The notes below the pieces were generated by a model. That model saw only the letters and a list, made by a program, of their open reading frames with translations. It did no database searches and was not told the DNA's origin. The translations under genes were made by a program, and so were the position numbers. Shown piece after piece: positions 1 to 64,000 of a DNA stretch of 64,000 nt. Every line of letters begins with the position of its first letter. Position 1 is the stretch's first letter. Source of the stretch: Halorubrum sp. 2020YC2 (GTDB lineage Archaea; Halobacteriota; Halobacteria; Halobacteriales; Haloferacaceae); the NCBI RefSeq assembly GCF_018623055.1, contig NZ_CP076019.1, positions 248,001 through 312,000 of the forward strand. The letters are read 5' to 3'.

Positions 1-264
1 GAGCTCGCCGCGCTGCTCGCGGCGCACGACGACTCGCGCGCGGCCGAGATGACGGCCCGCGCCCGCGACCTGCTCGCGCACGTCTCGCCCGGCGGCACGC
101 TCTGCGAGCCGACGACGTACCTCCCCGAGCAGTTCTTCGACGACGGGACGCCCGACAGCGCGACCCCGCTCGGCTGGCCGCACGCCATCCGGCTGGCGAC
201 CGTCGCCCTCCTCGATGAGGAACTGCCGCAGTTCGCGGACCGCGCCCCCGCGGACGACGACTGA
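1..264 (+). CDS. GH15-type glucan hydrolase, C-terminal fragment
   Basis: Reading frame 1 is open from the first base of the window to a TGA at 262-264, so only the last 87 residues are seen. They contain a stretch around LCEPTTYLPEQFF followed by TPLGWPHAIRL, which is typical of the C-terminal end of archaeal glycoside hydrolase family 15 proteins (glucoamylase or trehalase type, an alpha/alpha barrel). The active-site acids of the family lie upstream of the window, so the substrate cannot be judged. The tail ends in a short acidic run, as expected for a haloarchaeal cytosolic protein. Confidence 0.75.
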   Translation, partial: ELAALLAAHDDSRAAEMTARARDLLAHVSPGGTLCEPTTYLPEQFFDDGTPDSATPLGWPHAIRLATVALLDEELPQFADRAPADDD

Positions 265-273
265 CCGAACCCC

Positions 274-705
274 GACGACTATTTATAAAGGACTACGCTG
301 CGGTCGGCGCGTGCCTGCGAGGCCGCTCCGCGGCCGAGCAGCACGCGCGAGGGACGCCGCGAACGCCCGAAGGGCGTGAGCGGCAGCGAGGCGCGACGCG
401 CCTCTGGCAGCCGGCGGCGGAGCCGCCGGCGACGAGGCTGGGGAGGCGTGAGGTGCGGTCGCTGTGCGGGGCGGGACTCAAAGGGGCAGTCGCGAGAGCG
501 GCGTAGGCGACGTAAGCACCGCAACGAGGGAGTGAACGGAGTGAGCGACCGAGTGAGGAGCGCAGCGAGCGTACGCCGCTCTCGCGACTGGGGCTTTGGA
601 GGCGTTCGCCGTCGATCTACCTTCTGCTGTTTATAAACGAACGGCTGAAGTTCTGGACGTGATTACCGCCGCTCCGCTCACAATGCCTTATAAATAAAAC
701 CAAAA
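274..705 (+). repeat. Dispersed structured element, copy A
   Basis: This fills the space between two convergent genes. In order it holds a TATA box TTTATAAA (282-289); a hairpin with outer arms 307-314/341-348, inner arms 321-326/330-335 and a GA/GA internal loop; GC-rich hairpins at about 354-445; a conserved unpaired-looking stretch (about 449-486); a perfect 19-bp stem, arms 487-505 and 572-590, enclosing a GAGTGA/GAGCGA-rich loop; and the tail motif GCGACTGGGGCTTTGG (584-599). A second, degenerate tail starts at 641, 57 bp after the first, with TTTATAAAC (630-638) between them. Short frames here are open only because of base composition. Copies B, C and D share this plan. Confidence 0.8.
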
Positions 706-722
706 CCACGACAAAATTCCTC

Positions 723-908
723 TTACCGCCACTCCTCGCGGGGAATACAGTCGGCCTCCGGGACCGTGACCCAGCGGGTGGTCCGCTCGTCCGGGTCGAC
801 GTCCGGCTCGAAGAACGTCACCTCGCCGCCGCCGTCGCCGTCGGTCCGCTTACAGACGAGCTCCGGCGACTCGTCGCGAACACGTGCGGATGACGTGGAC
901 GTGGACAT
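723..908 (-). CDS. Small haloarchaeal protein, DUF7511-like
   Basis: A 61-residue acidic protein beginning MSTSTSSARV. The motif VTFFEPDVDPDERTTRWVTV near residues 30-49 resembles small conserved haloarchaeal proteins that I associate with DUF7511; that name is from memory. Longer in-frame extension runs antisense to hisF and is rejected. The start is supported by a TATA-like TTATTATCC about 25-30 nt upstream, which would give a near-leaderless mRNA. No function is known to me. The promoter lies inside a 9-bp inverted repeat described separately. Confidence 0.6.
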   Translation of the reverse strand: MSTSTSSARVRDESPELVCKRTDGDGGGEVTFFEPDVDPDERTTRWVTVPEADCIPREEWR

Positions 909-917
909 ACGTCGCGG

Positions 918-959
918 TTCGCGCCCGATCGGATAATAACTGTTGGTTTCGGGCGCGAA
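918..959. promoter_or_regulatory. Inverted repeat enclosing the promoter of the small DUF7511-like gene
   Basis: Perfect 9-bp arms, TTCGCGCCC (918-926) and GGGCGCGAA (951-959), are separated by 24 nt that contain the minus-strand TATA-like TTATTATCC. The placement directly over the promoter fits a repressor operator or a regulatory hairpin. No binding protein can be named from the sequence. Confidence 0.45.
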
Positions 960-1006
960 AAAATATACACTACGGCCGTAGTTAGCGGCGCCTCCGACGC
1001 CCGCGC

Positions 1007-1825
1007 TCAGCGCCGCACCGGGACGCCGCGCTCGTCGAGATACGCCTTCGTCTCCTCGATGGAGTAGTCGCCGAAATGGAAGATAGAGGCCGCCAGCCCG
1101 GCGTCCGCGTTCGCCTCGGTGAACACCTCGTACATGTCCTCTGGGCCGCCACACCCCGACGACGCGATGAGCGGTGTCGAGACGGCCTCCCCGACCGCCT
1201 TCATCAGGGGGATGTCGTAGCCGTCCTTCGTCCCGTCCTTGTCGATGGAGTTGACGAACAGTTCGCCCGCGCCGCGTTCCTCGGCCTCCTTCGCCCACGA
1301 GACGGCGTCGATGCCGGTGCCCTCGCGGCCGCCCTTCTTCGTGCACTCGAACCACACCGTCTCGCCGTCGTCGTCCTCGTAGAAGTGCTCGCCCGCGTCG
1401 TCGTGCCGGCGCCGCGCGTCGACCGAGATGACGATGCACTGGCTGCCGAACGCGGCCGCGCCCTCCTCGATCAGCTCCGGGCGCTCCAAGGCGCCGGTCG
1501 TGATCGACACCTTGTCCGCGCCGGCGCGGAGCGTCTCCTTGATGTCCGCCTTCGTCCGGATGCCGCCGCCGACCGTCAGCGGGATGAAACACTCGTCCGC
1601 GACCGCGTTGACCACGTCGAGCATCGTCTCGCGGCCGTCGGCGCTCGCGGTGATGTCGAGGAAGACGAACTCGTCGGCGCCGGCCTCGTTGTACTTCTTG
1701 GCCAGTTCGACGGGGTCGCCGGTGTACTCTAAGTTCTCGAAGTTGACGCCGGTGTACACCGCCGCGTCCCCGTCGTCGTCGAGGTCGACGTCGATACAGG
1801 GGATGATACGCTTCGTGAGTCCCAT
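1007..1825 (-). CDS. hisF: Imidazole glycerol phosphate synthase subunit HisF
   Basis: This cyclase subunit forms imidazole glycerol phosphate and AICAR from PRFAR with ammonia supplied by HisH (histidine biosynthesis, cytosol). The 272-residue TIM barrel shows the N-terminal RIIPCIDVD with the catalytic Asp, the phosphate-binding LTVGGGIRT, the second catalytic Asp in VISVDARRR, and the C-terminal phosphate loop [10 protein letters not shown]. Length is normal for the family. The start at 1825 is backed by a TATA-like CTTTTAACC (1854-1862, minus strand) that would give a leader of a few bases. No other his gene is in the window, as is usual for scattered haloarchaeal his genes. Confidence 0.95.
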
Positions 1826-1892
1826 TCGTTGCCGGACCGTAGGCCGGCCCTTCGGTTAAAAGGCGCGGGGCGCGCTCACCGGGGCCGAACCC

Positions 1893-2963
1893 CTACTCGG
1901 GGTCCTCGACTTCGGTCGCTCCTGCGCTCCCGACTCCGCCCGGCCCGCCGTCGTCCGCCCCCGGGCGTCGGTCGTACTTCGCGACGGCGCGGTCCGCGCG
2001 CGTCGAGATGCCGTTCGGGTTCCGCGCGGGGCTGCGGTCCCGTCGCCGCGCGATGAGGCCGTCGGAGGTGCCGCCGGCGAGGCCCAAGAGCACGTCGCGG
2101 CCCGTCGCGGCCCACCGCGAGGGCGTCGACTCGCCGCGGACCACGTCCCTCGCCGCGCCGAGCGCGTCACCGAGCGCGTGCGACCCCGTCCGGAGGAGGG
2201 CGGTCGACCGCACGCCGTAGTTCTTCAGCAGGCGGTAGGCGAGCGCCCGGTACTTCCAGCCCCACTCGCTCGCGCTGCGCCCGCCGTCCGCGGCGGTCGG
2301 GGTCGGGAGCTCCTTCCGCGCGGCCATCTCCGGTCGCCACGCCACCTCGCGGTCCATGCGCGCGAGTCGGTGGGCGGCGTCGCGCGCGCCGCCGACCCGG
2401 AGGTACTCGTCGAAGCCGTCGAGGTCGCGGAGGGCGTCCCGCTGGAACGCGACGTTGCCGCCCTCGAAGTAGGTGACGTCGCGGCCCGCGATCCGACTGC
2501 GCTCCGGTTCGCTCGGATCGCGTTCCGGTTCGGTCGAATCGCCGCCTTCCGCGTCGTCGATCGCGACCGCGTCACCGTCCGCCGTCGCGACCGCGTCGCC
2601 GTCCGTCGGGGCGCTCGACGGCGTCGGCGTCACCGGTCCCGAGACCACCGGCGCCGCGTCGAGGCCGGCCGCGACCGCGTCGCGCCACCCCGGCTCGATC
2701 CGGTTGTCGTAGTCGACGAGCGCGACCGCGTCGCCCGTCGCCACCTCGATGCCGGCGTTGCGGGCGACGTTCACCGTCCGGTCGGAGATCTCGACCAGCA
2801 CGTCCACGTCGTCGCGGTCGCGGACCATGCCGGTCGTGCCGTCGGCCGAGGGGCCGTTGACGACGATCACCTCGGCGTCGGGGGCGCCGGCCGCCAGCGC
2901 GTCGAGGCAGGCGGCCAACCGGTCCCGACCGTTGAGCGTCGGGACGACGACCGAGAGGTCCAT
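1893..2963 (-). CDS. Family 2 glycosyltransferase
   Basis: A 356-residue GT-A enzyme of the GT2 type. The N-terminus DLSVVVPTLNGRDRL leads into VIVVNGPSADGT and VALVDYDNRIEPGW (the DxD-like metal site region). A highly acidic low-complexity insertion (about residues 120-155) interrupts the catalytic domain, and the C-terminus is rich in charged residues. Such enzymes transfer a nucleotide-activated sugar to lipid carriers or glycans at the cytoplasmic face of the membrane. No transmembrane segment is obvious, and neighbours do not reveal the glycan. Confidence 0.85.
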   Translation of the reverse strand: MDLSVVVPTLNGRDRLAACLDALAAGAPDAEVIVVNGPSADGTTGMVRDRDDVDVLVEISDRTVNVARNAGIEVATGDAVALVDYDNRIEPGWRDAVAAGLDAAPVVSGPVTPTPSSAPTDGDAVATADGDAVAIDDAEGGDSTEPERDPSEPERSRIAGRDVTYFEGGNVAFQRDALRDLDGFDEYLRVGGARDAAHRLARMDREVAWRPEMAARKELPTPTAADGGRSASEWGWKYRALAYRLLKNYGVRSTALLRTGSHALGDALGAARDVVRGESTPSRWAATGRDVLLGLAGGTSDGLIARRRDRSPARNPNGISTRADRAVAKYDRRPGADDGGPGGVGSAGATEVEDPE

Positions 2964-3068
2964 ACGGTGTGTTATCGAGACGAGACGGTAAAAAGGACTG
3001 CGTGTGCGTTCGACCGGCTCGATCCGACGCCGCGTCGACTCCGACCGCGAAGGCGGCGCGGTCGCCGC

Positions 3069-3341
3069 TCAGATCGTCAGGAAGTACACCTGCTTGCGCG
3101 CGTCCTTGAAGCTGTACCGCGAGTCGACGAGGCCCTCCTCTTCGAGGCGGTTGAGCGCGTAGCGGACGGTCCGGTCGGGAAGCAGCGACTCCTCGGCGAG
3201 GCCGCCCTGCGAGAGGGGTGCGTCACCCTCCAGCACCTTCGCGACGAGCTTGGCGCTCGGGGGTAGCTCGCGCAGGCGGTCGCGGTACTCGCTCTCCGAC
3301 AGGCGGTCTTGGTCAGCGGTCTCCGCGGGACTGGTACTCAT
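3069..3341 (-). CDS. Small winged-helix (MarR-like) transcriptional regulator
   Basis: A 90-residue protein almost entirely made of one winged helix: ELPPSAKLVAKVLEG, then LAEESLLPDRTVRYALNRLEEEGLV (recognition helix, about residues 50-74), then the wing SRYSFKDARKQVYFLTI. Proteins of this size and sequence are common haloarchaeal transcription factors of the MarR/TrmB type without an effector domain. The AT-rich upstream DNA (3385-3425) holds TATA-like sequence. The target is unknown; it is divergent from the oxidoreductase gene at 3491. Confidence 0.75.
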   Translation of the reverse strand: MSTSPAETADQDRLSESEYRDRLRELPPSAKLVAKVLEGDAPLSQGGLAEESLLPDRTVRYALNRLEEEGLVDSRYSFKDARKQVYFLTI

Positions 3342-3490
3342 GTCTCACACGAATCCCACGGATAGTGGTAAAGGTTGGCTACATATTGGGGAATCCGCCT
3401 GTGATAATATAATGTGTTAATATCACTCTTCGGCCGGGTCGTCGACGATCCGCCCGGGACGTTTTCCGGCGGGCGGTCGTACTCCGGCGC

Positions 3491-3883
3491 GTGATCCCCG
3501 AGTCCCACGTCGACATCCTCGAAGCCGAGTCGTACGCGCACTTCGCCACCGTCGGGCCGGACGGACTCCCTCACGTCACGCCGGTGTGGGTCGACCACGA
3601 GGACCGCGAGCACGTCCTCGTGAACACCGCCCGCGGGCGGCGCAAGGAGCGGAACGTCCGCGAGAGCCCGAAGGTCGGGGTCAGCGTGCTCGACCCCGAC
3701 GACCCGTACCGCTACGTCTCCGTCCGCGGCGAGGCCGAACTCACGGAGGAGGGCGCCCGCGAACACATCGACGAGCTCGCCCGGCGGTACTTCGGCGTCG
3801 ACGAGTACCCGCACCACGACGAGGAGGAGGGCGCGCGGGTTATCGTCAGGATTCCGGCCGAGAACGTCGCCACGAGCGGGTAG
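3491..3883 (+). CDS. PPOX-class F420-dependent oxidoreductase
   Basis: A 130-residue split-barrel flavin/F420 binding protein. The start MIPESHVDILEAESYAHFATVGPDGLPHVTPVWV is the classical pyridoxamine-oxidase-like fold, continuing with NTARGRRKERNVRESPKVGVSV and YVSVRGEAEL. Family members bind F420, FMN or haem; the F420 assignment is by resemblance to haloarchaeal proteins, which make F420. Translation starts with GTG at 3491, because no ATG lies in frame nearby and the conserved N-terminus begins there. Confidence 0.8.
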   Translation: MIPESHVDILEAESYAHFATVGPDGLPHVTPVWVDHEDREHVLVNTARGRRKERNVRESPKVGVSVLDPDDPYRYVSVRGEAELTEEGAREHIDELARRYFGVDEYPHHDEEEGARVIVRIPAENVATSG

Positions 3884-4016
3884 CCTCGGCGCGTTCGCCG
3901 GCCCGTCCGGCACGCCCGGGCGGTCTCGACCGCACCGACTCCGACCGACCGCGCCGGGGTCGCCGCCGGACCGCATCCAGTACGGTTTTGTCGGTCCGGC
4001 CTCCATCACGGACAAC

Positions 4017-4742
4017 GTGAAGGGACAGGACTGGTATCAGGCCGACGAGGTCGCCGAGGAGTACGACGACGTCCGCTTCTCCGGCGGCGGACAGCTCATC
4101 GACCGCCGGGAGAAGGAGGCCGTCCTCGCCGCGTTGGGTCCGATAGACTCCGGCCACCGCGTGCTGGAGGTCGCCTGCGGCACCGGTCGGTTCACGACGA
4201 TGCTCGCAGACCAGGGCGCGGACGTCGTCGGACTCGACGTCTCCCGCGAGATGCTCGAACAGGCCCGCGAGAAGGTCGCCGCCGCCGGCCACGCCGACGC
4301 CGTCGAGTTCCTCCGCGGCGACGCCTCGCGGCTCCCGTTCCCCGACGACCACTTCGACACGGTGGTCGCGATGCGCTTTTTCCACCTGATGGACGACCCG
4401 GTCCCGTTCGCGAAGGAGCTCCGCCGGGTCAGCCGGGATCAGGTGTTCTTCGACACGTTCAACAGCCGCAGCCTGCGGACGCTGTACACCTGGCTGCTCC
4501 CGATGGGGTCGCGGCTCTACTCCGAGCGACAGGTCGCCGCCATGCTGGGCGAGGCGGGGCTCACGCTCGCGAACGAGGAGCACGACTTCGTGTTACCGTA
4601 CGGCTTCTACCGCGAGCTTCCGGGTCCCGTCGCGAGGCCGTTCTGGGTCCTCGACGAGCTCGCGGGCGACACGATTCCGGGCGACTACGTCGCCTCCGTG
4701 TCGTACTGGGACGCTCGGGTGCCGGACGAAGAGAGACCGTAA
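4017..4742 (+). CDS. Class I SAM-dependent methyltransferase
   Basis: 241 residues, GTG start at 4017. The Rossmann-fold motifs are plain: motif I VLEVACGTGRFT (about residues 45-56), the acidic end of beta 2 VVGLDVSREML, motif II region LRGDASRLPFPDDHFDTVVAMRFFHLMDD. It belongs to the UbiE/Methyltransf_11 type acting on small molecules or quinone-like lipids; the substrate is not identifiable. It is transcribed in the same direction as the upstream F420-type gene after a gap of about 130 nt, which may or may not mean co-transcription. Confidence 0.8.
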   Translation: MKGQDWYQADEVAEEYDDVRFSGGGQLIDRREKEAVLAALGPIDSGHRVLEVACGTGRFTTMLADQGADVVGLDVSREMLEQAREKVAAAGHADAVEFLRGDASRLPFPDDHFDTVVAMRFFHLMDDPVPFAKELRRVSRDQVFFDTFNSRSLRTLYTWLLPMGSRLYSERQVAAMLGEAGLTLANEEHDFVLPYGFYRELPGPVARPFWVLDELAGDTIPGDYVASVSYWDARVPDEERP

Positions 4743-4797
4743 GGCGGCGCGTCCGTCGCGGCGCCGCCCGCTTCGCTTTCCGTCCGCCTCGGCGGCC

Positions 4798-5220
4798 TCA
4801 GACCGCCTCTTCGACGACTTCGCCCACGGCGAAGTTGGACTTCACTTCTGTCACCTCGATCTTCACGCGCTCGCCAACCTCGGTGTCGGGGACGATGATC
4901 ACGTAGCCGCGCTCGACGCGAGCGATCCCGTCGCCCTGCTTGCCGAGGTCTTCTATCTCGACGTACCGCATCTCGCCCGGCTCCACCGGCGGCTGCGGGC
5001 CGTCGTCGCTTCGCGAGGCGGTCTCGTCGGCGTCACTCGTCGCCTCCGCCGAGCCGTCGCGGGCGACGAGCGCGACGCGATACGTCTCGCCCGGCTCCAG
5101 CGAACCGGCCTCGACCTCTCGGCTGGGCACGTCGACGACGAACTCGCCGTCGTCGGCCTCGCGGACTTCCGCGCTGAACAGACAGAGGAGCTTCTCGGAG
5201 ATTTCCATAGTAGACTCCAT
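4798..5220 (-). CDS. TRAM domain protein
   Basis: A 140-residue protein whose last about 65 residues (MRYVEIEDLGKQGDGIARVE...VIIVPDTEVGERVKIEVTEV...AVGEVVEEAV) form a TRAM domain, a small OB-like RNA-binding fold. The N-terminal half is acidic and begins EISEKLLCLFSAEV. Free-standing TRAM proteins are abundant in archaea and have been described as RNA chaperones in methanogens; a similar job here is inference. Two ATGs lie four codons apart (5220 and 5208); homologues I recall begin at MEISEK, favouring 5208. Confidence 0.8.
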   Translation of the reverse strand: MESTMEISEKLLCLFSAEVREADDGEFVVDVPSREVEAGSLEPGETYRVALVARDGSAEATSDADETASRSDDGPQPPVEPGEMRYVEIEDLGKQGDGIARVERGYVIIVPDTEVGERVKIEVTEVKSNFAVGEVVEEAV

Positions 5221-5319
5221 CGGAGGCTGGGTGCGGGGTAGTATAGTTGTACCGCCGACACAGTCAGGCCCCGCGCCGATTCGGGGGGTGCGCCCCGGCC
5301 GCCTCGGTACCGAGGGCGG

Positions 5320-6108
5320 TCAGCGGCCGCCGACCGGACGCCCGTCCGCCTCCTTCGGGCCCTCGGAGTCGAAGACGACGACGTCGCCGTCGGCCCGCTC
5401 GCGCGCGTTCGGGTCGTAGCCGTCGCGGACCCCGATCGCCTCCTCTAACTCCCGGACGGCGCGCTCCTTCAGCGCCTCCGCCAGCGCCTCGGCGTCCTCC
5501 CGGGAGATGTCGCGGCCGAGCCCCTCGCACTCGTGGGCGCGGACGACGCCCGCCTCGTCGACCGCCTCACCCATCGGCTGGCTCGTCCCCTCCAGGGCGA
5601 CGCTGAACGGGTAGGTCCGACAGATCAGCGGGCGCGCGTCGTGGACCGTACACGCGCCCTGTCCGTCGGACTCCTCGTAGAAGGTACAGTCGCCGCAGCC
5701 GTCGGTCGCGAGCGCCCACTCGAACGTCTCGCCGGTCTGCTCGCCGCCGGCGTCCGCGTCGAGCCCGAACGGCATCGGTCGGGCGACGTCCCGCCAGTCG
5801 TACGCCTCGCCGGACCGCTCCTCGGCGGCGTCCGCGACGCGGCGGACCTCGTCGGGGAAGACGGTCGCGGTGTGGGGTTCGCGGTCGGCGCCGTCGCCGT
5901 CGTGGCATCCGGCGTCGCCGTCGGCGGTTCCCTGCTCGCCCTCGTTCGCGCCCGCTTCCGCCGGCGCGCCGCCCGGCTCGTCGGGCGCGTAGCCCGTACA
6001 ACAGCCGCCACAGCGCGTACACTCGAACCCGATCGACTCGATGGCGTCCGCGAGGTCGGCCGCGTCGAGGTCGCGGGCGGCGGCGAGTTCGGCTTCGAGT
6101 GACTCCAT
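5320..6108 (-). CDS. YkgJ-family cysteine-cluster protein
   Basis: 262 residues with two groups of cysteines expected to bind a metal or Fe-S cluster: FECTRCGGCCTGY (about 29-41), then CGDCTFYEESDGQGACTVHDARPLICRTYPFSV (about 150-180), the signature of the UPF0153/YkgJ family. A haloarchaea-specific acidic insertion separates them. The biochemical role of the family is not settled. The C-terminal part is an acidic helical extension. Confidence 0.8.
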   Translation of the reverse strand: MESLEAELAAARDLDAADLADAIESIGFECTRCGGCCTGYAPDEPGGAPAEAGANEGEQGTADGDAGCHDGDGADREPHTATVFPDEVRRVADAAEERSGEAYDWRDVARPMPFGLDADAGGEQTGETFEWALATDGCGDCTFYEESDGQGACTVHDARPLICRTYPFSVALEGTSQPMGEAVDEAGVVRAHECEGLGRDISREDAEALAEALKERAVRELEEAIGVRDGYDPNARERADGDVVVFDSEGPKEADGRPVGGR

Positions 6109-6224
6109 GGGACCCGGTTGCGGCGCGGCGCGGTTAACGTCGTCCCTCCGGGGGCGCCCGGCCCCCTCGGCCGGGACGACCCCGGGCCGAAGGAGCGAAG
6201 TGCGCCCGCTCCCTACCGGACGGC

Positions 6225-6674
6225 GTGAAGGAGTTCGAGCGGAAACAGCTCTTGGAGCGGGTCAACCGGGAGTCTTCGACGATCGGCGTCGACATCCCGG
6301 AGTCGATCGAGATCCAAGGCGAGTCGATCGACCTCCGGTCGTTCGTCTTCGAGATCAAGCGCCGCGACTCGGTCCCGCCCGGCGAGCGCGACCGCGTCGA
6401 GCGCGCCAAGCGGAACCTCCGGCGCGAGCGGCTCGACCGGCTCGAACCCATCGAGGAGAACGAGGTGAGCCGCGAGGAGGGCGAGGAGCTTGCGGCGTCG
6501 ATCATCGGCATCGACCGCGCGCTGGAGGCGCTGGAGGGGCTGAACGCGCCCGACCCGGAGACCGAGGAACAGCGGCAGAAGGCGGCGGACCAGAAGCGCT
6601 GGATGAACTTCCTCAAGAAGGCGCTCGGCCACGAGGACGCGAGCGGCGGGGGCGGCGGGCGCACGCGGTTCTGA
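6225..6674 (+). CDS. Conserved haloarchaeal protein, DUF5788-like
   Basis: A 149-residue, highly charged, probably helical protein starting with GTG (MKEFERKQLLERVNRESSTIGVDIPESI). The core ESIDLRSFVFEIKRRDSVP followed by a long Arg/Glu-rich helix matches a haloarchaeal family I know as DUF5788; the name is from memory. The end is a short Gly-rich tail. No catalytic motif is visible and no function can be given. Confidence 0.65.
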   Translation: MKEFERKQLLERVNRESSTIGVDIPESIEIQGESIDLRSFVFEIKRRDSVPPGERDRVERAKRNLRRERLDRLEPIEENEVSREEGEELAASIIGIDRALEALEGLNAPDPETEEQRQKAADQKRWMNFLKKALGHEDASGGGGGRTRF

Positions 6675-6762
6675 CCGGAGCGCTCGCGGCCTGAGCGCCC
6701 TCGCGACGTGGGCACGCTCGCGGCGCTGAGACACCGGTAGCGACCGACCGCGTCCGCGCGGC

Positions 6763-7233
6763 TCAGTTCCCGGTGAAGTCGATCCGCGAGCCGCTCCCGT
6801 CGCCCTTCCCCGCGGAGGGCCCGAGCCGGACGAACTCGTAGGCGTCGTCGTCGAGGTACACCGCGCCGTCCGCGACCGCGACGTCGACCGATTCGAGGAC
6901 GGCGCCCTCGCAGGGCCCGAAGTTGCAGTAGCCGCCGTCGGCCTCGAACGTCGCCCCGTGCGTCTGACAGAACACCTCGCCGTTGCGCACGAACGCCCCG
7001 TCGTCCTTGTCGAGGCGGACGTCCGTCCAGTGTTGACAGTAGTTCCGGAACGCGCGCACCTCGCCCGCGGCCCGCGTGAGGATCGCCTCGACCTCGGGGG
7101 CGCCGTCCTCGCCCTCCCCGAGGTCGCCCTCGCCCTCGTCGACCGTCTCGGAGTCGACCGGTCGCAGCGTCGCGAGCAGCGTGCTCTCCTCCGGCACCTC
7201 CTCGACGCCAGCGATCCGGCGGTGCTCGTCCAT
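6763..7233 (-). CDS. Rieske [2Fe-2S] ferredoxin-like protein
   Basis: About 156 residues from the ATG at 7233. The upstream in-frame extension lacks domain character, so the start MDEHRRIAGVEEV is chosen. The Rieske ligands appear as NYCQHWTD (Cys-x-His) and VFCQTHGATFEADGGYCNFGPCEG (Cys-x-x-His), a slight variant of the CxH...CxxH motif. A soluble Rieske protein of this sort usually passes electrons to a partner oxygenase or reductase; none is adjacent. An acidic insertion sits between the first strands and the cluster domain. Confidence 0.8.
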   Translation of the reverse strand: MDEHRRIAGVEEVPEESTLLATLRPVDSETVDEGEGDLGEGEDGAPEVEAILTRAAGEVRAFRNYCQHWTDVRLDKDDGAFVRNGEVFCQTHGATFEADGGYCNFGPCEGAVLESVDVAVADGAVYLDDDAYEFVRLGPSAGKGDGSGSRIDFTGN

Positions 7234-7325
7234 GTCCGTGCGAGGCCGGCGACCGGCTTGAACGTTGTGCGTTCCCGCGTCGGACGCGGTCCGCTTGCCG
7301 AAGTGGACCCCTCGGACGGTCCGAA

Positions 7326-7925
7326 TCAGACGCCGAGCCACTCGTCGTCGCGCACCTCGTAGCCGTGCTTCCGGCAGTGCTTCGCCGCCTGCCGCCGGAG
7401 GTCCCGCGACCCGGGGACCGACTCCGTCTCGGCTATCCGGTCGACGACCCAGTCGGCCATCGCGCGGACGCCCTCCTCGTCGTCGAGTTCGTCGATGTCG
7501 CTCAGCGCGCGGAAGGTCCGCTCGAACGCCTCGTGTTGCGACCGCCCGAACTCCTCGTTCGGGAGGGTCGCAACCGCCTCGACGACCCGCTTCATCGCGG
7601 TCGCGACCGCCGGTCGCCGGACCCGCTCCCGGACCGCCGCGGGCGTGTCGAACGCCTCCATGTCGGCGTCGGGGAGGAGGTCCGCGACGTTGTACACGCG
7701 AGCCCCGGTCTCGAGTTCGCGGTCCCCGACCGCGGCGACGATCTCGCGGCCCGTCGCCGGGAACGTCAGCGGTTCGAGCGCCGACTCGAACTCGTCGGCC
7801 TCGTCGGGGTCGATCGGCGGTTCGGTCTCGTCAGCGCGGTCCTGCGCCGCCTCCATGTCGCGCTCGCGCTGTCGCCGGTCCTCGTCTGCGGCCTGTTTCT
7901 CCCGTCCGTCCTTGTCGTCTGCCAT
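7326..7925 (-). CDS. Conserved haloarchaeal protein, DUF5789-like
   Basis: 199 residues from ATG 7925; the longer frame upstream is not protein-like. The N-terminus is very hydrophilic (MADDKDGREKQAADEDRRQRER), followed by a compact domain around LEPLTFPATGREIVAAVGDRE and a second helical half. The motif FPATxxEIVxxxGD also occurs in the product at 12718, so both appear to belong to the haloarchaeal DUF5789 group. Function unknown. The gene faces the Rieske gene in the same direction after about 90 nt. Confidence 0.6.
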   Translation of the reverse strand: MADDKDGREKQAADEDRRQRERDMEAAQDRADETEPPIDPDEADEFESALEPLTFPATGREIVAAVGDRELETGARVYNVADLLPDADMEAFDTPAAVRERVRRPAVATAMKRVVEAVATLPNEEFGRSQHEAFERTFRALSDIDELDDEEGVRAMADWVVDRIAETESVPGSRDLRRQAAKHCRKHGYEVRDDEWLGV

Positions 7926-8007
7926 CCGTCGTTTAGGATCTCTGACGGAATAACGCTGTGGGGGACGGTATCCCCCTCGTCGGTTCGCGACGGCGGATCC
8001 CGTCGGG

Positions 8008-8919
8008 TCAGAGCCGCTCGCCGTCGTAGTGCGCCTCCTCGATCCGCCGGTCGAACAGCCGCGAGAGGAGCGTCGTGACCGGCCCGGCGACCCCCTCACC
8101 GTCGCCGTCGACCGCGATGCCGTCGACGGTCGCCACCGGTCGAATCTCCCACGTCGAGTTCGTGAGGAAGGCCTCGTCGGCCTCGCGGACCGCGTCCGGC
8201 GCGTACGTCCCCTCCTCGACCGGGATCCCCTCCGACTCCGCGATATCGATCACGGTCGCCCTAGTGACGCCCGGGAGGATCGGCCCGTCGAGCGAGGGGG
8301 TCTTGAGGGCGGTCCCGTCCGCGAAAAAGAGGTTCGAGGTCGCGCCCTCCGCGACGCGACCGTCCGGGTCGAGCATGAGCGCCTCGTCGGCGCCGGTCAC
8401 GCGGAGTTCCAGCCGGGCGAGGATTCCGTTGAGGTAGTTGTGCGTCTTGGCGGCGGCGGGGATCGCGCGGTCCGCGGCCTTCCGCGTCTTCGTCGTCTGG
8501 AGCGCGGCCGGCCCGTCGTGGGGCGGCTCGCCGCCCACGCCGCCCCGCGGGAGCGGCTTCGCGATCACGACCACGGTCGGGTCGACCTCGGGCTTCGGGT
8601 CGAGCGTGCCGGGCTGGACGCCCCGGGTGATCGAGAGCTTGACGTACGCGTCCGCGAGGCCGTTCGCGGCGAGCGCCTCGTCGACCCGGCGCTTCAGATC
8701 CGCCTCGTCGATCCCGTGGTCGAGCCCGAGCGTCTCGCAGGTGTCCGCGAGCCGGTCGGCGTGGGCCTCCCACCGGAAGGCGTCGCCGCCGTACGCGCGC
8801 AGCGTCTCGAAGGCGGCGTCGCCGTAGGCGAACCCGCGGTCCTCCACCGAGACGGTCGCCTCCGCGGCGGGGACGAGGTCGCCGTCGACGTGATAGCGGA
8901 GCGTGCCGTCGTCACTCAT
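8008..8919 (-). CDS. pabC: Class IV aminotransferase, probable aminodeoxychorismate lyase
   Basis: 303 residues of the fold-type IV PLP family: SVEDRGFAYGDAAFETLRAYGG at the N-terminus, the PLP-lysine region in KTHNYLNGILARLEL, and the cofactor-binding EGATSNLFF near residue 200. Family IV also holds branched-chain aminotransferases; the PabC role (forming 4-aminobenzoate from aminodeoxychorismate) is inferred from the operon. Its ATG overlaps the end of pabA by 8 nt, giving a tightly coupled pabB-pabA-pabC unit. Confidence 0.8.
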   Translation of the reverse strand: MSDDGTLRYHVDGDLVPAAEATVSVEDRGFAYGDAAFETLRAYGGDAFRWEAHADRLADTCETLGLDHGIDEADLKRRVDEALAANGLADAYVKLSITRGVQPGTLDPKPEVDPTVVVIAKPLPRGGVGGEPPHDGPAALQTTKTRKAADRAIPAAAKTHNYLNGILARLELRVTGADEALMLDPDGRVAEGATSNLFFADGTALKTPSLDGPILPGVTRATVIDIAESEGIPVEEGTYAPDAVREADEAFLTNSTWEIRPVATVDGIAVDGDGEGVAGPVTTLLSRLFDRRIEEAHYDGERL

Positions 8920-9568
8920 GCTCCTCGCACACCTCCACGAAGTTCCGGACCAGCCGTTTCCCGCGAGGTGTGAGGACGCTCTCCGGGTGGAACTGGACGC
9001 CGACGTGCGGCTTCTCTCGATGGCGCACGCCCATCACGACCTCGCGCTCCTCGGCGGTGCGCGCGGTCTCGACCAGTTCGTCCGGGAGGTCCTCGCGCTC
9101 GACGCAAAGCGAGTGGTACCGCCCGACGCGGAGCCGGTCGGGGAGGCCCGCGAAGACGCCCTCGCCGTCGTGGGTGATCGTCGAGGGCTTCCCGTGGACC
9201 ACGTCGGGCGCGTGGCCGACGCGGCTCCCGCGGCTCGCGCACAGCGCCTGATGGCCGAGGCAGACGCCGAACACGGGCCGGTCGAGTTCGAAGACCGCGG
9301 TCGAGACGCCCGCCTCCGCCGGGGTGCCCGGGCCGGGCGAGACGACGACGCCGTCGGGGTTGAGCGCGCGGATCCCCGCGAGGTCGACCGCGTCGTTGCG
9401 CCGCACCGTCACCGCGCCCGCGACCTCGCCGACGTACTGGACGAGGTTGTACGCGAACGAGTCGTAGTTGTCGACGACGAGGACCCGCGCGTCGGCGTCG
9501 CCCGCGCCGGGGCGCCAGCCGCCCTGCGCGTCGGCGTCCGCCTCGCCGCCGGTGTCGGCTCCCGTCAT
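8912..9568 (-). CDS. pabA: Glutamine amidotransferase subunit of aminodeoxychorismate synthase
   Basis: 218 residues. The class I amidotransferase triad is complete: nucleophile Cys in [11 protein letters not shown], His and Glu in [13 protein letters not shown]. It also shows [17 protein letters not shown] and the oxyanion loop SPGPGTP. It releases ammonia from glutamine for the PabB partner. TrpG is the alternative, but the overlap with pabB (4 nt, ATGA) and with the pabC-like gene argues for 4-aminobenzoate synthesis. An acidic/glycine-rich 25-residue N-terminal extension precedes the domain. Confidence 0.85.
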
Positions 9569-11352
9569 CGCTCGACCGCCTCCTCGGACGACTCGTCGAC
9601 CGTCTCCTCGACGGTCTCGTCGACCGCCATCCCGCCGGCCGCGAGCGCCTCGTCGACCGTCTCCTCGACGGTCTCGTCGACCGCCATCCCGCCGGCCGCG
9701 AGCGCCTCGTCGACCGCGCTCACCAGCGCGCGCGCCTTCGCGAGCGTTTCCTCGTACTCGGCGCCGGGGTCCGAGTCGTGGACGATCCCGGCCCCGACCC
9801 GGAGGTGGTACTCGGCGGCGTGGCGCACGAGCGTCCGGATGACGATGTTCAGCGTCGCGCGCCCGTCGAAGCCGGCCGCGAACATCGACCCGGTGTACGG
9901 CCCGCGGCGGGTCGGCTCCAGCTCGTCGATGATCGCCATCGTCTTCGGCTTCGGCGCGCCCGTGATGGTCCCGCCGGGGAAGCAGGCGGCGACCGCGTCA
10001 GCGAACCCGGCGTCCGGGCGGGACTCCCCCTCGATCAGGCTCACGAGGTGCATCACCTCGCTGTAGCGGTCGACGCGGCGGTACTCGCTCACCTCGACCG
10101 TGCCGAACCGCGACACCTTGCCGAGGTCGTTGCGCTCCAAGTCGACCAACATCGCGTGTTCGGCGCGCTCTTTCGCGTCACCGGTCAGCTCCGTTTCCAT
10201 GCCGGCGTCCGCCGCCTCCGTCTCCCCCCGCGGTCGCGTCCCCGCGATGGGCTCCGTGACGAGGCGCGCGCCGCGCCGGGGGTCACCGGTCGGCTCACGC
10301 TCCAAGAGCAGTTCCGGGCTCGCGCTCACGAGGTCGACGCCGCTCGGACGGCCGGTCCCGTCCCCCTCGGTCCCGCCGAACTCGATCAGGCCGGAGTACG
10401 GCGCCGGGTTCACTTCCCGGAGCGCGTCGTACGCGTCGACCGGGTGGACCGCGGCCGGCGCGGTCAGCCGCTGGGAGACGTTCGCCTGAAACGTGTCGCC
10501 CTCGCGGACGTACGCCTTGACCCGCCGGACCGCGTCGGCGTACCCCTCGCGGCCCACGTCGCTCTCGAAGGTCGCGCGCTCGGCCGTCGGGTCGGGCGCC
10601 GCCCCCGAGGCCGGGTCGCCGCTTTCGATCCGGTCGATCAGGGCCGCCGCGCGCGCTCGCCCGTCGTCGAACAGCGCGTCGAGCGCCTCGCGGTCGGCGT
10701 CGGGGTCGTCGACTCCCGCCGGCACGCGGGGGCAGGCGGTCACTCGGAGCGTGACGGTCGCGTCGCCGTCGTCCGGGCCGCCGTCGGCCGACCCGCCCGC
10801 GTCCACCGGACACTCCCACGCCGCGATCCGGTCGAACAGCGCGGCCTGAAGCCGCGGGAGTCCGCGGTCGTCGACCGCCCCGGGACCGTCGGGCGCCGCG
10901 GGCGGGAACGCCTCCAGTTCGCGGGCGGCGTCGTAGGAGAGCCAGCCGAACGCGCCGCACGGGTACGGCACCTCGCAGTCGCCCCGCGCCAGCCGCTCGC
11001 CGTCGATGACGCCCTCTAGCGCCGAGAGCGACGGGGAGGGGCGCCGGTAGTCGCCCGCGGGTCCCGAGCCGCCCTCGCTCTCCGACCCCTCGGCCTCGCC
11101 GCCCGTGCCGGCGACGACCGCGTCGCCGGAGACGGTCAGCCGCTCGACCGGGTCGACGCCGAAGTACCCCCATCCCGACTGGCCGCCGGTCGTCTCGTAG
11201 AAGACGCCGCCGGGACCGTCCCGCGCCCGCCGGTAGGCGGCGAAGGGGTCGTCGACGGCGACCCGGAGTTCGACCGGGACCCGCGCGCCCGCCGGCGCCG
11301 CGGCCGCGGCCGCGCGGAACCGGTTCCGGTCGGTGTGTACCGTTCGACTCAT
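9565..11352 (-). CDS. pabB: Aminodeoxychorismate synthase component I
   Basis: 595 residues of the chorismate-binding family. The N-terminal half is the anthranilate-synthase-I-like region; the catalytic half holds [58 protein letters not shown] and [12 protein letters not shown], all diagnostic. PabB aminates chorismate with ammonia from PabA. It is longer than usual because of acidic insertions and a C-terminal tail that includes an exact 19-residue tandem duplication. The choice over TrpE rests on the pabC-like third gene. Confidence 0.85.
9595..9714. repeat. 57-bp exact tandem duplication in the 3' end of pabB
   Basis: Two consecutive copies of a 57-bp unit (starts at 9601 and 9658) encode twice the same 19 residues, [19 protein letters not shown]. 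The length is a multiple of three, so the frame is kept. The exact identity points to a recent event. Confidence 0.9.
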
Positions 11353-11440
11353 GTGTCACTCTTCGGCGGGGTCGGTGAAACAGTTGCGGTCGCCGGAACC
11401 GCGCCGGGAACCGGCCGCAGTCGGTCGGAACCGACCGCCC

Positions 11441-11959
11441 TCAGAACTCGCTCGCGCGGTCGATCCACGTCGCGGCGCGCTTCTCGCCCACGCTCGTCCC
11501 CTCGGCCACCTCGGCGGCGTCCGCGCCGGCGAGGTCGTCTATCGTCTCGATACCGATCGAGGCGAGCCGCTCGGCGTACGCCGGGCCGATCCCCTTGATC
11601 TCCTCGACGCTCGGGCCGCGGTCGTCGCCGTCGACCGCGGCGTCGTCCGCCTCGCCCGCCGCGGCCTCCGCCGGCTCCGCGCCCTCGTCGGCCTCGGTCC
11701 CGGCGTCGTCCGTCGCGCCGGCCTCCTCGTCGACGAGCGACTCGGTCGAGGCGGCGGCCTCCGTCGCCGCGGCGGCCGCCGGCTCGCCTCCCTCCTCGTC
11801 GACGCCGGTCCGGGGAGGCTGCTCGTCGGTGGCCTCCGCGGACGCCTCGGCGGCCGGCTCCGACTCGCGCTCGACGGTCACTTCGGTCTCGCCGGACTCG
11901 CGTTCGGCCGAGCCGCTCCCGAATCCGAGCTTCTCTTTGAGCTTCTGAAGTAGCGCCAT
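11441..11959 (-). CDS. Helix-hairpin-helix protein with a long acidic linker
   Basis: 172 residues in three parts: a short basic amphipathic N-terminus (MALLQKLKEKLGFGSG), about 90 residues of Ala/Glu/Asp-rich low complexity, and a C-terminal helix-hairpin-helix pair VEEIKGIGPAYAERLASIGIETIDDLAGADAAEVAE (about residues 115-150). The HhH unit binds DNA non-specifically in many repair proteins; no enzymatic domain is present. A TATA-like TTTTTAAATATC about 25 nt upstream suggests a nearly leaderless transcript. Confidence 0.75.
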   Translation of the reverse strand: MALLQKLKEKLGFGSGSAERESGETEVTVERESEPAAEASAEATDEQPPRTGVDEEGGEPAAAAATEAAASTESLVDEEAGATDDAGTEADEGAEPAEAAAGEADDAAVDGDDRGPSVEEIKGIGPAYAERLASIGIETIDDLAGADAAEVAEGTSVGEKRAATWIDRASEF

Positions 11960-12031
11960 TGCCGGCGGCTACACGTGCGAGATATTTAAAAACCGTCTCC
12001 GCCGCAACGAACCGTCGCTCCGTCTCGCCGG

Positions 12032-12039
12032 TTTATAAG
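12032..12039 (+). promoter_or_regulatory. TATA box of the CopD-like gene
   Basis: TTTATAAG lies about 27 nt before the ATG at 12063, the spacing of a leaderless haloarchaeal transcript. It is divergent from the promoter of the helix-hairpin-helix gene. Confidence 0.6.
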
Positions 12040-12062
12040 TGTAACCGGCCCGTCCCGGCGGT

Positions 12063-12521
12063 ATGGACGTTATCAACCCCGTCATGTGGTCGGTCCACGT
12101 CGGCTTCGCCGTCCTCTGGGTCGGCAGCGTGCTGTTCGTCACCCTCGCGGTCCTCCCGCCCGCGCTCCGCGGCGACATCGGCGGGGACGCGCTCGGGTCG
12201 GTCGTCGGCCGCCTGCGCTGGATCACCCGGATCGGCGCGGTCGCGTTCGTCGCTTCCGGCGGGCACATGGCCGGGACCCTGTACACGTTCGAGGCGCTGA
12301 CGAGCACGCCGCGGGGTCACCTCGTAGTGACGATGCTGGGGCTGTGGTTCGTCGGGACCGGACTCGTCGAGGTCGCCGGCTCGAAGCTGGCCGACGGACT
12401 CGACGCCGGGAAGCTCCGGGAGCCGGCCCGCGACGCCAAGCCGTTCCTCTACGGCGCGTCGGCGGTCTCCGTCGGACTCATCGTCACCGCCGGACTGCTC
12501 GCCAGCCCGACGCTGATCTAG
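12063..12521 (+). CDS. CopD-like integral membrane protein
   Basis: 152 residues with four predicted transmembrane helices (about residues 7-30, 53-75, 84-105 and 128-150). The opening PVMWSVHVGFAVLWVGSVLF with an intramembrane His, and HMAGTLYTFEAL, match the DUF4149/CopD-like 4-TM group, which includes copper-resistance and haem-related membrane proteins. The substrate is unknown. The leaderless start is supported by the TATA box upstream. Confidence 0.65.
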   Translation: MDVINPVMWSVHVGFAVLWVGSVLFVTLAVLPPALRGDIGGDALGSVVGRLRWITRIGAVAFVASGGHMAGTLYTFEALTSTPRGHLVVTMLGLWFVGTGLVEVAGSKLADGLDAGKLREPARDAKPFLYGASAVSVGLIVTAGLLASPTLI

Positions 12522-12717
12522 CGGCTCCGCTCCGTCGCTCCCGCTTCTCGACGCCGTTCCAGGCCGAAAGCGACCGACGAGCGACTTCCGTCTCGGCTCG
12601 AGAGCTGTGACGCACATAATCAAAAACCCCCGTCTGGTAAAATACGCCCGTGTTTATGCAGTTCTGTCGCCTACCGGGAGACACAGAGACCGATACATCG
12701 GTTCTCGACCAACACAC

Positions 12718-13014
12718 ATGGAATACTCAGACACCGAGCGGGTCGTCGAGCAGTCGCTCGAGTTTCCGGTGACGCGCGACGCCGTGATCGAACAGATCGG
12801 TACCGTCGAGATCGAGTCCCCTTCCGGCGACTTCGTGACGATTCGGGAGGTCCTCGACCCGGTCGACGAGGAGGGGTACCTGAGTTCGGACGCCCTCTAC
12901 GCCACGATAGTCGGCAACCTCGACGAGACGTTCATCGGTCGCAAGTACTACGACGACCGCGGCAGCGTGCCGCTCGGGACCGGCGCGGACGACGATCCCG
13001 ACCTCTCGTTTTGA
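12718..13014 (+). CDS. Conserved haloarchaeal protein, DUF5789-like
   Basis: 98 residues from the ATG at 12718. The in-frame upstream extension is not protein-like and the conserved block starts with the sequence SLEFPVTRDAVIEQIG. The later block YLSSDALYATIVGNLDETFIGRKYYDDR is characteristic of the haloarchaeal DUF5789 family. Small, acidic, no membrane segment or catalytic motif. Function unknown; it shares its FPxTxxxxIxxxG core with the protein encoded at 7326-7925. Confidence 0.7.
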   Translation: MEYSDTERVVEQSLEFPVTRDAVIEQIGTVEIESPSGDFVTIREVLDPVDEEGYLSSDALYATIVGNLDETFIGRKYYDDRGSVPLGTGADDDPDLSF

Positions 13015-13086
13015 CCGCGACCCGAGCGACGCGCGCCGGGCACCGAGCGCCCCGACTGGGGCACCCCGCGCCCGGCGCCGTCAGCC

Positions 13087-13911
13087 TCACTCCAACTCGG
13101 CCCGCAGCGCCGCGTTCATCGCGTCGACCGGCGCGTCCTCGCCGGTCCATATCTCGAACGCCTCGACCCCCTGGTACAGCAGCATCCACGCGCCGTCGAC
13201 GGTCGTCGCCCCCGCGGCGGCCGCCTCGCGCAGCAGGCGCGTCTCGACCGGCGCGTACACCGCGTCGAGGACCGCGAGGTCGCCGTGGAGGTGCGCCGCC
13301 GGAACGGGCGTCTCCTCCGGCGCCTCCATCCCCACGCTCGTCGCGTTGACGAGCAGGTCCGCGGCCGCGACGCGCTCGCCCAAGTCGTCGAGGCCGCCGC
13401 CGGTCGCGCCGGGCACGTCCCCGGCCAACTCGACCGCGCGCTCCGCGGTGCGGTTCGCGACGTGGACCGTCGCGCCCGCGTCCGCCAGCGCGAACGCGGC
13501 CGCCCGCCCCGCGCCGCCCGCGCCCACCACGAGCGCGTCGCGGCCGTCGATTCCGACGTCGTGGTGCGCGAGCGCCCGCGTCACCCCGGCGGCGTCGGTG
13601 TTGCGCCCGCGGGGGCGCTCCGACTCGCCGGCCCGGACCGGGGCGTAATCGACCGTGTTGACCGCGCCGATGCGCTCGGCCAGCGGGGCCGCGTCGACCG
13701 CGCGCAGCGCGTCCCGCTTGAACGGCACCGTCACGTTGAGTCCCGCGACGCCGAGGTCGGCGGCGCCCGAAATCGCCGCGGCCGCCGCGTCGGCGTCCGG
13801 CTCGAAGGTCACGTAGCGCGCGTCGAGACCGAGCGCCTCGTAGCCCGCCTCGTGCATCGGCGGCGACAGCGAGTGGCCGACCGGGTTCCCGATCAGTCCG
13901 TACACGTCCAT
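13087..13911 (-). CDS. aroE: Shikimate dehydrogenase
   Basis: 274 residues. It reduces 3-dehydroshikimate with NADPH in the shikimate pathway. Visible are the substrate-binding N-terminus [14 protein letters not shown], the NVTVPFK motif with the catalytic lysine, [14 protein letters not shown] with the catalytic Asp, the nucleotide-binding loop [12 protein letters not shown], the NADPH-selecting VANRT, and [12 protein letters not shown] near the end. All expected residues are present. Together with the pab operon it places two chorismate-related loci within 5 kb. Confidence 0.95.
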
Positions 13912-13977
13912 GCCCGCTCACGCGGCCGCGACCGACAAAAGGCGGTCGGTCGGGCGCCGAGCGGTCCGGTCAGCCCC

Positions 13978-15114
13978 TCACTCCCGCCGCCCCTCGGCGT
14001 CCCGCTCCGCGTCGATGACGTCTTCGAGCGTCTCGGTGCCGACGTCGCTGGCGATCTTGACGCCGACGAGCGACACGACGATGCCCCCCACGATGAACGC
14101 GGCGAGCTGCTGGACCGGGGTCACCGTCATCCCGTACATCGACAGCGGCTCGTGGATCGCCTCCTGCGCGAGGAAGTAGCCGGCGAACCCGCGGACGACG
14201 AGCGCGACCGCGGCGATGACGAACGGGAGGTTGAGGTACGGCGTCCGGATCCCCTCGTCGCGGATCAGCTCGTCGAGCAGCCGCCCCACGGCCGCGGTCA
14301 CGCCGGCGACCGCGAACCACGGGACCGCGGCGTAGGCGAACTCCACGACCTCGACGAGCCGGGGGGATCCGGGACCGAGCTCCGAGGCCGCGAGGAAGCC
14401 GAAGAACCCGCCGACCAGCGCCAGCCCGCCGGCGACGACGTACGTCACGACCGACACCTGCCCGGCGTACAGCGCCTCTCGGACGCGCTCCGGCATCCCC
14501 GCGACGAACCGGTCGACCCCGAGGCCCTTGTACAGCAGCGCGGCGCCGAGCAGACCGGCGACGCCCGCCACCGCCTCTCCGGCGGAGAACCGGTAGAACA
14601 GTACGGGTAACAACAGCAGCGCGACGCCGATGGGGACCAGCACCGTCGACCGCAGCTGCTCGTCCGCGAGGAACTGCTTCAGCAGGTAGTAGGTGGACTC
14701 GATGTCGCGCGCCTGTCGGACGACGACGCGGTCGACTGAGTCGACGGGGATCCGCGACTCGACGACGGGGAGGACGCGCTCGTCCTCGGCGGAGTCGACG
14801 ACGACGATCGCGGCCCGCGGGTCGTACCGCTCCACGAGGTCGTCCAGCTGGGCCGCGATGGAGCGGTCGGCGCCGACCGCGGTGTCGCTCTCCGCGGAGA
14901 CGACCGCCACGACAGACTCCTCGCGCTCGTCCCTGAGGTCGCGCGCGACGCGCAGCGACTCCAGCAGGCAGTTCACGCTGGCGTCCTCGGGGTCGTCCAG
15001 CCCGGCGTCGGTGACCAGCGACCGGACGGCCTCCCAGCCGGCGACCGGCATCGGGACGTTGGTGGCGCGACCGATCGCCCCCGAGCGGTCGACGCAGATG
15101 ACCAGCGTCGTCAC
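13978..15114 (-). CDS. DUF373-family membrane protein
   Basis: 378 residues from a GTG at 15114 (VTTLVICVDRSGAIGR), where the family's conserved start lies. The first about 150 residues are a soluble alpha/beta domain (VVAVVSAESDTAVGADRSIAAQLDDLVERYDPRAAIVVVDSAEDE); the rest contains about seven to nine hydrophobic helices. This is the archaeal DUF373 architecture; its function is not established. The next gene on the strand encodes SppA, about 85 nt away. Confidence 0.8.
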   Translation of the reverse strand: MTTLVICVDRSGAIGRATNVPMPVAGWEAVRSLVTDAGLDDPEDASVNCLLESLRVARDLRDEREESVVAVVSAESDTAVGADRSIAAQLDDLVERYDPRAAIVVVDSAEDERVLPVVESRIPVDSVDRVVVRQARDIESTYYLLKQFLADEQLRSTVLVPIGVALLLLPVLFYRFSAGEAVAGVAGLLGAALLYKGLGVDRFVAGMPERVREALYAGQVSVVTYVVAGGLALVGGFFGFLAASELGPGSPRLVEVVEFAYAAVPWFAVAGVTAAVGRLLDELIRDEGIRTPYLNLPFVIAAVALVVRGFAGYFLAQEAIHEPLSMYGMTVTPVQQLAAFIVGGIVVSLVGVKIASDVGTETLEDVIDAERDAEGRRE

Positions 15115-15199
15115 GTGTCGACTCACACCGCGGCCGGACAAAAATCCTCCCCGTCGGCCGCCCCGCGGCGTTCGGTCTTTCGAGGCGCTCTCCCGCCCG

Positions 15200-16135
15200 C
15201 TATCGGAGCTCGACGTCGATGTCGCCGCCGTCGTCGACGAAGGCGTCCGAGACGCCGCTCCCGGCGGCGAACGCGACGCGCTCGGCGCCGATGCCGAGCC
15301 GCTCTGCGAGCCCGCGCTCCGGGGAGAACTCCCGGACCTCCGGCTCGGCGCCGAGCAGGTCAGCGAGGCGGTCCTCCACGTCGTCCTCGGTGCCCAGCTC
15401 GTCGACGAGCCCCAGCTCCGCGGCCTCGTCCCCGAGGTACACGCGGGCCTCGGTGGCACGGATCTCGTCGGGGTCCATGTCGCGGCCCTCGCTCACGGTC
15501 TCGACGAACTGCTCGTAGTAGCCGTCGATGATCCCTTGGAGGTACTCCCGTTCGTCCTCCTCGATCTCCTTCAGCGGGACGCCGGCGTCCTTGTACTCGC
15601 CGGCGGTGAACTGCTCGTAAGAGATCCCGAGCTTGTCCGCTAACCCCTTCGCGTTCGGCCGCGAGCCGACGACGCCGATGGAGCCGACGAGGCTCGCCTC
15701 GCGCGCCCACAGCTCGTCGCAGCCGCTCGCGATCCAGTAGCCGCCCGAGGCGCAGGTGTCGGTCGCGTACGCCACCGTCGGCCCGTCGAAGTCGGCGGCG
15801 GCCCGCCGGATGTCGTCGCTCGGGACGACCTCGCCGCCGGGGGTGTTGAGCTCGACGAGCAGCGCCTCGACGTCCTCGTCCTCGTCGGCCGCCCCTATCT
15901 GCTCGACCACGTCGTCCGCGGTGGCGCCGCCCGGGCCCGACAGCGGCGACGGTCGCCCCTGACTCCGTCGGATCGGCCCCGACACGGTCACCTTCGCGGT
16001 GTTGTACTCGTCGGCGTCACCGAACCGCCCGCCGGTGAGCCGCGAGATGACCGCGCGGCCCGCTATCGTCGTCGCCGCGCCCACCGCGGCGGCCGCGAGC
16101 AACCCCTTCCGTCCGTTCGCCGGCGCGTCGTCCAT
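15200..16135 (-). CDS. sppA: Signal peptide peptidase SppA, S49 family
   Basis: 311 residues. It degrades leftover signal peptides or membrane peptides at the outer face of the membrane. The Ser-Lys dyad is intact: Ser130 in CASGGYWIA and Lys182 in GEYKDAGVPL; LVELNTPGGEVVPS is the family substrate groove. A hydrophobic N-terminal segment (about residues 11-30) acts as an anchor. The length fits the short archaeal/Bacillus SppA type rather than the duplicated E. coli type. The minus-strand TATA CTTATAAA (16159-16166) implies a leaderless mRNA. Confidence 0.9.
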   Translation of the reverse strand: MDDAPANGRKGLLAAAAVGAATTIAGRAVISRLTGGRFGDADEYNTAKVTVSGPIRRSQGRPSPLSGPGGATADDVVEQIGAADEDEDVEALLVELNTPGGEVVPSDDIRRAAADFDGPTVAYATDTCASGGYWIASGCDELWAREASLVGSIGVVGSRPNAKGLADKLGISYEQFTAGEYKDAGVPLKEIEEDEREYLQGIIDGYYEQFVETVSEGRDMDPDEIRATEARVYLGDEAAELGLVDELGTEDDVEDRLADLLGAEPEVREFSPERGLAERLGIGAERVAFAAGSGVSDAFVDDGGDIDVELR

Positions 16136-16276
16136 ACCGCCGGTTGGCGGCGCACGCGTTTATAAGCCGTGGCCGGCGCGGACCGTCGCGGCCGGCCTCG
16201 AATCGGTCGTCGCGGCCGCGACGCTCTCCGTCGCGAAAAGCCGCAGAAAACCGCGTCGGAACCGCAGGTCGCCGGC

Positions 16277-17200
16277 TTACAGGAGGCCGGTCTTCTGGAG
16301 CTTCATCAGGTCCTCGGTGTCGAGCGTCTCGCCCTCCTTGAACTTCTGATAGATCTCCTCGGCCTCTTCCTTCTCCTCTTCGCGCTTCTCGGCGCGCTCG
16401 TCCTGCCGCTCCTCTTCCTCCTTCTTGTCCAGCTCGCGCAGGCGCTTCTGGACGCGGACGAAGTCCTCGTGGTGGCGGTCGGCCGCCTCCTGGGCCTCGA
16501 CGAACAGCTCGTGCATCTCGTCGGCCTCATCGCGGATGTCGTCGGCCTCGCGGTAGGCCTCGATCATCTGGTTGTGGTGCTCCTGAGCCTTGTCCGCCAG
16601 CTCCGTCACCTTCTGGTGGTGCTGGGACGCCTCGGAGCGGACCTCCTCGGCCTCCTCGACGAGGTCGTCCAGCTCGCTCGTGTCGTCGACCTTCTCCTTC
16701 TTCTCCGCGAGCTTCTCGCGTTTGTCGTCGATCTTCTCGATCAGCTCGCGCTCGTCCTCCGCGTCGAGGACCTCCGTCTGCTGCCGGAACTCCAGGTCCT
16801 CGATCTCCTCTTCGAGCTCCTCGATGGACTTGCCGGAGCCGAGTTCGAGGTCCTGTTTGAGCTCCTCGACCTCGTCGAACAGCTCGTTGGCCTCGGCGTT
16901 GAGCTCGTTGCGCTTGTCCTTGTGCTCTTGGACCTGCTCGTTGAGCTCGTCGCGGTTCTCGCGGTGTTCCTGGGCCTCGTCGACCTTCTCGCGGGTCTTC
17001 GCGTTGAGGTCGTCGCGCTTGGAGGCGCGCTCGGAGGCCATCTGGTTCAGCTCGTTGCGTCGGTCTCGCAGCTGACCGGCGCGCTTGATGAGCTGCCCCT
17101 TGGAGCCGTTCTCCAAGTCGTCCTCAGAAAGGTCCACGTTGTCCGCCTCGTCCATCGCTTCCACGTCGTACTGCTCGATGACTTCTTCTTTCGTTACCAT
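16277..17200 (-). CDS. Coiled-coil protein, COG1340/DUF7121-like
   Basis: 307 residues, nearly all a long coiled coil (residues about 30-290) extremely rich in Glu, Lys, Arg and Gln with heptad hydrophobics, ending EGETLDTEDLMKLQKTGLL. It matches the archaeal coiled-coil group sometimes mislabelled as phosphoserine phosphatase-like. It probably forms filaments or scaffolds; the partner is unknown. Unlike its neighbours it has a long leader: the likely TATA box is near 17346-17353, about 145 nt upstream of the start codon, and GGAG-type sequence precedes the ATG. Confidence 0.75.
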   Translation of the reverse strand: MVTKEEVIEQYDVEAMDEADNVDLSEDDLENGSKGQLIKRAGQLRDRRNELNQMASERASKRDDLNAKTREKVDEAQEHRENRDELNEQVQEHKDKRNELNAEANELFDEVEELKQDLELGSGKSIEELEEEIEDLEFRQQTEVLDAEDERELIEKIDDKREKLAEKKEKVDDTSELDDLVEEAEEVRSEASQHHQKVTELADKAQEHHNQMIEAYREADDIRDEADEMHELFVEAQEAADRHHEDFVRVQKRLRELDKKEEEERQDERAEKREEEKEEAEEIYQKFKEGETLDTEDLMKLQKTGLL

Positions 17201-17355
17201 TTGTTATCTCTCCATCACCGCTCCGGCGATAGCGGACGCTCGCTGTGGTGCGTCGGGCCGTCTGCAAGAAATCCCGTTCATTTCAGCGTGCGATCCCACC
17301 AGCGCCAGAGGCGTTCTGGTACCCGCAACTACCCCCGGGCGATACATAAATACTT
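17201..17355 (-). promoter_or_regulatory. Long 5' leader of the coiled-coil gene
   Basis: The TATA-like TATTTATG (about 17346-17353, minus strand) would start transcription near 17320, leaving a leader of about 120 nt. It contains a purine-rich GATGGAGAG a few bases before the ATG, and short self-complementary segments such as ACCAG/CTGGT. Long leaders are unusual among these mostly leaderless genes. Confidence 0.4.
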
Positions 17356-17435
17356 CGGTGATTTCCGTGTACACCGGTGTCACGGGGCGTGTACCGCTCG
17401 ATTTCCGTGGTTATCGTTCACACGGCCGTCCGCGC

Positions 17436-18113
17436 CTACGACGCGTCGCCGCTCTCGACCGCGTACGAGAGGACGACCCCGTCGTCGAACCGCTCCGTCT
17501 CGGTGAGCGTCAGGTCGGGGAACCCCTCGGTGAAGCCGGCGCCGTCCGCCAGCGTGGGCGCGTCGCGGCCGCCGATCACGAGCGAGCCGACATAGACGTG
17601 AAGCTCGTCGACGACGCCGGCCTCGAAACACGAGAAGATCACCTCGCCGCCCCCCTCGACCATCAGGCGGTCGACGCCGCGGTCGGCGAGCTTCCCGAAC
17701 CCCGCGGCGACGTCGACGCGCTCCTCGCCGGCCACGATCACCTCCGCGCCCGCGTCGGCCAGCGACTCCCGCCGGTCCCGCTCGGTCGCGGCCGAGACGA
17801 GGAGGTACGTCGTCGCGGCGTCGTCGAGGATCCGGGCGTCGGTCGGCGTCCGACCCGTTGAGTCGACCACGACGCGAGCGGGGTCACCGGGGCGCCCGTT
17901 CCGCAGGCGCTCGACCCGGCGGTCCTCCTCGTCGAGCGTGAGGTGCGGGTCGTCCGCGAGGACGGTCCCGACCCCGACGAGCACCGCGTCCGCGGCCGCC
18001 CTGACGCGGTCGACCCGGTCGAAGTCCTCCGGGCCGGAGATGCGGAGCTGCTCCCGGCGGCGGGTGGCGAGCTTCCCGTCGACGCTCTGGGCCGCGTTGA
18101 CGACCACGTGCAT
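17436..18113 (-). CDS. arfC: 2,5-diamino-6-ribosylaminopyrimidinone 5'-phosphate reductase
   Basis: 225 residues of the RibD C-terminal/RIB7 fold. It reduces the ribosyl side chain early in archaeal riboflavin (and F420 precursor) synthesis using NADPH. Signature blocks: VVVNAAQSVDGKLATR, DRVRAAADAVLVGVGTVLADDPHLT, ARVVVDSTGRTP, and RLMVEGGGEVIFSCFEAGVVDELHVYV. Archaea use this order (reduction before deamination), so a stand-alone reductase without a deaminase domain is expected. It ends near the promoter of the coiled-coil gene. Confidence 0.9.
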   Translation of the reverse strand: MHVVVNAAQSVDGKLATRRREQLRISGPEDFDRVDRVRAAADAVLVGVGTVLADDPHLTLDEEDRRVERLRNGRPGDPARVVVDSTGRTPTDARILDDAATTYLLVSAATERDRRESLADAGAEVIVAGEERVDVAAGFGKLADRGVDRLMVEGGGEVIFSCFEAGVVDELHVYVGSLVIGGRDAPTLADGAGFTEGFPDLTLTETERFDDGVVLSYAVESGDAS

Positions 18114-18202
18114 ACGTCAGGGTCGTCCCGGGGCGAAATGGTCGTTTCGGTCGTGGAGGTCCCACCCCAACACGTATTCGCCGGAACGACGAACGTGAGG
18201 CC

Positions 18203-18328
18203 ATGAGACGCTCAACGCTGCTCATCGTCCTCGGCGTGTTCCTCTTCGTCCTCCCGATCCCGGGCACGTTCATCCTCGGCGCGCTGGTCGTGCTGGCTGG
18301 CCTCGCCGCCCGTCTCTTCGGGCTCTGA
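18203..18328 (+). CDS. 41-residue transmembrane micro-protein
   Basis: An ATG at 18203 opens a 41-codon frame: a basic start MRRSTLL, then hydrophobic helices IVLGVFLFVLPIPG and FILGALVVLAGLAARLFGL that probably form a hairpin through the PIPG turn. The pattern is typical of small haloarchaeal membrane proteins. It lies between the divergent reductase gene and the VOC gene. Function unknown. Confidence 0.65.
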   Translation: MRRSTLLIVLGVFLFVLPIPGTFILGALVVLAGLAARLFGL

Positions 18329-18367
18329 CCCGACACCGTTTAGCCGGCGCCGGCCGAGCGCCCACCC

Positions 18368-18786
18368 GTGTCCGACCCAACCGCGCACCACGTCGGCGTC
18401 ACCGTGTCCGACCTCGACCGCGCCGTCGACTTCTACGCCGAGACGTTCGGCCTCGACGTCGTCAGCGAGTTCTCCGTCGGCGGCGACGCCTTCGCGGAGG
18501 CGGTCGGCGTCGAGGGCGCGTCGGCCGAGTTCGCCCACCTCGACGCCGGCGACGCGATCGTCGAACTCGTCGCGTACGACCCGGCGGGCGAAGAGACCGC
18601 TGACCCCGAACTGAGCCGATCCGGCGCGACCCACCTCGGTCTCACCGTCGACGACGTGGAGGCCTTTTACGCCGACCTCGCGGCCGACGTGGAGACGCTC
18701 AGCCCCCGCGGACGACCGAGAGCGGGACGACGATCCTGTTCGTTCGGGACCCGGAGGGGAACCTCATCGAAGTGCTCGACGCCTGA
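18368..18786 (+). pseudogene. VOC (glyoxalase-fold) protein gene with a one-base frameshift
   Basis: The first 112 or so codons encode a standard VOC domain: HHVGVTVSDLDRAVDFYAETFGLDVVSEF, then ATHLGLTVDDVEAFYADL. After ETLSP the frame goes wrong, and the missing C-terminus (RTTESGTTILFVRDPEGN, then LIEVLDA and a stop at 18784-18786) is present in another frame. One extra C in the run at 18703-18707 would restore a full-length protein. Either the gene is a recent pseudogene or the run was miscounted in sequencing. As it stands the frame runs on to 18811 with an unrelated basic tail lacking the final metal-ligand region. Confidence 0.8.
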
Positions 18787-18811
18787 GGTCGCGCCGGCTC
18801 GCCCCCGCTGA

Positions 18812-19021
18812 CTACTGTCGACCTACCTCGCGCATCACGAGCAGCGACATCGGAAAGCTCGCGGCCACCAGCCCGTAGACGCCGCCGAGGATCGGTTCGA
18901 CGCCGAACTCGGGGGCGAGCAGGTAGCCGGCGCCGAAGCCGATCGGATCCAACACCAGCGCGGTGAGGATCAGTTGCGCCTGAAACGAGAGCGTCTCGAA
19001 CCAGCGGGGAAGGAGGGCCAT
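18812..19021 (-). CDS. Small two-helix membrane protein
   Basis: 69 residues with two hydrophobic segments (about residues 13-34 and 43-62): FQAQLILTALVLDPIGFGAGYLLAPEF and GGVYGLVAASFPMSLLVMREVG. No known family is recognised. It is transcribed towards the VOC gene and lies just downstream of metG's end. Probable role unknown. Confidence 0.6.
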   Translation of the reverse strand: MALLPRWFETLSFQAQLILTALVLDPIGFGAGYLLAPEFGVEPILGGVYGLVAASFPMSLLVMREVGRQ

Positions 19022-19092
19022 TGCGGTCCCGCGTTCACGCGTCAGTCAAATAAAACCTCGAGGTACCGCTCCGCGACCGACCGCGGGTCGGC

Positions 19093-21207
19093 TCACTTCA
19101 CCTTCGTGCCCGGCCCGGCGTCCTCGTAGGTGGTGAGGAGGTCGGCCTCCTCGCCGGCCGCGAGCACCATGCCGTTCGACTCGACGCCGAACAGCTCCGC
19201 CTTCTCCATGTTCGCGAGGACGATCACCTTCGTGTCGGGGAGGTCGTCGACGTCGTGGAGCTGCTTGAGCCCCGCCACGATCGTCCGGGTCTCGGCGCCG
19301 AGGCCGACGGTGAGCCGCACGAGGTCGTCGGCGCCCTCTATCCCTTCCGCCTCGTCGATCCGGCCGACGCGGATGTCCAGTTCCTGGAACTCGTCGAAGC
19401 TGATGCGGTCGTCGCTGAGGGGTTCGATGTCGGTCATGTCGGTGTCGTCGGCTTCGCCGGCGTCCGTTTCGCCTTCCTCGTCGTCCTCGTCGTCGCGCTC
19501 CGACTCGGCGACGCGCGCTTCGAGCTTCTCGTTCAGCGCCTCGACGCGCTCGTCTTCGATCTGTTCGAACAGCTCGGTCGGCTCGCTCAGGTCGCCGGCG
19601 GGCCCCTCGCGGGCGGCCTCGACGGTGGCGTCGTGAACGGAGCCGGGCTCGCCCAACTGGTCCCAGAGCCGCTCGCTCTTCTCGGGCGCCAGCGGCTCGA
19701 AGAGGACGGCGATCGCCTTCGCGAGCGCGACGCAGTCGTAGATCACCTGTCCGGCCGCTTCAGGCTCCTCGTCGACGAGCTTCCACGGCTCGTTGCGCTG
19801 GATGTACTCGTTGCCGAACCGCGCGAGGTCGGTGACGGCGTCGCCGAGCGCGCGGACGGAGTAGTCGTTGACCGCGGCCGCGACGTCGTCGACCGCCTCG
19901 TCGATCCGCGCCGCCACGTCGTCGCTCGGGGCGTCGGCGTCGGGACCGTCCTCGTAGTTGCGGTGGGCAAAGAGGAGGGAGCGGTAGAGGAAGTTGCCGA
20001 CGGTGCCAACCAGTTCGGTGTTGACCCGCTCCGCAAACTTCTCCCACGAGAAGTCCACGTCCTGCTGGAACCCGCCGTTGGTCGCGAGGTAGTAGCGCAG
20101 CGGGTCGGGGTGGAACCCCTCGTCGAGGTACTCGTCGGCCCAGACCGCGCGGTCGCGGCTCGTGGAAAAGCCCTTGCCGTCGAGGGTGACGAAGCCGGAC
20201 GCCAACACGGCGCGCGGCTCCGCGTGGTCGGTCGCCTCTAACATTGCGGGCCAGAAGATGGTGTGGTGCTGGATGATGTCGCGGCCGATCACGTGGACGA
20301 TCTCGCCGCCCTCGGGGTACTCGTCGCTCGCGCCCTCCTTCCACGCGGTCTCCCAGTCGAACGCGTCGGCGCCGACGCGCTCGGAGTACTGCTTCGTCGA
20401 CGAGATGTACTCGATCGGGGCGTCGACCCAGACGTAGAGGACCAAGTCCTGCTCGCCGTCGTCGCCGGGGTAGTCGATCCCCCAGTCCATGTCGCGGGTG
20501 ATACACCAGTCCTGAAGCCCCTGCTCGATCCACTCGCGGGGCTGGTTCCGGGCGTTCGAGGTCCCCTCCAGCCGGTCGAGGAACTCGGAGAGGTACTCCG
20601 AGAACTCCGAGACCGCGAAGAACTTGTGGGTGCGCTCGTGGTACTCCGCGGGGTTGCCGGTGATCGTCGACTCGGGGTCCTCCACCTCGCCGGGTTCGAG
20701 GTGGCGCTGGCACCCCTCGTCGCACTCGTCGCCGCGGGCGTGGGCGCCGCAGTACGGGCAGGTCCCCTCGACGTAGCGGTCGGGGAGGTACTGGTCGTCG
20801 ACGGGGTCGTACGCGACCATAATCTCCTTCTCGTAGAGGTGGCCGGCCTCGTCGAGGTCGCGGACGAGCCGCTGGGTTATCTCGGTGTTCGTCTCGTCAT
20901 GGGTGTGGCCGTAGTTGTCGAACTCGACGTTGAACTTCGGGAACGTCTCGGCGTACTGCTCGTGCCAGTCGAGCGCGAACTTCTCTGGCGAGACCCCTTC
21001 CTGCTCGGCGTTGACCGCGACGGGGGTGCCGTGCATGTCGGAGCCGGAGACGAAGGCGGTCTCCTGGCCGAGTCGTTCGAGCGCGCGGCTGTACACGTCG
21101 CCGCCGACGTAGGTGCGGAGGTGACCGATGTGGAGGTCGCCGTTGGCGTACGGCAGTCCACAGGTCACCACCGCCGGGCGGTCGGTGGGGAAGTCGTCGT
21201 GGCTCAT
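19093..21207 (-). CDS. metG: Methionyl-tRNA synthetase with C-terminal tRNA-binding domain
   Basis: 704 residues. It charges tRNA-Met. The class I motifs are LPYANGDLHIGHLRTY (HIGH) near residue 18 and GKGFSTSRDRAVW (archaeal form of KMSKS). The zinc knuckle CPYCGAHARGDECDEGC sits in the connective domain, followed by the anticodon-binding helices. After an acidic linker (about residues 570-600) comes an EMAP/Trbp111-like OB fold, SFDEFQELDIRVGRIDEAEG to LANMEKAELFGVESNGMVLA, which raises tRNA affinity and mediates dimer formation. The domain is fused here, whereas some archaea encode it separately. Confidence 0.97.
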   Translation of the reverse strand: MSHDDFPTDRPAVVTCGLPYANGDLHIGHLRTYVGGDVYSRALERLGQETAFVSGSDMHGTPVAVNAEQEGVSPEKFALDWHEQYAETFPKFNVEFDNYGHTHDETNTEITQRLVRDLDEAGHLYEKEIMVAYDPVDDQYLPDRYVEGTCPYCGAHARGDECDEGCQRHLEPGEVEDPESTITGNPAEYHERTHKFFAVSEFSEYLSEFLDRLEGTSNARNQPREWIEQGLQDWCITRDMDWGIDYPGDDGEQDLVLYVWVDAPIEYISSTKQYSERVGADAFDWETAWKEGASDEYPEGGEIVHVIGRDIIQHHTIFWPAMLEATDHAEPRAVLASGFVTLDGKGFSTSRDRAVWADEYLDEGFHPDPLRYYLATNGGFQQDVDFSWEKFAERVNTELVGTVGNFLYRSLLFAHRNYEDGPDADAPSDDVAARIDEAVDDVAAAVNDYSVRALGDAVTDLARFGNEYIQRNEPWKLVDEEPEAAGQVIYDCVALAKAIAVLFEPLAPEKSERLWDQLGEPGSVHDATVEAAREGPAGDLSEPTELFEQIEDERVEALNEKLEARVAESERDDEDDEEGETDAGEADDTDMTDIEPLSDDRISFDEFQELDIRVGRIDEAEGIEGADDLVRLTVGLGAETRTIVAGLKQLHDVDDLPDTKVIVLANMEKAELFGVESNGMVLAAGEEADLLTTYEDAGPGTKVK

Positions 21208-21535
21208 GTGGTGTGTATGTCGTGTGTCGGTCGATCGGGTCTAAAGCCCGCTGGTTCGGGGCCGTCATCGCCGGAGCGAAGACCGCCGGAATCGACGGCC
21301 CGGGCGCTGCGGAGAGGCGACGGGATTCGCCGGAGCGCCGACGCCGGTCGCGTTACCGACCGACTGCGGCGCGACGGGTCCACCCGCCGCTAGAAGGAGC
21401 GCATCCGCATCCCGGACCGCCGAGTATCGGTCACACCCGTCGATTCGGGCGGTCAGGTCTAAAAAGCGTCGCCGGTCGGCGGCCCGCGAGCCGCCCGCGT
21501 CGGCTCACGGCAGCCCGCGGACGGTCCGCGTCGAC
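21208..21535. other. Intergenic region between metG and thiR
   Basis: About 330 bp without a supportable gene. It contains the metG promoter region (CTTTAGA about 35 nt before the start) and GC-rich sequence of no clear structure. I see no RNA gene or repeat. Confidence 0.4.
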
Positions 21536-22444
21536 TCACAGCAGCTCGCGGACGATCCGCGCCGCCTCGGCCGCGGTGGGCGCGAGGACGTAGACGATCG
21601 GCTCGACGCCGACCGCGCCGGTCTGGTACAGCACGAGCGTCTCCTCGCCGGCGGGGAGGTCGGCGGCCGCGACCGCGTCAGCGACGGCCTCGCGCGTCGG
21701 GCGCTCGGCGTCGAACTCGACGGTCGGGTGGGACTCGTTGAGCGCCTCGACCGTCCCTGGGTCGTACCGGAGGTTCACCGCGCCCCGAACGTCCGCGCCC
21801 GCCTCGCGCGCCGCGAGCAGCACCGTCGCGACGTGTTCGCTCACGCCGAACTCCGGCTCGCCGGGCACCATCGCCCGCCCCTTCACGTCGACGAGCCGAC
21901 CCGGGACTGCGGCGACGTCGTCGACGGTGGCGGCGTCGGCGGTACACTCCGCGACGTTCGCGCCGACGTTCGGGATGAGCCCGGCGAACCCAGAGGCGTT
22001 CGTCAGGGTCCGGAGCCCCCGCCGGACCGAGGTGAGGACGCGCTCGCGCTCGCGGAGGCCGCTGTCCGGGTCGTGGACCGAGAACTCCACGTCGGCGTCC
22101 GCGAGCGCCGGCATCGCCTCCTCGTGGAGGTCCGCGAGGAGGTCTCCCTCCTCCAGCTGGCGGATCAGCACCTCTATCTCGATGAGCGCGGCCACCGGCG
22201 TGAGGTCGCCGCTCGCGAGCCCCTCGCCCACGCGCTCGACGAGGTCGCGCACGCGCTCGTCCGCGACGATCGCCTCGCGTCTGGCCACGTCGCCGGCGGC
22301 GTACTTCGAGACCGCCGACTGCGAGATGCCGAGCGCCTCGGCCACCTCGCTCTGGGTGAACCCGCGGTCGCGGAGGTCCTCCGCGAGCATCGAGCGGACG
22401 GTCGGCAGGAACTCGTCGACGACGACCTCCTCGATGAACCTCAT
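21536..22444 (-). CDS. thiR: ThiR-type thiamine regulator (HTH plus ThiN-like domain)
   Basis: 302 residues. The N-terminal HTH ([24 protein letters not shown], about 29-52) is followed by a linker helix and a C-terminal ThiN-like domain ([66 protein letters not shown]). Stand-alone ThiN fused to ThiD makes thiamine phosphate; in the HTH fusion the domain serves as ligand sensor, and archaeal ThiR represses thiamine genes. thi4 lies 5 kb away in this window and is a plausible target. It overlaps dcd by 4 nt (ATGA). Confidence 0.85.
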
Positions 22445-23064
22445 TCGCGATCACCCTCCGCCGCTTTCGCCGCCTCGCCGCCCTCGCCCCCGAACTCGGG
22501 ATCGTTGCCGATCCGCGACGCCTGCGGGCCGTCCTGTCCCTGGTACTTCGAGCCCCGCTCGGCGCCGTACGGGCGGTCGGCGGGCCGCTTCAGCTCCGTG
22601 AAGGTGAGCTGCGAGACGCGCATGCCCGGCGAGAGCGCGACCGGGGCGGTCCCGAGGTTCGAGAGTTCGAGGGTGATCTGCCCCTCGTAGCCGGGGTCAC
22701 ACAGGCCCGCGGTCGCGTGGACGACGATCGCGAGCCGGCCGAGCGAGGAGCGCCCCTCGACGTGCGCGACGAGGTCGTCCGGGATCGCAACGCGCTCGAC
22801 GGTCGTCCCGAGGACGAAGTCGCCGGGGTGGAGGATGAACTCGTCGCCCTCGTCGACGGTCGTCTCGGTGACGTACTCGCTCACCTCGCCCGCGTCGGTC
22901 GGGTGAATACAGGGGATGTTGGTGCGCTGGAACTCTAAGAACCGCTCGCCGAGGCGCAGGTCCACGCTCGCGGGCTGGACCTGCTGGTCGACGTCGTCGA
23001 GCGGCTCGATCGCGAGGTCGCCCTCCGCGAGCCGGTCGAGGATGTCGGCGTCCGACAGGATCAT
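22441..23064 (-). CDS. dcd: dCTP deaminase
   Basis: 207 residues. It deaminates dCTP to dUTP for dTMP synthesis; some archaeal members also hydrolyse dUTP. The trimeric dUTPase-like fold shows [62 protein letters not shown] (with the catalytic Glu region) and [11 protein letters not shown]. The C-terminus is an acidic flexible tail. A TTTTTAAG TATA box about 28 nt before the ATG implies a leaderless dcd-thiR message. Confidence 0.93.
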
Positions 23065-23155
23065 ACCGAGACGGGGAGCGCCGGCGGCTTAAAAACTCCC
23101 GAATTCGCGGTCGCGCCCGTTCCGACCGACGGCCGCGGCCGACCGTCCTGAGGAC

Positions 23156-23926
23156 TCAGACCGCCGCCAGCAACAGCGCGATGGCGGCGAAGAACGTCGC
23201 CACGCCGGCCGCGGCCCCGCGACCGAGGTCGTGTTCGGCCTCTAACCCGGCGACGACGACGACCCACTGGATCGCTATCGCTATCGCGGACGCGACCAGC
23301 AGCGGTCCCGTCGCGCCCGTGATCGCGGCGACGAGGTCCGTCGCGAGCGCCTCGAACGACGACCCCGCCGGCGCCGCGTTCGAGAGCGCGTACCAGATCG
23401 CGGCGATCCCGGCCCCGAGTCGGAGCAGTTCCGCGCCGAGCGCCCACCCGGCGATCACGAAGGAGTCACCCACGGAGCCGGAACCGCCCGCGACGCGCGC
23501 CCCGACGTGGAGCGCGAGCGCGAACATGATCCACCAGAGGGGGACGCCCAGCAGGCCGTAGTGTATGTAACCGGTCGCGGCGTCGCGGAGTTCCTCCCCG
23601 GCGTCGACCTCGATCCGTTTCGGCTCGTCGCATTGGTCGGCAAGCACGGAGTCGGAGTCGTCACCGAACGTCTCGCAGGTCGACTCCGGCGGGCGATCGG
23701 GGTTGTCGACGGTGATCTGCTGGTCGACCGTCGCGTCGAAGACGGCCCCGAGCGCGACGATCCCGAGGGCGGTGCCGACCGTGACGACGACGAGCATCGC
23801 GACCGCGACGCTCTCGGCTCGGGGGGAGCCGAAGGCGTCGCGGACGCGGTCGACGAGGCCACCGGGCAGGCTCGCGAGCGCGGCGAGCGGGGAGGGCATG
23901 GTCGGGGCATCTCCGGCGATCGGCAA
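23156..23926 (-). CDS. Yip1-like multi-pass membrane protein
   Basis: Up to 256 residues; a second ATG at 23899 (MPSPLAALASLPGGLVDRV) is a better start. Hydrophobic segments fall at about residues 40-63, 123-145, 155-180, 188-215 and 228-256, with an extracytoplasmic acidic loop containing two cysteines (TCETFGDD, DQCDEPKR). The pattern suits the Yip1/DUF1282 group. Role unknown. Confidence 0.6.
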   Translation of the reverse strand: MPIAGDAPTMPSPLAALASLPGGLVDRVRDAFGSPRAESVAVAMLVVVTVGTALGIVALGAVFDATVDQQITVDNPDRPPESTCETFGDDSDSVLADQCDEPKRIEVDAGEELRDAATGYIHYGLLGVPLWWIMFALALHVGARVAGGSGSVGDSFVIAGWALGAELLRLGAGIAAIWYALSNAAPAGSSFEALATDLVAAITGATGPLLVASAIAIAIQWVVVVAGLEAEHDLGRGAAAGVATFFAAIALLLAAV

Positions 23927-23991
23927 GTGCTTTTCCGCTCGGTGGCGGTGACCGCGGTCCGGGACCGATCCGACGCCTCACGCGGGCCGCG

Positions 23992-24597
23992 TCACTCCCG
24001 GTCGAGTTCGGTCTCCGCGTCGGCGTCGGTCTCCTCGGCCTCGCTCGCGGCGGCCTTCCGCGCGCGGTCGGCCGCGAGTTCGCGGTCGATGTCGTCCTCG
24101 ACGTACCCCATCGACTCGACGGTGACCACGTTGCCGCCGCCGGGGTCGACCACCATCACCTCCTCGCCCTCGTCGATCTCGCCCTCCATCGACCGGGCGG
24201 AGTAGTGGGGGTTGAACCCGCCGCCGGCGAGCTTCACCTCGCCGCCCGTGGGGGTCACCCGCTCCGTGACGGTCCCGGTCTTCCCTTTCAGGGAGTCGCT
24301 GTCGCTGGTCTGTTGTTGCCCCTTCCCGCCGTAGAGGTCGAACTCGTGGTAGCCGTAGAAGGCGGCGGCGCCGAACGCCAGCGTGAGGAAGGCCATGAGG
24401 GCGACCAGCGCGGCGCCGGCCACGACCGACGAGAGGATGAGCCCGCCGAGGCCGGCGCCGATGAGCGCGATGCCGACGACGATGAAGTTCGCCCCCGGCG
24501 CGAGCGCCTCCGCCATCGAGAGCAGCAGCCCCGCGGTCAGGAGTAGAAGCGGGAGAGTGTCCGGAGAGAGGAGCCCGGACTGTGCGAGCGCGTCCAT
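23992..24597 (-). CDS. NfeD-like membrane protein
   Basis: 201 residues: a lipid-facing N-terminus with three or four transmembrane helices (about 15-95), then a soluble OB-like domain (LKGKTGTVTERVTPTGGEVKLAGGGFNPHYSA to VMVVDPGGGNVVTVESM), then an acidic tail. NfeD proteins usually pair with SPFH/stomatin-type proteins in membrane domains; none is adjacent here. The order short NfeD helices plus OB domain is standard. Confidence 0.8.
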   Translation of the reverse strand: MDALAQSGLLSPDTLPLLLLTAGLLLSMAEALAPGANFIVVGIALIGAGLGGLILSSVVAGAALVALMAFLTLAFGAAAFYGYHEFDLYGGKGQQQTSDSDSLKGKTGTVTERVTPTGGEVKLAGGGFNPHYSARSMEGEIDEGEEVMVVDPGGGNVVTVESMGYVEDDIDRELAADRARKAAASEAEETDADAETELDRE

Positions 24598-24701
24598 GTT
24601 CGGTCCTACGGCCGCGGCCTGATAAGTGGTGCGCGGCCGCGGGGTCCGTCACCCGGTCGACGGTCGCCGGCCCGATTCGCCTCGTCCGGCGTCGCCTCCG
24701 C

Positions 24702-25013
24702 TCAGAGGCCGAGCAGCAGCACGCCAACCGTGAGCGCGACGCCGAGGACGACGAACGCCGCGTGTTCGAGGGTGATATCGCCCGGCTCGATCGGCTCGTC
24801 TGCGGGCGTAGCGGTGTCCTCGGTGACGCCGTCCGGTCCGACGTCGTCGACAGAGAAGCGCCACTCGGACCCGTCGTCCGCGGCCCCGTCGGCGGCGTCG
24901 TTGGCCCGGCTCCTGTCGCCGGAGACCGCGTTGTCGCCGGGGGCCGCGGCCTCGTCGCCGGCGTCGGCGCTCGAACTCCCGTCGCGGACACCGTCGCCGG
25001 ATTCGTCGCTCAT
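24702..25013 (-). CDS. Tail-anchored acidic protein, DUF7312-like
   Basis: 103 residues. About 80 residues are Asp/Ser/Gly-rich and disordered, with a short conserved WRFSVDDVGPDG; the last 20 form one transmembrane helix HAAFVVLGVALTVGVLLLG. The haloarchaeal DUF7312 family has this plan; the name is from memory. Function unknown. Confidence 0.6.
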   Translation of the reverse strand: MSDESGDGVRDGSSSADAGDEAAAPGDNAVSGDRSRANDAADGAADDGSEWRFSVDDVGPDGVTEDTATPADEPIEPGDITLEHAAFVVLGVALTVGVLLLGL

Positions 25014-25115
25014 GGGCGGTCGTACGCGGTTCCGTAATAAATGGCTGGCGGGCGCGGTCTCAGCGTGTCGGACGCAGCCCCGGGCGGCGGACGCGACCCC
25101 GGCCGCGGAGACGGC

Positions 25116-26873
25116 CTACCGCTTCCGGGCGGCGGCGATCACGTCGCCGTCGTACACGACGCCGCGCTCGCCGTCGAGGGTCACCGTGGTCCCGTCCGCG
25201 ACCGACTCCGGCAGGCGGGCGCCGGAGACCATCGGGACGCCGAGTTCGCGGGCGACGACCGCGGGGTAGCCGGTCATCCCCTCGCGGGCGTCGACGATGC
25301 CGGCGATCCGGTCGAGGTCGCCGGAGAACTCCCCGTCGAAGTCGGGGCCGAGCGCGACGACCGACCCGTCCGGCAGCGCGTCGATGTCGCCGTCGTCGGT
25401 GCGGTGGACCGGTGCGGAGACGTGCCCGGCGACGACCGCCTTGCCGGTCACGAGCGTCTCGGCGGCGACGTGGACCTTCAGCGTGTTCGTCGTGTTCGTC
25501 CCCTCGAACTCGGTGAGCATGCCCGAGAGCACCACGAGGGTGTCGCCGGACGCGGCGCCGCCGCGGTCGAGCGCGGCGTCGACCGCGTTGTCGAGGATCC
25601 CCTCCATGTCGTGGGCGTACTCGGTCAACACGGGGCGGACGCCCCACGAGAGGGCGAGCTGGCGGCGGACGCGGTCGTTCGGCGTCGTCGCCACCACGGG
25701 GACGCCCGGGCGGAACATGGCGGTCTTGCGCGCGGTGAAGCCGGACTCGGAGACCGCGACGACGGTCGAGGCGCCGATGTCGCGCGCGAGGTAGCGCGCC
25801 GAGCGCGCCAGCGCCTCCGTGCGCGACCCCTCGTCGGCGGTCGGGACGCGCTGCTCGCGCGTCTCCGCGTACTCGTCGCTGGACTCGACCTGCCGGACGA
25901 TCCGGTCCATCGTCTCGACGACGTTGACCGGGTCCTCACCGATGGCGGTCTCGCCGGAGAGCATCACCGCGTCGGTGCCGTCGAGGACGGCGTTGGCCAC
26001 GTCGGAGGCCTCCGCGCGGGTCGGCCGCCGCGAGGAGACCATCGAGTCGAGCATCTCCGTCGCGGTGATGACGGGGACGCCCTCGTTGACGCAGGTCCGG
26101 ATGATCCGCTTTTGGATCACGGGCACGTCCTCCAGCGGGCACTCGACGCCGAGGTCGCCGCGGGCGACCATCACGCCGTCGGCGGCGTCGACGATCCCTT
26201 CGAGGTTCTCGACCGCGCCGGCGCGCTCTATCTTCGCGACGATCGGGATGTCGTCGCCGCCGCGGGCCTCGAGCTCGTCGGCGATCTCGTACACGTCGTC
26301 GGCGTCGCGGACGAAGGAGGCGGCGACGAAGTCGGCGTTCGTCCGGGCCGCGAGGTCGAGTTCGGCCTCGTCCTCCGGCGTGATCAGGTCGACGTCGATG
26401 GCGACGCCCGGGAGGTTGACGCCTTTCCGGGAGCCGAGCTTCCCGCCGGAGACGACCGTGGCGGCCACGGACCCGTCGTCGACGCGCTCGACGCGGCACT
26501 CGATCCGGCCGTCGTCGAGGAGGATCGTGTCGCCCGGTCCGGCGGCCCCGATCGAGTGGGTGAGACCGACGCGCTCGGGCGTCGCCTCGTCGCCCTCGAC
26601 GAACGTGACCTCCGAGCCGGTCGCGAGTTCGATCGGCTCGTCGATCTCGGCGGTGCGGACCTCCGGCCCCTTCAGGTCGACCATCACCGCGAGCGGGTCG
26701 TCGATCTCCTCGTCGACTTCGCGGGCGCGCTCGATCACGGTCTCCCGGTGGTCGGTCGTTCCGTGGCTGGCGTTGAGTCGGACGACGGACATCCCCGCGT
26801 CCGCGAGGCCGCGGATCGTGTCCCGGCCGTCCGAGGCGGGACCGATCGTACAGACGATCTTGGCGTTTCGCAT
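25116..26873 (-). CDS. pyk: Pyruvate kinase with extra C-terminal domain
   Basis: 585 residues. It makes pyruvate and ATP from PEP and ADP, the last step of glycolysis. Motifs: AKIVCTIGPAS at the N-terminus, MSVVRLNASHG, the catalytic lysine in IPIVAKIERAGAVEN, VMVARGDLGVECPLE, and TATEMLDSM. Beyond the usual regulatory domain lies a C-terminal extension of about 110 residues (AAETLVTGKAVVAGHVSAPV to VYDGDVIAAARKR) resembling the PEP-utilizer mobile domain seen in Bacillus-type enzymes. ppsA, the reverse enzyme, is 24 kb away. Confidence 0.95.
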   Translation of the reverse strand: MRNAKIVCTIGPASDGRDTIRGLADAGMSVVRLNASHGTTDHRETVIERAREVDEEIDDPLAVMVDLKGPEVRTAEIDEPIELATGSEVTFVEGDEATPERVGLTHSIGAAGPGDTILLDDGRIECRVERVDDGSVAATVVSGGKLGSRKGVNLPGVAIDVDLITPEDEAELDLAARTNADFVAASFVRDADDVYEIADELEARGGDDIPIVAKIERAGAVENLEGIVDAADGVMVARGDLGVECPLEDVPVIQKRIIRTCVNEGVPVITATEMLDSMVSSRRPTRAEASDVANAVLDGTDAVMLSGETAIGEDPVNVVETMDRIVRQVESSDEYAETREQRVPTADEGSRTEALARSARYLARDIGASTVVAVSESGFTARKTAMFRPGVPVVATTPNDRVRRQLALSWGVRPVLTEYAHDMEGILDNAVDAALDRGGAASGDTLVVLSGMLTEFEGTNTTNTLKVHVAAETLVTGKAVVAGHVSAPVHRTDDGDIDALPDGSVVALGPDFDGEFSGDLDRIAGIVDAREGMTGYPAVVARELGVPMVSGARLPESVADGTTVTLDGERGVVYDGDVIAAARKR

Positions 26874-26976
26874 GTCGCCGGGTTCGACGCATGGCCGGAA
26901 AAAGGCATCCGGTTGCGTCGCTCCCGAGTAAACGTTCGTGATGGACGGCTGTCTCGCGGCTTCTCGACTTGGATCG

Positions 26977-27360
26977 CGACGACTATTTATAAATCAACAC
27001 GCAGTCGGCGCGTGCCTGCGAGCGGCCGACAGGCCGCGAGCAGCACGCGCGAGGGACGCGGTGAGCGAGGGGCGACCGAAGGGAGCCCGGAGCGAACCGC
27101 GAGGCTGGGGAGGTGTGAGGCGCGGTCGCGGTACTGTGCGGGGTGGGACTCAAAGGGGCAGTCGCGAGGACGCCGCAGGCGACGTAAGCACTAGAGGGAG
27201 TGAGCGAAGCGAACGACCGAAGCGCGCAGCGAGCGTGCGGCGTCCTCGCGGCTGGGGCTTTGGCGGTGTTCGCCGTCGATCCGTCGGTAGCAGTTTATCC
27301 GTGAGCGGCTGAAGATTTGAAGGTGTTCGCCGGCGATTTGCGGTTAGTCATTTATAAATA
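26977..27360 (+). repeat. Dispersed structured element, copy B
   Basis: Same order as copy A, including the shared GCGACGACTATTTATAAA start. TATA at 26986-26993, hairpin 1 outer 5' arm 27008-27015, the second helix GCGGT/ACCGC, the conserved GAGGCTGGGGAGG stretch, stem arms 27159-27177 and 27236-27254 (18 Watson-Crick pairs plus one U-G on this strand), and the tail from 27248. A second diverged tail begins at 27305, exactly 57 bp on, preceded by TTTATCC and followed by ATTTATAAATAAG. It lies between pyk and thi4. No gene is supported in it. Confidence 0.8.
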
Positions 27361-27411
27361 AGAAACTGAGACGTTGGAGGAGAGGGTCGCCGGAGCGTCA
27401 GCGGTAAGTTA

Positions 27412-28347
27412 TCAGTCGTCGGCGGGCGCGGGCGCGCTTCCGGTCGACAGCGACACCTCGGGGGCGTCTACCTCCAGTTCGTCCAGGGCGGACTGCGCGG
27501 CGCGCTTGCCGGAGACGAGCATGGCGCCGAACGTCGGGCCCATGCGCGGGAGCCCGTGGGCGGTCGCGACCGCCATCCCGGAGGCGATCAGGCCGTCGTG
27601 GACGACGCCGGTGTGCTCGACGACGGCGTCCTCGCTCTCGCCGACCCACATCGAGTCGTGGCCGGGCGAGTCGTGGCCGGGGGCGCCGTACTCGCCGTCA
27701 TCGGTCTGGTCCATGCCGGTGTTGTGCTCCTTCGCGTGCTCGATGCCGGGCGCCGAGAGGACGCCGCGCTCGTCGAGCTTGCTGATCGCGACCGCGTCGT
27801 GGCCGGTCGCGTCGATGACGAGGTCGGACTCGACCGCGATGGGGTCGACGCAGGTGATCTCGCGCGGGAGCGCGTGGACCGGCGTCCAGTTCATCACGAT
27901 GCCGCCGACGCGGTGGTCCTCGCGGACGACGAGGTCGGTGAACTCCGTCATGTTCTGGACGCGCGCGCCGGCGTCGCAGGCCGCCTTGATCAGCCCGGAA
28001 CAGGCCTCCGGCCCCGGCGCGGTGTAGAGCCCGTCGACGTCCTCGACCGGCTCGTAGTCCACGTCGAGGTCGTCGAGGATCTCCTGTGCCGGATCGCGGA
28101 CCGTCACGGTGTTCATCAGGAACCCGCCGAGCCAGAACCCGCCGCCGAGGTAGTTGTTCTTCTCGACGATCATCACCTTCACGCCGCGCTCGGCCAGCTC
28201 CTTCGCGGCCATCAGCCCCGAGGGACCGCCGCCGAGGATGATGACCTCGGAGTCCGTGTAATCGAGGAACCCGTCGGTCCACTCGTTGCCGATCGCTTTC
28301 GTTACGTCAGTCTCGCTCACGTCCGCGAAGCCGTTGAATCCGTCCAT
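27412..28347 (-). CDS. thi4: Thiazole synthase Thi4
   Basis: 311 residues. It builds the thiazole moiety of thiamine from NAD and glycine. The FAD/NAD loop [36 protein letters not shown] and the C-terminal [28 protein letters not shown] are typical. Cys166 in REITCVDPI aligns with the conserved cysteine of yeast-type suicide Thi4 and with the essential cysteine reported in Haloferax, so sulfur may come from the protein itself. TATA GTATAAACAC (28401-28410) gives a leader of about 33 nt with GGAG near the ATG. The gene is bracketed by facing copies of the dispersed element. Confidence 0.95.
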
Positions 28348-28399
28348 ACAACTCCGTAGTATTACTTGGTTGTGAAATGTGTTGCGGTCGATACGCGGC

Positions 28400-28843
28400 T
28401 GTGTTTATACGCCGTGACTGTGAGACGGCGGCGAACACCGCCAAAGCCCCAGTCGCTCGGCGATACACAGACGCTACCGATACGAACACCGCCAAAGCCC
28501 CAGTCGCTCGGCGATACACAGACGCTACCGATACGAACACCACCAAAGCCCCAGTCGCTCGGCGATACACAGACGCTACCGATACGAACACCGCCAAAGC
28601 CCCAGTCGCGAGGACGCCGTACGCTCGCTGCGGTCCTCGGTCGCTCGCTCCGCTCGCTCCCTGCGGTCCTTGCGTCGCCTACGGCGCCCTCGCGACTGCC
28701 CCTTTGAGTCCCGCCCCGCACCGCTCCGCGCCTCACCCCTCCCCAGCCTCGCGGTTCGCTCCGGACTCCCTTCGGTCGCCCGTCGCTCACCGCGTCCCTC
28801 GCGCGTGCGACATCGCGCCCTGCGGGCGCTCGTCGGCACGCGC
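28400..28843 (-). repeat. Dispersed structured element, copy C, with multiplied tail
   Basis: Minus-strand orientation. Hairpin 1 starts at 28843 with arms GCGCGTGC/GCACGCGC and inner arms GCGCCC/GGGCGC. The 19-bp stem arms are at 28680-28698 and 28603-28621, with 18 Watson-Crick pairs and one G-U pair on the minus strand. The tail occurs four times. No TTTATAAA is found at the usual distance upstream, so the 5' end may be degenerate. The last tail runs straight into the TATA box of thi4. Short frames here are not genes. Confidence 0.8.
28441..28610. repeat. 51-bp tandem repeat (tail units of copy C)
   Basis: The minus-strand tail GCGACTGGGGCTTTGG recurs at an exact 51-bp period; its complement starts at 28441, 28492, 28543 and 28594. 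Units differ by at most a base or so until the last one. There are no variable spacers, so this is not CRISPR. The period is a multiple of three, which creates a spurious 17-residue repeat frame. Confidence 0.95.
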
Positions 28844-28908
28844 CACCGCCTCCATCACCCGCGTTCCATCGTCACTGCGGGCGTTCCCGACCGGCGCAAC
28901 TCGCAGCC

Positions 28909-28917
28909 TTTTTACCC
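28909..28917 (+). promoter_or_regulatory. TATA-like box of the rpl37ae cluster
   Basis: CTTTTTACC sits about 27 nt before the ATG of rpl37ae at 28942, giving a leaderless start for the rpl37ae-rpoP-pcc1 genes. Confidence 0.5.
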
Positions 28918-28941
28918 GCGCTGGCGGTAGACGGACTCACT

Positions 28942-29208
28942 ATGGCTGAGGACAAGGCACGAAGCACCGGCAGCGCGGGCCGATTCGGCGCCCGCTACGG
29001 CCGGGTCGCCCGCAAGCGAGTCCAGGACATCGAAGCGGAGATGCGCAACGCGACCGTCGACGGCGACGACGTCACGCGCAAGGGCACCGGCATCTGGGTC
29101 AACGAGGAGACCGGCGAGACGTTCACGGGCGGCGCGTACCGCCCCGAGACGCCCGGCGGTCGCACGGTCCGCCGCTCCATCCGCGCCGCGCTCGCCGACG
29201 AGGAATAG
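28942..29208 (+). CDS. rpl37ae: Ribosomal protein eL43 (L37Ae) without zinc ligands
   Basis: 88 residues. The N-terminus [22 protein letters not shown] and the end [23 protein letters not shown] are those of the large-subunit protein L37Ae. The zinc ribbon normally between them (two CxxC pairs) is replaced by [26 protein letters not shown], which contains no cysteine at all. The fold core GTGIW remains. It is followed by rpoP after 4 nt, the conserved archaeal order, so the gene is very likely the working copy. Confidence 0.92.
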
Positions 29209-29212
29209 GACG

Positions 29213-29347
29213 ATGAGCTACAAGTGCTCCCGCTGTAAGCGCGACGTCACCCTCGACGAGTACGGCGGCGTGCGCTGCCCGTACTGCGGCCACCGCGTCC
29301 TCCTGAAGGAGCGCGGCGGCGACATCAAGGAAGTCGACGTCGAGTAA
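29213..29347 (+). CDS. rpoP: RNA polymerase subunit P (Rpo12)
   Basis: 44 residues. A zinc-binding small subunit of archaeal RNA polymerase, homologous to eukaryotic Rpb12. The zinc ribbon is intact: [10 protein letters not shown] and [15 protein letters not shown]. It sits between rpl37ae and pcc1, its usual neighbours, with a 4-nt gap upstream. Confidence 0.95.
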
Positions 29348-29372
29348 CGTCGCCTCGCCCCCTCTCCGGACC

Positions 29373-29630
29373 GTGACCGCGACGCGCGCACACGAGACGG
29401 TCCTCTCTTTCAGTTACCCCTCCGAGCGGCGCGCCCGCGTCGTGGCCGACGCGCTCGGTCCCGAGGTCGGCGAAATCGACGACGCCCGCTCGACCGCGAC
29501 GGTCGACCGCGAGGGCGACGCGGTCCGCGTCCGCGTGCTCGCGGACGACCTCGTGGCCCTCCGCGCCGGCGTCAACAGCTGGTCGCGGCTGGTCGCCGTG
29601 GCCGAGCGCGTCGGCGCGGGCGGCGAATGA
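29373..29630 (+). CDS. pcc1: KEOPS complex subunit Pcc1
   Basis: 85 residues, GTG start at 29373. Pcc1 is the dimerising subunit of the KEOPS complex that makes the t6A modification of tRNA. Characteristic features are the strand LSFSYPSERRARVVADALGPEV, the acidic middle strand, and the C-terminal helix LRAGVNSWSRLVAVAERV. The position after rpoP and before prefoldin beta is the conserved archaeal order. Confidence 0.88.
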   Translation: MTATRAHETVLSFSYPSERRARVVADALGPEVGEIDDARSTATVDREGDAVRVRVLADDLVALRAGVNSWSRLVAVAERVGAGGE

Positions 29631-29738
29631 GGCTACCGTGCCACCGCCGATAACGTCCGTCTCCGGGCCTATCCCGACCGGATAGCTCGCCGTCGGAGAA
29701 GTCGGGGGTTTTTCCGTCCGGGCCGCCTCGATTCGTCC

Positions 29739-30137
29739 ATGCAAGGGAACATGCCGCCCGAGGCACAGGAGAAGATCGAGGAACTTCAGGAGCTTCAGGA
29801 GACCGCACAGCAGGTCGCCGAGCAGCGGGAGCAGGCGCAGTCCGCGCTCAACGAGTCGAAGACCGCCCTCGACGCCCTCGAAGACGTCGACGAGGACGCG
29901 GGCATGTACCGCGAGATCGGTGAGGTCCTCGTCGAGACGGACTACGAGTCCGCCTACGACGACCTCGAGAACAAGGTCGACTCGCTCGAAGTCCGCGTCG
30001 AGCAGCTCGAAAAGCAGGAGGAGCGCGTCGAAGAGCAGTTCGACGACCTCCAGAGCGAGCTCCAGCAGATGCTTCAGGGCGGCGCGGGCGGCGGCGGCCC
30101 GATGGGACCGGGCGGCCCGGGCGCCGGCGGCGCGTAA
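29739..30137 (+). CDS. pfdB: Prefoldin subunit beta
   Basis: 132 residues: two long coiled-coil helices (about 8-50 and 72-115) linked by the beta hairpin [22 protein letters not shown], the normal prefoldin beta layout, and a Gly/Pro/Met-rich tail [13 protein letters not shown]. It forms the hexameric chaperone with prefoldin alpha (not in the window) that hands unfolded proteins to the thermosome. The DUF3194 gene follows after 4 nt. Confidence 0.93.
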
Positions 30138-30141
30138 GGCC

Positions 30142-30429
30142 GTGAGCGACGACGGAAGCGACGATTCCGAGACGGCCGCCGCGGGCGCGGAGCCGAGCGA
30201 CGACGAGGTCGTTCGCACCGCCGCCGAGGCGGCCGAGGGGATCGTGTTCAAACACTACGACCAGTCGACGGTCACGGATCTCGACGTCACCGTCACGTTC
30301 GAGGAGGGCGTCCTCGACGTCGACGTCTACCTCAACGCCCCCGAGGACGCCGACCCCGACCGCGAGGCGGTCGCGCAGGAGGCGGTCGAGACCGCGGGCG
30401 AGGCCGTCGACGAGCTGTTCGAAGCGTAG
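30142..30429 (+). CDS. DUF3194 family protein
   Basis: 95 residues from the GTG at 30142, 4 nt after pfdB. After an acidic N-terminus comes a small alpha/beta domain DEVVRTAAEAAEGIVFKHY, LDVTVTFEEGVLDVDVYLN, AVDELFEA. DUF3194 proteins follow prefoldin beta in many archaea; their role is unknown but presumably connects to the same machinery. Confidence 0.85.
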   Translation: MSDDGSDDSETAAAGAEPSDDEVVRTAAEAAEGIVFKHYDQSTVTDLDVTVTFEEGVLDVDVYLNAPEDADPDREAVAQEAVETAGEAVDELFEA

Positions 30430-30503
30430 CCGCTCGCCGCTTTTTCGCTCCCGTCGCTTTCCCGACCGAGGAGCGACGGGCGCGCGCTGCCGGCCGACGC
30501 GTC

Positions 30504-31058
30504 TTACGACGACTCGCAGATCGCGACGAAGTTCTCGAAGACCTCTTCGCCCCGCTCCGTGTGGGCGACCTCCGGGTGCCACTGAACGCCGTACAGCCCC
30601 GCGTCCGGGTCCGCCATCGCCTCGATGTCGCAGACGTCGGAGGTGGCCGTCCGGGCGAACCCGTCGGGCAGTTCCGTCACCTCGTCGGCGTGGGAGGCCC
30701 AGACGCGCGTCTCCGGCGCGAGCGAGCCGACGAGCGGGTCCGCGTCGTCGACGATGTCGACGTCGACGTCGGCGTAGCCGCCGTAGTCGCCCGCGCCGAC
30801 CGCGCCGTCGAGTTCGCTGGCGATCAGCTGCATCCCGAGGCAGATCCCCAACACGGGGATGTCGCGGTCGAGGTAGTCGGGGGCGTTGCCGACGCGGTCC
30901 ATGTCCGGGCCGCCCGAGAGGACGACCCCGTCCGCCTCGACCTCGTCGGCCGGCGCGTCCGCCGAGACGATTTCGGTGTCGACGCCGAGGTCGCGGAGCG
31001 CCCGCCGTTCGAGGTGCGTGAACTGGCCGTGGAGGTCGATGACGACGATCCGGGTCAT
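30504..31058 (-). CDS. guaAA: GMP synthase glutamine amidotransferase subunit A
   Basis: 184 residues from the ATG at 31058 (MTRIVVIDLHGQFTH). Archaea split GMP synthase; this subunit supplies ammonia to the separate ATP-pyrophosphatase subunit for XMP to GMP. The triad is present: Cys in VLGICLGMQLI, His and Glu in YGVQWHPEVAHTE. Upstream residues in the same frame are not conserved, so the shorter start is used. The partner subunit is not in the window. Confidence 0.93.
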   Translation of the reverse strand: MTRIVVIDLHGQFTHLERRALRDLGVDTEIVSADAPADEVEADGVVLSGGPDMDRVGNAPDYLDRDIPVLGICLGMQLIASELDGAVGAGDYGGYADVDVDIVDDADPLVGSLAPETRVWASHADEVTELPDGFARTATSDVCDIEAMADPDAGLYGVQWHPEVAHTERGEEVFENFVAICESS

Positions 31059-31162
31059 GCCCTCGATTGCGGACTCCCGCACAAAAGCGGCTCGGAACGT
31101 GACACAGTAATGTGGTTATCTCGGGGATTGGAAATCCGCAACACACCACGAACGCGGATCGA

Positions 31163-32674
31163 TCAGAGGTCGAGCGGGCCGCGCTTCGTGAACTCGCGGA
31201 GCAGCACGGTCGCGTAGGATCCGCTCGGGAGCGCGAACGCGAAGCGGGGGTCTCCGGCCTCGAACGTCACGTTGAGGTCGGTGCGGAGGAGGATCGCCCG
31301 CCGGGTCCCGCGGGAGTCGAACTCGCCGGGGAGCGCGAAGTCGCCCGGCTCGATCCCGGCGTCCGCGAGGACCTCGCGCTCTATCGCTCCCGGCTCGCCG
31401 TCGCCCAGCTCCGTCTCCGTGCCGACGAGCGGCGCGGTGACGAACGCCCGCCCGCGCTCGCAGTGCCGCGAGACCACGTCGACCCGGTCGGCGTCGACAC
31501 GCTGGAGCCGGTCCGCGTCGGGCGCGTACAGCTCCCCGGGCGCGTCGGCGTCCGCGAAACAGACCACGTCGCCGGCGACGGGGCGGTCGAACGGGATCCC
31601 CCGCCGCAGCCGCTTGCTGACGGTCCGGTTGAAGAGGAACGACTGCGCGGCGTTGACGAACAGCCGCTGGAGGTTCGAGGGGACCGCCTCCAACGCGTGC
31701 CACCAGTCCTCGTGGTCGGGCGGCGCGTCGGGGTCGACGTCGCGGTCCGAGAGCCGGTGGACCATCGACCGCTCGAACCGGAGCTTCCCGGGGATCGCGT
31801 CGAGGCAGGCTCCCCAGTCGCCGTCGCCCGTGCCGTCGGCGGCCGAGCGCTCGGCGTCCGCGGCGGCGCCCTCGGCCGCGACGCTCTCGTCGGCGACCGC
31901 GTCGTCTACGCCGAACGCGGCGTCGACTCGGTCGCGCGCGGCCCGGGTATCGTCCGGCTCCGTCTCCGCCGGGTTGCCGGCGTACAGCCGGACCGCCTCG
32001 CGGGGGTCGTCCCGCGCGACCGCGAGTCCGACGACGTGGGTGACCGGCCGCCGGCTGCCGAACCGCTGCTGGCCGAAGTAGTTCGGGACGCCGACGGTCG
32101 CGTCGACCGGGAGGTTGGCGGCGTCCGTTTCCTCTCCGTCGGCGCCTTCCGCCTCGCCCGCGAACGCCCGGAGGTCCCGCACCGCGGCCGCGACGCGCTC
32201 GGGGGCGTCGTCGACCGCGTCCGCGACCCGGATCTCGAACGCGTTACCGGCGAGGTCACCGAACGAGAGGCTCCGCCCCGCCCGCCCGAGCGCCTCGATA
32301 TCGGCGCCGCGCACCTCGGGGAGGTCCGCGGCGTCGACGCCGCGCACGGTGAACAGCTGGGTGGTGACGGCGCGCTTGTCCTTCGTCCCCGCCCACGAGA
32401 CGCGCTCGCGGCTGACTCCGAGCGCGTCAGAGAGCCGGCGCGCGAAGTCGTTCGTGTCCCAGTCGCGGAGCGTCGCCCGGACGACCAGTTCGGGATAACT
32501 CCCGGTGTCGGCGTCGAGCGGCTCCGCGTCGAACGCCTCCAGCTCCCGGACCCGAAAGTCATCGGGCGACTCGCGGAGGCGCCCACCGATCCCGTCGGCG
32601 TCGCTGACGTAGTGCTCGATGCCGACCGCGCGCTCGGTCGGGTGCGCCTCGCGGAGGGCGTGCTCGGGGGGCAT
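31163..32674 (-). CDS. truD: tRNA pseudouridine synthase TruD
   Basis: 503 residues, larger than bacterial TruD because of acidic insertions, as in other haloarchaea. It makes pseudouridine 13 in tRNA. Motifs: the N-terminal [14 protein letters not shown], the catalytic Asp in [13 protein letters not shown], then [14 protein letters not shown] and [18 protein letters not shown]. The ATG directly abuts the stop codon of pth2, so the two genes are surely co-transcribed. Confidence 0.95.
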
Positions 32675-33013
32675 TTAATACAGCGAGAGGTCGCCGGTCA
32701 CCCGGTCGACGCTGTCGTCGCGGGCGGGACCGACCGCGAGCGCGGTGACGGTTCCCGATTCGAGTTGCGTGTGACCGGCGTCGCGGACGACCGCGTAGGG
32801 AAGCCCCTCCCTGTCGGCCTTGTCGGCCAACTCGAACAGCTGACCCTCGGAGTTCCCCTTCAGGACGACCTTCTTCTGTCCCTCGCCCTGCCACTTCTTC
32901 CGCGCCCGCTTGCCAGCGTCCTGGTACGCCGACAGCGACGCGTGCGCGACCTGCGCGGCGAGTTTCCCCTCGCCCATGCCGATGTCCGTCCGGGCGACGA
33001 TGGCCTGCTTCAT
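32675..33013 (-). CDS. pth2: Peptidyl-tRNA hydrolase 2
   Basis: 112 residues from the ATG at 33013 ([30 protein letters not shown], the conserved Pth2 start). It frees tRNA from stalled peptidyl-tRNA. Further blocks are [46 protein letters not shown]. It has the normal length and is the archaeal/eukaryotic type, unrelated to bacterial Pth. It is followed without a gap by truD. Confidence 0.95.
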
Positions 33014-33124
33014 GTCTCGTCTCACCGCCGCCGGGGGTTTAGCGCTTCGCTCTCGCCCGCCGTGCCCGCCGCTGGCGGGCGTCGGAGCGGCGAAAAAGAG
33101 AAACCGCAGAGACCGACCGCGCCG

Positions 33125-33979
33125 TTAGTCGTCAGCCGGCGCCGCGCCGCCGCGGGAGACCGAGCCGAGACCGGACGCCACGTCAGCGACCGTGCGCTCG
33201 TTGTCGGCGACCCAGCGCAGCAGGAGGAACGCGAAGAGGTACTTCGCGATGATGTCCATCCCGCTGTAGGCCCACGAGGTGATCGCGACGTCGAGCACCG
33301 CGAGCCCTTCGGCGCCGAGCGCCCAGAAGATCGGGTAGCCGAGCCAGAGGACGACGGTGAGGATCTTCAGCGTGTTGAATATCTCGGCGGTGCCGGCGAC
33401 CTCGGCGTCCTCGGCCCACTCGGCCAGCAGGATGTAGAGGACGACGACGAAGAACGCGCAGCTGATGATGTACCACACCCAGCGCAGCAGGTGGGAAGAC
33501 GTGGTCAGCGCGGCCGCGAGGCCGGTGACGCACATCCCGATGTCGGCCACGACGGCGGTGAACAGCTTCGTCATGTTCGACCCGGCGAGCAGGCCGAGCG
33601 CGATGAGGATCATCGGCGTCGACAGCGCCCACGTGAGATACCGACCCCACGGGGTGAGTACCTCCTGACCGGCCAGCGCGTGTCCGGCCGGCATCTCGAG
33701 GAAACTGACCGTGAGTCCCGAGACGAGCCCGGTGTAACTGGAGATGGACACCAGCGGGACCATCAGCGTGGCGACGAAGATCAACTGTGCGCGCGGGTCC
33801 TCCACGTTCCGACCCATGTACACGAACAGGAGGATCGAGAGGCCGGCGAGGGCGATGTTTATCCAGAGCGACGAGGCTAGGAGCGTGTTCCCCTGTATGG
33901 CCTCGAAGATCTGCGTCTGCGTCATTTCGAGCGGGACTGTTCCGCTTGTGAGTAAGTCGGCCGCTGCTGTTTCGATCAT
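33125..33979 (-). CDS. hop: Halorhodopsin, light-driven chloride pump
   Basis: 284 residues from the ATG at 33979, seven transmembrane helices. Lys246 in MDIIAKYLFAF is the retinal Schiff-base lysine. At the positions of bacteriorhodopsin Asp85, Thr89 and Asp96 it has Thr116, Ser120 and Ala127 (RYLTWALSTPMILIA), the TSA pattern of chloride pumps. FLEMPAGHALAGQEVLTPWGRYLTW carries the halorhodopsin-type B-C loop. It pumps chloride inward in light. The carotenoid desaturase gene lies just upstream on the same strand; the divergent bat-like regulator is a likely controller. Confidence 0.97.
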   Translation of the reverse strand: MIETAAADLLTSGTVPLEMTQTQIFEAIQGNTLLASSLWINIALAGLSILLFVYMGRNVEDPRAQLIFVATLMVPLVSISSYTGLVSGLTVSFLEMPAGHALAGQEVLTPWGRYLTWALSTPMILIALGLLAGSNMTKLFTAVVADIGMCVTGLAAALTTSSHLLRWVWYIISCAFFVVVLYILLAEWAEDAEVAGTAEIFNTLKILTVVLWLGYPIFWALGAEGLAVLDVAITSWAYSGMDIIAKYLFAFLLLRWVADNERTVADVASGLGSVSRGGAAPADD

Positions 33980-34003
33980 GCGACGTCCGAAAGTATGCCG
34001 CGT

Positions 34004-34013
34004 GTTTATTAAA
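34004..34013 (-). promoter_or_regulatory. TATA box of hop
   Basis: Minus-strand TTTAATAAAC centred about 29 nt before the ATG at 33979. A start about 26 nt downstream gives an essentially leaderless hop mRNA and decides against the longer in-frame start at 34021, which would lie over this box. Confidence 0.65.
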
Positions 34014-34125
34014 TCCACCAACCTGACTGGTAAGGTTTCTTAACGCATTCCGACGGGTGAACCGATTATCCAAAATGTTTCGATTATACAGATCAGACCC
34101 GGACGAGCGTTTTCCGGTCCCGCTC

Positions 34126-35658
34126 TCACCGCCCGACCAGCGGCAGTCGGTCGAACGGTCCGCCGGCGACGTCCGCCTCAACCGCGGCCGCGCAGTGTTC
34201 GCCGCCGAGCAGGCACATCGGCACGCCGATGCCGGGGTTGCTGCTCCCGCCGACGTAGTAGAGCCGGTCGGTCCCCCGGACCCGCGGCCCGGGCCGGAGC
34301 GGCCCGGTCTGTCGCACCGTGTGCGCCAGCCCGAGCGCGGTCCCGCCGGGCTGGTCGAACCGCTCCGCGAACTCGGAGACGCACGCCGACTCCTCGACGG
34401 CGATCCGGTCGCGGAGGTCGACGCCGGCCCGCGACGCCACCGCATCGAGGACCCGCTCTCTGAGCGCCGCCCGGCGCTCGGGCGTGTCGTCAAGCCCCGG
34501 CGCGAGCGGCACCAGTGTCACCACCGCCTCGTGACCGTCGGGCGCGACCGACGGGTCGGTCCGCGACGGGACGTTCACGTACACCACCGGCTCCGTCTCC
34601 CCGGTCGGCCACGCGGGGTCGTCGAATATCGCCTCGAAGTGCGGGTCCCAGTCCGTCGGGAGCGCGAGCGTGTGGTGTTCCAGCTCCGGTAGCTCTCCCT
34701 CGACGCCGAGGTACAGCAGGTGCGCGGAGGGGCCGTACGTCCGCCGGTCCCAGTAGTCCCCGAACCGCGGCACCGTCCCCTCGGGGAGCAGTTCGCGCTC
34801 GACGTGCGCCGGCGGCGCGTTACAGACGACGCGGTCGTGGACGTAGCGGTCGCCGCTCAGTTCGACGCCGACCCCGTCGTCGAGCGGCTCCAGTCCCGTC
34901 ACCCCGACGCCCGTGTGGACGTCGGCCCCGGCGTCGCGGGCGACCGTCTCGACCGCCTCGACGACCTCGTACATCCCGCCCATCGGGTAGTAGACGCCCA
35001 GCCCGTAGTCGACGTGGCTCATCAGCTGGTACAGCGCCGGCGTGTTGTGCGGCGACCCGCCGAGGAACACGAGGGTGTACTCCAGCAGCTGTCTGAGCTT
35101 CGGGTGGTCGACGTACGACCCGACCCGCTCGTCGAGGCTGGAGAGGAGGTCCAGCTCTCGCCCGCCGGCGACGACGTCGAGCGAGAGGTAGTCGCGGAAC
35201 CGCGACCGGCCGGGGAGGACGAACCGCTCCATCCCCGCGTCGTACGCCCGCTCGGCGTCGTCGAGGTACTCGCGGAACGCCTCGCCGGCGCCCGCCTCGT
35301 ACGACTCGAACAGGTCGGCGGCGGCCGCCGGGTCGGCGGGCACGTCGGCGCGGTCGCCGTCGTCCCAGAACACGCGGTAGTGCGGATCGAGCCGCGTCAG
35401 CTCGTAGAACTCCTCCGGCGACCGGCCGAAGTCCTCGAAGAACCGCTCGAAGAGGTCCGGCAGCAGGTACCACGACGGCCCGGTGTCGAACTGGAATCCG
35501 TCGACCTCGAGCCGACCGGCCACCCCGCCGACGCGCTCGGCGCGCTCGTACACCGTCACCTCCGCGCCGGCGGCCGCGAGGTACGCGGCCGCCGAGAGCC
35601 CGCCGATGCCCGCTCCGACTACCCCCACCGACTGCTCGCGGAGCGCCTCGTCGCTCAT
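34126..35658 (-). CDS. Carotenoid/phytoene desaturase family oxidoreductase
   Basis: 510 residues. FAD-dependent CrtI-type enzyme: dinucleotide loop VGVVGAGIGGLSAAAYLAAAG, VYERAERVGGVAGRLEVDGFQFDTGPSWYLLPDLFERFF, and the C-terminal YYVGGSSNPGIGVPMCLLGG. It should desaturate phytoene or a bacterioruberin precursor in the membrane; CrtI and CrtD (3,4-desaturase) are not separable by eye. The ATG at 35658 matches the family start better than 35697. Its place next to hop suggests supply of retinal precursor or membrane pigment. Confidence 0.85.
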   Translation of the reverse strand: MSDEALREQSVGVVGAGIGGLSAAAYLAAAGAEVTVYERAERVGGVAGRLEVDGFQFDTGPSWYLLPDLFERFFEDFGRSPEEFYELTRLDPHYRVFWDDGDRADVPADPAAAADLFESYEAGAGEAFREYLDDAERAYDAGMERFVLPGRSRFRDYLSLDVVAGGRELDLLSSLDERVGSYVDHPKLRQLLEYTLVFLGGSPHNTPALYQLMSHVDYGLGVYYPMGGMYEVVEAVETVARDAGADVHTGVGVTGLEPLDDGVGVELSGDRYVHDRVVCNAPPAHVERELLPEGTVPRFGDYWDRRTYGPSAHLLYLGVEGELPELEHHTLALPTDWDPHFEAIFDDPAWPTGETEPVVYVNVPSRTDPSVAPDGHEAVVTLVPLAPGLDDTPERRAALRERVLDAVASRAGVDLRDRIAVEESACVSEFAERFDQPGGTALGLAHTVRQTGPLRPGPRVRGTDRLYYVGGSSNPGIGVPMCLLGGEHCAAAVEADVAGGPFDRLPLVGR

Positions 35659-35792
35659 GGGTACGGTACGGGCCTTTCCCACGTCAGTCGTTGCCAACTC
35701 TCGACGGTGTTTTATCAGTCTACCCGCCGGGCCGCCTCGACGCGTACTCGTTCGGCTCGCTTTTTTTCCGACTTCGACCGTACGATCAGGGT

Positions 35793-36560
35793 ATGAGACG
35801 GCGGTCGCAGTCGTCCGACTCTTCCCCTACCGAACGCCTCGGACCCCCGTCGGCCGGAACGGCCGGGTCCGACGGCGCCGCCGGCGCGGACGCGACTCGA
35901 GACGGCTCGGACGCGTCGCGAAGCGGACGGGCGGGCGACGACGCGGGGGTCCGCGTCGAAATCGTCGTCCGCGACCCGACGCCCGCCCCGGTGGCGGAGG
36001 CGCTCCCGCCGGGGGCGGTGGCCGAGGACGTCGACCGCGTTCGCGTCGACGGCGCGGTCGTCTCGCAGTTCCGAGCCGACCGCACGGTCGACGCGGAGCT
36101 GGTGTTCGACGGCGGCGACGAACTCGTCTACCGCTGTCGGAGCGGCGCGTCGGGTCCGTTCCCGGCCGACGCCGTCGAGTCGCTCGGCTACCCCGTGTCC
36201 ACGGTCACGGTCCGCACGGCGCCCGACCGCGTCCGACTGGGGCTGTCGCTGCCCGCCGCCGATCCGCTCGGGGATGTGATCGACGCGCTGGAGGCGACCG
36301 GCGGGTCGGTCCGGCTCGAACGGCTCACCAGCTCCGGCGGGGCCGACACCCGATCGGACCCGGTCGTCGTCGACCGCGGACGGCTCACGGAGCGGCAGCG
36401 AGAGGTGATCCGGACCGCCCAGCGGCTCGGCTACTTCGAACACCCCCGTGGGGCGAGCGCAACCGAGGTGGCCGACGCCATCGGCATCGCCCGCGCCACG
36501 TTCTCGGAACACCTCGCGGCCGCGCAGCACCGCGTCTTCGAGGACCTCGTCGGCGGCTGA
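35793..36560 (+). CDS. Bacterio-opsin-activator-like HTH regulator
   Basis: 255 residues from ATG 35793. The first about 50 are disordered. The middle (residues about 52-185) is a beta-rich sensor-like domain without PAS or GAF signatures. The C-terminus LTERQREVIRTAQRLGYFEHPRGASATEVADAIGIARATFSEHLAAAQHRVFEDLV is a clear HTH_10 (Bat-type) domain. Bat controls opsin and carotenoid genes in Halobacterium. Divergent transcription from the desaturase-hop genes makes those its likely targets, an inference. Confidence 0.8.
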   Translation: MRRRSQSSDSSPTERLGPPSAGTAGSDGAAGADATRDGSDASRSGRAGDDAGVRVEIVVRDPTPAPVAEALPPGAVAEDVDRVRVDGAVVSQFRADRTVDAELVFDGGDELVYRCRSGASGPFPADAVESLGYPVSTVTVRTAPDRVRLGLSLPAADPLGDVIDALEATGGSVRLERLTSSGGADTRSDPVVVDRGRLTERQREVIRTAQRLGYFEHPRGASATEVADAIGIARATFSEHLAAAQHRVFEDLVGG

Positions 36561-36643
36561 CTCGGTCCTACTTGACGGCTGACCCCTTCCCACTCGACGG
36601 GGGCGACCGCGATATTAAAACCGTTCTGGGCCTCAGATAGGGT

Positions 36644-37069
36644 ATGTATCGCAGACGGTTCCTCCGAGAGGCCGGCGCCGTCGGGAGCGCGGCGGCGGCC
36701 GTCGGTCTCGCCGGGTGCGCGGGCGTCGACGGCAAACCGGACCCCGACGTCGGCATGCTCGCCGCCGCGTACCAGCCGCGAGAGATCACGGTCTCCGTCG
36801 GTGCGACCGTCGTCTGGGAGAACACGAGCGCCCGGGCGCACACGGTCACCGCGACCGAGGGCGGGGTCCCGGACGGCGCCGAGTTCTTCGCCTCCGGCGG
36901 GTTCGACGACTACGAGTCCGCCCTGTCGGCGTGGCAGTCCGACTTCGGCGGCATCCTCGAGAGCGGCGACCGCTTCGAGCACACGTTCACCGTCCCCGGC
37001 GCGTACGAGTACGTCTGTATCCCCCACCGCGAGGGCGGGATGTACGGGACCGTCGTCGTGGAGGAGTGA
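36644..37069 (+). CDS. Halocyanin-type blue copper lipoprotein
   Basis: 141 residues. The N-terminus MYRRRFLREAGAVGSAAAAVGLAGCAG is a Tat signal ending in a lipobox (LAGC), so the mature protein is a membrane-bound lipoprotein outside the cell. The plastocyanin-like domain has all four copper ligands: His in RAHTVT, then Cys, His and Met in YVCIPHREGGMYG. It carries electrons between membrane complexes. TATA GATATTAAAA (about 36610-36619) is about 30 nt before the ATG. The two downstream genes handle copper. Confidence 0.92.
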   Translation: MYRRRFLREAGAVGSAAAAVGLAGCAGVDGKPDPDVGMLAAAYQPREITVSVGATVVWENTSARAHTVTATEGGVPDGAEFFASGGFDDYESALSAWQSDFGGILESGDRFEHTFTVPGAYEYVCIPHREGGMYGTVVVEE

Positions 37070-37181
37070 GCCGCGCGTGACCCGGTCCACCGCCCGCGTC
37101 CGACGGACCTGTCTCTCGGTCGCGGCCGTCGCCCGACGAAACTCCTTCCCGCCCGCGCCCCGAACGAGGGGTGACTGACCG

Positions 37182-38015
37182 ATGGCCCTCTCGCCGCTCC
37201 TCGGGACCGACGTGCTGCTGTTCGCCGCCATCGGGCTGCTCGGCGGCGCCCACTGCATCGGCATGTGCGGCCCGCTCGTCACCGTCTACGCGAGCCGGAT
37301 GGACGCCGACGCCGGCCGGACCGACGGCGGCGGGGCGGACGCCGCGCCGACCGCGAGCGCGCCGACCGGCCGCGAGGGCCACCTGACCACCTACGAGGTC
37401 CGCCAGCACGCGCTGTTCAACCTCGGGCGCGCGGCGAGTTACGCGACGATCGGGACCCTCCTCGGCGCGCTCGGCGGTGCGGTCCTCGTCACCACCGCGA
37501 CCCTGACGGGCGCCGCGGAGACCGTTCGCGGCGGGGTCGGCCTCCTCGTGGGCGCGGCCGTGATCTTCGTCGGCATTCGGTACCTCCTCGGCGGCGCGAC
37601 CGGCGGGGTCCACCTCCCCGGGCTCGAACGCGTCACCGGGTGGCTCACGGGGCACGTCGACCGACTCGCGAACGGGCCGGGCATCGTCGCGCTCGGCGCG
37701 GTCCACGGGCTGCTCCCCTGTCCGATCCTCTACCCGGCGTACCTGTACGCGTTCGCGAGCGGCTCGGCGGTCGCGGGCGGCGTCGCGCTCGGCGCGCTCG
37801 GACTCGGGACGATCCCCGCCGTCTTCGCCTACGGGACGCTGATCGAGAGCGTCGACCCCGTCCACCGCCGCCGGATCCACCGGCTGCTGGGCGTCGCGTT
37901 CGTCGCGCTCGGCTACGTGCTGTTCGCGCACGGGCTGATGTCCGTCGGGATCCGCGTGCCGCACCCGCGGCTCCCGTTCTGGAACCCGCTCGACGCGGGC
38001 ATGGGGGGGATGTGA
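37182..38015 (+). CDS. SafE/TauE-like (UreH-domain) membrane protein
   Basis: 277 residues with about six transmembrane helices. LFAAIGLLGGAHCIGMCGPLV at the N-terminus is the signature of the sulfite-exporter-like UreH/SafE group that, in bacteria, is linked to cytochrome oxidase copper delivery and the CcoI ATPase. Paired Cys/His near the start may bind copper. A His-containing acidic loop follows. The Cu-ATPase gene begins one base after its stop codon, so the two are co-transcribed. Confidence 0.8.
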   Translation: MALSPLLGTDVLLFAAIGLLGGAHCIGMCGPLVTVYASRMDADAGRTDGGGADAAPTASAPTGREGHLTTYEVRQHALFNLGRAASYATIGTLLGALGGAVLVTTATLTGAAETVRGGVGLLVGAAVIFVGIRYLLGGATGGVHLPGLERVTGWLTGHVDRLANGPGIVALGAVHGLLPCPILYPAYLYAFASGSAVAGGVALGALGLGTIPAVFAYGTLIESVDPVHRRRIHRLLGVAFVALGYVLFAHGLMSVGIRVPHPRLPFWNPLDAGMGGM

Positions 38016-38016
38016 G

Positions 38017-40593
38017 ATGAGCGGAACCCCCGACCCGGCGCCGGGCGAGAGCGACGAGGCGCGTCCCGGCTCGGGCCCGAGCGACGACCCCTCGGCGTGT
38101 ACCCTCTGTGAGCTCCCGACCGAGGGCGTCGACGTCACAGACGGCGAGGGCAACCGCTTCTGTTGTACCGGCTGCCGGGACGTGTACGGCGCCCTCGGGG
38201 ACGCAGACGTGGACGCCGACGCGGTCCGAGAGCGCCGGCAGGCGGGGGACGACGGCGACGGAGCGGACGCCGCCGACGGCGACCGCGACGTCCCCGACGG
38301 CCACGAGCCGACGTACTTGGAGGTCGACGGGATGCACTGCGCGACCTGCGAGGCGTTCATCGAGACGGTGGCGACCGACGCGGCGGGCGTCAGCGGCGCG
38401 AGCGCGAGCTACGTCACCGACACCGTCCGGATCGACCGCGACCCCGACGCCGTCACAGTCGAGGACCTCACGGAGACGGTGAGCGGGCTGGGGTACAGCG
38501 CGTACGCCCGCGACGACGCCTTCTCGCGCCGGCAGGCGCACAACTTGGCGACCGCCCGGCTCGCGGCGGGCGTCCTCGTCGGGATGGCGGTCATGCTACA
38601 GTACATCGTCTTAATCTACCCGACGTACTTCGCGTTCCCGTTCTACGACCAACGGACCCTCGACTACCTCAACGAGGCGATGGCCTCGACCTCCGGCACG
38701 TACTTCTTCATCGTCATCGGGGTGTTGACAACCATCGTCCTCCTCTTCACCGGGAAGCCGATCCTGCGCGGGGCGTACGTCAGCGCGAAGACGCGCTCCC
38801 CGAACATGGACCTGCTCGTCGCCATTGCGGCGGTGAGCGCGTACCTCTACAGCACCCTCGCGGTGATATTCGTCGAGTCGCCCTCGATATACTACGACGT
38901 GACGGTGGCGATCATCGTCATCGTCACGGTGGGGAACCACTACGAGGACTCGGTGAAAGAGCGCGCGACGGAGCTGCTCTCCGAGGTCACCGCGGTCCAG
39001 GTGGACGACGCCCGGCGGCTGACCGCGGACGGCGACGCCGAGTCGGTCGCCGTCGAGGCGCTCGAACCGGGCGACCGGCTGCTCGTGCGCGCGGGCGAGC
39101 GAGTCCCGGTCGACGGCGAGGCGGTCGACGGCGACGCCGCGGTCGACGAGTCGGTCGTCACCGGCGAGTCGCTGCCGGTCCGGAAGGTCGCGGGCGACGC
39201 GGTCGTCGGCGGCTCGGTCGTCGCGGACGGCTCGCTCACGGTCGCGGTCGGGCCGGACGCGACCTCCAGCCTCGACCGCGTCGCGGAGCTGGTGTACGAC
39301 CTCCAGAGCGGGAACCACGGCGTCCAGAAGCTCGCGGACCGGCTCGCGACGGTGTTCGTCCCGGCGGTCCTCGTCATCGCGGTCGTCGCCGCCGGCGCGT
39401 CGCTCGCGCTCGGCGGCGCGCCGACCGACGCGATGCTCGTCGGGCTGACGGTGCTGATCGTCTCCTGCCCGTGCGCGCTCGGGCTGGCGACGCCGCTCGC
39501 GGTCGCCGCGGGGATCCGCGACGCCCTCGAACGCAACATCGTCGTCTTCGACGACACCGTCTTCGAGCGGATCCGCGACGCCGACACGGTCGTCTTCGAC
39601 AAGACCGGGACGCTGACGACGGGCGAGATGCGGCTGATCGACCGCGAGGTCGACGACGACCTGCTCCGGCTCGCGGCCGCCCTCGAATCGCGGTCCGCGC
39701 ACCCGGTCGGACAGGCGGTCGCGGCCGCCCGGGCCGGCTTCGACGGCGCCGCCGCCCTCGGAGGGTCGACCGACGACGGCGCGACGCCGGCGGTCGCTGA
39801 CGGCGGGACCGAGGCGGTCGACGCGCCCGGGCCGGGGGGCGAGTCCGAGCCGACCGTCGAGTCCTTCGAGAGCCACGCCCGCGGCGTCTCCGGCGTCGTC
39901 GACGGCGTCGAGGTCGTCGTCGGCCACCCGGACCTGTTCGACGAGCGGGGCTGGACCGTCCCCGACGAGGTCCGCGAGGCGGTCGCGGACGCCCGCGACG
40001 TGGGTCGCGTCCCGGTCGCGGTCGGCCGCGACGGCGCCGCCGAGGGGTTCGTCGTGGTGGGCGACGAGCTACGGGAGGGGTGGGAGGAGACGGTGACGGC
40101 GCTCGACGAGTCCGGGGTCGAGGTGATCGTCCTCACCGGCGACGACGAGCGCGCCGCGACCGTGTTCGCGGAGCACGACGCGGTCTCGTCGGTGTTCGCC
40201 GGCGTGCCGCCGGAGGGGAAAGCCGAGGCGGTCGGGCGGCTGAAGGAGCGCGGCGTCACGGTGATGGTGGGCGACGGGACGAACGACGCGCCGGCGCTGG
40301 CCGCGGCGGACCTCGGGGTCGCGCTCGGCGGCGGCACCGCGATGGCGGCCGACGCCGCCGACGTGGCCATCGTCGACGACGAACTCGGCTCCGTGGCGAC
40401 CGTCTTCGAACTCGCCCGGGCGGCCGGCCGGCGCGTCAGGGGGAACATCGGCTGGGCGTTCTGCTACAACGCGGTCGCCATCCCGCTCGCGGCGACCGGC
40501 CTCCTGAACCCGCTGTTCGCCGCGGTCGCGATGGGCGCGTCGAGCCTGCTCGTGGTGACGAACTCCTCGCGGGCGCTGCTCTCCGAGGACTGA
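38017..40593 (+). CDS. copA: Copper-translocating P1B-type ATPase
   Basis: 858 residues. It starts with a cysteine-rich metal-binding module CTLCELPTEGVDV...FCCTGCRDVYG (about 28-60), then an HMA domain with MHCATC (about 108). Eight transmembrane helices follow, including the Cu-selective CPC at 484-486 (SCPCALGLATP). Asp528 in DKTGTLTTGEM is phosphorylated; SRSAHPVGQ is the nucleotide-site motif and GDGTNDAPAL the hinge. The extra N-terminal Cys module and the SafE-like partner resemble CcoI/FixI systems that load copper into exported cuproproteins, here perhaps the halocyanin two genes upstream, rather than a detoxifying pump. Confidence 0.92.
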   Translation: MSGTPDPAPGESDEARPGSGPSDDPSACTLCELPTEGVDVTDGEGNRFCCTGCRDVYGALGDADVDADAVRERRQAGDDGDGADAADGDRDVPDGHEPTYLEVDGMHCATCEAFIETVATDAAGVSGASASYVTDTVRIDRDPDAVTVEDLTETVSGLGYSAYARDDAFSRRQAHNLATARLAAGVLVGMAVMLQYIVLIYPTYFAFPFYDQRTLDYLNEAMASTSGTYFFIVIGVLTTIVLLFTGKPILRGAYVSAKTRSPNMDLLVAIAAVSAYLYSTLAVIFVESPSIYYDVTVAIIVIVTVGNHYEDSVKERATELLSEVTAVQVDDARRLTADGDAESVAVEALEPGDRLLVRAGERVPVDGEAVDGDAAVDESVVTGESLPVRKVAGDAVVGGSVVADGSLTVAVGPDATSSLDRVAELVYDLQSGNHGVQKLADRLATVFVPAVLVIAVVAAGASLALGGAPTDAMLVGLTVLIVSCPCALGLATPLAVAAGIRDALERNIVVFDDTVFERIRDADTVVFDKTGTLTTGEMRLIDREVDDDLLRLAAALESRSAHPVGQAVAAARAGFDGAAALGGSTDDGATPAVADGGTEAVDAPGPGGESEPTVESFESHARGVSGVVDGVEVVVGHPDLFDERGWTVPDEVREAVADARDVGRVPVAVGRDGAAEGFVVVGDELREGWEETVTALDESGVEVIVLTGDDERAATVFAEHDAVSSVFAGVPPEGKAEAVGRLKERGVTVMVGDGTNDAPALAAADLGVALGGGTAMAADAADVAIVDDELGSVATVFELARAAGRRVRGNIGWAFCYNAVAIPLAATGLLNPLFAAVAMGASSLLVVTNSSRALLSED

Positions 40594-40675
40594 CCCGGCG
40601 CTCGCCGCGCCCGCGACGCGGCCGCGTCCGCCCCTACCGCAAACGACTTTCGGCTCACGCGAGTAGGCCGAGGCG

Positions 40676-41506
40676 ATGACAGACCAACAGCAACAGCCTG
40701 CGGTACCGACCCGGAGCGGGATGCCCGTCCTCGGGCTCGGCACGTGGGAGAACGACGACCCGGCGCAGTGCACCGAATCGGTCGCGAACGCGCTCGACGC
40801 CGGCTACCGCCACGTCGACACCGCCCAGATCTACGGCAACGAGACCGCCGTCGGGAAGGGGATCGCGCGGAGCGACGTCGACCGCGAGGAGGTCTTCCTC
40901 GCGTCGAAGGTGTGGATCGACAACCTCGCGCCCGCCGACGTGGCCTCGTCGACCCGCGAGAGCCTCGACAAACTCGGCGTCGACTCCGTCGATCTCATGT
41001 ACGTCCACTGGCCGGCCGGAGAGTACGAGCCGGAAGAGACGCTGCCGGCGTTCGCGGAGCTTCGCGACGACGGCCTGATCGACCGCATCGGCGTCTCCAA
41101 CTTCGAGCCGCACCACCTCGACGCCGCGACGGACGCGCTCGGTGAAGCGCCGTTCGCGAATCAGGTCGAGATGCACCCGCTGCTCCGACAGGAGGAGCTT
41201 CGCGAGTACGCCGACGCCAACGGCGTCGAGCTGGTGGCCTACTCGCCGCTCGCCCGCGGGGAGATCCTCGACGACCCGGCGATCGTCGACATCGCGGAGA
41301 CGCACGGCGTCAGCGCCGCACAGGTGAGCCTCGCGTGGCTCCGCGAGAAGGGCGTGACCGCCATCCCGAAAGCCACCGGGACCGACCACATCCGCGACAA
41401 CCTCGCGAGCGTCGACCTCGACCTCGACGACGAGGACGTCGAGGCGATCGACACCCTCGGCCGGACCGACCGCCAGCTCAACCCCGACTTCGGGCCGGAC
41501 TGGTAG
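40676..41506 (+). CDS. Aldo/keto reductase
   Basis: 276 residues, TIM-barrel NADPH-dependent reductase. Catalytic tetrad visible: Asp and Tyr in YRHVDTAQIYGNE, Lys in VFLASKVWIDNL, His in DLMYVHWPAGE. Later motifs are IDRIGVSNFEPHHLD, NQVEMHPLLRQEEL, AYSPLARGEIL and the NADPH-site AIPKATGTDHIRDNL. Similar to the 2,5-diketogluconate reductase group; the true substrate is unknown. It is convergent with the broken PAS gene, which reads antisense into its 3' end. Confidence 0.92.
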   Translation: MTDQQQQPAVPTRSGMPVLGLGTWENDDPAQCTESVANALDAGYRHVDTAQIYGNETAVGKGIARSDVDREEVFLASKVWIDNLAPADVASSTRESLDKLGVDSVDLMYVHWPAGEYEPEETLPAFAELRDDGLIDRIGVSNFEPHHLDAATDALGEAPFANQVEMHPLLRQEELREYADANGVELVAYSPLARGEILDDPAIVDIAETHGVSAAQVSLAWLREKGVTAIPKATGTDHIRDNLASVDLDLDDEDVEAIDTLGRTDRQLNPDFGPDW

Positions 41507-41524
41507 GCCCCGCGGGAACCTTCT

Positions 41525-42159
41525 TCACTCCTCCGCGCGCGGCAGCGACACCGTGATCCGGTTTCCGCGCGTGCCATCGCCTCCTCGACGGCGGGGCGGT
41601 CGTCTGGGTGGATCGCGTCGAGGAACGCGCCGGGGTCGCCGCGGAGCCCCTCGACCGACGCGCCGTATATCTCCTCGTAGGCGGGGTTCGCGAAGAGGAG
41701 CTCAGCCCAGTCGGCGCTGAACATCCAGAGCACGTCGCCGGAGACCGAGGCGAGCCCCTCGAGGTGGGAGGCGGTCTCCGCGCGCTCGTCTTCCGCCCGG
41801 ACGCGGTCGGTGACGTCCCGCGAGCTGACCACGAACCCGTCGAGCGTCTCGTCGGTGAGGTTCGACATGCGGCTCTCCAGCCAGGCCCACGACCCGTCCG
41901 CGGTCCGGTGTCGGTACTCCGCGGTGACCTCGGTAAACTCCGCCGTCCGGACCGCCTCCTCGAACGTCCGCCGCACCGCCTCCCGGTCGTCCGGGTGCAT
42001 GTACTCGAAGGCGTTCGTCCCGACGAGCTCCTCGGGGTCGTAGCCCAAGGTCCGTTCGACGGCCTCGTTGGCGTACGTGTACCTCCCGGCGTCGTCCAAG
42101 AGGGCGACCTTGTCTTGGGCCTGGTCGAGCAGCAGCCCGAGCGGTTCGGACCCGTTCAT
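41525..42159 (-). pseudogene. PAS-domain histidine kinase remnant, kinase part deleted
   Basis: From ATG 42159 two PAS domains are intact: VALLDDAGRYTYANEAVERTLGYDPEELVGTNAFEYMHPDDRE, and DVLWMFSADWAELLFANPAYEEIYGASVEGLRGDPGAFLDAIHPDDRPAVEEAMAR. Just after the second, the frame goes out; in another frame the next codons read RGNRITVSLPRAEE and stop (41525-41527), which looks like the very end of a HATPase kinase domain. A large internal deletion joining PAS-2 to the kinase C-terminus explains this. The open frame otherwise runs on antisense into the reductase gene to 41239. The product cannot be a kinase. Confidence 0.65.
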
Positions 42160-42292
42160 TCCCCCATGTTCCCACGCGTACGCGCATAACCGTCACTACC
42201 GTCCGTGTCCGCCGGCGGTCACGGACGAACTACGGTACTCGAATGGACCACGGCGTGTCGGGACGCAATCGGACGGTCCGAGTGGACTCCGT

Positions 42293-42532
42293 TCAGTCGT
42301 CGCTCGCCGAGAGCGCCTCTCGAATCTCTTCCAGCTTGAAATACGATGCGAGACCGAGTATCGTCACGGGCCACAGACCGACGAACTGTCCGCGCTGCTT
42401 GTCGCCGCGCACGTAGTAGAAGTACAGCGCGAGCGCCACCGACCCCACTGACGCGAACACCGCGGGTCCGAGTCCGTCACTACCGACCTCTTCGACAACT
42501 TCGGCCGCCGTCTCTTCTGTTGTATCGCTCAC
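42293..42532 (-). CDS. Small two-helix membrane protein
   Basis: 79 residues: acidic N-terminus MSDTTEETAAEVVEEVG, then hydrophobic helices GPAVFASVGSVALALYFYYVRG (about 22-43) and FVGLWPVTILGLASYFKL (about 50-67), then an acidic end. No known family is recognised. It is one of three very small membrane proteins in this 750-bp stretch. Confidence 0.6.
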   Translation of the reverse strand: MSDTTEETAAEVVEEVGSDGLGPAVFASVGSVALALYFYYVRGDKQRGQFVGLWPVTILGLASYFKLEEIREALSASDD

Positions 42533-42621
42533 ATACGATAAACGCCCCAGACGGGGATATGTGTTTCCTTGGTGTGTGCCCTACTTCTGGCCGTATTCGT
42601 CTCACGTCGCCGGCGGCGGCG

Positions 42622-42744
42622 TCACGACGACCTCGACCGCTCGCTCCGAAACACGAGCACGAAGATCAGGACCGACAACACGATCATGACCGCCGCGAAC
42701 ACGCGCTCGTCGCCTATCACAGCGTCGACCGGATCTTGGAGCAT
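42622..42744 (-). CDS. 40-residue single-helix membrane micro-protein
   Basis: ATG at 42744, stop at 42622-42624. The product is MLQDPVDAVIGDERVF followed by a single transmembrane helix AAVMIVLSVLIFVLVFR and a basic/serine tail. Codon use and the clear helix support it, although it is very short. It is close in plan to the micro-protein at 42920 on the other strand. Confidence 0.5.
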   Translation of the reverse strand: MLQDPVDAVIGDERVFAAVMIVLSVLIFVLVFRSERSRSS

Positions 42745-42919
42745 ACTTCCGGTACGGCCCCCACGCTAATGTATCTCGGTATCAGCGACGAACGCGCTTC
42801 ATCCCCGTCAACACCGGCGACTCCGCACGAGCGGACGCCGTCGCTCGGACCGCCGACGGCCGGCCCACCTTCCCACGAACCGCACGAAACGATTTGAGGC
42901 CGCGGACCGTACCGGGAGC

Positions 42920-43033
42920 ATGCGTGACATTGACCCGGACGCGCTGATGTTGGTAGCGGGTGTGGCGATCTCACTGATCGCGCTCGTAGAGTTGTATCCG
43001 CTCTGGAAAAATCGGAGAGACGAACGACGGTGA
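42920..43033 (+). CDS. 37-residue single-helix membrane micro-protein
   Basis: ATG at 42920, TGA at 43031-43033. Sequence plan: acidic MRDIDPDA, one helix LMLVAGVAISLIALVELYPLW, basic end KNRRDERR. The topology rule (positive inside) is obeyed. The third small membrane protein of this stretch; function unknown. Confidence 0.5.
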   Translation: MRDIDPDALMLVAGVAISLIALVELYPLWKNRRDERR

Positions 43034-43157
43034 CGGCCGTCCCGCCCCGTCCGCACCGGGCCCGCATTCGGCGGCCACGGCGCACCGACTCTTCGACGGC
43101 CACGGCGACGGGCGTGCCGGTTATGAGCGCGGCGACGGGGGACCGGGCGGCGACCCT

Positions 43158-45008
43158 TCAGACGTGTTCCGCGAGGAAGTCGACGATCCCGCGGTACGCC
43201 TCGATCCGGTTGTCGAGCTTCGCGAAGCCGTGTCCCTCGTCGTCGAAGATCAGCTTCCGGACGGGGACGCCCTGCGCGCGCGCCTCCTCGACGATCTGCT
43301 CGGCCTCTCCGACGGGCACCCGCGGGTCGTTCTCGCCGTGGAGGACGAACAGCGGGGCCTCGATCCGGTCGATGTTGTTGATCGGGGAGACGGACTCGAG
43401 GAACTCGCGGTCCTCGGCCAGCGAGCCGTACTCGGCCTCGCGCAGCGACCGCCGCCAGTCGCCGGTGTTCTCCAAGAACGTGACGAAGTTCGCGATGCCG
43501 ACGATGTCGACGCCCGCGGCCCACAGATCCGGGTACTCGGTCAGCGACGCGAGCACCATGAAGCCGCCGTAGGAGCCGCCCATCGCGACGACGCGGTCGG
43601 GGTCGACCTCGGGGTGGTCGTGGAGCCAGCCGACGCCCTCGCGGATGTCCTTCACCGAGTCCATCCGGTTCTCCACGTCGTCAAGCCCGGAGTACACCTT
43701 CCCGTACCCCGAGGAGCCGCGGACGTTCGGCTCGAAGACGGCATACCCGTTGTTCAGCAGGTACTGCGTGACCGAGGCGAAGGAGGGCCGCCGCTGCGAC
43801 TCCGGCCCGCCGTGGATGTCGACGACGACCGGGTAGCCCGACTCCGGCGGCTCCGTCTCCGGCACGGAGAAGAACGCGGGAATCTCCCGCCCAGTGCGAG
43901 ACGACGTCTCGCTGGCCGACGAACGTCGTTCGTCGACGTCGAAGGTCGGGTAGTGGACCAGTTCTCGCTCGACGAACGTGTCCGCGGGGATCCCCGCGGT
44001 CGAGGCGCGGGTCCAGCGCTCCGCCTCGCCGGTGGTCGCGTCGACGACGTAGACGTTCGCGTTGTGCGTGCTGCCCGTCGCCGTCACCGCGAACCGCTCG
44101 CCCTCGGGACCGAAGCTCACGCCGCCCGCGACGCCGTCCGGCAGGTCCGGCGCCGGGAACTCGTCGATCCGGTCGGGCGCGACGAGTTCCCCCGCGGTGA
44201 GTTCGGTGTAGCCGTCGACGTTCCGGGAGTAGACGAGCCGCCGCGAGTCCTCGTCTATCGCGACGCCGTCGACGTTCCACTCGCCGCCGTCCGCGACGAC
44301 GTCGAACTCGCCGGTCGCGAGGTCCAGCCGCTCCAAGCGCAGCGTGTCCGTGTCGCGGTCGGTGACGAGGTAGACCCCCTCACCGTCGGGGCCCCACTCC
44401 GGGCCGGAGTACCGCACGTCCCCCTCGTGGGGCGTGTGGTGGGTGAGGTCGCCGGTCGAGATATCGAGGGTGTACACGTCGTGGTCGAACGAGGAGTGCG
44501 CCTCGTGGACGATCAGCCGGTCGTCGCTCGGGGACCAGCCGGCGACCGAGAGCCAGCCGTCGCCCTCGTACACGAGTTCGGCGTCGTCGCCGGTCTCGTC
44601 GCGGCCCTGAACGTACACGTCGAAGACGGCCTCGTCGCGCCGGTTCGACGCGAACGCGAACCGGTCGCCCGTCGAGTCCCAGCCGCCCCACCGGTGTTTC
44701 GCTTCGGGCATGTCGGTGAGGTCCGTGATGTCGCCGGACTCGTAGTCGAGCCGGTAGAGCTGCGCGCGCTCGTTGCCCCCCTCGTCCATGCCGAAGACGG
44801 CCTCCGAGCGCTCCGGGGAGGAGTCGACGAAGGAGACGGACTCCTCGAAGAACGTGTGCTGTTCCGGCCACGACTCCGGCTCGCGGACCGACCACACCTG
44901 CCCCGTGCCGGTCGTGTCGAGCAGGAAGGAGAGCCGCCCGTCGGGACCGAGGTCGGCGCCGCCCGCGTTCCGCACGTTGAGGTAGCGCTCGATGTCGTAC
45001 TGTCGCAT
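43158..45008 (-). CDS. S9-family prolyl oligopeptidase/acylaminoacyl peptidase
   Basis: 616 residues: an N-terminal seven-bladed beta propeller (about 1-350) with repeated WD-like strands such as WGGWDSTGDRFAFASNRRDE, and a C-terminal alpha/beta hydrolase. The triad is Ser479 in MGGSYGGFM, Asp561 in LHGENDPRVP and His593 in DDEGHGF. No signal peptide, so a cytosolic oligopeptidase or acyl-peptide hydrolase that processes small peptides. The family is common in haloarchaea. An IS element sits just upstream of its start. Confidence 0.92.
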   Translation of the reverse strand: MRQYDIERYLNVRNAGGADLGPDGRLSFLLDTTGTGQVWSVREPESWPEQHTFFEESVSFVDSSPERSEAVFGMDEGGNERAQLYRLDYESGDITDLTDMPEAKHRWGGWDSTGDRFAFASNRRDEAVFDVYVQGRDETGDDAELVYEGDGWLSVAGWSPSDDRLIVHEAHSSFDHDVYTLDISTGDLTHHTPHEGDVRYSGPEWGPDGEGVYLVTDRDTDTLRLERLDLATGEFDVVADGGEWNVDGVAIDEDSRRLVYSRNVDGYTELTAGELVAPDRIDEFPAPDLPDGVAGGVSFGPEGERFAVTATGSTHNANVYVVDATTGEAERWTRASTAGIPADTFVERELVHYPTFDVDERRSSASETSSRTGREIPAFFSVPETEPPESGYPVVVDIHGGPESQRRPSFASVTQYLLNNGYAVFEPNVRGSSGYGKVYSGLDDVENRMDSVKDIREGVGWLHDHPEVDPDRVVAMGGSYGGFMVLASLTEYPDLWAAGVDIVGIANFVTFLENTGDWRRSLREAEYGSLAEDREFLESVSPINNIDRIEAPLFVLHGENDPRVPVGEAEQIVEEARAQGVPVRKLIFDDEGHGFAKLDNRIEAYRGIVDFLAEHV

Positions 45009-45132
45009 GCCACTCGGTTCCGCGCGCCGCGTGAAACCGTTTCGGGTGCCGGACCCTCGCCGCGGCGCGCGACCGGTCCGACCGGCGCGGGGTCGGCATT
45101 GCTCACCGCAGCCCCGCCGTCTCCCGCCCGGG

Positions 45133-45821
45133 GTCGCGTTAAGTTTGGCGTGAATTGTGGTAGACGGCGAAGGCTTCTAGCCAGTTTTGAGCTGTCTCTA
45201 GCGCGACATTGCTGAAACTATTCGCAAACGATGATGTTCGTCGTTCTATTTCCCAAAAGACACGTTCGATAGCATTCCGATTTCCATGTTGAATGACTTG
45301 AAATCGATAGCCGTCTTCATCGAGAACTGATCCGAGATAGTCTGCGTCATCGACGAGAAATTCCACGCTATCGAGCTGATAGCGCCGGTGAAGCTCGGTG
45401 AGAAACCATCGCGTCGTCTGTTTATTTGCGGTCGGATAGATACTCACGTGAAGGATCTCGTTCGTCTGCGGATCAACCGCGCCGTACAGCCAGAACTTCT
45501 GGCCGTGGAGGCGGATCATCTTTTCGTCAACCGCGATTTGATCCTCGGAGACGGTCGAGATCGGCTGTAGTTCGGCCTTATGAACCCAGTTATGGATCGC
45601 GACGTGACTCCGCTTGATCCCAAACAGCTCAAGATGCTTACTTACCTCTCGCAATGACATACCGGCCAAGTGACAGCGGATCCCTACTTCAATCGCCCAT
45701 CGCGGCGTTCGATCTCGCTCCACAAACGACAAGTCGATCCACGCGATACGTTCGCTGAGGCGCTCGGTTTCGGCCATAGACACTCTGAAGTCGAGCGCCT
45801 CATCCTCTAACTTAACGCGAC
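45133..45821. mobile_element. IS6-family insertion sequence
   Basis: About 690 bp containing one transposase gene. The outer ends are inverted: GTCGCGTTAAGTT (45133-45145) on the left and its exact complement (45809-45821) on the right, 13 bp, after which the ends diverge. IS6-type elements usually make 8-bp target duplications, but the flanks (cgcccggg and gccgcccg) are not identical, so either the ends are drawn slightly wrong or a duplication has been lost by recombination. It separates the S9 peptidase and glycosyltransferase promoters. Confidence 0.8.
45139..45783 (-). CDS. IS6-family transposase
   Basis: 214 residues, full length for the haloarchaeal IS6 group. The N-terminal HTH (GMSLREVSKHLELFGIKRSHVAIHNWVHK) precedes a DDE catalytic core: Asp86 in AVDEKMIRLHGQKFWLYGAVDP, Asp145 in EFLVDDADYL, Glu173 in RNAIERVFWEIERRT. 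All three acids are intact, so the element may still be active. GC content is clearly lower than in the neighbours, a sign of foreign origin. Confidence 0.92.
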   Translation of the reverse strand: MSMAETERLSERIAWIDLSFVERDRTPRWAIEVGIRCHLAGMSLREVSKHLELFGIKRSHVAIHNWVHKAELQPISTVSEDQIAVDEKMIRLHGQKFWLYGAVDPQTNEILHVSIYPTANKQTTRWFLTELHRRYQLDSVEFLVDDADYLGSVLDEDGYRFQVIQHGNRNAIERVFWEIERRTSSFANSFSNVALETAQNWLEAFAVYHNSRQT

Positions 45822-45871
45822 GCCGCCCGGATGCCGTGTCTTTTTACCGGCGCCCCCCGTGCGGTCGGCGT

Positions 45872-46921
45872 ATGCGCGTCGCGTTCGTCTCGCTTTTCAC
45901 CCCCGAACACGGGGAGACCCCGGCGCGGACGCGGACGCTCCGAACCGCCCGCCGGCTCGCCGCCCGCGGGCACGACGTGGTCTGGCTGTGCGCGCAGTGG
46001 TGGGGCGGCGACCACGACGCGTTCGACGACGAGGGGATCGAGTACCGCTCGGTCACCGTCGAGCCGTCGCCCGTCGGGTTCGCCGCGAAGCTCCCGGCCG
46101 CGCTCCGGCGCGTCGCCCCCGACGTCGTCCACGCGGTCAACAGCCCGCCGACGCCCGCGCTCGCCGCCACGGTCGCGGGGTCGCTCTCTCGGGTCCCGGT
46201 CGTCGTCGACTGGTGGCGCGACCACCCGGCCGACGCCCGCCGCTGGTACCGGCCGCTCGCGCGGCGCGCCGACGCGGTCGCGACCCCCTCGCGGACCACC
46301 AAGACGCGCGTCCGCGAACACGGCGCCGACGGCGACGACGTGCGGGTGCTCCCCGAGAGCATCGACTTCGACGCCGTCGAGTCCGCGGGCGTCGACGACC
46401 GCTTCGACGCGGTGTACTCGCGGCGGCTCGACCGCCATGCCAACGTCGAGACGTTCCTGCTCGGGCTGGCGGAGCTACGGGGCCGCGACTGGACCGCGGC
46501 GGTGATCGGTGATGGTCCCGAGCGCGGCCGGATCGAGGCGACCGCGAGCGACCTCCGCATCGACGACCGCGTCGAGTTCCTCGGTGACGTTCCGACCGAA
46601 GCGCGGATTCCGATATTCAAGGGGACACACGTCGCGGTCGCGACCGCGACGTGGGAGACGTTCGCGACCGACCTGCTGTGGGCGGTCGCGTGCGGCTGCG
46701 TCGCCCTCGTCGAGTACCAGGCGGACTCCGGCGCGCACGAACTCGTGGAGGGGCGCGAGCGCGGGCGGCTCGTGACCAGCCCGGCGGAGCTGGCCGACGA
46801 GTTCGTCGCGGTCGGGGATCTCGAACGCCGGGCGGTCGACCGGGAGTTCGCCTCGTTCGACCACGAGGCGGTCACGGACCGCTACGTGGCGCTGTACGAG
46901 GAACTCGTCGACGGGGAGTGA
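45872..46921 (+). CDS. GT-B glycosyltransferase, GT4-like
   Basis: 349 residues from ATG 45872; TTTTTACCG about 30 nt upstream fits a leaderless start. Two Rossmann-like halves: N-terminal MRVAFVSLFTPEHGETPARTRTLRTARRLAARGHDVVWL, C-terminal VIGDGPERGRIEATASDLRIDDRVEFLGDVPTEARIPIFKGTHVAVATATWETFATDLLWAVACGCVALVEY, where the glutamate of the E(x7)E motif region would bind the nucleotide sugar. It probably extends surface glycans; donor and acceptor unknown. Confidence 0.85.
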   Translation: MRVAFVSLFTPEHGETPARTRTLRTARRLAARGHDVVWLCAQWWGGDHDAFDDEGIEYRSVTVEPSPVGFAAKLPAALRRVAPDVVHAVNSPPTPALAATVAGSLSRVPVVVDWWRDHPADARRWYRPLARRADAVATPSRTTKTRVREHGADGDDVRVLPESIDFDAVESAGVDDRFDAVYSRRLDRHANVETFLLGLAELRGRDWTAAVIGDGPERGRIEATASDLRIDDRVEFLGDVPTEARIPIFKGTHVAVATATWETFATDLLWAVACGCVALVEYQADSGAHELVEGRERGRLVTSPAELADEFVAVGDLERRAVDREFASFDHEAVTDRYVALYEELVDGE

Positions 46922-46959
46922 CGGGCCGCGCGGACGAGCGGAGAGAAAGAGGGCGTCTG

Positions 46960-47595
46960 CTACGCCTGCTCCTGCCGGGTAATCGTACCGCCGTACTTCA
47001 TGAAGACGAACGCCAGCCCCAGCGTGCTCACCATCGCGATGAACGTCGCGATGCCGAGCGCGCGGGCGGCGTCCGGGACGAACACCGCGTCCGAACTCCC
47101 CCCGCCGACCTCGACGGTGGCGACGTCCTCGCCCACGGCGATGCCGGCGTGCATGCCGGTCGCGGTGTGAGGCACGCAGTGGTAGTGGGTGATGCCGGCG
47201 TCCTCGCCGGAGGTCTCGTACTCGTAGGTGTTCCCCTCCTCGCCCACGGGGTCGCCGCTGTCGAGGCTTGCCGGGCCGCCGTCGTCGACGGTCTGGACGT
47301 TGTGCGCGCCGCCGGCGCCGGTCCACTCCCAGACGACCGTCGTCCCCTCGTCGACCCACACGAGGGTCGGGTCGAACGCGAGGCCCTGGTCGCCGGCGCC
47401 GACCGAGATGGTTACCGAGTCTTGGCCGCGGGCGTCGGTGTAGGACCCGACGTTGCCTTCGGCGGCGCTCGGCCAGTCGGGTTCCACTTCCTGTGCAGCC
47501 GCCGTCCCCGCCGTCGCCGTCGCCGCGCCGGCGGCGGCCGCCGCACCGCCGGCCGTCCGCATGAACGCGCGCCGAGAGACGTCGTCCGAACTCAT
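46960..47595 (-). CDS. Membrane-anchored halocyanin
   Basis: 211 residues. Twin-arginine signal SRRAFMRTAGGAAAAAGAATA, a blue copper domain with His in GGAHNVQT and Cys-His-Met in HYHCVPHTATGMHAG, and a C-terminal transmembrane helix LGIATFIAMVSTLGLAFVFM. It therefore faces the outside while held by the C-terminal helix, unlike the lipoprotein halocyanin at 36644. It carries electrons in the respiratory chain. Element D's tail array and a TTTATTGG box lie about 60 nt upstream of its start. Confidence 0.92.
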   Translation of the reverse strand: MSSDDVSRRAFMRTAGGAAAAAGAATATAGTAAAQEVEPDWPSAAEGNVGSYTDARGQDSVTISVGAGDQGLAFDPTLVWVDEGTTVVWEWTGAGGAHNVQTVDDGGPASLDSGDPVGEEGNTYEYETSGEDAGITHYHCVPHTATGMHAGIAVGEDVATVEVGGGSSDAVFVPDAARALGIATFIAMVSTLGLAFVFMKYGGTITRQEQA

Positions 47596-47649
47596 ACCAC
47601 CCGGTTCGTAACGGCCCGTAGTGAATATGTTGATCCGAACGCGGGATCA

Positions 47650-48053
47650 CCAATAAACGGCGACCGCCCCCGAAGCCCCAGCCGCTCGGCTGTCCGTGGT
47701 TGGTTATAAACCGACGAGCAACGCGACCGCTCTCGAAGCCCCAGTCGCGAGGCGGGCGCACGCTCGCTGCGGTCCTCGTTCGTTCGTTTCACTCACTCGC
47801 TGCGGTCCTTACGTCACCTGCGCCCGCCTCGCGACTGCCCCTTCGAGTCCCGCCCCGCACCTCACGCCTCCCCAGCCTCGTCGGACGCGTCTTCGGGCTC
47901 CCTTCGGTCGCCCTCGCCGCGCCGACTCCCTCGCGCGTGCTGTCTCGCGGCCGCCGAGGGCGGCCGCTCGCAGGCACGCAGGGAGGCGCGACGCGCCTCT
48001 TGCAGCCGGCGGCAGAGCCGCCGGCGACGCCGCAGCCTTGTTCATTTATAAAG
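47650..48053 (-). repeat. Dispersed structured element, copy D
   Basis: Minus-strand orientation. A TTTATAAA (48046-48053) is followed by two GC-rich hairpins (arms GGCGCG/CGCGCC and GCCGGCGGC/GCCGCCGGC-like) that in copy A lie inside the element; hairpin 1 then starts near 47980 with inner arms GCGGCCGCC/GGCGGCCGC. The 19-bp stem is perfect, arms 47819-47837 and 47742-47760. Tail units start at a 63-bp period, with TTTATAACC between them and TTTATTGG after the second. The region between halocyanin and mfnA holds no supportable gene. Confidence 0.8.
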
Positions 48054-48089
48054 AACAGTCGCAGCCGCGGTCACGTATTTAAATGAGGC

Positions 48090-49163
48090 CTACCGTCGGA
48101 TCCCGTCGAGGTCGTCGATGAACGCCCGCAGCGCCGAGCGCGTCACGTGCGGCATACACACCACGCGGAGCTCTCCGCTGCCGGTCCGCGACACCTTCCA
48201 GCCGGCGTCGCGGAGCGCCGCGAACTCCGACTCGGGCACGTCGGCCGCGACGAGCGGGAGTTCGGGGTCGACGACGTCGTACCCGCGGGCCGCGAGTTCG
48301 GCGGCGAGCCAGTCGGCGTTGTCGGCCGCGCGCTCGGCCGCCTCGCGGTAGCCGTCGGGCCACAGCGCGTCCATCGCCGCGACGGCGCCCGCGACGCCCG
48401 CGCCGCTCCGGGTCCCGGTCAGCGTCGCCTGCGACCGGGACTCCAAGTAGGGGGTGTCGACCGCGAGCGCGTCGAGCGCGGCGTCCTCGCGGGCGAGCAG
48501 GCCGCCCGCCGGCACCGGCGCCTGCCCGAACTTGTGGGGGTCGATCGTCAGCGTGTCGACCGGCGCGTCCGCGAACGACCAGTCGCGGTCGGTGAAGGGG
48601 AGGACGAACCCGCCCCACGCGGCGTCGACGTGGAGCCGCGCCCCGCGCTCCTCGGCTATCGCCGCCAGCTCAGGGATCGGGTCGACCCGGCCGTACTCCG
48701 TGCTGCCGGCGACGCCGACGACGAGCGCGGTCGCGCCGTCGACCGCGGCCGCGACCGCATCGGGGTCGGCCCGGTGGTCGTCGTCGAGGGGGACCGTCCG
48801 TAGCTCCACGCCGAGCACCTCTGCCGCCTTGGTGAACGAGAAGTGCGCGCTCGCCGGCGCGACGACGTTGAGATCGGTCCCGTCGTGCCGGTTCCGCGCC
48901 GACCGCACCGCCTGAACGTTCGCCTCGGTGCCGCCGGAGGTGACGTACCCGGCGGCCTCGGCCGGGGCCGGGTGGTCGGCTAACGCCGCGAGCCCCTCGA
49001 CCGCGCGCGCCTCTAGCTCCGCGACCGCATCGTAGGTGGCGGGGTCGCCGGGGTTCGTCGCGAGGAAGCGCTCGGCGGCCTCGCGGGCCGCCGGGTGCGG
49101 CTCGGTACACATCGAGGAGAGCACCCGATCGAACGACTGCGGCTCGGGTTCCGGCTGACGCAT
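48090..49163 (-). CDS. mfnA: MfnA-type tyrosine/aspartate decarboxylase
   Basis: 357 residues of the group II PLP decarboxylases. Motifs: [18 protein letters not shown], the substrate/cofactor site [14 protein letters not shown], and the PLP lysine in [17 protein letters not shown]. In methanogens the enzyme makes tyramine for methanofuran; haloarchaea lack methanofuran, and the archaeal homologue serves as aspartate 1-decarboxylase giving beta-alanine for coenzyme A, the more likely role here. The downstream region is element D. Confidence 0.9.
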
Positions 49164-49238
49164 CTGCCCTGCTCTTACGCGGGGCGGCTCTTACCCGTTC
49201 CGCTCTGGGGTGTCTCAGGAAACCGACCGCGAGCCCCC

Positions 49239-51584
49239 TCAGCGAACCGAGTCGAGCAGGAGGCGCTGCTCGGTCCGCTTGACCTCGTGTTGGACGTCGC
49301 GGACCGCGTCGATGTTCGCGGAGATGGAGGAGACGCCCTTCTCGACGAGGAACTCGACCATCTCGGGCTTCGAGCCGGCCTGTCCGCAGATGCTGGTGTC
49401 GACGCCGAGTTCGCGGCACGACTCGATCGTGTCACCGATGAGCCGCAACACTGCGGGGTGGAGCTCGTCGAACCGGTCCGCGACGTGCCCGTTGTTGCGG
49501 TCGACCGCGAGCGTGTACTGCGTGAGGTCGTTGGTGCCGAAGGAGGCGAAGTCGATGCCGGCGGCCGCCAGCTCCTCGATCTGGAGCGCGCTGGCGGGCG
49601 TCTCGATCATCACGCCCCAGCGGTGCGTCTCGGGGTCGATCCCGGCCTCGCGCATGTGGCGCGTGATCCCCTCCACGTCGGCGGCGTCGTTGACTAAGGG
49701 GAACATCACCTCCAGGTTGTCGTACCCCATCTCGTGGAGCCGCGCGAACGCGGTGAGCTCCTGCCGGAACGGCTCCGGCTTGTCGAGGCTCCGCCGGGTC
49801 CCCCGCCAGCCGAGCATCGGGTTGGGCTCGACCGGCTCGCCCTCGCCGCCCTCCAGTTCGCGGAACTCGTCGGTGGGCGCGTCGATGGTCCGCACCCGGA
49901 CCGGTCGCGGGTAGAACTCGTCCGCGACGCGCCGGACCCCCTCGATGAGCTCCTCCTGGTACGCCCGCGCGCCGTGGTCAGCGATGTACTTCTCCGGGGT
50001 CTTCCCGAGCGACAGCACCATGTGTTCGATCCGGAGCAGGCCGACGCCGTCGGCGCCGGTCGCGGCGGCGCGCTCCGCGGCCTCCGGGATCGAGACGTTC
50101 ACCTTCACCTCCGTCGCCGTCATCGGCTTGACGGGGGTCTCGGGGCGCGCGGCCTCCACCGGCTCGAACTCCTCGCCCGGCTCGGCCGACTCGTCTTCGC
50201 CCGCCCGGATCGTCCCCTTGTCGCCGTCGAGGGTGACGTGCTGGCCGTCCTCGAGGACGCGGGTCCCGTTGCCGGTCCCGACGACCGCGGGGACGCCGAG
50301 CTCGCGGGAGATGATCGCCGCGTGGCTCGTCATCCCCCCCTCGTCGGTGACGATGCCGGCGGCGCGTTTCATGGCGGGCACCATGTCGGGCATCGTCATC
50401 TCCGTCACCATCACGTCGCCCTCCTGGACCTGATCGAGGTGGTCGAGCTTGTGGACGATCCGGACGGTGCCGGAGACGGCGCCCGGGCTGGCGCCGAGCC
50501 CGTCGACGAGGACGTCCGCGTCGTCGTCCCCCCCGTCTCCGCCGTTCGCGCTCGCCCGGTCGCTCGGTTCGGTTCCCGGCGCGGCGCCGTCGCCGCCCGC
50601 GTCGCCGCTCGCGCCCGCCCCGTCGCCGGCGTCCTCTTGGATCGTGGTGATCGGGCGCGACTGGAGCATGTATATCTCGCCGTCGTAGATCGCCCACTCG
50701 ACGTCTTGGGGGGCGCCGTAGTGGTCCTCGACGCGCTCGCCGAGCTCGACGAGGTCGCCTATCTCCGCGTCCGAGAGCACCCGCTCGTTCCGGCGGTCCT
50801 CGTCGACGTCGAGCTGGACCGTCTCGCCGGTCTCGTCGTCTTTCACCATCTCCACCTTCTTGTCCGCGACGGTGACCTCGTCGACCTCGCCCCGCCCGCG
50901 GTCGTACACGTAGTTGTCTGGCGAGACGGTGCCGGAGACGACCGCCTCACCGAGCCCCCACGCGGCCTCGATGGTGACCTGCGGCTCGCCCGTCGAGGGG
51001 TGGCTGGTGAACATCACGCCGGACTTGTCGGCGTCGACCATCCGCTGGACGACGACCGCGATGTCGACCTCAGAGTGCGGGAACCCCCGCTGCTGGCGGT
51101 AGTAGATCGCGCGCTGGGTGAAAAGCGACGCCCAGCACTCCTTGACGCGCCGGAGCAGGTCGTCCTCGCGGACGTTGAGGAACGTCTCCTGCTGGCCGGC
51201 AAACGAGGAGTCGGGCAGGTCCTCGGCCGTGGCCGACGAGCGGACCGCGACGAACGCCTGCTCGCCGTCCTCGCCCATCGCCCGGTACTGCGCGAGGATC
51301 TCCTCGCGCACCGACTCCGGGAACGGCGTCCCGAGGATGAGCTCCTCCGCGCGCTCCTCGGCCGCGCGGAGCGCGGCGGAGTCCTCGGGGTCGACGTCGA
51401 CCGCGTCGAACAGCTCCTCGTCGATCCCCGCCTCCTCGATGAAGGTGCGGTACGTGCCCGCGGTGACGGCGAATCCCGGCGGCACCGGGAGCCCCGCGCC
51501 GATGAGTTCGCCGAGCGACGCCGCCTTCCCGCCGACGGTCCCGACGTCGTCGGCATCGACATCCTCCAGCAAGAGTACTGCCAT
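49239..51584 (-). CDS. ppsA: Phosphoenolpyruvate synthase
   Basis: 781 residues from ATG 51584 (MAVLLLEDVDADDVGTVGGKAASLGEL, the conserved start). It converts pyruvate, ATP and water to PEP, AMP and phosphate for gluconeogenesis. Domains: the N-terminal ATP-binding part (VRSSATAEDLPDSSFAGQQETFLN, SGVMFTSHPSTGE), the swivelling phosphohistidine domain with His in GGMTSHAAIISRELGVPAVVGTG, and the C-terminal PEP-binding barrel (MLGWRGTRRSL, FGTNDLTQYTLAVDRNN, ELGVDTSICGQAGSKPEMVEFLVEKGVSSIS). A 45-residue acidic low-complexity insertion precedes the His domain. Confidence 0.95.
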   Translation of the reverse strand: MAVLLLEDVDADDVGTVGGKAASLGELIGAGLPVPPGFAVTAGTYRTFIEEAGIDEELFDAVDVDPEDSAALRAAEERAEELILGTPFPESVREEILAQYRAMGEDGEQAFVAVRSSATAEDLPDSSFAGQQETFLNVREDDLLRRVKECWASLFTQRAIYYRQQRGFPHSEVDIAVVVQRMVDADKSGVMFTSHPSTGEPQVTIEAAWGLGEAVVSGTVSPDNYVYDRGRGEVDEVTVADKKVEMVKDDETGETVQLDVDEDRRNERVLSDAEIGDLVELGERVEDHYGAPQDVEWAIYDGEIYMLQSRPITTIQEDAGDGAGASGDAGGDGAAPGTEPSDRASANGGDGGDDDADVLVDGLGASPGAVSGTVRIVHKLDHLDQVQEGDVMVTEMTMPDMVPAMKRAAGIVTDEGGMTSHAAIISRELGVPAVVGTGNGTRVLEDGQHVTLDGDKGTIRAGEDESAEPGEEFEPVEAARPETPVKPMTATEVKVNVSIPEAAERAAATGADGVGLLRIEHMVLSLGKTPEKYIADHGARAYQEELIEGVRRVADEFYPRPVRVRTIDAPTDEFRELEGGEGEPVEPNPMLGWRGTRRSLDKPEPFRQELTAFARLHEMGYDNLEVMFPLVNDAADVEGITRHMREAGIDPETHRWGVMIETPASALQIEELAAAGIDFASFGTNDLTQYTLAVDRNNGHVADRFDELHPAVLRLIGDTIESCRELGVDTSICGQAGSKPEMVEFLVEKGVSSISANIDAVRDVQHEVKRTEQRLLLDSVR

Positions 51585-51811
51585 TCGTGTACTCGGAGGA
51601 TCCGCGAGGTAACGTATGAAGCTTCCGGCAAACGCAACGGTGAATAGAAGACAACTCGGTCCCGAGTTGTGTCCGCGGCGACGCGGCGGTTCGTCCCTCG
51701 CAGCGCCCGAACGCCGTTCCGACGCCCGGAGCGGGATGTTACAGGTCTCGTTCCGGAAACGGAGCCACATACACAATTTTCTTAAATAAAAACTACTACC
51801 TGTTGTTCATA

Positions 51812-52438
51812 GTGGCCCGTCAGTCCGCATCTCCCTACACTCCCGACGCCGAGTCCGCGGGGTTCGACGACGACGAGCGGGCGGCGTCGTCGTCGGACGC
51901 CGACGACCCTCCACTCGACCGGTCCGAGGCGCTGATCGAACTGCTCGCCAACTCGCGCCGGCGGTACCTCTGGCAGCACCTTCGACGCGAAGGGGAGGAG
52001 ATTCCCCTCCAAGAGGCGTCCAGAGTGATCGCGGCCCGCGAACTCGACAAGCCGCCGTCGGCCGTGACCTACGACGAGCGCAAGAGCGTGTACACCTCGC
52101 TGCTCCAGTTCCACTGTCCGAAGATGGCCGACGCCGGACTCATCGAGTTCGACCGCCGCGCCGCCCGGGTCGCCCCCTGCGAGGGGTCGAACCTGGTCGT
52201 CGAACTGGAGCCCGACCGGCGACGCGTGGGGAGGACCGTCCTCGCCGCCGTCGGCCTGTCGGCGCTCGTCACGGCCGGTGCGTGGCGATTCGGGCTTCCG
52301 GTGTTCGGCGCGCTCACCCCCGAAGCGCTCGCCGTCTCCCTCGGCATCGCCGCGGTGACCGCGTGCTCGCTCTACTACGCCGTCGTCAGGTCCGCCCGCG
52401 CCGTCGACTTCGACGAGGTTCTCCGGCGACTCCGCTAG
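51812..52438 (+). CDS. DUF7344-type regulator with two C-terminal transmembrane helices
   Basis: 208 residues from GTG 51812; a TATA-like CTTAAATAAAA (51781-51791) about 26 nt upstream implies a leaderless start. After an acidic N-terminus comes a winged-helix-like domain LIELLANSRRRYLWQHLRREGEEIPLQEASRVIAARE...YDERKSVYTSLLQFHCPKMADAGLIEFDRR, known to me as DUF7344. Two hydrophobic helices follow (about 140-190), so it is a membrane-bound transcription factor candidate. A clear paralogue is encoded at 57969-58739, on the other side of the protease-cohesin genes. Confidence 0.75.
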   Translation: MARQSASPYTPDAESAGFDDDERAASSSDADDPPLDRSEALIELLANSRRRYLWQHLRREGEEIPLQEASRVIAARELDKPPSAVTYDERKSVYTSLLQFHCPKMADAGLIEFDRRAARVAPCEGSNLVVELEPDRRRVGRTVLAAVGLSALVTAGAWRFGLPVFGALTPEALAVSLGIAAVTACSLYYAVVRSARAVDFDEVLRRLR

Positions 52439-52743
52439 GTCGCCCCACCGTCGTGTTCGGCGGACCGACCTGTCCTCCTGCTCGCTAGGCCGACCCGCCA
52501 TCTTGTCTGGTATCTGACCTTTCGTCCTGTTCGGTTGGTCGACCCGCCGTCGAGTTCCGTCGTCCCCGCCCCTCGCGCGTCAGGTCACTCCCGCCGCCGC
52601 TCCCGCGAGAAACCGACGAAAATCTCCGGGAGACACGACTCGTTGTCGGATTTTCACGCGGTGGGAACGGCTTATATTCCGAATAATCACGTCCCATGGC
52701 CTGCTGTACCGTGACACCTCCGCACGGTGGAGGCGAACGATCG
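52439..52743. other. Intergenic region upstream of the cohesin-dockerin subtilase
   Basis: About 305 bp. The first 110 bp hold degenerate direct repeats; CTCGCTAGGCCGACCCGCC near 52481 is echoed by TTCGGTTGGTCGACCCGCC near 52530. The last 80 bp hold the TATA box and a Shine-Dalgarno hairpin, listed separately. No gene is supported. Confidence 0.4.
52671..52733 (+). promoter_or_regulatory. Promoter and Shine-Dalgarno hairpin of subtilase 1
   Basis: CTTATATTC (52671-52679) predicts a transcript start near 52700, which rules out the upstream in-frame ATG at 52696 and favours the ATG at 52744. GGAGG (52729-52733), 10 nt before that ATG, is a good Shine-Dalgarno sequence. It can pair with CCTCC (52717-52721) across a 7-nt loop. 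Confidence 0.6.
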
Positions 52744-55700
52744 ATGGTATCACGAAAAACACTCTTTGCGACGCTTTTCGCGGCCGTCATGGTCGCGTCC
52801 ATGTTCGCGCCGACCGCGGGTGCGGCGGCGGCCATGGGCGGGACCGGCGGCGACGCGACCGACGCCGGGCCGGCCGACGTCGACGCAGACGTACAGCCAC
52901 AGACGGAACCGAGCCAGGAAGCGAACGAGACCGACGCCGAAGAGTCGGTCAGAATTGACCCGGCGCTCCGGTCCGCCAGCGACGAGACGGTGGTTCTCCT
53001 CGCCGTCGAGCGCGAACTCGACCTGCGGGCCGCGTCCGCGGACGGCGAGCTCTCGGTCGACCGGATCCGCGCCGACTCCGAGGCGACGCTGGAGCCGGTC
53101 GCCACCGAGCTGAACGCGCTCGGGGCGGACGTCCGCGAGCGCTTCTGGGCGGGCAACATCGTCACCGCCGAAGTCGACCTCGACGCGGTCGACCTCGAGC
53201 GGTTGGCGTCGATCGACGGGGTAAAATCCGTCTCGCCGAACGTGCGGTACGAGCGGCCCGAGCCGCCCGCCGCCGCCGGCGACGACGCGGCGCCCGCGAG
53301 CCACGACGGCGAGTACACGTACGGGCTCGAACAGATCGGCGTCCCCGAGTTCGAAGACGAGTTCGGCGTCCAAGGCGAGGGCGCCACCGTCATGATCGGC
53401 GACGACGGCGTCTCGAACCCCGAGGAGGGTCACCCTGACCTCGAGTTCGCAAAGGAGGCGATCGTCCAGAACGGCACCGTCGACGAGGGAACCCTCGTCG
53501 GCGGTAACGAGGGCTCGCACGGCGAGCACACGGCGGGCACCGCGACCGGCGCGGCGCACCCGGCGGGCGACGTGCCCCGCTACGGCGTCGCCCCCGAGGC
53601 GGACCTCTTGATGGCCGACGTGTTCGCGGGCGGCGGCGCGTTCTCCGAGGACATCATCGCCTCGATGCAGTGGGCCGCCGAGAACGACGCCGACGCGGCG
53701 AGCTTCAGCCTCGGCTTCCCGTCCTCGACCGGTCTGTCGACGTTCCAGCCCGCTTACATCGAGACGGTCGAAGACGTGAACGCGGCCGGAACCGTCGCGG
53801 TCGTCTCCGCCGGGAACTCCGGCAGCGGCGACGGCGGCGGGCCGGTCACCTCGCCGGCGACGAACTTCCGCTCGGCGTCGGTCGGCGCGTCCACCGAGGC
53901 CGGGACCATCGCGACCTTCTCCAGCGGCGACGTAATCTCCGACGACGACGTCGAAATCGTCGGCCCCGAGAACGGTACGCTCCCCGAGACGTTCCCGCAC
54001 GAGTACGTCAAGCCCGACGTCGCGGCCCCCGGACAGGAGGTCCTGAGCTCCGGGCCGCTCGGCGGCGACATCGGCGACCCGAACGCGACGTACTCCTACT
54101 CCGACGGCACGTCGATGGCCGCCCCGCACTACGCGGGCGCCGTCGCGCTGCTCCAGTCGGCCACGGACGAGGACCTCGCGCCCGGGACGATCAAGGCGGC
54201 GCTCGCGGAGACCGCCGAGAAGCCCGACAACGACTTCCCGAGCGCCGACGGCCGCGACATCCGGTACGGCACCGGGATCATCGACGTCCACGCGGCCGCG
54301 CAGGCGCTCAACGAGACGCAGACGATCGAGGGCACGGTCACGGACAACGCGACCGGCGAGCCGGTGGTCGGCGCCACCGTCGGCACCGACGCCGGGTCGC
54401 TGACGACGACCGACGAGAACGGCGAGTACACCCTCGAAACCACCGAGGAGGCGGCCACGGTCACCGCCGATCAGTTCGGCAACGCCGAGGAGACGACCGA
54501 GGTGAGCGGCGGCGCGGCGACGGAGTTCGCGCTCGAACCGCAACTCGCCGTCGACCTGATCGAGGGCCAGGCTCCGTTCGCGCCGACCGGCGGCGACGTC
54601 ACCCTCGTCCTCGACGTCCGCAACCTCGACGGGCTGACGGTCGACCTCACCGACGACTCGGAGCTCAACGCCTCCGACCTGACCGTGTCGGTCGCGGGCA
54701 GCGAGGTCGACCTCGGCAACGAGACGACCTTCGATAACCTCGACGACGACGCCGTCCCGGTCACGGTCGACATCGCCGAGGACGCGCCGCTCGACGAGAG
54801 CTTCTCGCTCGAACACACCTTCGCGGGAGCGGGCGAGGAGCTTGTCGTCGAGACCGGCCCGACCACGACCGTCGACGAGCTTCAGGGCCCCGAGTTCGAG
54901 GTCGCGAGCGTCGACGTTCAGGAGGACGTCACGCCGAGCGAGTCCATCGTCATCACCGCGACCGTCGAGAACGTCGGTGACCAGACCGGCTCGACGCAGA
55001 CGCTGACGGCGATCCAGGACGCCGCGACGGGAGGTGACGACAACTTCATCTACTTCCCGCCGAGCGACGTCACCGACCTCCCGCCGGGCGAGACGCAGAC
55101 CCTCGAGACGAACTTCGGATCGATCGCGGGGATCAACGCCGCGCTCGGCACGGACTTCGGTCCCGGCGACGAGCTGGAGGCGGTCCAGCAGGTCGGCGAG
55201 AACCTCGACCCGAGCGCCGCGCCCGCACCGAACGTCACCGACGAGGGAACCGCGCCGTTCACCGTCGTGGCGAACGGCACGTTCTTCCAGGTGAGCGACC
55301 TCACCGCACCGGCGTCGGCCGAGGCCGGCGACCAGATCGACGTGAGCGCGAACGTCACGAACGTCGGCACCGACGCCGGCGAGCAGAGCGTCGACTTCGT
55401 GTTCAACGACACCGTCGCGGCGAGCCAGAACGTCTCGCTCGACTCGTCCGAAAGCGAGGTCGTGACGTTCGCGAACGTCACCGTGCCGAACGTCGACGGG
55501 ACCTTCGAGCACGGCGTCTTCACCGACAACGACGGGCAGACCGCGACGATCGACGTCGACGGGGTGCCCTCGGTCCAGTTCGCGCAGGAGGAGTACGTGT
55601 TCGGTCCCGGTGAGACCCGGACGCTGCTCGTCGAGACCGACGCCGAGTCGGTCGCGGGCTACGAGGCGCAAGTCGAGTTCGACCCCGAGACGATCACGGT

Positions 55701-56211
55701 CGAGAGCGCCTCCGCCGGCAACCTCTCCGGCGCGTTCAGCAAGAACATCGACAACGAGAACGGCACGGCCTCCGTCGGGCAGGCCCAGGCGAACGGCGGG
55801 TCGCCGTCCGTCCTCTTCGCTCTCGAAGTCACCTACGAGGGCGAGGAGGGCGGCTCCGCCGACATCGCGTTCGACGCCGAGGACTCCGAGGTGCTCGATC
55901 CGAACACCGATGAGATCGAGGTCGACTACCGCGACGCCGGGGTCGTCAGCGGCGTGCTCGGTGACGTCAACACCGACGGCGAGGTGACCGTCGGTGACGC
56001 CATCCTGGTCCAGCAGTACATCGCCGGGCAGGACCTGGCCGACGACTTCAACCCCGCGCTCGCCGACGTTACCGGCGACGGCTCGGTCACCACCAGCGAC
56101 GTCCTCGCCATCCTCAACGAGGCCCTCGCTGACAACGACGGAGCTGACTCCCCCGAAACGGTCGACACGGAGGTGAACGCGACCGACACGGCCTCGGTCA
56201 CGGTCCCGTAA
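52744..56211 (+). CDS. Secreted subtilase with cohesin-like and dockerin modules
   Basis: 1155 residues. A Sec signal (1-30) and propeptide (about 65-175) precede an S8 peptidase with Asp220 (VMIGDDGV), His259 (GSHGEHTAGT), Asn358 and Ser457 (DGTSMAAPH). Then come a carboxypeptidase-regulatory-like domain (about 525-600), CARDB-like beta domains (to about 940), a cohesin-like domain (about 943-1062: GETRTLLVETDAESVAGYEAQVEFD, NIDNENGTASVGQA) and a type I dockerin (about 1072-1130) with two calcium loops, GDVNTDGEVTVGDA and ADVTGDGSVTTSDV. There is no PGF-CTERM anchor, so attachment would be through the dockerin. The anchored cohesin protein is the next gene. Confidence 0.88.
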   Translation: MVSRKTLFATLFAAVMVASMFAPTAGAAAAMGGTGGDATDAGPADVDADVQPQTEPSQEANETDAEESVRIDPALRSASDETVVLLAVERELDLRAASADGELSVDRIRADSEATLEPVATELNALGADVRERFWAGNIVTAEVDLDAVDLERLASIDGVKSVSPNVRYERPEPPAAAGDDAAPASHDGEYTYGLEQIGVPEFEDEFGVQGEGATVMIGDDGVSNPEEGHPDLEFAKEAIVQNGTVDEGTLVGGNEGSHGEHTAGTATGAAHPAGDVPRYGVAPEADLLMADVFAGGGAFSEDIIASMQWAAENDADAASFSLGFPSSTGLSTFQPAYIETVEDVNAAGTVAVVSAGNSGSGDGGGPVTSPATNFRSASVGASTEAGTIATFSSGDVISDDDVEIVGPENGTLPETFPHEYVKPDVAAPGQEVLSSGPLGGDIGDPNATYSYSDGTSMAAPHYAGAVALLQSATDEDLAPGTIKAALAETAEKPDNDFPSADGRDIRYGTGIIDVHAAAQALNETQTIEGTVTDNATGEPVVGATVGTDAGSLTTTDENGEYTLETTEEAATVTADQFGNAEETTEVSGGAATEFALEPQLAVDLIEGQAPFAPTGGDVTLVLDVRNLDGLTVDLTDDSELNASDLTVSVAGSEVDLGNETTFDNLDDDAVPVTVDIAEDAPLDESFSLEHTFAGAGEELVVETGPTTTVDELQGPEFEVASVDVQEDVTPSESIVITATVENVGDQTGSTQTLTAIQDAATGGDDNFIYFPPSDVTDLPPGETQTLETNFGSIAGINAALGTDFGPGDELEAVQQVGENLDPSAAPAPNVTDEGTAPFTVVANGTFFQVSDLTAPASAEAGDQIDVSANVTNVGTDAGEQSVDFVFNDTVAASQNVSLDSSESEVVTFANVTVPNVDGTFEHGVFTDNDGQTATIDVDGVPSVQFAQEEYVFGPGETRTLLVETDAESVAGYEAQVEFDPETITVESASAGNLSGAFSKNIDNENGTASVGQAQANGGSPSVLFALEVTYEGEEGGSADIAFDAEDSEVLDPNTDEIEVDYRDAGVVSGVLGDVNTDGEVTVGDAILVQQYIAGQDLADDFNPALADVTGDGSVTTSDVLAILNEALADNDGADSPETVDTEVNATDTASVTVP

Positions 56212-56320
56212 CCGCGTCGGACGCCGACTGACCGCGCCGCGACCGGCCGACCGCGCCGGCGCGGCGCGCGTCGGCTCTCGCACCGTACGCTACCACGCAC
56301 CCTCGCCGCGCGGGCGGCGA

Positions 56321-56329
56321 TTTTTATAC
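56321..56329 (+). promoter_or_regulatory. TATA box of the cohesin gene
   Basis: TTTTTATAC lies about 90 nt before the ATG at 56418, giving a leader of roughly 65 nt. The cohesin gene therefore has its own promoter although it follows the subtilase by only 206 nt. Confidence 0.55.
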
Positions 56330-56417
56330 GGTGGTAGTCGAGACGGCTTTTCGACGCCGCAGCCCCGAACGAGACCCGAGCCGAATCCCGACACACACCA
56401 CGCGACCCATCCCACAA

Positions 56418-57938
56418 ATGACGACCAACACACTACCCGAACGCCTGCTCGCCTGTCTCATCGTCGCGACCGTTGCGCTCGCCCCGCTCGCCGGCGGGGC
56501 GGCCGCGCTGGGCGCGAGCGCCGACGCCCCCGGTCCGGTCTCCGACGGCGCCGACGCGGCCGATCTCTCCGGCGCGTCGACGGCGGTCGAACAGACTGAG
56601 CCGGCGGGCGAACTGACATTGACCACCACCGACGAGGGCGACGACACGGTGACCGTGACGCTCTCGACGACCGTCGAGGACGTCGCGGGCTATCAGGCGC
56701 ACCTCACCTTCGACTCGAACGCGACCGCCGTGGTGAACGTCTCCGGCGGCGAGGGGGAGTTCGACGGCGACCCGGTGACGAACGTCGACAACGAGAACGG
56801 CACCGTCCAGTTCAACGCGATCGCCGGGAGCGCGCCGGACAGCGGTGTCGACGCCCCGACGATGGCGACGATCGTCTTCGAGACGCCGGACGCGCCGACC
56901 GACGTCGCGTTCGTCGCCGGGGACTCGCTGGTCTCGACGAGCGAACCCGAAGACGTCACCGACCTCACCCGGAACGGGGTCACGCTCGGCGGCGACGGAA
57001 GCGACGGCGGAGACGGCGGTGACGGCGGAGATGGCGGAGACGGCGGTGACGGCGGTGACGGCGGAGATGGCGGCGACGGCGGAGACGGCGGCGACGGCAG
57101 TGACGGCGGAGACGGCAGTGACGGCGGAGACGGTAGCGGCGGCAGCGATGGAAGCGACGGCGGCTCCGGCGGCGCGACGCCGCCGAGCGGCGACGACGCG
57201 CCCGCGGTGATCGAGGCAGAGGTCACGACCACGGACGGGGGCGCGACCCTGTCCGCGGCGGACGTCGACGCCGGTTCGACCGTCGAGGCGGACCTCGGTG
57301 ACGCGGTGGGCGACGAGGACGTCACGGTCGACGCCGTGTCGGTCGAGACCGCGGCCGCGGTCGACTCGCTCGACCTCGAGGCGCGCTCCGTCGGCTCCGG
57401 CGACCTGCCCGGGGACGCGCCGGCGCTCGACGGCGCCGACGCGGCCTCCTACTTCGAGTTCGCGGCCGACGGCGTCGCGTCCGACGCCGTCGCGAACGCC
57501 ACGGTCTCGTTCACCGCCGACGCCGACGCGCTCGGCGCGGCGCCCGAGGACGTTCGCCTGTTCCGGCTGGTCGACGGCGAGTGGACAGCCCTGGAGACGA
57601 CCCACGAAGGCGACGGCGTCTACACGGCCGAGACGCCCGGATTCTCGTACTTCGCCGTCTCACAGGTCGCGGCGGACGCGGACGATGGCTCGGCGGGCGA
57701 CGACGGCGACTCGGCGGCCGGCGGTGACGACTCGACCGACGGCGACGACGGCTCGGACGGTTCGGGCGACGCCGACGGCGACGGTTCGACGAGCGGCGAC
57801 TCGGAGAGCGGCGACGGAAGCGGCTCGTCGTCCGGCGGCGACGGCGGCCCGGTCCTCGAAGAGCAGACGCCCGGGTTCGGCGTGCTTACCGCGCTGATCG
57901 CGGCGGTCGCGGCTGCGCTGATCGCCCGGCGTCGCTGA
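56418..57938 (+). CDS. PGF-CTERM-anchored cohesin-like surface protein
   Basis: 506 residues from ATG 56418. Signal peptide 1-30; a cohesin-like domain (about 63-190: VTVTLSTTVEDVAGYQAHLTFDSNATAV, NVDNENGTVQFNAIAGSA); a Gly-Asp linker of GDGGDG repeats (191-252); a PGF-pre-PGF domain (about 262-416, ending TPGFSYFAVSQV); a second Asp/Ser/Gly stalk; and the archaeosortase signal TPGFGVLTALIAAVAAALIARRR (484-506). ArtA processing would lipid-anchor it to the cell surface. Its cohesin shares VAGY and VDNENGT motifs with the one in the preceding subtilase, marking the pair as a unit. Confidence 0.85.
   Translation: MTTNTLPERLLACLIVATVALAPLAGGAAALGASADAPGPVSDGADAADLSGASTAVEQTEPAGELTLTTTDEGDDTVTVTLSTTVEDVAGYQAHLTFDSNATAVVNVSGGEGEFDGDPVTNVDNENGTVQFNAIAGSAPDSGVDAPTMATIVFETPDAPTDVAFVAGDSLVSTSEPEDVTDLTRNGVTLGGDGSDGGDGGDGGDGGDGGDGGDGGDGGDGGDGGDGSDGGDGSDGGDGSGGSDGSDGGSGGATPPSGDDAPAVIEAEVTTTDGGATLSAADVDAGSTVEADLGDAVGDEDVTVDAVSVETAAAVDSLDLEARSVGSGDLPGDAPALDGADAASYFEFAADGVASDAVANATVSFTADADALGAAPEDVRLFRLVDGEWTALETTHEGDGVYTAETPGFSYFAVSQVAADADDGSAGDDGDSAAGGDDSTDGDDGSDGSGDADGDGSTSGDSESGDGSGSSSGGDGGPVLEEQTPGFGVLTALIAAVAAALIARRR
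57000..57160. repeat. GDG-repeat coding sequence
   Basis: Short tandem units of the type GGCGGAGATGGCGGTGAC encode the Gly-Asp linker of the cohesin protein. Synonymous variation between units argues for maintenance of the peptide. Such arrays are prone to length change. Confidence 0.85.
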
Positions 57939-57968
57939 GCGGGGTCGGCTCGACCGGGCCAGTCCCGC

Positions 57969-58739
57969 TCAGCCGTCGACGCGGCTGAGCGCGTCAGCGA
58001 GCGACAGGCCGAACTCGGTCCGGAGGAAGAGCGTGTAGACGAGCAGCGCCGCGCTCGCGCCGATGCCGAGCGAGAGACCGACCGCGCCGAGCGACAGCGT
58101 GCCGAAGACGGGCAGGTCGAGCGCCCACGCACCGAGCACGACGCCGGCGGCGAGCGCGAGCGCACCGAAGGCCGTGTTGCGGACGTCTTCCGTGTCCGGC
58201 TCAACCGTCACGGTCAACTGCGCCGGAAGCTCGGCCGCGAGCCGCACCGTCGAACTCCGCTTGTCGAACTCGACGAGCCCCGCGTCGGCCATCTTCGGGC
58301 AGTGGAACTGGTGAAGCGAGTTGTACACGCTTTTTCGCTGGTCGTACTCGACTTCCCCGACGGCGACGTCGTTCTCCCACGCCGCGATCAGCCGGGAGGC
58401 GTCGGACAGCTCCACCTCCGCTTTCGGTTCGCGACGGAGGGCCCGCCAGAGGTAGCGCCGCCGTCGGTTGCTCAGCAGTTCGAGGAGGTCGTCGGCGGCC
58501 ACGTCGGCTGTCGAGCGGTCGCCGGCGTCGGTCCGAGGACTGTCGGACGCGGAGTCCGTCGGTAGGGGGGGTCCGGTCGAGGACCCGCCGTCGTCGCCCG
58601 CGGAGCGACCGGCCGCCGGCCCGTCCCGTCCGTCGCCCGTCGGACCGTCTCCGTCCCGTTCCGTCCGGTCGCCGCGTGCGCCCGTCCCGTTCCGGTCGTC
58701 ACTCGTCCAGGTCCTCGGATCCAAATGTCGGAGGCGCAT
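57969..58739 (-). CDS. DUF7344-type regulator with C-terminal transmembrane helices
   Basis: 256 residues from ATG 58739; TATATAAC (about 58763-58771) about 28 nt upstream implies a leaderless start. A long disordered acidic N-terminus (1-85) precedes the domain LLELLSNRRRRYLWRALRREPKAEVELSDASRLIAAWEN...YDQRKSVYNSLHQFHCPKMADAGLVEFDKR, almost the same as in the product of 51812-52438, and two hydrophobic helices (about 190-235). It is divergent from the second subtilase and convergent with the cohesin gene. Control of these surface genes is inferred from position only. Confidence 0.75.
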   Translation of the reverse strand: MRLRHLDPRTWTSDDRNGTGARGDRTERDGDGPTGDGRDGPAAGRSAGDDGGSSTGPPLPTDSASDSPRTDAGDRSTADVAADDLLELLSNRRRRYLWRALRREPKAEVELSDASRLIAAWENDVAVGEVEYDQRKSVYNSLHQFHCPKMADAGLVEFDKRSSTVRLAAELPAQLTVTVEPDTEDVRNTAFGALALAAGVVLGAWALDLPVFGTLSLGAVGLSLGIGASAALLVYTLFLRTEFGLSLADALSRVDG

Positions 58740-59176
58740 CGATACGTTTCAATTATCTTCAATGTATATAACTTCTTGGCACGCTGCCACTTCCCACGGG
58801 TCTCGGCCCTCGTTCCGTCGGAACACGTCGTAATACCCCGTTACCGTCGACTCGACGCCGCACTCGTCGTCGAGTTATCGACTTCGGCGGCTACTGTACA
58901 GCTATCCTCATTCGGACCCCGCGAACCGGACCGTACCGCCTCCCGTAACGGGCCGTTACGCGGGACACGCGGCGTCTCTGCGCCGTTTCGATCGGTGACA
59001 CGTTCGCGCCGCTACGGCTCGTTACGGGACCGATCGCGAGATCCTCCGCCGTCGACACCGCCGATTGTGACGACGCAACCGTGGGTTGTGTTCGCACATT
59101 GCGTTAATAACTACGGGCGCACCGCGGCGTTGGTCCGGTATCCTCCCGCAGGGGAGGTGCCACGACGCGACGAGAC
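58740..59176. promoter_or_regulatory. Long divergent control region before subtilase 2
   Basis: 437 bp without a gene. It holds the TATA box of the DUF7344 gene, a perfect palindrome CGTAACGGGCCGTTACG (58944-58960), a further CGTTACGGG (59020-59028), and an ATCGGT/ACCGAT inverted pair around 58991-59033. GTTAATAAC (about 59103-59111) is the likely TATA box of subtilase 2. A 6-bp hairpin CCTCCC-GCAG-GGGAGG (59142-59157) hides a Shine-Dalgarno-like GGAGG. Confidence 0.5.
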
Positions 59177-62100
59177 ATGATACGCACCAACAACTACACG
59201 AAGGCGCTCGCCGCGCTGTTCGCGGTACTCATGGTCGTTTCCATGATGGCTCCCGTCGCGGGGGCCGCCGTGGCCGCGGACGCGGGCGACGCCACACCTG
59301 CGATGGAGGAGGCCGGGGACGTCCCGGCGTTCTCCGACGACGTATCGTACGAACAGACGAGTGACGGCGAGTTCGCACAGCAGGACGCGGACGACGTCGA
59401 CATCGACCCCGCGCTCGAGCGCAAGTTCGAGGGGCAAGCGGAGTCCGACGGCGACACGGTAGACGTCGTCGTCAGGCTCTCGCCCGCGGACACGAGCGGG
59501 GTTCAGGGTCAGGAGGCGACGGTCGGCGCGCTGAAGGACCACGCCGCCGAGACCCAGCAGAACGTGGTCCGCTTCGCCCAGATGTCGGAGCACGTGGAGC
59601 TCGAACGGCAGTTCTGGATCACGAACGCCGTGCTCCTCGAGGTCAACCCCGACCGCGTCTCCCTCGAGGAGATCGCGTCCGCCGAGGGCGTCGAGCGCCT
59701 GCACGTCAACTTCGAGGTGACGACGGCGCAGGCCAGCGGCGGGAACGGCTCCGCGAACGAGTCGGCGTCCGAGAACGAGACGACGTCGACGAACTCGACG
59801 TCCGAGAACGAGACGGCGACGAACGAGACGGTGACGAACGAGACGGCGTCCGACGACTCCGCGGAGCGTTCGGAGCCGTCGGCCGACACCGAGCCGGTCG
59901 CGCCGTCGTCGATGCGGACCGAGAACTACTCGACGACGTACGGTCTCGACATGATCAACGCGACCGAGGTCTGGGACGCGTACAACACCCAGGGCGAGGG
60001 CGTCGAAGTCGCCGTGCTCGACAGCGGGATGGACGACTCCCACCCCGACCTGCCGGAGCTCGACGACGAGCACTGGCAGTCGTGGGACAGCGACGGGAAC
60101 CCGATCGACTCCGAGCCGTCCGACTCCAGCGGGCACGGCACGCACGTCTCCGGGACGGTCGCCGGCGCGGAGAACCCCGACGGCGACGTGCCGACGTTCG
60201 GCGTCGCGCCCGACGTCGAGCTGTACCACGGGCAGGTCATCCCCGGCGGCGGCGGCTCGTTCACCCAGGTCGCGGCCGGGATGGAGTGGGCGGTCGACAC
60301 CGCGGGCGTCGACATCATCTCGATGAGCCTCGGCGCGGCCGGCTACAGCGTCGACATGATCGAGCCGTCCGAGAACGCGCGCGACGCGGGCGTCATCCTC
60401 GTCGCGTCCGCCGGCAACGACGGAGAGGGAACGACCGGATCGCCCGGCAACGTGTATCCCAACTTCGCGAGCGGCGCGGTCAACGAGGACGCGGAGGTCG
60501 CGAGCTTCTCCAGCGGGGAGACGGTCGACACCTCCTCCGCGTGGGGCGACGACGCGTCCGACTACTGGCCCGACGAGTACGTCGTGCCGGACGCGGCAGC
60601 GCCCGGCGTGGACGTGCTGAGCTCCGTGCCCGGCGGCGGCTACGACGGCACCTACTCCGGCACCTCGATGTCCGCGCCCCACAAGACGGGCGCGTTCGCG
60701 CTGATGCTGTCCGCGGCCGGCGGCAGCGTCGACCGCGAGACCGCCATCGAGACGATGGAGGACACCGCCTGGAAGCCCGACGACGCCCCGGAGCCGCCGG
60801 GAACGCCCGACACGCGGTACGGCAACGGGATCATCGACGTCAAGGCGGCCGCGGACCAGGTCGCGCTCGACAGCGGCGTCACCGGCACCGTCTCCGACGG
60901 CGACGGCGACGCCATCGAGGGCGCGACCATCGAGATCGAGGAGAACGGCTTCGCGGCCGAGACCGGCCCCGACGGCGAGTACACCGTGCTCTCGCCGCCG
61001 GGCAACTACACGATCACCGCGAGCGGCTTCGGCTACGAGGAGGCCAGCGAGAGCGTCTCGGTCCCGGACAACGAGACGTTCGTCGAGCAGAACATCACGC
61101 TGGCCGACGCGCTCGGCGTCGAGCCCGTCGCGGGCCAGCCCGAGGCGATCGAGGGCGGCCAGCAGTTCGAGGTCCAGGTGAACGTCGCCAACCTCGAAAC
61201 GTACTCCGTCGAGCGGAACGGCAGCTACGAGGGCGACCTCACGTTCGAGCTCAACGGCGCCGAGATCAGCGAGGGCGAGGACGTCGACGTCGGCGGCCTC
61301 ACCGGCCTCGCCAACCTCACGGTCACCACCGAGGCGAACACCGACGGCGAGTTCGCGCTCGATCACACGTTCTCCGGCGCGGGCGACACGGTCTCCGTGA
61401 CGACCGGGCCGACGACCGTGTTCGCGGAGTACACCTCGATCGCCGTCGTCGACGACGGCGTCAACGGCGACGACGTCGTCGACCGGCTCACCGCGGAGCT
61501 CCCCGGGTCGTACGAGATCGACCTGCTCACCGGGAGCGACGCGGTCGACGCCGCGGCGAACGACGAGTACGAGGCGTTCGTGGTCCAGAACATCGACGGG
61601 ACGTACGTCGAGGACCTGAAGTCGAACACCGCGGGCGCCTCGACGGGCGTCGTGTGGCTCGACCAGTGGGGAAGCGGTAGCAACGGCGTCCCCGCGCGGT
61701 CGAGCGCGCTCGGCGACCCGGCGAACACCGAAGACAGCTTCGCGTCCCCGAACCCCGAGATGGAGATCGTCGAGGACAGCCCGCTCTTCGAGGGCGTCGG
61801 CGAGGTCGGCGACACGTTCGGCATCCACTCCGCGACGTTCGCGGACCACTCGTGGTTCGAGGACAGCGACTTCCAGACGGTCGGCTACGTCCAGGCCGGC
61901 GGCGTGACGGACGGTCCCGCCGCCGCGACGCTGGCGCAGGAGCGCGAGGTGCTCCTCTCGACGTTCGGCTCGACCAGCTTCGTCGGCTCCGGCGACTACA
62001 GCGGCGACGCCGACGCCGTGCTGGCGAACGCGGCCGAGTGGGCCGCGACCACGCCGCCGGTCGTCCTCAACGAGGACCAGCCCGCACAGAACGCGCCCGG

Positions 62101-64000
62101 CGAGGCGTTCGGCGCCGAGTACGGCGTCCAGCAGCTGGAGAAGGTCAAGGTGTCGCTCCACGAGGACAGCACCGCCAACCAGTCGAACCTCGATCTCTAC
62201 GTCGGCGGGTCGATCAACGCGTGGGGCGAGTGGCGCGCCTACTCGCCGCCGCTGACCGACGACGACTACACGGTCGAGGTCGAATCGACCGACGACACCG
62301 TCGGATCGGTGATCTTGGAGACGACGTTCACGTTCGCCAACAACGAGGACGCGGTCGGTGACGGCGCCGACATCGCGCCCGAGGACTCACACGAGATAAC
62401 CATTACCACCGGCCCGACCGCGGTGTACGACGAGCCGCTGACGGTCGGTGACGGCGAGGACGTCGAGACGATCCAGGAGGCCGTCGACCTCGCGCCGAGC
62501 GGCGCCGAGATCGAGGTCACTGAAGGCACCTACGACGAGGTCGTCTCGATCGACGAGACGCAGAACCTCACGATCACCGGCGACGACGCCACGATCGTCG
62601 CGCCCGACTCCGGCGCCGCCGACGGCCACGCGCACGTCGACATCCAGGCCAGCGGGACTCACTTCGAGGGCTTCGACCTCGAAACGCCCGCGGGCCTCGC
62701 GAGCGTCGGCGTCTCCGACACGAGCGACGTCACCGTCTCCGACGTCTCGGTGACCGGCGCGTCCGACGCGGTTCAGGTCGTCGGCAGTAGCGACGTCACC
62801 GTCACGAACGCCAGCGCCACGGGCGCCGCGGCCAACGGCGTCCACGTCGCGGACAGCGACTCCGTCGCCGTCCACGACGCCGAGGCGACCGACGCCGGCA
62901 CCGGCGTCCGGATCGCCGGCAGCGCGGGCGTCGCCGTCGACGCGCCGAGCGCGACGAACGTCTCCTACGGCGTGATGCTCGACGGCGCGACCGACGTCGC
63001 CGTCTCGGGCGCGTCCGTCGAGGGCGCCGCCGAGGCGGGTGTCGCGTCGATGAGTTCCAGCGGCGTCGACCTCACCGACGCGTCGGTGACCGACGCCGAC
63101 TACGGCGTCCACGTCGACGGCGGGGCGGTCAGCAACCTGACCGACGCGTCCGTCAGCGACAGCGACTACGGCGTCGTCGCGGAGGGCGGCGCCGCCGTTG
63201 CCGACGCGTCGCACAACGAGATCACGAACGCCACCACCGGCTTCATGTTCTCGGGCAGCGCGACGAGCGGCGAGTTCGCGATGAACGACGTCAACGCCAC
63301 GACCGGCGTGCTGGCGTCCGACGCGGGCGACGACCTCACCGTCCACTTCAACGACTTCGCCGAGACCGAGACGGCGATGGACGCGGAGAGCGGCTCGTTC
63401 GACGCGCCGCTCAACTGGTTCGGCGAGGGCGGCCCGCAGGCCAACAGCGGCATCGCGGGCGACGTCACGTACTCGCCGTACCTCACCGCCGACCTCGGCG
63501 AGGTCGACACGAACACGACGGAGATCGCCGTGGACCTGACGATGGAGGCCAACGAGACCTACACCGTCGGCGTCCCGGCGGCCACCGACCAGACCGTCGG
63601 CGACGCCTTCAACGACGAGTTCGAGGGCGCCGTCTACGGCTACGACGCCGAGATAGGCGACTGGCAGATGCTGACGGCGAACGACAGCCTCAGCGCGCTC
63701 TCGGCCGTTCTCGTCGTCACCGAGGAGGACACCTACGCCACGCTCGACTTCCAGTCCGGCGACGAGCCCGCCAGTCCGGGCCAGGTCGACCTCCACAACG
63801 GGTGGAACCTCGTGAGTCCGTCGGCGTACCACGACGAGGAGTACGCCTTCTGGACCGAGGGCACGAACAAGGGCGACGGCGACTACTACACGCCGAGCAC
63901 GTCGATGATGGCCGAGTCGCACGCCGACGGCCACATCGGCCAAGGCGAGGTGCCCGACTCCGCGGTCAACCCGTTCGGCGGGTACTGGGTCGGCATCGGC
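59177..64000 (+). CDS. Giant secreted subtilase 2 (cut by window end)
   Basis: The frame is open for 1608 codons to the window edge. Signal peptide about 1-30; propeptide about 75-185; a stalk rich in Asn-Glu-Thr glycosylation sequons (194-225); S8 peptidase with Asp282 (VLDSGMD), His320 (GHGTHVSG), Asn414 and Ser497 (SGTSMSAPH); a carboxypeptidase-regulatory-like domain (about 570-640); beta domains with a DUF4350-like segment; a right-handed beta-helix of the NosD type (from about 1095: DVETIQEAVDLAPSGAEIEVTEGTYDEVV); and the start of a further surface domain (VDLHNGWNLVSPSAY). No cohesin, dockerin or PGF-CTERM is seen yet; the C-terminus lies outside. Confidence 0.88.
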   Translation, partial: MIRTNNYTKALAALFAVLMVVSMMAPVAGAAVAADAGDATPAMEEAGDVPAFSDDVSYEQTSDGEFAQQDADDVDIDPALERKFEGQAESDGDTVDVVVRLSPADTSGVQGQEATVGALKDHAAETQQNVVRFAQMSEHVELERQFWITNAVLLEVNPDRVSLEEIASAEGVERLHVNFEVTTAQASGGNGSANESASENETTSTNSTSENETATNETVTNETASDDSAERSEPSADTEPVAPSSMRTENYSTTYGLDMINATEVWDAYNTQGEGVEVAVLDSGMDDSHPDLPELDDEHWQSWDSDGNPIDSEPSDSSGHGTHVSGTVAGAENPDGDVPTFGVAPDVELYHGQVIPGGGGSFTQVAAGMEWAVDTAGVDIISMSLGAAGYSVDMIEPSENARDAGVILVASAGNDGEGTTGSPGNVYPNFASGAVNEDAEVASFSSGETVDTSSAWGDDASDYWPDEYVVPDAAAPGVDVLSSVPGGGYDGTYSGTSMSAPHKTGAFALMLSAAGGSVDRETAIETMEDTAWKPDDAPEPPGTPDTRYGNGIIDVKAAADQVALDSGVTGTVSDGDGDAIEGATIEIEENGFAAETGPDGEYTVLSPPGNYTITASGFGYEEASESVSVPDNETFVEQNITLADALGVEPVAGQPEAIEGGQQFEVQVNVANLETYSVERNGSYEGDLTFELNGAEISEGEDVDVGGLTGLANLTVTTEANTDGEFALDHTFSGAGDTVSVTTGPTTVFAEYTSIAVVDDGVNGDDVVDRLTAELPGSYEIDLLTGSDAVDAAANDEYEAFVVQNIDGTYVEDLKSNTAGASTGVVWLDQWGSGSNGVPARSSALGDPANTEDSFASPNPEMEIVEDSPLFEGVGEVGDTFGIHSATFADHSWFEDSDFQTVGYVQAGGVTDGPAAATLAQEREVLLSTFGSTSFVGSGDYSGDADAVLANAAEWAATTPPVVLNEDQPAQNAPGEAFGAEYGVQQLEKVKVSLHEDSTANQSNLDLYVGGSINAWGEWRAYSPPLTDDDYTVEVESTDDTVGSVILETTFTFANNEDAVGDGADIAPEDSHEITITTGPTAVYDEPLTVGDGEDVETIQEAVDLAPSGAEIEVTEGTYDEVVSIDETQNLTITGDDATIVAPDSGAADGHAHVDIQASGTHFEGFDLETPAGLASVGVSDTSDVTVSDVSVTGASDAVQVVGSSDVTVTNASATGAAANGVHVADSDSVAVHDAEATDAGTGVRIAGSAGVAVDAPSATNVSYGVMLDGATDVAVSGASVEGAAEAGVASMSSSGVDLTDASVTDADYGVHVDGGAVSNLTDASVSDSDYGVVAEGGAAVADASHNEITNATTGFMFSGSATSGEFAMNDVNATTGVLASDAGDDLTVHFNDFAETETAMDAESGSFDAPLNWFGEGGPQANSGIAGDVTYSPYLTADLGEVDTNTTEIAVDLTMEANETYTVGVPAATDQTVGDAFNDEFEGAVYGYDAEIGDWQMLTANDSLSALSAVLVVTEEDTYATLDFQSGDEPASPGQVDLHNGWNLVSPSAYHDEEYAFWTEGTNKGDGDYYTPSTSMMAESHADGHIGQGEVPDSAVNPFGGYWVGIG

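Follow-up and report, generated by a model that had tools for sequence, protein, structure and literature searches.

The short GA/GA hairpin that follows a TATA-like box at positions 26986-27060 of the window, i.e., the whole 64-kb stretch of Halorubrum DNA analysed here, corresponds to the 5' domain of an intergenic repeat of about 250-270 nt. With a probability of roughly one half, this repeat is regarded as a multicopy, non-coding and non-autonomous dispersed element of haloarchaea, the folded sense strand of which would be recognised, copied or moved. The element successively comprises (i) a first hairpin (H1), (ii) a variable second hairpin (H2), (iii) an invariant G-rich core, and (iv) a long third hairpin (H3), frequently followed by a tandem tail. 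Between H1 and the core, GAGGGA precedes H2, and the core CGAGGCTGGGGAGGYGTGAGG leads through a short variable stretch to GCGGGGYGGGACTCAAAGGGGC and then to H3, which is itself built of a CAAAG/CTTTG closure, a GGG/GGG internal loop, a stem of about 19 bp and apical 2-bp helices split by GA/GA loops. The element ends with CTGGGGCTTTGG, after which comes the tail with a further TATA-like box, and the whole is too short to code. Among aligned copies, the GGGG of the core is invariant (30/30) and entire helix types of H2 are exchanged from one copy to another.

Copies A to D of the element lie in the window. Element B, on the + strand, occupies 27007-27265 for its whole core unit (C1:275007-275265 in the genome; 234.5 bits and E 6.7e-45 with R1, a covariance model built from 30 copies), with H1 at 27007-27050, H2 with its GA/GA loops at 27057-27101, the conserved core CGAGGCTGGGGAGGTGTGAGG carrying the first G tract at 27100-27120, and H3 at 27145-27265; its 3' tail of degenerate units extends over 27266-27358. 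Element A, also on the + strand, spans 306-601 (H1 306-348, core 433-453, H3 473-601; 172.7 bits) and exhibits a nested double-hairpin module in its H2 region (about 386-433). On the - strand, element C covers 28592-28844 (H1 from 28844 to about 28801-28795, core 28751-28731, H3 28712-28595; 212.7 bits) and is followed by a tandem tail of 51-nt units repeating GCGACTGGGGCTTTGG at 28432-28605, while element D, also on the - strand, covers 47731-47982 (166.3 bits) with H1 at 47981-47927, the 5' side of this hairpin being interrupted by another nested double-hairpin module (47983-48036, ends approximate; second hairpin 48002-48028). Other repeats occur in the window, namely an inverted pair of 84 nt (52070-52153/58263-58346), 88% complementary, 6.1 kb apart and unrelated to the element, as well as a GGNGAC-rich run of 9-nt repeats at 56951-57192, which encodes a Gly/Asp/Ser-rich stretch within the called gene 56418-57938.

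In element B, H1 reads GCGCGTGC, a bulged C (27016), TGC, GA, GCGGCC, GACA, GGCCGC, GA, GCA and GCACGCGC, the outer arm pairing 27008-27015 with 27043-27050 and the GA at 27020-27021 facing that at 27038-27039. The box and the hairpin described by the first-pass annotation are thus both present, and the distances it gave from the start of TTTATAAA to the start of GCGCGTGC (307 and 27008) are exact, i.e., 25 nt in A and 22 nt in B. The common plan it proposed for A, B and C holds overall, except that C has an extra T after the 3' GA, so that GA faces GAT; as for D, which was said to keep the motif with a longer inner helix, the 5' side of its H1 is broken by the insert of about 60 nt. On a larger scale, the compensated helix changes are borne out, with 9/17 pairs of H1 changing on both sides, and so is the constancy of GA/GA, which is found in strict register in 93/118 distinct H1 sequences, with a 1-nt offset of the 3' side in most of the others. 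Across these 118 sequences, the 3-bp helix occurs as TCC/GGA (35), GAC/GTC (18), TGC/GCA (10), GGT/ACC (6), GAT/ATC (4) and other variants. The covariation score of H1 amounts to 0.299 against 0.093 +/- 0.012 in shuffles, none of the 500 shuffles being as high.

The tandem G-A pairs of this hairpin had been proposed as a target of the L7Ae type. A kink-turn requires an asymmetric loop, where a 3-nt bulge sits beside tandem GA. While tandem G-A pairs in a hairpin are common to both, H1 displays a symmetric 2x2 loop with no 3-nt bulge, and its lone bulged C, present in 118/118 distinct sequences, stands three pairs away; because the loop is symmetric and not a kink-turn, the L7Ae reading finds no support in the sequence. 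GA/GA 2x2 loops recur through H2 and H3, an average element having 2.97 of them and its shuffles 0.33, i.e., a ninefold enrichment, and therefore appear as a general building block rather than a dedicated binding site.

The fold extends well beyond H1. Across several families, 27 of the 36 pairs of the H3 domain are double-compensated and 95.9% of cells are paired, compared with 31-44% in slid controls, and the covariation of H3 reaches 0.623 versus 0.182 in shuffles. Even its closing helix is swapped, from CTCAAAG/CTTTGGAG in Halorubrum to CTGAAAG/CTTTCGAG or CTGGAAG/CTTCCAAG elsewhere. As such, compensatory base changes exceed controls, as expected of a structured RNA gene. Regarding the strand, the mean folding energy is -141 kcal/mol for the sense sequence, -117 for the antisense and -120 for dinucleotide shuffles; the sense strand is the more stable in 92/92 copies, and it alone outfolds shuffled sequence. 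Sense G-U cells number 68 against 9 for A-C, an invariant U-G column supplying 30 of them. It is clear that the sense strand is under selection for one particular fold.

The host genome is a single contig of 3.06 Mb, in which GGGRCTCAAAGGGGC occurs at 146 places with at most one mismatch, compared with none for the reversed control, and R1 scores at least 150 full-length places. Copies are carried by all 34 congeners searched. Beyond the genus, R1 matches 58/99 genomes of the order and 26/42 of the haloarchaeal genera sampled, several genera of other families having about 20 or more scored copies and the copy number between genera ranging from none or few to about 150, where the counts outside Halorubrum are lower bounds because R1 was trained on this genus. 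Named records with the exact motif belong to Halorubrum and to the uncultured archaeon A07HR67. Outside haloarchaea, no match was returned in the phylum sample searched with R2, i.e., a model restricted to the H3 domain; likewise, the phage records searched held no match to the element, and IMG/VR contigs with the short motif gave no covariance model match. Against Rfam 15, nothing in the window rose above the gathering threshold, the best permissive match scoring 14.7 bits for a cut-off of 40, and a tRNA/tmRNA search returned none. No description was found in the literature searched, also by motif letters, in which subscription journals were thinly covered, so that an earlier account is possible.

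Copies do not stay put over evolutionary time. Among 19 relatives, the gap upstream of thi4 contains an intact, a truncated or a reversed element, or none at all; a second locus has it on the - strand in several species, on the + strand in three and partially in one, and lacks it in at least one species that retains the neighbour gene; at a third locus, it is present in one clade and absent from others. Positions are often common to related species and turnover is apparently slow, and copies up to 94% identical within one genome have unrelated flanks. This pattern is one of dispersal, decay and exchange between copies; of note, gene conversion among copies could produce a similar picture. These three loci were searched for clean empty sites and target duplications, but their flanks were too diverged to give exact ends. 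Copies are also located on plasmids in Halobaculum, Halorussus and Halorubrum salinarum, and only one Halorubrum plasmid record shows a match. Active haloarchaeal transposons usually prefer plasmids.

The spacing of neighbouring copies is peculiar. Copies less than 2.5 kb apart are nearly always converging (9/11, with none diverging; e.g., in the host genome, C1:275007/276592, 596648/597619 and 2638331/2639559), and such close pairs are fewer than expected from a uniform distribution (11 vs 17.6). A composite transposon was considered and rejected, since converging pairs bracket single housekeeping genes and not cargo; from their sequences, we take these genes to be cysS, SRP54, msrA, hisA, thi4 and a phosphoribosyltransferase. 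In other haloarchaeal genera, the element also forms head-to-head inverted dimers, 10-75 nt apart (L197 2765-3238; L289 1228-1651; L295 270-750; G060:C1:138840-139179 and 2511595-2511857). One segmental duplication (L014/L015; C1:2520749 and C1:1413328), which is recent and no shorter than 2 kb, has one of its breakpoints upstream of a copy at a distance of a few hundred nt, and a copy of the element may have been used as the recombination site or have lain near it.

The nested double-hairpin module noticed in A and D is itself a repeat of about 50-60 nt, consisting of a variable palindrome plus GGCAGCCGG..CCGGCGAC, and is encountered elsewhere in the genome, e.g., at C1:563050, 1057309 and 2661384. 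An exact-pattern search retrieved 31 of them in the genome, 22 of which lie within 80 bp of a large element, when large elements with 80-bp margins cover about 2% of the genome; the module looks like a second-tier mobile repeat targeting the large element. As for the tail (that of C plus 95 arrays at other loci), its tandem units measure 57, 54, 51, 48, 63, 69 or 72 nt with a highly variable middle, and 134/137 unit spacings are multiples of 3, possibly in part by chance given the few independent length changes. A coding tail was discarded, as stops are as frequent as chance predicts in all frames and conservation is not 3-periodic.

The TATA-like boxes bear on whether the folded strand would be made as RNA. 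TTTATAAA occurs five times in the window, each time beside an element, namely at 282-289 (upstream) and 630-637 (downstream) for A, 26986-26993 (upstream) and 27351-27358 (at the end of the tail) for B, all on the + strand, and at 48045-48052 on the - strand for D, upstream and beyond the insert. The first-pass annotation had placed a promoter box before H1, which stands for A and B with their fixed distance but fails for C, where no TATA box is present. YTTATAA occurs within 90 nt upstream in 54/105 copies, compared with about 0.018 per 90 nt on one strand of control intergenic DNA, and its position peaks sharply at 13-14 nt before GGCGCG; a downstream TATA-like box, just as well placed, is found in 64/103 copies, peaking 25-29 nt after the end of H3, and both boxes are present in 44 copies. 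In measured promoters of Halorubrum coriense, the AT motif has position -26 relative to the start of the transcript (PMC8707807), from which starts are predicted near 306-308 in A and 27010-27012 in B. A transcription start at the foot of H1, as initially anticipated, or 2-4 nt inside is plausible from this spacing. The boxes may instead be flank or target sequence, resulting from insertion beside such sites, because both ends are flanked and about half of the copies have no upstream box.

Promoter-like boxes are also what would be expected if the many copies all encoded a single structured non-coding RNA, acting in trans within a ribonucleoprotein (RNP) and maintained by the host through selection on the pool of copies. 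This main rival of the dispersed element is a serious one, though held to be a good deal less probable. The unpaired core is deeply conserved across families, with the consensus AnUnnAAGGGGC...GAnGnAAGnAC...CnCAnCnAG...GGGGCUU, and all four G tracts occur together in 81/92 copies, while chromosomal positions are shared vertically. Hypothetically, the core could form a G-quadruplex, possibly with potassium, which is molar in the haloarchaeal cytoplasm; yet, when the option is allowed, a quadruplex is chosen in just 10/40 predicted folds. An RNA particle also sits uneasily with a copy number that falls to none or few in some genera, with copies that decay, vanish or flip orientation at the same site, and with an upstream box in only half of the copies. 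It is doubtful, and a step less credible again, that the element represents an as yet unregistered, haloarchaea-wide RNA family, in which an RNP would be produced from up to about 150 dispersed genes per genome, combine GA-stacked helices with a potassium-stabilised G-quadruplex of four invariant G tracts, and have spread without reverse transcriptase or known transposase.

How the element would move brings in the next alternative, i.e., a single-stranded DNA element of the IS200/IS605 type, where the fold of the sense DNA would be recognised by a Y1 transposase, as for the palindrome-associated transposable elements (PATEs) abundant in Haloquadratum (PMC3119063). The two ends of the element (GCGGTGGCGCG... 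and ...GGGGCTTTGGAG) do not form an inverted repeat, the aligned copies having no terminal inverted repeats of the MITE type between them, and the palindromes H1 and H3 lie near these ends. With DNA energies, the strand-specific fold has the same direction (-77 vs -68), which makes RNA and single-stranded DNA indistinguishable on this ground. Y1 transposases are encoded in 26/33 Halorubrum genomes, but the seven others still carry many copies; moreover, the covariation runs the whole length, far beyond terminal hairpins, and no IS605 copy with the ends of the element turned up beside copies in the loci examined, so this explanation is considered unlikely. A SINE-like retroposition by the RVT_1 family was rejected, as RVT_1 was detected in 0/33 Halorubrum genomes with positive search controls, which leaves no such source there.

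That the element serves its neighbours in cis, as a regulatory leader, a riboswitch-like element or a transcription terminator, would agree with an intergenic, structured sequence flanked by TATA boxes. In the stretches around copies covered by the context analysis, where genes were called by a simple codon-usage method that had the window as its training set, none of 101 elements overlaps a gene. Convergent gaps hold 46 of them, co-directional gaps 35 and divergent gaps 20; the convergent class is enriched relative to the background of the same loci, which were chosen for containing elements. Orientation to the neighbours is nonetheless random, with 19 vs 16 in co-directional gaps and the 20 divergent gaps, the neighbours are unrelated housekeeping genes and the sites are not conserved among relatives, all of which renders a cis-regulatory role very improbable. 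By the same gene calls, the window is 84% coding, and 41507-43157 and 45009-45871 are nearly free of called genes. Finally, chance hairpins in an ordinary repeat of a G+C-rich genome, i.e., without selected structure, are refuted by the covariation of H1 and H3 against both shuffled and slid controls, the observed value being reached in 0/500 shuffles, and keep next to no probability.

Returning to the dispersed element, the proposed scheme is that the sense strand folds as H1 - H2 - invariant G-rich core - H3 and that this folded strand would be what some machinery recognises, copies or moves. It would most likely be a protein-bound RNA transcribed from the TATA box in the flank, a single DNA strand being the alternative; we infer its transcription, a protein that binds it and a machinery that moves it. 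The element would then enter gaps between genes in either orientation, persist through inheritance and exchange among copies, and decay by deletion.

Several known repeats offer points of comparison. BOX and RUP of Streptococcus pneumoniae are likewise modular, structured and intergenic repeats, where the internal part varies in copy number. They differ in sequence and host, and the present element combines TATA boxes and a tandem tail with an unpaired core that is long and conserved. The PATEs of Haloquadratum walsbyi, the ends of which resemble IS605 transposons, share with it a haloarchaeal host, a non-coding nature, many copies, an intergenic location, the lack of terminal inverted repeats and palindromes near the ends; unlike these IS605-like ends, the whole 250 nt or so covaries here as one strand-specific fold, and no IS605 link was found (PMC3119063). 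The small mobile repeats SMR-A resemble the nested module in being short, palindromic and inserted into another repeat family, whereas the module is different in sequence and shorter, and its host element is no IS605 relative (PMC3119063). In the halovirus HF2, intergenic promoter repeats of 29-58 bp are of the TATA type and, as such, like the element in being TATA-bearing haloarchaeal intergenic repeats, but they are viral and without a large fold (PMC8707807). In kind, the element is closest to PATEs and BOX-type repeats, and its whole-length, strand-specific and covarying fold sets it apart.

Such an element would rank among the most numerous structured elements of any archaeal chromosome, yet it is absent from Rfam and from the literature searched, and its covariation gives it a firm secondary structure. 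If transcribed, it raises the question of its binding protein and of the route to 150 copies without reverse transcriptase; if not transcribed, it would mean that the folding of single-strand DNA alone can be strongly selected.
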